20,561 nucleotides of DNA, taken from positions 1 to 20,561 of IMG/VR virus record IMGVR_UViG_3300035664_000109. The stretch is one strand, 5' to 3'. Below the pieces are notes generated by a model, which saw only the letters and a program-made list of their open reading frames with translations, did no database searches and was not told the origin of the DNA. A program made the translations under genes and the position numbers. Source of the stretch: a virus. This document shows, piece by piece, positions 1 through 20,561 of the stretch (positions are counted from its first letter, which is position 1; every line of letters starts with the position of its first letter).

Positions 1-728
1 TCAATATTATCTAGCGTTGCCTTCAGCGCCCTATCTACCTCACCTGTCATTAACGGGCAAGTTGGTTTAGCCGCGCACCACTTGCAGTGTTTGCCACTGG
101 CTAACGGTGCATCAGGTGTTTCAGACAAATCGATAGCTTTCTTAAGCGTTTTCTCAAACTCACGAATGCGTTTAGCGGTGGTTTTCCAGCGCTTAACAGA
201 CGGGGGTTGAACAATCACAAGTTCAATAGCCGCCGCGCCATCAAACACCCATTCTAGCCCTTTTGTACGCATAGCGGCGGCGGCGTAGAACATGAGCTGC
301 TCGTTTTCTTCCACTTCCACGCTAACGCCACTGCCAAATTTCCAGTCAAGAATAACAGCGCGGTCGCCTAATCTGCCAATAAGGTCAACGCTACCAAACA
401 CGTCAGGCAAGAAATCACCGTAGCTTACGTTAGCTTCGACGGTAAACTCCATCGATTTAGAAGGGTCAATTTCATCAAGCGCCGCCAGCGCCGGTTCAAT
501 CTTTTCCTTTGCCAACTCAGTTGTCATATCAATACCTGCATACGACAAACTGTAAATGTTAAAGTTATCCTCAGTGAGTAGTTTTTCCATTGCAAGGTGG
601 CAAAGCGTCCCTTCATCGGCATACGATGATGATGGTTTAGGTGGCATTTGTTGCACCAGCTTAACACTGGCAGGACACGCGATAACTCGTTTGGCGGTGC
701 TACCGCCGGCAATACTTGAATGGCTCAT
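1..728 (-). CDS. RecB/Cas4-like PD-(D/E)XK nuclease, DUF2800 family (3' end missing)
   Basis: This gene runs off the left edge; 242 codons are visible and no stop is reached. Seen: H44 in GTLCH, D115 in GSVDLIG, D128-W-K130 in ILDWKFG, and Q144xxxY148, which together form the RecB-family nuclease signature. Cysteines C18 and C215/C218/C224 (HCKWCAAKPTC) match the split four-cysteine Fe-S pattern of Cas4/AddB-type nucleases. Known: DUF2800 proteins sit in phage replication modules beside DUF2815 and DNA polymerase I and are presumed exonucleases in recombination or replication. The ATG at 728 is preceded by GGAG 8 bases upstream and overlaps the end of the preceding 55-aa gene, which suggests coupling. 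The length seen (242 aa) is short of the usual 350-400 aa, so roughly a third is outside the window. The family call is confident; substrate and role are inferred. Confidence 0.9.
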   Translation of the reverse strand, partial: MSHSSIAGGSTAKRVIACPASVKLVQQMPPKPSSSYADEGTLCHLAMEKLLTEDNFNIYSLSYAGIDMTTELAKEKIEPALAALDEIDPSKSMEFTVEANVSYGDFLPDVFGSVDLIGRLGDRAVILDWKFGSGVSVEVEENEQLMFYAAAAMRTKGLEWVFDGAAAIELVIVQPPSVKRWKTTAKRIREFEKTLKKAIDLSETPDAPLASGKHCKWCAAKPTCPLMTGEVDRALKATLDNI

Positions 729-867
729 TTACTGTTCTCCAATACTGTTTTAAATAATTTCTTACATGGTCCATGTCTATGTCATACCGCAGGTTTAATT
801 CGTCCATCATCTTCACTCGTGACTTCCTGCCATAGTAATAAAACTTTCTACATTTAGTTAGGGGCAT
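700..867 (-). CDS. Small basic protein, 55 aa, unknown function
   Basis: The ATG at 867 follows GGAGA with a good spacing (TTGGAGAAACAAAATG); a longer reading from 885 would start before this ribosome site, so 867 is preferred. The product is rich in Lys, Arg and Tyr (MPLTKCRKFYYYGRKSR at the N terminus) with a likely short helix after it; no domain is recognised. It overlaps the preceding gene by 14 bases and the nuclease gene by 29 bases, so it lies inside a tightly coupled leftward early operon. The basic N terminus would suit nucleic-acid binding, but that is only a guess. It could also be a leader serving translation of the nuclease gene. Confidence 0.6.
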   Translation of the reverse strand: MPLTKCRKFYYYGRKSRVKMMDELNLRYDIDMDHVRNYLKQYWRTVNEPFKYCRR

Positions 868-1081
868 TTTGTTTCTCCAATACAATATCAGTTAACATAT
901 CAACTACATCAATCAGTTCGTCAATAACATGGTCTGGTACGTTTGCGTTATTTTGAAAAACAACAACTTCTAAACTGGACAGCATTTTAAGTATTCGCAA
1001 TGCTTGTTCCTTATTCATTACATTTCCTTTTATTTCACGGTTCTCTTTACTTATTTCTTCTTCGTACAAATCATTTACCAT
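854..1081 (-). CDS. Small acidic protein, 75 aa, unknown function
   Basis: Two starts are possible. ATG 1081 has GGAG 8 bases upstream and overlaps the stop of the preceding gene; ATG 1018 has AAGGAA upstream and would give 54 aa beginning MNKEQALRILKML. The longer form is given because of the coupled overlap, but the region between the two starts is charged and low in complexity (LYEEEISKENREIK), so the shorter form may be the conserved core or both may be made. The core is helical and acidic, ending in an Asp/Val/Leu-rich helix (VIDELIDVVDMLTDIVLE). No family is recognised. Confidence 0.62.
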   Translation of the reverse strand: MVNDLYEEEISKENREIKGNVMNKEQALRILKMLSSLEVVVFQNNANVPDHVIDELIDVVDMLTDIVLEKQNAPN

Positions 1082-1236
1082 CTTATTGCTCCTATTCTTT
1101 TTAGTGCCGCACGGACTTTATAAGGGCGTTCTTTTCTATATGTGTGCATCATAGTCATATCTCTAGTAAACATCGCGTATTTAAAACTGCGCCAGTTTAC
1201 ATCGTAGCGATTGAATCCTCTTTGGCGTACTCTCAT
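1075..1236 (-). CDS. Small very basic protein, 53 aa, first gene of leftward operon
   Basis: The ATG at 1236 is preceded by GGTGGAG 3-4 bases upstream. The 53-residue product begins MRVRQRGFNRYDVNWRSF and carries many Arg/Lys residues plus a Met cluster (RDMTMMHTYRKERP). Its TAA stop overlaps the start of the next gene by 7 bases, and the GGAG that serves that next gene lies in its last codons. It is the promoter-proximal gene of the leftward arm, facing the VRR-NUC gene across the short divergent control region. No domain is recognised; the basic composition would suit nucleic-acid contact, but this is speculation. Confidence 0.6.
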   Translation of the reverse strand: MRVRQRGFNRYDVNWRSFKYAMFTRDMTMMHTYRKERPYKVRAALKRIGAIRW

Positions 1237-1267
1237 GACTCCACCTCTAATTGTTTAATGAGATTGC

Positions 1268-1296
1268 AGTATATCAAAAAAAGTTTGCAAAGAAAA
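1268..1296 (-). promoter_or_regulatory. Candidate sigma70-like promoter, leftward
   Basis: On the minus strand a good -10 box, TATACT (1273-1268), sits 25-30 bases ahead of the 53-aa gene's ribosome site. The hexamer 17 bp upstream (1296-1291, TTTTCT) is a poor -35 box, so the promoter would need activation or lies in slightly different register. It overlaps the direct repeats. Confidence 0.3.
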
Positions 1297-1304
1297 GTTT
1301 GCAA
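1279..1304. repeat. Tandem 12-bp direct repeats plus inverted half-site (candidate operator)
   Basis: AAAAGTTTGCAA occurs at 1279-1290 and again at 1293-1304, a 14-bp step. An inverted copy of the core, AAACTTT, follows at 1309-1315, so 1294-1300 and 1309-1315 also form a 7-bp inverted repeat around an 8-base centre. The repeats lie between the two divergent start codons and overlap the likely promoter boxes, which is the expected place for an operator. The binding protein is unknown. Confidence 0.5.
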
Positions 1305-1313
1305 TGATAAACT
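1285..1313 (+). promoter_or_regulatory. Candidate sigma70-like promoter, rightward
   Basis: TTGCAA at 1285-1290 (4 of 6 matches to the -35 consensus) is separated by 17 bp from TAAACT at 1308-1313 (4 of 6 matches to the -10 consensus). A start about 7 bases after the -10 box would fall on or next to the ATG at 1320, implying a leaderless message for the VRR-NUC gene. Both boxes are partly made of the direct-repeat sequence, so a protein bound there would block it. The match is weak. Confidence 0.3.
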
Positions 1314-1319
1314 TTAGTC

Positions 1320-1595
1320 ATGTTAGAAAAAGACATTGAAAAATACTTACTAAAAGTCGTCAAAGAAATGGACGGCAAATCGTATAAGTTCACCTCCCCT
1401 GCTTGTCGGGGAGTGGCAGATAGAATCGTGTGTTTACCTAATGGCAGTACATGGTTTATTGAGCTTAAAACCGCAGGTGGCAAGCTGTCAGCACTGCAAA
1501 AAGTTTTTGCATCAGACATGGGCAAACTTAATCAAAAGTACGCTTGTCTTTGGAGCAAAGAAGATATTAACAACTGGAGAGAGAATAATGATTGA
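1320..1595 (+). CDS. VRR-NUC domain nuclease, 91 aa
   Basis: The whole protein is one VRR-NUC (PD-(D/E)XK superfamily) domain. Seen: the N-terminal helix MLEKDIEKYLLK, the conserved YKFTSP, then GVADRIV with catalytic D34, FIELK giving E48-x-K50, a following GGKLSALQ with Q60, and a C-terminal LWSKEDI strand/helix. Ala33 replaces the more usual Pro before D34. Known: single-domain VRR-NUC proteins of phages are structure-selective endonuclease candidates that travel with SNF2 helicases. The ATG at 1320 is chosen because the family's N terminus starts exactly here, although no ribosome site is visible upstream. It is the first gene of the rightward operon and overlaps the next gene by 8 bases. 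Confidence 0.9.
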   Translation: MLEKDIEKYLLKVVKEMDGKSYKFTSPACRGVADRIVCLPNGSTWFIELKTAGGKLSALQKVFASDMGKLNQKYACLWSKEDINNWRENND

Positions 1596-1734
1596 ATTTT
1601 TACAATACCTTGATGAAAGCAATTTGGCATACCTTATTATGCTGTTTTGCTTCTTAATAATGGCGCGTTTACATTTGTCAGCGCTAACTGAAATTACACG
1701 TCTGCGTAAAATCATGAAGCAGGTGATGAGATGA
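1588..1734 (+). CDS. Small single-pass membrane protein, 48 aa
   Basis: The ATG at 1588 follows GGAGAGAGAATA and overlaps the end of the VRR-NUC gene. Residues about 12-28 form a hydrophobic membrane segment (LAYLIMLFCFLIMARL) followed by a basic amphipathic helix with several Arg and Lys. The stop overlaps the next start as ATGA. By the positive-inside rule the basic C-terminal part would lie in the cytoplasm. No family is recognised. Confidence 0.6.
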   Translation: MIEFLQYLDESNLAYLIMLFCFLIMARLHLSALTEITRLRKIMKQVMR

Positions 1735-1979
1735 GCGCAACACTTGTACTTACATTATCTTTTTTAACTGTCGATACCAACATCGACAAGAAAGGTCACA
1801 CAACGAGCCATGAAACCATAGCCTACACTACGAGCGTAATTCCTTATGAATCAATGACAGCTTGTACCAATGGGCGCGAAGAATGGAATCTTGCTGTTGG
1901 TGCCTATCAGATGTCAAAGCGCCCGACAAGAATTATCACAGCAGTATGTAACGACTCAGCTACGGGAGTGGTGCAATGA
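1731..1979 (+). CDS. Hypothetical early protein, 82 aa, with shared C-terminal tail
   Basis: It starts at an ATGA overlap with the preceding gene. The N terminus (SATLVLTLSFLTVD) is short and hydrophobic, perhaps a buried strand or weak signal-like segment; the middle is Thr-rich, and C45 and C74 are the only cysteines. Residues 70-82 (TAVCNDSATGVVQ) are almost repeated at the C terminus of the next gene (TAVCNDLTTGTVQ). The last codons also supply the GGGAG ribosome site of that gene. The general form (short hydrophobic N terminus, YESMTAC, late Cys) resembles small phage proteins of unknown function. No function can be assigned. Confidence 0.65.
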   Translation: MSATLVLTLSFLTVDTNIDKKGHTTSHETIAYTTSVIPYESMTACTNGREEWNLAVGAYQMSKRPTRIITAVCNDSATGVVQ

Positions 1980-2284
1980 GATACAGCGTATGGAAAAAAG
2001 ATGGCACCAATGAATACGTTTGCGGTACATACACATACCATTATTTTACAGATAGCTTTAGCGTAAGCTATATCAAAGAAGATAAAAATATAGATGAGTG
2101 GGCATGGTTTGAATTTAAAACTTATTCAGACGATATTAATTTTGGAAGCTATAAAAATATAGATAAAAATTTTGATTCATTAAAAAAATGTCATGACTAT
2201 ATTGTTGAACATCACGGTGTTAATTTAAGTTTTCCAACTAACACGGCTGTCTGCAATGACTTAACAACGGGGACAGTACAATGA
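1976..2284 (+). CDS. Hypothetical early protein, 102 aa, with shared C-terminal tail
   Basis: It starts at an ATGA overlap behind GGGAGTGGTGCA. The body is rich in Tyr, Phe, Asp, Lys and Asn (KEDKNIDEWAWFEFKTYSDD) and looks like a small soluble alpha/beta protein; the coding sequence here is clearly richer in A and T than its neighbours, which may mean a separate origin. Residues 90-102 (TAVCNDLTTGTVQ) match the tail of the preceding 82-aa protein at 10 of 13 positions. No domain is recognised. The next gene again starts at an ATGA overlap. Confidence 0.65.
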   Translation: MRYSVWKKDGTNEYVCGTYTYHYFTDSFSVSYIKEDKNIDEWAWFEFKTYSDDINFGSYKNIDKNFDSLKKCHDYIVEHHGVNLSFPTNTAVCNDLTTGTVQ

Positions 2285-2574
2285 GTTTATTAACAAAAGA
2301 ACAACTTAAAGAAATACTTTTAATTATTGAAGAAGAAGTAAATGTTGAATGGCCATGTTCTATGTTGGAAATGCTCCATAAATGGAACGAAAAACAACCG
2401 CCGCAGACGGCACGCGAAATGTATCAACGGGGGTATGCAGCGGCAGAGCGTGATTTAAATCGTGAGCCTTTGAGTGATGAAAGACTTGAGTTTTTAGTGG
2501 ATAAATATCACGGCTACCCTAAAACATTGGGGAGAGAAATAGAAAAAGCACATGGGATTGGAGTAGTAGAATGA
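2281..2574 (+). CDS. Hypothetical phage protein, 97 aa, with C-terminal HGI motif
   Basis: Helical and charged. The second half reads REPLSDERLEFLVDKYHGYP and then REIEKAHGIGVVE. The pattern PLSDE...(A/E)IE.(A/K)HGI is one I know from small phage proteins of unknown function, where it forms the C-terminal region. The Tyr- and Ala-rich AREMYQRGYAAAERD segment before it is also common in this group. It starts and ends with ATGA overlaps. The last residues GVVE loosely echo the GVVQ and GTVQ ends of the two upstream proteins, partly because the ribosome site for the next gene is encoded there. Confidence 0.65.
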   Translation: MSLLTKEQLKEILLIIEEEVNVEWPCSMLEMLHKWNEKQPPQTAREMYQRGYAAAERDLNREPLSDERLEFLVDKYHGYPKTLGREIEKAHGIGVVE

Positions 2575-2765
2575 CTGAAACAACAATAAAAAAATACTGT
2601 GAGCAATATAAAATCAGTCGCTCTGGCATGGACTATCATATTCGCCGGTCAGGTGTATTTCCAATCGGCAGTAAACGTTTCTCCGAAGCAGGCGCACCAT
2701 CATTCTTGTGGCGCGTTACCGATTTAGACGAAATCAAAGCGCTAATCAAAGGAAAGAAAAAATGA
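2571..2765 (+). CDS. Putative small DNA-binding protein, 64 aa, helix-turn-helix-like
   Basis: Residues 4-27 (TIKKYCEQYKISRSGMDYH and following IRRSG) have the helix-turn-helix spacing of small phage MerR/excisionase-like proteins: a helix, the turn around KIS, and a possible recognition helix ending in Arg-Arg. A short beta segment with a Trp (FLWRVTDLDEI) and a basic tail (IKGKKK) follow, as in winged-helix excisionase-like folds. ATGA overlaps join it to both neighbours. It is a candidate regulator for the operator-like repeats at 1279-1304, but no sequence evidence links the two. Confidence 0.55.
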   Translation: MTETTIKKYCEQYKISRSGMDYHIRRSGVFPIGSKRFSEAGAPSFLWRVTDLDEIKALIKGKKK

Positions 2766-2965
2766 AAGATGAATATAAAGGTTGGGTAGTAGCAGGGGTA
2801 TTCTTTATAGCGTTACTTATTGCACAGGTAACAAACTATGTGGATAACAAACACAAGCAAACAATAATCAAGACAAACATCGGTGAGTTCATGCTACGAG
2901 ACGGTAAGATGTATGGGGTATATGAGTTAACCCGCGATGTGCAAGGTAATATGGTAGCAAAATGA
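2762..2965 (+). CDS. Small N-terminally anchored membrane protein, 67 aa
   Basis: The ATG at 2762 overlaps the previous stop as ATGA. An upstream start at 2708 would read through the preceding gene and is rejected. MKDEYKG is followed by a hydrophobic helix at about residues 8-25 (WVVAGVFFIALLIAQVTNYV) and a soluble C-terminal half of about 40 residues with a likely beta pair (IGEFMLRDGKMYGVYEL). Topology is probably N-in, C-out. No family is recognised; spanin is unlikely, as it lacks a coiled coil and is not near the lysis genes. Confidence 0.6.
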   Translation: MKDEYKGWVVAGVFFIALLIAQVTNYVDNKHKQTIIKTNIGEFMLRDGKMYGVYELTRDVQGNMVAK

Positions 2966-3096
2966 CCAAAGACGAATGCTTTAAAAGATTAGAAATGGCG
3001 CAAAAGAACAAAAAAGAATTGAAGAAAATTAAACTTCAACTCCTTAAAGAAATCGAGCAGTTAAAGTTAATGCTTCGCGCACTGGAGGAAGGCTAA
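2962..3096 (+). CDS. Small coiled-coil protein, 44 aa
   Basis: ATGA overlap with the previous gene. The product starts MTKDECFKRLEMAQKNKKEL and is one long helix with Leu/Ile at heptad-like spacing (KIKLQLLKEIEQLKLMLRALEE), so it probably forms a dimeric coiled coil. Its last codons contain GGAGGAAGG, the ribosome site for the 25-aa peptide that follows. No function is assigned. Confidence 0.55.
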   Translation: MTKDECFKRLEMAQKNKKELKKIKLQLLKEIEQLKLMLRALEEG

Positions 3097-3173
3097 TGCA
3101 AATCGATGACGTTGCGGCGCTCATGTTCTATATCGGGGTACTATTTTTAACAGGACTTTGGCTATGTCATTAG
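3096..3173 (+). CDS. Membrane micropeptide, 25 aa
   Basis: It starts at a TAATG overlap right after a near-perfect ribosome site (GGAGGAAGGC). MQIDDVAALM is followed by a hydrophobic helix FYIGVLFLTGLWLC. The strong ribosome site and the fit between stop and start on both sides are the evidence that it is translated; the length alone would not be convincing. The next gene starts inside it at 3164. Confidence 0.45.
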   Translation: MQIDDVAALMFYIGVLFLTGLWLCH

Positions 3174-3322
3174 TAAAACCCGTATCACCAGTGACACCTG
3201 CGCCAACAACGGTTGACTGTAAACATGACCATTGGCGCGTATATAATAGCCTTGGCTACCGCGAATGTGACCGCTGCAAAGAACGAAGACCCATTTTTAA
3301 CGATATACGGCACCAAAGATGA
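3164..3322 (+). CDS. Zinc-ribbon-like micropeptide, 52 aa
   Basis: The ATG at 3164 lies 10 bases inside the previous reading frame and the stop overlaps the next ATG (ATGA). After a Pro/Thr/Val-rich N terminus, C19-x-H21 is followed by YRECDRC (C35-x2-C38), a spacing suited to binding one zinc ion. A basic KERRP tail follows. Such C-x-H...C-x2-C peptides are common among small phage proteins and may bind nucleic acid or a host protein. No visible strong ribosome site precedes it, so translation is probably coupled. Confidence 0.55.
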   Translation: MSLVKPVSPVTPAPTTVDCKHDHWRVYNSLGYRECDRCKERRPIFNDIRHQR

Positions 3323-3558
3323 ACAACATTTCACAGATATTCATAGGGCTTAGCCCTTTTTTAAAAGACAGATTTACAAGCGAAGTATTTACGCTTGGGC
3401 TTATTAACGAGCTTAACGAGCAACGGTTCCGCGCAAGATGCCGGCGCTTGGTACGTCAGCACAACGGCGAAACGCGCAAGCTATATAAAGCGCTAAACAA
3501 CTTGACGATGGACGACAGATTACGATTCTTTGACGTGGTAAGTGGAAATGAAAGATAA
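3319..3558 (+). CDS. Hypothetical basic helical protein, 79 aa
   Basis: Joined to the previous gene by ATGA. The N-terminal MNNISQIFIGLSPFLKDRF is followed by an Arg-rich helical middle (EQRFRARCRRLVRQHNGETRK) and a short acidic/hydrophobic end. The Arg-rich helix suggests nucleic-acid or nucleoprotein contact. It overlaps the HNH-like gene by 11 bases. No family is recognised. Confidence 0.6.
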   Translation: MNNISQIFIGLSPFLKDRFTSEVFTLGLINELNEQRFRARCRRLVRQHNGETRKLYKALNNLTMDDRLRFFDVVSGNER

Positions 3559-4132
3559 AGATTTAGAGATTATTCGAAGCGCGATACGATACAACAGTAA
3601 CACCGGACACTTCTTCAAAGGCGACGCAAATACGCCTGCCGCGCTTAACTGGAAAAACAAAAATGCCACCATTAACGTCAAGAAAAGTGGTATGCACTCC
3701 TATTTTCTAGCGTGGAAGATTGCCGTGTTTTTAGCTTATGGATGGTATCCAGAGCATACTGACGCAGTAGAGTATTTAGACGGCAACCCGTGCAACCTGA
3801 GCATTAGCAACATCAAGGTTATTAAAGCAGGCGAAGATGAGATGACCATGATTGACTTTTGCGACGAAAACGATTTGCGCTACCCTAGCGTGTCAGCGCT
3901 CATGCGCGGAGAACCGTTTATTCGTCGAATAGAAAATGGATACTCTCGCGCGTATTTTCGTAAAAGTTTACTGGAAGCAAACTGCGCTAAATTGATGGCT
4001 AAAAAACAACGTGACGAAGAAACCAGAAGCAAACCTAAACGTCCAATGGGCAGGCGACGTAATCAGCATTTTATGGAATTTCTAAGAACGCACTATTTAG
4101 TGCCTAAACGTTGGGAGATGACATTATGTTAA
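3548..4132 (+). CDS. HNH-endonuclease-like protein, catalytic residues lost, 194 aa
   Basis: Start taken as ATG 3548; a GTG at 3542 would add two residues. Residues 8-24 (IIRSAIRYNSNTGHFFK) match the N-terminal 'YDPETGxFxW' part of phage HNH proteins; residues 54-68 (LAWKIAVFLAYGWYP) match the 'HRLAWxxVxGxWP' part; residues 74-89 (VEYLDGNPCNLSISNI) align with 'IDHINGxxxDNRIxNL'. The normally invariant Asp-His is E75-Y76, and the His before LAW is Tyr/Phe, so the metal site appears lost. After about residue 95 there is a second helical region and a very basic tail (SKPKRPMGRRRNQH). I infer a DNA-binding protein derived from an HNH endonuclease. The domain match is moderate. Confidence 0.6.
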   Translation: MKDKDLEIIRSAIRYNSNTGHFFKGDANTPAALNWKNKNATINVKKSGMHSYFLAWKIAVFLAYGWYPEHTDAVEYLDGNPCNLSISNIKVIKAGEDEMTMIDFCDENDLRYPSVSALMRGEPFIRRIENGYSRAYFRKSLLEANCAKLMAKKQRDEETRSKPKRPMGRRRNQHFMEFLRTHYLVPKRWEMTLC

Positions 4133-4365
4133 GAGGTGACAGTGTACATGAGAGCGATAGTGTAAACGCGCCAGCACATTATCAAGGCGACAAGATGCAG
4201 TGCATCGACGCGATGGAAGCAATGCTTACGCAAGATGAGTTTCGTGGGTATCTGCGCGGTAATGTTTTTAAGTATCAATGGCGCTTTAGAGAAAAAGGCG
4301 GTGTTGAAGATTTACGCAAAGCAAGATGGTATTTAGACAGACTAATCAAATTGGAGAATTTCTAA
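4126..4365 (+). CDS. DUF3310 protein (phage nucleotide kinase-like), 79 aa
   Basis: The ATG at 4126 follows GGGAGATGACATT; an in-frame TTG at 4111 is less likely. Residues 12-20 (SVNAPAHYQ) with CIDAMEAM, then GYLRGNVFKYQWRF, EKGG-VEDLRKARWYLDRLI give the complete DUF3310 pattern: NxPxHY, ECI-like helix, GNxxKYxxR, and EDLxKAxWYL. Known: the family includes T7 gene 1.7, reported as a nucleotide kinase, and is common in phage replication regions. This protein is a minimal version of that domain. It overlaps the preceding gene by 7 bases and the following one by 1 base. Confidence 0.85.
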   Translation: MLRGDSVHESDSVNAPAHYQGDKMQCIDAMEAMLTQDEFRGYLRGNVFKYQWRFREKGGVEDLRKARWYLDRLIKLENF

Positions 4366-4526
4366 TGTACGCATTTAAAGGTTACCCAGTAGACCAAGAC
4401 CCAACTATCAAAGCGCTACGCGATGATGATATGGAAAACTACATGAATTTGCTCAAATGGCTAGACACTGTGCCGTTTATCCCCCTGAAGGTAAGCGACA
4501 TTGTGTTGCCTTGGCGGGATAGATGA
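4365..4526 (+). CDS. Hypothetical protein, 53 aa
   Basis: The ATG at 4365 overlaps the DUF3310 stop (TAATG) and is preceded by TTGGAGAATTTC. A longer reading from 4326 lies inside the DUF3310 gene and is rejected. The protein begins MYAFKGYPVDQDPTIKALRD and ends in a Trp/Pro-rich segment. No domain is recognised. It ends in an ATGA overlap. Confidence 0.6.
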   Translation: MYAFKGYPVDQDPTIKALRDDDMENYMNLLKWLDTVPFIPLKVSDIVLPWRDR

Positions 4527-4933
4527 AGCCAAAGCTCAAAACGATGAATGGGGTATGGATATGTTATACCCCCTGCTGCACCATCCCAATGATGGCAGAC
4601 CACCCACAAACGGCGTATTTAAGATGGAAATTTATCAATGCTAAGACCCAATCAGATAGAAGCTGTTGCCTTTTTGAGCCTAATAGACAAGGGCATGATT
4701 CTCGCCCCAGTGGGGGCAGGCAAAACAGCGATAACGCTAACCGCCATGCAGCAGGCGCTCGACACGGGCAGAGTACGCCGGTTCTTAGTGATAGCGCCAA
4801 AGCGTGTTTGCACGGACGTGTGGACGATAGAGCCGGCCAAGTGGGCGCCAAATCTTACGATATCTATAGCCGTTGGCTCGTTAGCGCAAAGATTGACAGC
4901 ATTCGACGCGCCGTCACAGGTAGTGGTGACTAA
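4523..4933 (+). CDS. Small protein whose open frame runs on inside the helicase gene
   Basis: The start overlaps the previous stop (ATGA at 4523). Residues 1-39 (MKPKLKTMNGVWICYTP ... HPQTAYLRWKF) resemble a small phage protein type with a 'K-NGVWxC' strand and a 'TPxxAYxxW' helix, normally about 40 residues. Here no stop follows: the frame continues to 4933, 296 bases into the helicase gene in another frame, and the added 97 residues are low in hydrophobics and rich in Ser/Arg/Asn/Gly, as expected of an out-of-frame shadow. Either the C-terminal part is passive overprinting or the stop was lost to a mutation or indel near 4600-4640. The N-terminal part is more believable than the full length. 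Confidence 0.4.
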   Translation: MKPKLKTMNGVWICYTPCCTIPMMADHPQTAYLRWKFINAKTQSDRSCCLFEPNRQGHDSRPSGGRQNSDNANRHAAGARHGQSTPVLSDSAKACLHGRVDDRAGQVGAKSYDIYSRWLVSAKIDSIRRAVTGSGD

Positions 4934-5924
4934 TTACGATACGCTGCAAACAACGCCTCCGCTAATAGGATTTGATGGTATTGTGTTTGACGAGTTGACG
5001 GTGCTAAAGAACCCATCAGGCAAACGTTTTAAAGCGCTGTTTGGGGCAATCAAAGACTTTAAAGTTAAGTGGGGGCTTACCGGCTCGTTTACCAGCAACG
5101 GACTTGAGGACGTGTTTGGGCAATGCAAGATAGTGGACACAGCGCTACTTGGAAAATCTAAGACCGCCTTTCTTCAAACGTATTTTGTGCTTCTTAACAA
5201 AGACTTTGGTGAATGGGTAGCTAAGTCCACTTCACTGCGTGACGTGATGGCGGTAATTAAGCCTGCAACGTACCTTATCGACACGCAAGAGTATATGGAT
5301 ACTTTACCCCCGCTTAACGTTGTGCCGGTCAAATGCGCAATGGATATGAAGCAGTACAAAGAGATGAAGAAAGACTTTGTAGTGTATTACGAAGAAAAAG
5401 AAATCATAGCGGTTAACGCCGCTGTGGTGGTGAACAAACTGCAACAAATGGCCAGCGGGTTTTCGTATATTGAAGGACACCCTACGACTTGGTTTTCGCG
5501 GCACAAGTTTGACCGTCTTGATGAAATACTGGCAGAAAACCAACACGCCAATACGATTATTGTGTACAACTTTCAAGCAGAGCTTGAAGAACTTAAACGC
5601 CGATACCCTAATGCGCGGACAATTGACCAGCAAGGTGTTATCTCATCGTGGAACGCAGGGCGAGTGGAATTACTGCTCGTTCACCCTAAATCAGCAGGGC
5701 ATGGGCTTAACCTTCAATTTGGCGGCAGTAAAATGGTGTTCCTGTCGCTTCCTTGGTCACTTGATAGATATGAGCAGACCATTGGACGTTTGCACCGTAG
5801 TGGACAAAAGAATGCGGTATATTGCTATGTACTGCTAACAGACAAAACCGTAGACGAGCGCATATTCGCAAGTCTGCATGACAAACGCGCAATTTCAGAT
5901 ATTGCCTTAGAGGAATTAAAATGA
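4638..5924 (+). CDS. SNF2-like superfamily 2 DNA helicase/translocase, 428 aa
   Basis: All main SF2 motifs are seen in order: Q-like region LRPNQIEAV (2-10), Walker A APVGAGKT (23-30), motif Ia VIAPKRV (51-57), motif II FDELT (117-121), motif III LTGSFTSNG (147-155), motif V HPKSAGHGLNLQ (349-360) and motif VI QTIGRLHRSGQ (380-390) with the arginine fingers. Unusual points are DELT for the DEAH box and GSFTSN where most have GTPxxN. The length and lack of inserts match small phage SNF2 proteins found with VRR-NUC and DUF2800. Predicted role: ATP-dependent DNA translocation in replication or recombination. The start is 'MLRPNQ', exactly where the family begins; the ribosome site is weak, so coupling to the upstream frame is likely. 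Confidence 0.93.
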   Translation: MLRPNQIEAVAFLSLIDKGMILAPVGAGKTAITLTAMQQALDTGRVRRFLVIAPKRVCTDVWTIEPAKWAPNLTISIAVGSLAQRLTAFDAPSQVVVTNYDTLQTTPPLIGFDGIVFDELTVLKNPSGKRFKALFGAIKDFKVKWGLTGSFTSNGLEDVFGQCKIVDTALLGKSKTAFLQTYFVLLNKDFGEWVAKSTSLRDVMAVIKPATYLIDTQEYMDTLPPLNVVPVKCAMDMKQYKEMKKDFVVYYEEKEIIAVNAAVVVNKLQQMASGFSYIEGHPTTWFSRHKFDRLDEILAENQHANTIIVYNFQAELEELKRRYPNARTIDQQGVISSWNAGRVELLLVHPKSAGHGLNLQFGGSKMVFLSLPWSLDRYEQTIGRLHRSGQKNAVYCYVLLTDKTVDERIFASLHDKRAISDIALEELK

Positions 5925-6100
5925 ACAACTTAACATGGCGCGACATCTTCTTTAATTTGAATAATTACACAGAAGATGAATTACAGGGGATGATTGAGTC
6001 AGAGCGTCACGGTAAACGTAGACGCTCTATTTTGGTACGTTTGCATCAGCGCTACTGCATACTCCGCGCTAACCGTGAGCGTGAAGAAATACTTGCTTAA
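5921..6100 (+). CDS. Hypothetical basic protein, 59 aa, last rightward gene
   Basis: Starts at an ATGA overlap with the helicase gene. LTWRDIFFNLNNYTEDEL forms a possible helix-loop, and the second half is strongly basic and helical (GKRRRSILVRLHQRYCILRANRERE). The start at the end of the helicase gene and the stop lying exactly against the end of the opposite operon make it a real gene despite its size. No family name can be given; it may be a helicase partner by position. Confidence 0.6.
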   Translation: MNNLTWRDIFFNLNNYTEDELQGMIESERHGKRRRSILVRLHQRYCILRANREREEILA

Positions 6101-6225
6101 GAGACTACATCAATAATATCAATAACAGCTTCAACTGGATGTTCTACCACTTCCTCTGCAACCTCAGCCACACTGTCTACAACGTGGCTGACGTGGTCTA
6201 CTAAGTCTTTAAATGGGTTATTCAT
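6097..6225 (-). CDS. Acidic amphipathic peptide, 42 aa, last late gene
   Basis: The ATG at 6225 overlaps the end of the endolysin gene by 8 bases, with a weak AGGA upstream. The product starts MNNPFKDLVDHVSHVV and continues as a Val/Glu/Asp-rich amphipathic helix with Val, Ile and Ala on one face and acidic residues on the other; it has no long fully hydrophobic membrane segment. Its stop overlaps the stop of the opposite-strand 59-aa gene by 4 bases. By position it may be linked to lysis, but nothing in the sequence proves a role. Confidence 0.5.
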   Translation of the reverse strand: MNNPFKDLVDHVSHVVDSVAEVAEEVVEHPVEAVIDIIDVVS

Positions 6226-6673
6226 CATCGTGTCCTAAAAATAATTCTGCTTCTGCATTTCTGCGTCGCGTTAAACCGGCTAATTCTTTACCGGCGGCCT
6301 TGTTCCATCTTAAAAACTGCTTTGCTACTTCTGCTTTATCATTGCCTGCTTTTAACATCTTAACAAGCGTTGACGAAATTAAATTCCCGCTGCCAATGTT
6401 ATAGCAGAGGCTAACAAGCGCGTCAAACTGGTTTTGCGTAAGCGGCACACCAATAGCGTTAACCGTATGTTCATACGCGCCTACCGTATGCGCTAATAGC
6501 TGCATAGCCGCCGCTTCTGCTGGCAGCGCTTGATTTGCTTTCACTGGACTGCCATCAGCGTAGCGCGTTGAGCCTATGCCAATCGTCCAAACACCTGCTG
6601 GGCATTTATAGCTTTGCAGCTTACAACCTTCAAATTCTTTAATTAGGGCTAACCCTTTTTCACCTATCTTCAT
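6218..6673 (-). CDS. Endolysin, GH24 lysozyme (muramidase), 151 aa
   Basis: T4-lysozyme-type fold: LIKEFEGCKLQSY followed by PAGVWTIGIGS. The catalytic triad follows the GH24 pattern E-8-D/C-5-T: E15, C24 and T30, so it uses Cys in place of the T4 Asp. LTQNQFDALVSLCYNIG and LRWNKAAGKELAGLTRRR with RRNAEAELF are the classical C-terminal helices. Length matches the family. There is no N-terminal signal-anchor, so it should gather in the cytoplasm and need a holin. It follows the small membrane-protein genes with an ATGA overlap, completing a lysis cassette. It cuts the 1,4 bond between N-acetylmuramic acid and N-acetylglucosamine in peptidoglycan. Confidence 0.95.
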   Translation of the reverse strand: MKIGEKGLALIKEFEGCKLQSYKCPAGVWTIGIGSTRYADGSPVKANQALPAEAAAMQLLAHTVGAYEHTVNAIGVPLTQNQFDALVSLCYNIGSGNLISSTLVKMLKAGNDKAEVAKQFLRWNKAAGKELAGLTRRRNAEAELFLGHDDE

Positions 6674-6912
6674 TTCTTTTCCCGTAGCAATAGAATAGTG
6701 GTCAGTTTTTGCGTCAGTCTTATCATGTCGTTATCTAGCACCCGTACTTGGTCGATTAGCTCAATTAGCGCGTCTGTGGCTTCTTGCAGGATAGGCTTTA
6801 CGACGGTGGTTGCCCAAAGCCATACAAAGTAGACAATATAACCCATACCGCCAGCAGCGATAATTGGGAATCCATACTGGTTAATATATTTAGCGATTGC
6901 ATCGGCGTCCAT
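6670..6912 (-). CDS. Small membrane protein, holin candidate, 80 aa
   Basis: One strong membrane segment at about residues 14-36 (FPIIAAGGMGYIVYFVWLW), short N terminus, and a helical cytoplasm-sized C-terminal part with heptad Leu/Ile (ELIDQVRVLDNDMIRLTQKLTTILLL). It follows GAGGAAAGATTA and lies directly upstream of the endolysin (ATGA). The YGFPIIAAGGMGY segment is shared in form with the next gene upstream, pointing to duplication. By place and form it is a single-pass holin or a holin-associated protein. Which of the three small membrane proteins makes the hole cannot be told from sequence. Confidence 0.65.
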   Translation of the reverse strand: MDADAIAKYINQYGFPIIAAGGMGYIVYFVWLWATTVVKPILQEATDALIELIDQVRVLDNDMIRLTQKLTTILLLREKK

Positions 6913-7181
6913 TAATCTTTCCTCTCAACAGGAGGTGGTCTTGGTCTGTCTTTTTCTTGCGGTATGTTAAGCGCCGTTGACGCCAAATCATCAATTTTGG
7001 TGATGTCACATGACATAGCGGTAACGCGCTTATCAAGTTGCTTGATGATGCCTATTAGGCTTTTAATCTTCTCAAGCACACTATCGAGCAAGAATTTCTG
7101 CGTCAGGTAGACAAAATACATTCCGCCAGTCGCCGCCGCGATAGGGAATCCTACGTCCGAAGCAAACTGTAGGAATTCCAT
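6912..7181 (-). CDS. Small membrane protein, holin-like paralogue, 89 aa
   Basis: Same architecture as the following gene: a membrane segment at about 10-32 (VGFPIAAATGGMYFVYLTQKFLL) and then a helical region (EKIKSLIGIIKQLDKRV), but with an added Pro/Arg-rich tail (PQEKDRPRPPPVERKD). The tail codons supply the ribosome site for the next gene. TAATG overlaps join it to both neighbours. It may be a second holin, an antiholin or a scaffold for one; the Pro-rich tail is also seen in some spanin components, but the lack of a lipobox and of a signal peptide speaks against that. Confidence 0.6.
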   Translation of the reverse strand: MEFLQFASDVGFPIAAATGGMYFVYLTQKFLLDSVLEKIKSLIGIIKQLDKRVTAMSCDITKIDDLASTALNIPQEKDRPRPPPVERKD

Positions 7182-7393
7182 TATTTACCCGACCACCATG
7201 TGAGAAACGAAAACAACGCGCCAACGGTAAAAACGATACCGCCGATAAAGCCTTTGTAGCGCGACTGCTCTGCTTTCATCTCATCAAGCGCGGCTATGAT
7301 AGCGTCTAGCTTTTTCCCTCTGTCTTCAAACACTTCTTCTAGCGCATCAATGCGCTGTTCTACTTTAGCTAAACGGCAGGCTTCGTCAGGCAT
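7181..7393 (-). CDS. Coiled coil plus C-terminal membrane anchor, XhlA-like, 70 aa
   Basis: Residues 7-45 form a coiled coil (VEQRIDALEEVFEDRGKK, then LDAIIAALDEMK), followed by a membrane helix at about 48-66 (FIGGIVFTVGALFSFLTWW) ending in a short Lys tail. This order (cytoplasmic coiled coil, C-terminal anchor) is that of XhlA-type proteins that work with holins in phage lysis cassettes. The start follows GTGAGGTCGAG. It is the first of the three membrane genes ahead of the endolysin. Family membership is by architecture, not by a conserved motif. Confidence 0.6.
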   Translation of the reverse strand: MPDEACRLAKVEQRIDALEEVFEDRGKKLDAIIAALDEMKAEQSRYKGFIGGIVFTVGALFSFLTWWSGK

Positions 7394-7400
7394 CTCGACC

Positions 7401-7757
7401 TCACTTCAAGAATCTAAGTTTATAAAGAACGGTAAAATAGGTTTCCATAATCCCATCAATCAAGTTTTGAATTGGCGTGTCATCTTTACCGCAGACTTTA
7501 TAGCGGTTTTCATCAATCCACGTCACTTGTTTCTTTAAGAAGTCTTCAATATTATCGACATTTTTACTGCCGATAATCTCAAGGTCTTTAAGGAGCTGAT
7601 AACTGCCTTGATACGCCTCTGTAATGCCGTCCGCTTGCTCGATAATCTCATGATAAAAGTCGTTTAGCGCCATGTGAGCGGCATAACTTCTAGTGCGTAA
7701 ATGCTCGCGGTGCGCAACGTCCCTTGCAAGGAATAATAAAGAGATAAAATGCTCCAT
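7401..7757 (-). CDS. DUF5856-like (Dps/ferritin-fold-like) protein, 118 aa
   Basis: All-helical. The N terminus MEHFISLLFLARDVAHREHL, then SYAAHMALNDFYHEIIEQAD and ITEAYQGSYQLL carry the pattern I associate with DUF5856: a helix with paired His, a second helix with AxHxALxxFYxxI, and an EAYQG turn. That layout recalls the four-helix bundle of Dps and ferritin-like proteins, with H16, H19, H28 and H36 near acidic residues as possible metal ligands. Function in phages is unknown. It lies between the fibre-assembly and lysis genes. The family call is from memory of the pattern and moderately sure; metal binding is inference. Confidence 0.65.
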   Translation of the reverse strand: MEHFISLLFLARDVAHREHLRTRSYAAHMALNDFYHEIIEQADGITEAYQGSYQLLKDLEIIGSKNVDNIEDFLKKQVTWIDENRYKVCGKDDTPIQNLIDGIMETYFTVLYKLRFLK

Positions 7758-8182
7758 TATAGCGCTGCCAGTTGTTGTCTGAGTTGACCAATTTGAAGCT
7801 CAACGTCTGCAAGCCATGTTGTATCAATACTGAGGATGGCTTCGCGCTGTCTGCGTGGTGTGACTGAATCTTCTAGTGCTGCGATGTCAGATTTGATTTT
7901 TGCTTTCTCATCTTCACTCTTTTGAATCTGTGCCTCAGCAAGTTGCTCTGCGTTGAGGTCTAAGACTATCCACGTTTGCTCCCAGTGATTAGGCGGAGCT
8001 TCTACAGGTGCGCCTTGCGCAACAGTTTGTGTGTACTTATCATAGTCTGGTTGAGGTGCATCAAACACGCACGAGTAGCCTTCTACTGTAAAAGGTACGG
8101 GGAAAGAGGTATTAGGATGCGCTGCACGGATTTCAGATTCCGTGCTAACTTGATGTGTTTGTAAATTGATATAGTTTGCCAT
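7757..8182 (-). CDS. Tail-fibre assembly-like protein, 141 aa
   Basis: The N-terminal half (STESEIRAAHPNTSFPVPFT) followed by CVFDAPQPDYD and the QTWIVLDLNAEQ segment is the typical form of proteins encoded just after phage tail fibres: an 'IRxxHPNTSFP' element, a 'P.P.YD..TQ.V..G.P' element, and a W-containing strand, then a long C-terminal helix (coiled coil to the end). Known: this type is annotated as a fibre assembly chaperone or as a fibre tip protein. It starts 10 bases after the fibre gene stop with TAGGACATATCA upstream and ends in TAATG with the next gene. Confidence 0.7.
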   Translation of the reverse strand: MANYINLQTHQVSTESEIRAAHPNTSFPVPFTVEGYSCVFDAPQPDYDKYTQTVAQGAPVEAPPNHWEQTWIVLDLNAEQLAEAQIQKSEDEKAKIKSDIAALEDSVTPRRQREAILSIDTTWLADVELQIGQLRQQLAAL

Positions 8183-8191
8183 TGATATGTC

Positions 8192-10138
8192 CTATGCCAC
8201 TGCTAAGAAGATGTATGTTGCTGTTGCTATATTGGTCGTTGTTATTGCCGTTGCACCTAGTGTAAAGCCACCCGATGATGCGTACACACCGTTATTACCT
8301 GTCACCTCTGCGGCTGTGCTATTAAGTAGTAAATATGGGCTTGAACCACTTGTTAACCCACGAGCCGAATCAAATGTGTACCAATTGCCAGTAGAATCTG
8401 TACGCTTAATCAACACAAACCTCGCACCACTAGAGCCAAATCCACAAGCAATTGCTTGCCCTGTACCATTACCTGTGTAAGAGCCTACTTTGCTGATTCC
8501 AGCTAGTGTGGCAAAAAGGTAGGAAACCACAGTTACACCAGAAGAGTTAATAGAATAAGCACCATTGACATAAAACACAGATGCCGTTGGCGTAGTATTT
8601 ACAAATATTGCATCAGTAATAGGAGTAAAATTTTGATTTAATATTAAATATTTTGTTGCCCCAACTGGTGCAGAATATACTATCCAAGGTTGCGCCCAAT
8701 TTCTGGTTTTAAAAATTATTAGTTCTGGTACTGACGTTAAATTATGCGGAACAGCCCTAGAAGCAACACCATCACCAGTATAACAAACCTCATCAAAGAA
8801 TCCGGGTGCGCGTTTGAAGTTCCAATAGATTGGAGTTTCCCCACTTCCATAAAACCCATTATCTTTATACCCAGTATTATTATCATACCCAAAACCAGCA
8901 CCAGACAAAGCTACTTCGGCAGCCGTAGAATTCGTAACTAAATACTGACAACTAGCGGTAGAACTACCTCGCAATCTATCCACAGCATATCTAGGAAAAC
9001 CGCTAGGTTTTGTGGTAATTGTTAAGTCAACAGGAAAGTTAGTTGTGACTGTTCCGCCACCAGCTTGTAAATTAGGACTAAACACCTGCGTCCCCGTTGT
9101 AGGCGGCTTGTTTGGCATACGGATTGCCATGTATATCCATACATCTCCGGTAGACCCTACATCCATAGAAAAACCTGTTGCAGAAAAAGTAATGTTTGTA
9201 CCAGCAGCTTCAGCGGCACTTGTATTAGCACTTAATAAAACACTTGCGCTACCTGTAGGGACTCCGCGCATACTATCTGCTATAGCCCAAGCACCTGTTG
9301 TTGGGGATGCGCGTTTGTACAATAACCATTGCGGCTCCCACCCCAAAGTTACAGATTCAGTGCCTGGAGCAGAAGTAAACGACCCACACTGAATAATCCC
9401 GGTTGATGACGTGTCGTGAGCAAATAGGTAGGCGACGTAAGTGACCCCATTAATATTTGGGTAAGTTCCGCCAGAAGCAGCGTCAAAAATACCAGCAGTG
9501 CTAAAAGTAGTAGCTGTTGGGAAGTCACCAAGTGAACCTGAATATAAAGCTGCTGCGGTTGAATTTAAAGACATTCCCGTAGCATATGTAATAGAAGAAG
9601 CTGGACTAGATGCCCCACCAGTACGTGCACATACCGCCCAATCGCCAGTTGCTGAAGTTGATTTACAAATAATTAATCCTGGGATAACACCAAGATTGTG
9701 GTTAATTGTTTGACCAGCGCCATTACCATTCCCCGTATAAGTCACCACATCAAAAAACTTCGCGGCTTCGCGGAATGTCCATGAAACGTAGTTAGGCCCT
9801 CCAAATCCAGCAGAACCCACAATACCAGAAGCAGCGGACAAAGAAAAACCATCTGAATTAAACGCACAAGCATTTGTTCCTTGGTTTGATTGTGCCGCCG
9901 TATCATTACTAATTAGAGAATAGCTGCTGCCTCTAGCCGTATCATATAACCTGTGATTTTGCGCTCCGCTGCGTGACTTACCCCAAACCAATCCACCTTT
10001 TCCAGCTAAGTCAATCCCATTAGTGATGGTTTGCGCTGCATCTGTGCCAGTATAAAGCCAAGTGGAAAATACATCATCAACGTAAAGCGTTGCGTCTGCG
10101 CTGTTACCTGCGGCTTCTTTTAATTTGGCTGATAACAT
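8192..10138 (-). CDS. Tail fibre with repeated beta-rich modules, 648 aa
   Basis: The ATG at 10138 overlaps the TAA of the preceding gene (TAATG); an upstream start at 10189 is rejected. The protein is Gly/Ser/Thr/Ala-rich and built of repeating modules: 'LLxKR...TGxWxxxDSxRG...LLxNxSAAE...GF' occurs at about 271-325 and 574-628, with looser copies near 50-100, 154-195 and 380-418; 'FFDxVxYTGxGxxxxxxxHNLxxxPxLIIxK' occurs at 129-159 and 448-477; 'SYLFA' or 'AYLFA' at about 236-240 and 539-543. These resemble the DUF7483-type repeats of marine phage fibres. Predicted role: host recognition at the tail tip. The C terminus (TATYIFLAVA) ends in a beta strand. Confidence 0.8.
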   Translation of the reverse strand: MLSAKLKEAAGNSADATLYVDDVFSTWLYTGTDAAQTITNGIDLAGKGGLVWGKSRSGAQNHRLYDTARGSSYSLISNDTAAQSNQGTNACAFNSDGFSLSAASGIVGSAGFGGPNYVSWTFREAAKFFDVVTYTGNGNGAGQTINHNLGVIPGLIICKSTSATGDWAVCARTGGASSPASSITYATGMSLNSTAAALYSGSLGDFPTATTFSTAGIFDAASGGTYPNINGVTYVAYLFAHDTSSTGIIQCGSFTSAPGTESVTLGWEPQWLLYKRASPTTGAWAIADSMRGVPTGSASVLLSANTSAAEAAGTNITFSATGFSMDVGSTGDVWIYMAIRMPNKPPTTGTQVFSPNLQAGGGTVTTNFPVDLTITTKPSGFPRYAVDRLRGSSTASCQYLVTNSTAAEVALSGAGFGYDNNTGYKDNGFYGSGETPIYWNFKRAPGFFDEVCYTGDGVASRAVPHNLTSVPELIIFKTRNWAQPWIVYSAPVGATKYLILNQNFTPITDAIFVNTTPTASVFYVNGAYSINSSGVTVVSYLFATLAGISKVGSYTGNGTGQAIACGFGSSGARFVLIKRTDSTGNWYTFDSARGLTSGSSPYLLLNSTAAEVTGNNGVYASSGGFTLGATAITTTNIATATYIFLAVA

Positions 10139-10725
10139 TATGCAGACTTCCCAACCAGCGCACCGTAAAGTGTTGAGCTGATTTTCCAAAAGACGAGAGT
10201 ATTACTTGCACTGAGCGTAGGCGCAGTATTGCCTGCTGACGTTACCCATGTCGTACCTGCTGGCCAGTTGATTGTGTAGGTGCTACCGTTAGTAAGCAGT
10301 AAGGAGATGCTTTGCCCAGAAGATAAACTGTCAGTAAATGTGACTGTACCTGCAGCCGCGCATGACAAGGTTGTACCAGTAGATGGGTTTAATGCAATCG
10401 TCCCCGAAGTAGCAAGTGTTGCGACCTTTTCAGTGTAGGCGTCTAGGGTTAAGTTACCCGTCATCGTACCGCCAGCAAGCAACAGCACCTGCTCATAGCG
10501 CACACTGTCCCCCGCAGACGTGCCAGCGGCAAGTCCTGTGAGTTTCTTAGCGTTCATTGGCAAGTTAGCTGACGGCGTAGACTGCCCGTCACGCGTGATA
10601 CAGTTTGTCAACGCCGTTGCAATGTCACTGTTGGTTGTGTTAGTTGTTGATGATGAAATCGTTGTGCCGGTAACAACGGGGTTGCCAGCAGGCAGGTTAT
10701 ATGTCCCAGAGCCATTAAAAGCCAT
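10138..10725 (-). CDS. Tail fibre/tail protein, 195 aa
   Basis: Starts MAFNGSGTYNLPAGNPVVTG, a very common N terminus of phage fibre proteins ('MAFNGSGTF...PAGNPVVTGTTIS'), followed by DIATALTNCITRDGQ, ANLPMNAKKLTGL and a 'GGTMTGNLTL' segment, all standard in proximal fibre proteins. The second half is a Thr/Ser-rich beta domain ending FWKISSTLYGALVGKSA. The ribosome site AAAGGGGAAC lies in the end of the 982-aa gene. It is probably the part that attaches the long fibre, encoded immediately after it, to the virion. Confidence 0.8.
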   Translation of the reverse strand: MAFNGSGTYNLPAGNPVVTGTTISSSTTNTTNSDIATALTNCITRDGQSTPSANLPMNAKKLTGLAAGTSAGDSVRYEQVLLLAGGTMTGNLTLDAYTEKVATLATSGTIALNPSTGTTLSCAAAGTVTFTDSLSSGQSISLLLTNGSTYTINWPAGTTWVTSAGNTAPTLSASNTLVFWKISSTLYGALVGKSA

Positions 10726-13673
10726 TATTGTTCCCCTTTATATGATGTGCGTGATTGCAATGCAGATAAGCCTTGACCTGCTAAACCGCTTGCGCCTATT
10801 CTAAGGTTTCGCTCGTCATAAGGCAAACGAGATTGCGCTCGTTCAATAGCGTTAGCAAATGCTTCCGACGACATAAGCTCTTTGGACAGCTTATCCGCAA
10901 TTGCTTTGTCGGCTTGTTTAGTGACTAAACCATGAATCCATCTAAGTGTTGCACCTTCCGTTGTCAATTGATACGGTGTATGCGGCGTTACCTCAGAAGC
11001 CATTTTCTTTGTGCTTTCCCCTATTCGACGGCCCGTCATAGCAAGCGCTTCAAATTGTTCTTGGTCATTAAGCACCGACATAATTTTCTCTACAGTACGT
11101 TTTAACGCCGGTTTACCTTCAGTCAAGTTGTCCAACGCTTGCGCTGTGTCGTAAGGGTGATTTGGCGCTTCTTTTTTGACTTTTTCAAGCATTGACTGAA
11201 TATTGGCGGTTTCTTTAAAGTCTGCCAATTTAGCCGCACCTTCTTCTTTACCGTAAGTAGCCTTTAAAAGTGTAGCAATACGCGAATTTTCAAGCGCTTT
11301 AACTGTCTTAGCACCTGCATTTTCAACGCCTGTTGTCATAGGCTCAAACGCATTATCAATGACTTGACGCGCCAATTCCGGTTTAGCCTCAGGCGTTAAT
11401 TTGTGCAGTATGCGCCCAATTGTGCGAACGTCTGCATTAACAGCTATCTTAGCTAAATTTTCAGGGTCAGTTGCGGCACTTAAGTCTTTAGCTGATTTGC
11501 TAATAATCCGCTGTTGGTTAGCTACCGATTCGTCAACCACTTTAGGAATTGCTTTAATCTGCTCACCAAGCGCTGCTTGTTTAGTTTCTGCACTACCAAA
11601 ATCACGAACGAATCCGCTTAATCGGTCTTTAATTCCCGCGCTAGCCGGCGCAGAATCTAAAGTGGTTAACGCTTCGTTGTGTTTTTCTATAAAGTCTGCG
11701 CCTGCTTGACCACCTTTCTTTAACGCATTTCTAAATTTACCTTCAATACCAATTTCAATGGTCTGCATTGCTTCTGGGTCACTTCCAAACGCATTAACAT
11801 AGTCCACTGCATAATCAGGATGTAGCGCTCTATCTGTTACTTCTGAAGGGTTAATTCTAGGGCGAGAAAACGTATTTTCTGTCGTTAATCTTTTAGCTTC
11901 ACCTTCCATATATGGCGCGGCTACGGTTTCTCTAAATAATTTATTTGCGCCAGTAAAAGTTTCTCCCGCGCTTTCAGGTACGCCTTGCGCTATAGTCTGA
12001 TTAATACCCGCTTCTAATTTCTCTAAATTACTTTTTGTTAAATTAGCTTTTGAATCAGTCGATTTATTTATGCTTCTAAGGTCGGCTAATATGGCAGACC
12101 GCAAATCATGCGCGTCTTTTAGCGTTCCTTCAAAAGGTAAATCGCCCGTTTTAGGATTAAGCGGCTTGCCATTAACACCTAAAATTTCAGGCGCTTCGTT
12201 TTCTTTACCTTTAAGCGCTTTTAAAATTTCATGTACTTTAGGCGCAACATGGCGGTCAATTTCCGTAGAAAGGCTATTTTTAATGTCCCCCGCCGCATCA
12301 ACTAAAGGTTGAAAACTAAACTTTTCTGGCGCTTGGCTATAAGATTCTGTGTATAGCTTGCGTGGCTCTACGCGAGCGGCTGTTTCCATCTCTGCTTTCT
12401 TTTCCGCAAGCGTTAATCCAACATCACGTTGAGAAGGTTGCGCCACCGCGTTAACTATGCCTTGCTTAGTTTCTTCAAGCCCTGCTTGTTGAGTTTCTGC
12501 TTGCCGTAATAGCTCTGCTGTACGCGCCGCTTTAGTGTCTTCCAGAGCGCCTTTTTGCGCAATTACCGCGTCGCGCACATTTTGAAATGGCATGGCTTTA
12601 GGCACATTGCTAACAGGCAATTCACTTTGATGAACCGCGTTAAGCGAGCTTTGCGCTTGATTAACTCTTGACGCTAATGCTTCCGCTTCCGCTTTGCGTT
12701 TAGCTGTCCATTCAGGCGCCGTTGCTTTGTTAATTTCTGACGATTGAATGTTTGCTGCAAGGTCAGGAGATTGAATGTCCACTGCAAGTTGCTCAGGCGA
12801 CATTCCTGCGCGTAATTTTTCAACTGCTTCAGACGGTTTTGCGCCGCGTAAACTCTCTATAATTTTAGCGTCTAAAATAGCTTGTCTGCCTGACTCATAT
12901 AAAGGTTTACCTAACATCGCTACACCACGAGCAACAGGCGCTAACGTGCCGGATATTGCGCCTACCGCCGCGCCAAACCCTGCATTGCCCATAGCTGAGC
13001 TATTAGGGTCAATTAGCTGTCCTGCCGCTGTATTCATTAACGCGCCAGCACCTACTTTAGCAATATAGTCTTTAGCGTATTGCTTTGACGGCCCTGTGCT
13101 AAGGCCAAACGATTCCGCTGCCGCCGCAACATTTTCAGGCAGTTTTGCCATTCTAGCCCCCGCGCCTGCTGCACTACCAAGACCCATCAAAGGTAGCGTT
13201 TCGCCGGCAAACTCACCTGTTTTGAACGCTGCGCTTTGAGGGTCTGCGCCGTACTCTTGAAGTTTTTGCTGAACCGCTGCTTTGTAATCGTCCGCAGTTG
13301 AGGTGTTAGATGGCGCAATTAAAGAGCTTAAATTTTGCTCTTTATTAGGCAAAGCATGGGCTAAATCGGCGGCGTTAATGCCTATATTAGCTACGCCTTG
13401 TCGAGCGCCATGACTTACGTTTAGTGGCGTCATAATTCCTCGCTCAACATACTCAGCGGGGGATTTAACTGCCGCCGATGCAAGCGTATCTAGCGGATGC
13501 TCCATAAACCGTTGAAGCGTTGACTTTTCTTCTGGCGGCGCTTCCAATGGCGCTTGTTCTTGAGGTTTCCAATTAGATTTAAAATAGTCAAGCGCTTGTT
13601 CTTGAGTTGCTCCTTGAGGCGCATCTATCTCATATTCTTTACCGTCCGGCGCGGATATTACATAAGTAGCCAT
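10725..13673 (-). CDS. Large internal/ejection-type virion protein, 982 aa
   Basis: The N terminus MATYVISAPDGKEYEIDAPQ followed by GATQEQALDYF is a short motif found at the start of many podophage internal virion proteins. Residues 154-256 are Gly/Ala-rich with several hydrophobic stretches (AGETLPLMGLGSAAGAGARM; GNAGFGAAVGAISGTLAPV), of glycine-zipper form. The rest (about 260-980) is mostly charged helix and coiled coil with many Gln, Glu, Lys and Ala. No lytic transglycosylase motif is visible. By length, composition and position before the fibre genes, it is the largest candidate for a protein ejected with the DNA. The ribosome site AAGGGGC lies in the end of the preceding gene. Confidence 0.7.
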   Translation of the reverse strand: MATYVISAPDGKEYEIDAPQGATQEQALDYFKSNWKPQEQAPLEAPPEEKSTLQRFMEHPLDTLASAAVKSPAEYVERGIMTPLNVSHGARQGVANIGINAADLAHALPNKEQNLSSLIAPSNTSTADDYKAAVQQKLQEYGADPQSAAFKTGEFAGETLPLMGLGSAAGAGARMAKLPENVAAAAESFGLSTGPSKQYAKDYIAKVGAGALMNTAAGQLIDPNSSAMGNAGFGAAVGAISGTLAPVARGVAMLGKPLYESGRQAILDAKIIESLRGAKPSEAVEKLRAGMSPEQLAVDIQSPDLAANIQSSEINKATAPEWTAKRKAEAEALASRVNQAQSSLNAVHQSELPVSNVPKAMPFQNVRDAVIAQKGALEDTKAARTAELLRQAETQQAGLEETKQGIVNAVAQPSQRDVGLTLAEKKAEMETAARVEPRKLYTESYSQAPEKFSFQPLVDAAGDIKNSLSTEIDRHVAPKVHEILKALKGKENEAPEILGVNGKPLNPKTGDLPFEGTLKDAHDLRSAILADLRSINKSTDSKANLTKSNLEKLEAGINQTIAQGVPESAGETFTGANKLFRETVAAPYMEGEAKRLTTENTFSRPRINPSEVTDRALHPDYAVDYVNAFGSDPEAMQTIEIGIEGKFRNALKKGGQAGADFIEKHNEALTTLDSAPASAGIKDRLSGFVRDFGSAETKQAALGEQIKAIPKVVDESVANQQRIISKSAKDLSAATDPENLAKIAVNADVRTIGRILHKLTPEAKPELARQVIDNAFEPMTTGVENAGAKTVKALENSRIATLLKATYGKEEGAAKLADFKETANIQSMLEKVKKEAPNHPYDTAQALDNLTEGKPALKRTVEKIMSVLNDQEQFEALAMTGRRIGESTKKMASEVTPHTPYQLTTEGATLRWIHGLVTKQADKAIADKLSKELMSSEAFANAIERAQSRLPYDERNLRIGASGLAGQGLSALQSRTSYKGEQ

Positions 13674-15284
13674 TTATTGCCCCTTTAATCTTATTGCCCA
13701 GCCGCCTTGCCCTGCGGGTTGTTGAGGTGCTTCTTCCTCGGTAGGCTTGTATCGGCCAAGCCCTTTTCCTTCGTAGTCAAATTTTCTGCCGATTGATTTC
13801 ATTGCGTCATTGTAAGTAGCTGCTATTGACTGAACGCGGCCTCCCAATAATTTATGCGTGTATTCTTTAAGCTGCGCAATTTGCTCAGGCGATTTAGCGG
13901 AGGAGAACATATTGGAAAATTCATTTCGTTCTCCAGCAGAGCTAAGGTTTCCTATCACCGCTTTAGATACTTCCGGCCCGACAATATGAGCAATCGATTC
14001 TGCCGTTTGAGGCCCTGAAACACCAAATTCTTTAGCAAGTTTTTGCGCGGCCGCATTGGCGGTTTGCACATTTCCGTTTTGTAAGGAGTCAACCAAGTTC
14101 GTATATAAGTCTATATGCTGACCCACTGTTCTAACAGAAGTTAAGTTTTGCCCATATTGCCCAGTAGTAAACATTTTTTCGGCATTTTTAGCGCTTGCAA
14201 TATCTGCTTGGCCACCTATATTTTTCTTAAAGTATTCTGGGTCTATAAGACTGGCGGCGTTAAGAGCTTGTCCGCGAAGGCCACCTTTTGTAGGAATGTT
14301 AGTTAGCGGCATTCCGCTAGTTAAATTTCGCGCGTATTCTTGAATTACAGGGTGCAAAGCCGCAAATGCCGCAGCCTTATCTGGCGGCGCAGAAACTCCA
14401 CCTAAAGCTCCGCCAACAGGCGGCGCTCCAGTAGGCTGAGGTTGAGGTACGCCAGTAGGCGCTCCACCAGCAGGCTGAGGTTGAGGTAAGCCGGTAAGCG
14501 TAGGCATAGGTGAAATTTTACCCGTGCGACGGTCAAACACGCCTGTTTCACCTGTGGGGTACTGATATGGCATAAATGAAGGGTCACCTCCACCTTGATT
14601 TTGCCGAAAACTGGCTACTAAACGAGCATTCGCATCCTGTTGAACAAACCTGTCTTTTTGCATTTGCTCTAAAAAAGCTTGATGTTCTTTTTCGCGAACA
14701 GCTCTTTCTTCGGCGGCTGCGGCAGCAATGTCTTTTCTCGTTTGCAACGCTTCTTGTTTATTTTCTTTATCTTGTTGCTTACTGTACATGAATTGTTCAT
14801 GCGCTTGCAATGGCGCGGCGTATTCTGGCGCAATCGTAACTAAGTTGCTAATAGCGCTCATTCGTTGGTCTGGCGTCAAATTTTCCGCAGGCTGCTGTGT
14901 AAACTCTTGACGAGGAGTTGCCTGAGGCTGTTCTCCACCAGTAACGCCCGCCCACAATTTACTACCCCAAGAAGGTGATTGCTCAGGCGTAGCAAGCGAT
15001 TCTCGCAGGTCTTGTGAAATAGGAAGCCCTGCTTGCAAAAGCCCGTTAGCAAGAGCTTTGTTTTTATCTCTTTCTGCTTTATCTAAATCTTCTCTAGCTT
15101 TACCTTCTTGGTAGCCGCCTATAATGTTTTTAATTGCACCTGTGATAGCTGCGCCAGTATTAGGGACGTACCAACCGCTGACCATTTGACCTGCGGCTAC
15201 ATTGTCGCCTTGTTCTTGCAATTTGCGAGCTAAAGCAATTCTATCTTTAGCACCAAGCACTTTTTCATCGTATAAACTAGCCAC
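13674..15284 (-). CDS. Internal virion-type protein, ~536 aa
   Basis: The GTG at 15284 is preferred (GGAGG, 5-base spacing, product begins MASLYDEKVLGAKDRIALAR); an ATG at 15305 would place the ribosome site inside the gene. The protein has a helical N terminus, a small Gly/Ala hydrophobic part (NTGAAITGAIKNIIGGYQEG), a long charged coiled coil (about 155-220), a Pro/Gln/Gly linker containing a two-copy repeat, and a helical C-terminal domain. It overlaps the preceding gene by 8 bases and touches the 982-aa gene. Such a layout matches the second internal core protein of short-tailed phages. No enzymatic motif was found. Confidence 0.68.
   Translation of the reverse strand: MASLYDEKVLGAKDRIALARKLQEQGDNVAAGQMVSGWYVPNTGAAITGAIKNIIGGYQEGKAREDLDKAERDKNKALANGLLQAGLPISQDLRESLATPEQSPSWGSKLWAGVTGGEQPQATPRQEFTQQPAENLTPDQRMSAISNLVTIAPEYAAPLQAHEQFMYSKQQDKENKQEALQTRKDIAAAAAEERAVREKEHQAFLEQMQKDRFVQQDANARLVASFRQNQGGGDPSFMPYQYPTGETGVFDRRTGKISPMPTLTGLPQPQPAGGAPTGVPQPQPTGAPPVGGALGGVSAPPDKAAAFAALHPVIQEYARNLTSGMPLTNIPTKGGLRGQALNAASLIDPEYFKKNIGGQADIASAKNAEKMFTTGQYGQNLTSVRTVGQHIDLYTNLVDSLQNGNVQTANAAAQKLAKEFGVSGPQTAESIAHIVGPEVSKAVIGNLSSAGERNEFSNMFSSAKSPEQIAQLKEYTHKLLGGRVQSIAATYNDAMKSIGRKFDYEGKGLGRYKPTEEEAPQQPAGQGGWAIRLKGQ
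14433..14488 (-). repeat. Two-copy 39-bp Pro/Gln repeat inside the ~536-aa gene
   Basis: AGGCTGAGGTTGAGGTA (plus strand) occurs at 14433-14449 and 14472-14488, a 39-bp step. It codes for a 13-residue repeat, GLPQPQPAGGAPT / GVPQPQPTGAPPV, probably a flexible linker that can lengthen or shorten by slippage. Confidence 0.75.
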
Positions 15285-15576
15285 TCGCACCTCCAAATAG
15301 CCCATTCCATTTGTTTTGCAAACCGTTCATAAAGCTACCCTCGTCAGGTGTTTTAGCTTGCATCGCCGCAAATTGAGGGTCATATTGACCAAATTCATCC
15401 GCGTACTGCTGTGCGTCGCTTTTGCCAGCTTCTTTAATAGCCTGATAACCTTTACCAAGCGCTTCCGCGTTCTGCATTATGGATTGCGCTGACGGCGCGG
15501 CATTACCTCGCGGGTATTGCGGTTGGTTTCTAAGTGCAGCCACCAGCGCTGCGTGTTGGTCTTCACCTAACATCAT
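15277..15576 (-). CDS. Small virion-associated protein, 99 aa
   Basis: Starts MMLGEDQHAALVAALRNQPQ at a TAATG overlap with the 652-aa gene. Rich in Gln, Ala and Gly, with a helical middle (SIMQNAEALGKGYQAIKEAGK) and an NGLQNKWNGLFGG end of hydrophobic Gly/Trp/Leu character. Similar-sized proteins sit ahead of the large internal proteins in short-tailed phages and in P22-type ejection modules, but no family is recognised. Its composition matches its two neighbours, so I infer it belongs to the same ejection apparatus. Its stop lies 8 bases past the next gene's GTG. Confidence 0.6.
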   Translation of the reverse strand: MMLGEDQHAALVAALRNQPQYPRGNAAPSAQSIMQNAEALGKGYQAIKEAGKSDAQQYADEFGQYDPQFAAMQAKTPDEGSFMNGLQNKWNGLFGGASG

Positions 15577-17534
15577 TACACTAACCCCAGCATTTCATAA
15601 TTAACCATTTTAAACCCACTTGGGTGCATAACGATAGCTTCTGGCATGACTTGTTCCACTTCGTCCGCCATAACGCCAGCAAACGGCGCACCCCACAAGT
15701 AATCCCATGTGTAAAGCCCAATGCCAAGAACGTGCGTACCAATACGTTTAATGTTCTTTTTAAGCCTTCTGTCAGACGCCGCCGCTTTAATGCCCGCGCC
15801 GCCAAGCGCTCCCGCTGCGCCAATGCCCGCGCTCATCATTTGCGCATTAGCCGCCGCTTGTGCATTGTATAAACTTTGGTCATATTGACCTTGCGCAGTA
15901 GCCGCGCCTAACATATCCGCGCCTTGCCAGTTAGCTAGCTGTCCGGGCTGAGATACGCCAACCGCAGGTAAATTAGCCGTATTAAGTTGAGCGCCTGTTC
16001 TTAGCGCTTGCAAAATATTAAGTGGATTCTGTTGAACCGCTTGATTCTGCGCAAGTTGCTGATTACTTGCCGCGTTACTCATTTGCCCGCTTTGCAATTG
16101 CTGATTATATAATTGTGAAAGCTGCTGGTTATTTAAGTTAGCGTTAGCCATAGCAGCGTTATATTGCTGCGTTTGCGCGTTATTTGTTGACGCTTGGTTG
16201 GTTGTGTCCATACCAAAGCGTTGTCCAACGGCTGTGTTTTGCGCCTGCATATCAGACAAATTTTGTCCGTATTGTTGTGCTTGCGCAGCATTTTGAAATT
16301 GTGCATTACCTTGTGCTTGGTTGTACGCTTGTTGTTGCGCCGCGTTAGCAAAGTTAGCTGAGGTGACATTTTGACCAAATTGTTGCCCTAATGCGGCGTT
16401 AGTAAGCCCCATATTAGTTTGTGCGTTGGCGTTGTTTTGCCCTGCTGAAGCGTTAGCTAATTGTTGCGCGGTAACGTTTTGACCAAACTGTTGACCAAGT
16501 GATGTGTTGCCAAATTGAGCGCCTTGAAGCCCCATACCAAACAACCCTTGCGCCGCCGCCGTGCCTTGCCCAATCGCTTGATTTCGAGCGTCCGTGTACG
16601 CTTGTTGCTTTTGATTGTTAAAGTTAAGCATTGCGTTGTTATACGCTTCACTACCGCGCGTAATGCCTTGGTTAGCCAATTGGCTTTCCATCTTTGCTTG
16701 GCTTTGCGCAAACTGTGGGTCAAGATACTGCGTATTCGCTTTGTATAACGCATCAACGGCTTGTTGATTAAGTAATGTTGGGTCTAGCCCTAAGTTAGTT
16801 TGAATTTTAGCTGAGTTGTTTAACCCCGCTCCAAGACCACTAGCCTGCTGATTAGCGCCAGATTGCGTTAAAATTCTATCCCCGTTATTATCTACAACAT
16901 ATTGCTCTACCCCGTTTACGGGGCCAATAGACGTTCTCATTTGACCGGCATTACCTACGCTGCCCTGCAAACCGGAGGTATCTAATCCACCGCCAACAAA
17001 GTCAGGCGCATTAACGTTTGTCGTCATGCGGTCAGCAGTAGATTCAGGGCCACCTTGAATTGCAATTTCTGGCGCAACCCCTTGCGAAATGGCTTGCTTA
17101 ACTTTATCAAGCCCAGTCAACGCCATTTTAGATAAGCCTAATTGCGTAGCTTGGCTTTGATTAAATAGCTGTTGGTCGTTAGCGCCTAATGTTTGAGTTT
17201 GACTCCATTGTTGAGGGTCATACGTTTTGACAAAGTCTTTAGGTAGCCCTTTACCAGCGTAATACGCATCTTTCTGCTTTTGCGTTAAAGAAGACATATC
17301 AAAAGGCATACTGCCTTGAGAATCAGGTTTTGCAGGGTTTATATAAGTTACGCCAGTTGATGTGCCAGTAGGCGAGTACGCTCCTGTTTCTGCATCATAA
17401 GTAAATTGCTGTGGGCCAACTTGATTGGTCATGTTGCCATATTGCGCTGCAATAGACGCGTTTTGGTTTCCTGCTGCCGTTTGTTGCGCGGCTAATTTAT
17501 AGTCTGGCGCTGGCGGAGGTGAAGGTGTACACAT
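15576..17534 (-). CDS. Repeat-containing virion protein with C-terminal S74-like chaperone domain, 652 aa
   Basis: Starts MCTPSPPPAPDYKLAAQQTA behind GAGGAATATCC. Residues about 280-320 (LANQGITRGSEAYNNAML) match a segment common in phage 'DNA transfer'-like proteins. Residues 328-507 are an unbroken array of ten 18-residue Gln/Asn/Ala-rich repeats. A Gly/Ala hydrophobic stretch (565-586) precedes SDRRLKKNIKRIG (from 587), GLYTWDY, APFAGVMADEVEQVMPEAI and MVNYEML, the signature of the Peptidase_S74 intramolecular chaperone, with the S587/K592 pair in the spacing of the self-cleaving serine-lysine dyad. Unlike fibre versions, this copy is only 66 residues and ends the protein. Predicted: a trimeric or higher oligomer in the tail or ejection complex. 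Confidence 0.75.
   Translation of the reverse strand: MCTPSPPPAPDYKLAAQQTAAGNQNASIAAQYGNMTNQVGPQQFTYDAETGAYSPTGTSTGVTYINPAKPDSQGSMPFDMSSLTQKQKDAYYAGKGLPKDFVKTYDPQQWSQTQTLGANDQQLFNQSQATQLGLSKMALTGLDKVKQAISQGVAPEIAIQGGPESTADRMTTNVNAPDFVGGGLDTSGLQGSVGNAGQMRTSIGPVNGVEQYVVDNNGDRILTQSGANQQASGLGAGLNNSAKIQTNLGLDPTLLNQQAVDALYKANTQYLDPQFAQSQAKMESQLANQGITRGSEAYNNAMLNFNNQKQQAYTDARNQAIGQGTAAAQGLFGMGLQGAQFGNTSLGQQFGQNVTAQQLANASAGQNNANAQTNMGLTNAALGQQFGQNVTSANFANAAQQQAYNQAQGNAQFQNAAQAQQYGQNLSDMQAQNTAVGQRFGMDTTNQASTNNAQTQQYNAAMANANLNNQQLSQLYNQQLQSGQMSNAASNQQLAQNQAVQQNPLNILQALRTGAQLNTANLPAVGVSQPGQLANWQGADMLGAATAQGQYDQSLYNAQAAANAQMMSAGIGAAGALGGAGIKAAASDRRLKKNIKRIGTHVLGIGLYTWDYLWGAPFAGVMADEVEQVMPEAIVMHPSGFKMVNYEMLGLV
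16014..16553 (-). repeat. Ten exact-length 54-bp (18-residue) repeats in the 652-aa gene
   Basis: Residues 328-507 divide without gaps into ten 18-residue units. The consensus is close to L-G-Q-Q-F/Y-G-Q-N-V-T-x-x-Q-L/F-x-N-A-A. The aromatic (or its substitute) falls at 332, 350, 368 (Asn), 386, 404, 422, 440, 458, 476 and 494 (Leu); a second hydrophobic falls 9 residues later. Units 2 and 4 are the closest pair (both begin LGQQFGQNVT). The DNA of the units has diverged, so the array is old but its length is strictly kept. Confidence 0.88.
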
Positions 17535-17546
17535 GGATATTCCTCG

Positions 17547-18008
17547 TTAAAATGTATATGTCATGTTTGCGCAAGTGTGTTTAAAGCCCATTCGCTCCCA
17601 CAACTTTGCAACGCGTAAATCGGTCATCGCGCTAACATTTAGACGTTTCACTCCACGGTTGCGTAGGTCAATAAGTCCAAAGCGTACTAAATTCTTACCG
17701 ATGCCTTTTCGATGTTCTTTTGTAATGTAAAGCGCGTCTTCTTGCGCTATTAAGTCCATATTGTGCATATCGTTTGTTATATAGATTGCACAATGGCCTA
17801 CTGGTTTGCCATCTAACCGCGCAACATACATGATTAAATAGCCTGCATGGCTAGCTTTCAAATATTCATCAAGCCGCCAATTAAACGGCGAAAAGTTTAT
17901 GTCTTGCTTTACTAAACGCTCAAGCATTTCACTGTAATGCGCACGAAATAACGGCTCAAATTCTTGCCAAATATCGTGGAACTTTTCTATGCTGTAAGTG
18001 TACTCCAT
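17547..18008 (-). CDS. GNAT-family N-acetyltransferase, 153 aa
   Basis: Seen: the central strands GYLIMYVARLDGKPVGHCAIY, then DALYITKEHRKGIGKNLV, which holds the acetyl-CoA-binding motif A R100-x-x-G-x-G, and the C-terminal LNVSAMTDLRVAKLWERMGF with the 'A..LW...GF' element of motif B. Length and order match a minimal GNAT domain. It starts at TAATG on the end of the tail gene behind GGAGGCG. Known: GNAT genes are found among structural genes of several podophage groups, target unknown. It may modify a virion protein or a host factor during late infection. Confidence 0.88.
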   Translation of the reverse strand: MEYTYSIEKFHDIWQEFEPLFRAHYSEMLERLVKQDINFSPFNWRLDEYLKASHAGYLIMYVARLDGKPVGHCAIYITNDMHNMDLIAQEDALYITKEHRKGIGKNLVRFGLIDLRNRGVKRLNVSAMTDLRVAKLWERMGFKHTCANMTYTF

Positions 18009-19567
18009 TATAGTACGCCTCCGCCTTCAAATACATAGTCTGTTGCATAGTAGCGAATATCAGACGTTTTACTTGATGTTCTGATTCTAAACGTGCCGTA
18101 ATAGCCCATGCCCGACGCCATTTGCCAACGTGAGAACGGCATGATGTTTCCGCCCCATTGTACATTGTCCCAAGTGCCAGAATCCCAAATGCCTGCGTTG
18201 GTAGCAAGAAGGTTATAGGGTTGTGGTGGTTGAGAATCTAAATCAAAGTTAAGGTTAATCTGACCGGAAAACGCAAACGCATAATCGTAGCCCATTGACA
18301 CTTTAGCCATCGTCCAACGCTTAATCTGACTTTGACTGCCAAAGGCAGAAAAAGCAGGTAAAAGGTCGGTATTGATGACTTCGCCATCATCAGTTGGCCC
18401 ATCCCAAAATTTAAAGACTTTTCCGCCTTGTCCGAAATACATTACGTTGTTAACAAACGCCCAACAGGTAGCATTAACGCCTGTAAAACGTGACCATGAC
18501 CCGCTAATGGTGTTCATAACGTATTGGTCAAACTGCGTTGAACTAATTGGCACGTTGATAAACAGCATATTATTAGGCGGGCTTAACACGACTTGCCAAC
18601 CGTAATTCCCCGCATACGCTACGGTTGCATCAGTAATACGTTTTTGTATTTTGTTTGTAATAGACGTTTTGACGTTAACACGGCTAGACATTAACCACTG
18701 TGACAAAGGAACTAGACCATCTTTGTTTAGCAGTAATATGTCGCCCCCGAACTTAATTGTGCAACTGCGCCCTACGGGTGAACCACCATAATACACGCCA
18801 TTAAGCGACCATGTATCGGCTGACGCAGGGTTTGTTCCGCTATAGACGGCAATCTCACCTACCGTAGTAATGACGACAAAATAGTCATCCATACCGTTAC
18901 CGGCGTCAAGCGTCCATGTTTCAATCTTAGCAATACTGCCGCCATTGATAAACAAAGGTGCAAAGTCAAAAGAAGTTGCTGTGCCAGCAATCGAATCAGT
19001 CGCTAAATACCAGCATTTCATGCTGTCTTTTTGAACAAACCACGCTCTGCGATGATGTACTAAAACGCCAACAAGTAGGCTTGTGTCAACGCCTGTGATA
19101 GCGTAAGGTGTTGATACGTCCGTCACTTGTTGCCATGTTGTGCCGTCATAGAGAAGCATATAATCTTCGCCATTCACAGCAAGCGTAAATGTGCCGCCTG
19201 ACGTTGATACTTGACCAAAATACCATCTAGCGTTAGAAAGCCCTGTAACAACTTCAGTTGGCGCGGTAGGTGTTTGCGCCGTTACGTTCCACACACTGCA
19301 ATCGCCAGCGTCGTCAGCTACCGCAAAGACACGCGAAACGCCGTCTTGCCCGTCATAGGTGATAAACGATTCAATATCGCCCGCTATGCCACTTGACCAC
19401 AATGTGTAGCCTTTGCGTGACTGCAATTCAGTAGGCAAACAAAACCAGTTATCGATGATGACCGCCTCATTAGGCGACATCGCGGCTAATTGATTGACCG
19501 CATTCCACCCGCCAATTGGCGCGGTGACAGTGACGGTACCTGAAGTTTGGCGTTTAGGACGTAGCAT
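18008..19567 (-). CDS. Tail protein, hub/tube type, 519 aa
   Basis: The N terminus (TVTAPIGGWNAVNQLAAMSP, then NEAVIIDNWFCLPTELQSRKGY) is a common opening of a phage tail protein of about 500-650 residues: 'P.GG.N......M...EA..L.NWFP....V..R.GY'. The remainder is beta-rich with repeated blade-like segments (DGQDGVSRVFAVADD; GEIAVYSGTNP; KVFKFWDG), suggesting a propeller, followed by a C-terminal beta domain (YYATDYVFEGGGVL). This resembles podophage tail hub or 'tail tubular protein B/P22 gp10-like' proteins by position and length. Start ATG 19567 with a weak AGG. I infer that it closes or extends the short tail. Confidence 0.72.
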   Translation of the reverse strand: MLRPKRQTSGTVTVTAPIGGWNAVNQLAAMSPNEAVIIDNWFCLPTELQSRKGYTLWSSGIAGDIESFITYDGQDGVSRVFAVADDAGDCSVWNVTAQTPTAPTEVVTGLSNARWYFGQVSTSGGTFTLAVNGEDYMLLYDGTTWQQVTDVSTPYAITGVDTSLLVGVLVHHRRAWFVQKDSMKCWYLATDSIAGTATSFDFAPLFINGGSIAKIETWTLDAGNGMDDYFVVITTVGEIAVYSGTNPASADTWSLNGVYYGGSPVGRSCTIKFGGDILLLNKDGLVPLSQWLMSSRVNVKTSITNKIQKRITDATVAYAGNYGWQVVLSPPNNMLFINVPISSTQFDQYVMNTISGSWSRFTGVNATCWAFVNNVMYFGQGGKVFKFWDGPTDDGEVINTDLLPAFSAFGSQSQIKRWTMAKVSMGYDYAFAFSGQINLNFDLDSQPPQPYNLLATNAGIWDSGTWDNVQWGGNIMPFSRWQMASGMGYYGTFRIRTSSKTSDIRYYATDYVFEGGGVL

Positions 19568-19583
19568 TTAGTTACCTATTTAG

Positions 19584-19601
19584 GATACGAAAAACCGTAT
19601 C
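19584..19601. other. Small hairpin between two tail genes
   Basis: GATACG (19584-19589) and CGTATC (19596-19601) form a perfect 6-bp stem with a 6-base loop, extendable by a G-U and an A-U pair. It fills the 35-base gap between the stop of the 302-aa gene and the start of the 519-aa gene, the widest gap of the late operon. No U-run follows in the leftward direction, so it is not an ordinary terminator; it might be a processing or stability element. Confidence 0.35.
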
Positions 19602-19602
19602 T

Positions 19603-20511
19603 TTACGATGTAGTGTTGCCATAACCCGTATCCGGTATATTGTTTTGAGTGAGTAGTATATTTGGATAGCGTGGCGCGAGGGATAGCGTATCTGCGCCGC
19701 TCTCTGCTGCTTTCCATTTCTCCAGCTCACGAGTGTAATCTTGAAGCACTGCTGTGGTGTCAAAACCTTTAATCTCAAACAGTTTGAGTTTTGTGCCTAG
19801 CACCATCACGCGGTCTGGAAACAGCGTTGTGTCAGTATCAACCGTTAAGCGTGTTTTAGGTGTTCCGTCAGCCGCTACAACCCATGCGTTAGAAACGTAT
19901 TCGAAGCCCATTACTAGCACTGCGGTAGGCGCAGGCCAGATAGTGAACTTGTTACCCATCATTCTAAAGCGCATACGAGGGCCTGTCGTAACATAGCTTG
20001 CTTTAAGCCATTGCCATTCTTGGGCGTCTTTAGGACCAATAATTGACCAACGATTTGATTTATTGTATTGGGTTTTGTCTACCATCCGCGCGAAGTCGCT
20101 AGGCATTGCATACTTAGCTTGACTAAATGTAATGGTAATGCCTGTTGCAGTGGCAGTAGCAGGAATAGAAGTTGTAGCCGTTGTTGTACCAACAAAAGTG
20201 ACAAAAGTGTCTTGTGACAACCCTTCGCCAATGGCCATAAAATCAGTCGATAAACCTGTTACTGACGACAAATTGGTGATAGTGGTTGAACCTTCAGTAA
20301 CGTCACCCGTATATTGATAGTAAACCGTTTCAAAACGGTATTCTGCCGCTAAGGCTTGCCAGTCACGCTCAGTTGATAGCGTGTCGCCTGTACGGTTCAT
20401 CAGCGCTTGAATTTGAAGCACTTGAGGGTCTGTTGATGTCGCCACTTGCGTGGGGACAGGCAAACCTATTTCTAAACAGACATCTTGAACATTCGTAAGT
20501 AGGTTTGCCAT
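19603..20511 (-). CDS. Head-tail connector/adaptor-like protein, 302 aa
   Basis: The N terminus MANLLTNVQDVCLEIGLPVP and TQVATSTDPQVLQIQALMNR, then LSTERDWQAL is a pattern I know from a phage protein encoded between capsid and tail-hub genes: a helix, 'LP.P..V..STDP.V.Q..AL.N..G..L....DW..L'. A Thr/Ser-rich beta insert (about 68-130: VTEGSTTITNLSSVTGLSTD and onward) is followed by AMPSDFARM, PKDAQEW and MGNKFTIWPAP, the usual C-terminal features, and then a helix. Position and form suggest an adaptor or tail-tube-A-like ring protein. Start preceded by TTAAGGAATAAAACGC. Confidence 0.7.
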   Translation of the reverse strand: MANLLTNVQDVCLEIGLPVPTQVATSTDPQVLQIQALMNRTGDTLSTERDWQALAAEYRFETVYYQYTGDVTEGSTTITNLSSVTGLSTDFMAIGEGLSQDTFVTFVGTTTATTSIPATATATGITITFSQAKYAMPSDFARMVDKTQYNKSNRWSIIGPKDAQEWQWLKASYVTTGPRMRFRMMGNKFTIWPAPTAVLVMGFEYVSNAWVVAADGTPKTRLTVDTDTTLFPDRVMVLGTKLKLFEIKGFDTTAVLQDYTRELEKWKAAESGADTLSLAPRYPNILLTQNNIPDTGYGNTTS

Positions 20512-20516
20512 GCGTT

Positions 20517-20561
20517 TTATTCCTTAACGGTTCTAACTCTTTTGACTTCAGGTGGTTGTGC
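20517..20561 (-). CDS. C-terminal end of an upstream late gene (partial)
   Basis: Fourteen codons and a TAA stop are visible at the right edge, in the leftward direction. The translated end, AQPPEVKRVRTVKE, is basic with a Pro-Pro, and its last codons hold the AAGGAA that serves the connector gene 6 bases further on. Too short to identify; most likely a small head or neck protein, as such genes often precede the adaptor. Confidence 0.55.
   Translation of the reverse strand, partial: AQPPEVKRVRTVKE

Follow-up and report, generated by a model that had tools for sequence, protein, structure and literature searches.

The 83-bp gap at positions 1237-1319 of an uncultured virus record is, as judged from its sequence and that of its relatives, probably a divergent promoter region of the type used by host RNA polymerase, having a left arm led by a Shine-Dalgarno sequence, a right arm whose message would be leaderless, and two direct repeats which probably form a protein site. 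The window, meaning the whole stretch of DNA analyzed here, is the 20,561-base record. The gap would start both replication arms of an uncultured group of 37-kb podovirus-like phages. The leftward mRNA would be of the usual kind, with a Shine-Dalgarno sequence in a leader of about 25 nt, and would carry a small ORF followed by the DUF2800 exonuclease, PolA and primase, and in the rightward direction a leaderless mRNA would begin at the AUG of a VRR-NUC-like endonuclease and continue towards the SNF2 helicase. In the lineage of the window the repeats, forming the rightward -35 and spacer, would make up a probable sequence-specific protein site touching both promoters.

Gene order around the gap

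The gap lies between a leftward ORF of 53 aa (1075-1236, minus strand) and the rightward gene of the VRR-NUC-like endonuclease of 91 aa (1320-1595, plus strand). Its extent, the positions of both 12-bp repeats and that of a half-site at 1309-1315 had been given correctly in the original prediction. The DUF2800 PD-(D/E)XK nuclease of the left arm (3-728, minus strand; PF10926 E 4.5e-34, phrog_69; 3′ end outside the window) is separated from the gap by two small ORFs, the 53-aa one and one of 75 aa (854-1081, minus strand) which 10 of the 57 close loci share, so the direct partner of VRR-NUC across the gap is the 53-aa ORF. This first gene of the left arm gave no match in Pfam and PHROG searches, and its position can be taken by many different small ORFs. 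The first gene of the right arm matched phrog_93 (E 2.6e-24), its score against Pfam VRR_NUC (PF08774) was 13.5 bits, below the gathering cut-off of 23.8, and distant relatives of its protein bear the VRR-NUC annotation. Further along the right arm, all on the plus strand, are the genes of a 64-aa protein (2571-2765; predicted three-helix, winged-helix-like), a DUF3310 protein (4111-4365; PF11753 E 1.1e-18) and the SNF2 helicase (4638-5924; PF00176; phrog_62 E 1.2e-115). The opposite directions that had been read for DUF2800 (leftward, minus strand) and for the VRR-NUC-like and SNF2 genes (rightward, plus strand) were thus borne out by profile matches. A tRNA scan of the window found none, and of the scanned proteins of this phage none was recognised as an integrase or a repressor.

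The original prediction also held that such genes usually run together in one direction in other phages. Seven comparators picked from the match lists (MW202897, vB_SauS_phi2, MW202898, MW202496, BPP-1, Vibrio 1.017.O and Pasteurella PMP-GADVASU-IND) agree with it, since in 7/7 the SNF2 helicase is encoded on the strand that also carries the exonuclease of DUF2800 type, unlike in the window. Three of them, MW202897, BPP-1 and Vibrio 1.017.O, have the primase on the opposite strand, and the annotation of MW202496 names no VRR-NUC. The Staphylococcus phage vB_SauS_phi2 and MW202898 have replication modules of the same gene kinds (DUF2800-PolA-primase-VRR-NUC-SNF2), all on one strand, whereas in the window's group the block from DUF2800 to primase faces the other way from VRR-NUC/SNF2.

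The split layout is no peculiarity of this phage but the rule of its group. Among 412 VRR-NUC loci, DUF2800 was present in the stretch in 380, and all 380 were divergent, the other 32 having no DUF2800 in the stretch; because contigs recur between searches, a second count was made by distinct alleles, in which 240/240 alleles with DUF2800 in range were divergent, out of 258 alleles in total. Among the named phage records examined, the divergent layout was found only in Podoviridae sp. ctNMl277 (MW202483), in which the annotated VRR-NUC start is likewise without a Shine-Dalgarno sequence; its VRR-NUC is 64% identical, and its gap is of 66 bp and without the AAAAGTTTGCAA repeats seen in the window.

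In the relative G002 (37,640 bases) primase, PolA, X and DUF2800 run leftward and the genes from VRR-NUC to SNF2 run rightward. Inversion of the DUF2800-X-PolA-primase block of the one-strand order reproduces this order, which suggests how the split may have originated. The left end of the same relative carries an ArdA anti-restriction gene (L156:559-1041; Pfam E 6.3e-20). As a separate observation, the first gene of the predicted leftward promoter (window 1075-1236, L003-L059) is either DUF2800 or one of a dozen or more small ORFs unrelated to one another, and these swapped genes stand at a near-fixed offset of about 30 nt with the promoter core unchanged, as in a docking place for small genes.

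Predicted promoters and direct repeats

The predicted rightward promoter (1285-1313, plus strand) consists of the -35 TTGCAA (1285-1290), which is weak with 4/6 consensus bases, a 17-bp spacer, an extended TG (1305-1306) and the -10 TAAACT (1308-1313). This candidate -10 ends 6 nt before the VRR-NUC ATG, and the RNA is predicted to start at about 1320, which is the A of that ATG. The predicted leftward promoter (1268-1276, minus strand) has an extended TG (1276-1275), the -10 TATACT (1273-1268) and a weak -35; its RNA would start near 1261 and would carry the Shine-Dalgarno sequence AGGTGG (1241-1246, minus strand). The sites 1268-1276 are invariant in 45/45 alleles. A plain consensus scan of positions 1-6000 gave 12 promoters against 12.9 expected, with no excess, and the promoter claim therefore depends on the relatives and not on the window alone. 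Signs of T7-type promoters were not found, the exact repeat pair occurring once per record and the 20 proteins scanned giving no RNA polymerase family match; the host polymerase is therefore the likely user of these promoters. Both arms would start in the same gap, which is roughly 60-120 bp across the group. The footprint of RNA polymerase extends from about -55 to +20, so with the starts predicted at about 1261 and 1320 the footprints would overlap, and the two arms would probably compete for the gap through mutual exclusion of polymerases.

The two direct repeats are exact copies of AAAAGTTTGCAA (1279-1290 and 1293-1304, plus strand) with a spacing of 14 bp. When the gap was shuffled 20,000 times with its dinucleotides preserved, an exact direct repeat of at least 12 bp arose in 8 cases (P 0.0004), so that the pair reported by the original prediction is both real and improbable by chance; 7 of 1,024 windows of 83 bp along the sequence hold such a repeat, two of these covering the gap 1237-1319. 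The inverted half-site AAACTTT (1309-1315; AAAGTTT on the minus strand) is present where it had been predicted, but an inverted half-site of 7 bp was equalled in a quarter of the shuffles (P 0.25, tested on L016, which has identical repeats and half-site) and it is thus indistinguishable from chance. The search for AAAAGTTTGCAA elsewhere, which had been proposed as a check, gave no further exact copy, whether in the window or among 10 related records, and at up to two mismatches 6 were found window-wide against 6.64 expected, without enrichment beyond the pair. One-mismatch copies do recur, with AATAGTTTGCAA at about 0.8-1.5 kb away; the copy examined, in G002, was rejected as an extra site, being inside the DUF2800 gene. 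In the same record AAAAATTTGCAA (G002:2477) lies between converging genes.

The double repeat was found in 55 viral stretches, with one site each, always preceding VRR-NUC (position of VRR-NUC taken via the exact start pattern in 45 stretches and by eye in 10). Among the 44 gap clusters described in the next section, direct repeats at P<=0.05 are present in 6 and inverted repeats in 3. The operator-like repeats are hence not general in the phage group, most relatives being without them, and would therefore be a lineage-specific addition and not the basis of the divergent arrangement. A match to the double repeat in the Alteromonadaceae contig L202 had no VRR-NUC start and was taken as unrelated; on this contig three copies resembling AAAGTTTGCAA follow one another every 14 bp (L202:1162-1186). 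Other operator-like forms were also seen. In L060 the roughly 50 bp preceding VRR-NUC contain, as judged by eye, an inverted repeat centred on ACATGAAAAAA ... TTTTTTCATGT, and the gap clusters L223 and L224 of another branch have an 11-bp inverted repeat ACACAAAATTT, which was reached in 0/100 shuffles for each.

Repeat 1 contains the candidate rightward -35, and repeat 2 sits in the rightward -35/-10 spacer and would reach the leftward -35 region, so a protein bound there would affect both arms. This overlap with the candidate promoters of both arms, which the original prediction had pointed out, is upheld together with a strong constraint. The alignment had 58 rows, comprising the window and 57 close loci, with 45 distinct VRR-NUC alleles, and the 55 nt preceding the ATG contained 8 variable sites. 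At 1279-1303, 0/25 sites were variable in the 45 alleles against 41/91 third codon positions of VRR-NUC (Fisher 6.6e-6), and on counting also 1304, which differs in 4/45 alleles, 1/26 were variable (P 4.5e-5); with fourfold sites as the reference (8/21 variable) the contrast was smaller (P 0.0008, or 0.006 with 1304), and for repeat 2 by itself it was modest (0/11 variable at 1293-1303; 1/12 with 1304, P 0.025), all these P values being optimistic because the alleles share ancestry and are not independent.

There is a lesser but real possibility that the gap has no operator at all and that the repeat block is promoter sequence alone (A-tracts, -35 and extended -10), maintained to keep early transcription strong. 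The candidate -35 is within repeat 1, relatives without repeats retain the promoter geometry, and no regulator is assigned, which are in keeping with this explanation; the invariance, however, spans the 17-bp spacer and repeat 2 (0/25 sites), and an exact 12-bp repeat is improbable by chance. A polymerase alone demands little sequence in a promoter spacer, and the invariance of the spacer argues for a repeat-binding protein in the window's lineage. A site-specific binder of the repeats therein likely exists.

The original prediction had put forward the 64-aa protein as this binder, acting as a single phage repressor or activator on both repeats and switching both arms together. This is doubtful and in our estimate unlikely, even though the repeats overlap both promoters. 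Its AlphaFold model (mean pLDDT 82) is winged-helix-like, and Foldseek placed it weakly near MerR, BldC and excisionase proteins, none of the matches reaching E<=0.001; Pfam gave no match, and the search of solved structures gave two meaningless matches (E 0.8). The protein occurs in 47/48 loci spanning VRR-NUC to SNF2 and in 6/7 repeat-bearing records versus 0/11 other records searched, where the repeat status was read directly for the first ten records and for the others was taken from their absence in the double-repeat matches and from their gaps. Such co-occurrence is, however, common to P82, P54, P79, DUF3310 and P66, which are present in 48/48 of the same loci. Against the protein there is also the relative G007 (locus L057), which keeps both repeats unchanged while no 64-aa relative was found in its VRR-NUC-to-SNF2 arm or in the whole 25,190-bp record, which is perhaps incomplete, so that this phage may have a copy elsewhere; locus L058 likewise has no 64-aa protein within its 2,425 bases of sequence. 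The types of the protein are about 55-69% identical, yet the single DNA site beneath them is invariant. The relative without the 64-aa protein has a DUF3310 protein with an extra N-terminal stretch which is winged helix-turn-helix-like by eye (L057:8182-8649).

It is very improbable that the repeats act as the iterons of an origin placed between the replication arms; the setting among replication genes, the A+T-rich gap (30% GC) and a change in sign of the GC skew here in G002 would suit an origin, but there are two copies only, short of the three or more of iterons, most relatives are without repeats, and the GC skew was rejected as an origin sign, as it flips again near 15 kb with gene direction and so follows the coding strand.

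Predicted start of the rightward message in relatives

For the geometry of the rightward start, 183 loci with a gap of 40-130 nt were taken; 3 of them had no ATG close to the aligned start and were left out, and the remaining 180 were grouped into 44 clusters of gaps that have DUF2800 adjacent. The DUF2800 side was tested on 41 clusters, the remaining 3/44 giving no DUF2800 ATG. An ATG is present within 12 nt of the aligned VRR-NUC start in 180/183 loci, ATG having been preferred in choosing. In 29/44 clusters the best promoter has a -10 whose end is 5-8 nt away from the VRR-NUC ATG, on its 5′ side (shuffles mean 6.8, max 14, in 200 rounds), and in the control, which was the same scan before DUF2800, a -10 at 5-8 nt was seen in 2/41. 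The result holds at four levels of clustering, the other three giving 21/31, 24/34 and 44/64. The best promoter is outside 5-8 nt in 15/44 clusters, and several of the -10 hexamers are poor (TAGCAC, TAGGGG). The geometry is kept on unrelated gap sequence, as in TTGTCA-17-TATATT-6-ATG of the L283 cluster and TTGTCA-17-TATTGT-6-ATG of L076, and in G002 the VRR-NUC gene tops the leaderless-promoter scores, with 12.5, among 45 genes scanned. The predicted promoter geometry, and not the repeat, is thus the general trait of the group.

A Shine-Dalgarno match of at least 4 bases precedes VRR-NUC in 7/44 clusters, about chance (shuffles 5.3), versus 41/41 for DUF2800, and a match of at least 5 bases is found in 1/44 versus 23/41. 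In the window too the Shine-Dalgarno sequence is absent before the VRR-NUC ATG. With a -10 placed 6 bases before the ATG and no Shine-Dalgarno sequence, a leaderless mRNA is therefore predicted; the sequence has two marks of such a message, namely the -10 spacing and an AUG start lacking a Shine-Dalgarno sequence. The rightward VRR-NUC mRNA thus looks leaderless, a point which the original prediction had overlooked. Among the one-strand comparators inspected by eye, VRR-NUC has a Shine-Dalgarno sequence in L441, L442 and L447, and no clear one was seen before it in L443, L445 and L446. In the loci L391 and L395 a clear Shine-Dalgarno sequence precedes VRR-NUC. These two loci also have a possible promoter farther upstream of VRR-NUC and offer natural leadered versions to compare.

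The missing Shine-Dalgarno sequence would be meaningless if VRR-NUC were translated from a later start or by read-through, for which an in-frame ATG at codon 17 is available in the window, but this is most unlikely, as the relatives align from residue 1, an in-frame stop (1308-1310) lies shortly 5′ of the ATG, and in L441, L442 and L447 a start codon preceded by a Shine-Dalgarno sequence stands at the corresponding residue or next to it (by eye; the annotated start of L442 is further upstream).

Known systems and meaning of the arrangement

The cI mRNA of lambda is leaderless. It resembles the VRR-NUC message predicted here in being a phage message that starts at the start codon; it differs in that cI is the repressor gene of a temperate phage, whereas here the gene is that of a nuclease and the scanned proteins included no recognisable integrase or repressor. 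In a switch of the cI/cro type the operator is placed between divergent promoters, and here the constrained repeats overlap both candidate promoters; the repressor genes which flank such a switch are replaced here by the VRR-NUC-like gene and the 53-aa ORF.

Telomere phage PY54 already provides a known case of a divergent region with one operator and leaderless messages. Its immunity region immB (cI/cro, single OR3 operator) is described with leaderless mRNAs beginning at AUG by RACE, and the leaderless mRNA of lambda cI is also mentioned (PMC4488713). The likeness consists of a divergent gene pair served by a single intergenic region, one operator site per genome and leaderless mRNA, the last two being putative in our case; in PY54, however, repressor genes flank the region and neither mRNA has a leader, whereas here the flanks are a nuclease gene and a small replication-arm ORF and one arm is predicted to be leaderless, and the PY54 site is a 16-bp palindrome in place of the two direct repeats (PMC4488713). 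In the open-licence PMC literature no paper was found on a leaderless VRR-NUC, on a leaderless nuclease opposite an arm led by a Shine-Dalgarno sequence, or on this divergent module.

To our knowledge, the leaderless phage messages known so far are those of repressor genes (lambda; PY54). The sequence here predicts a leaderless message for a replication nuclease across an uncultured phage group, facing an ordinary arm with a Shine-Dalgarno sequence. We offer, as a speculation with rather low odds, that the replication genes are split between two modes of translation, with exonuclease, polymerase and primase in the Shine-Dalgarno arm and VRR-NUC and later SNF2 in the leaderless arm, so that the balance of the arms may follow the state of the host ribosomes, a protein bound to the repeats being a second control in one lineage. 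Leaderless mRNAs can be initiated by whole 70S ribosomes, and the arm balance would therefore, if this speculation is true, track the host ribosome state during infection. If measurement bears it out, the two arms would be a natural pair for testing how a phage sets the balance between two operons through the start of translation.
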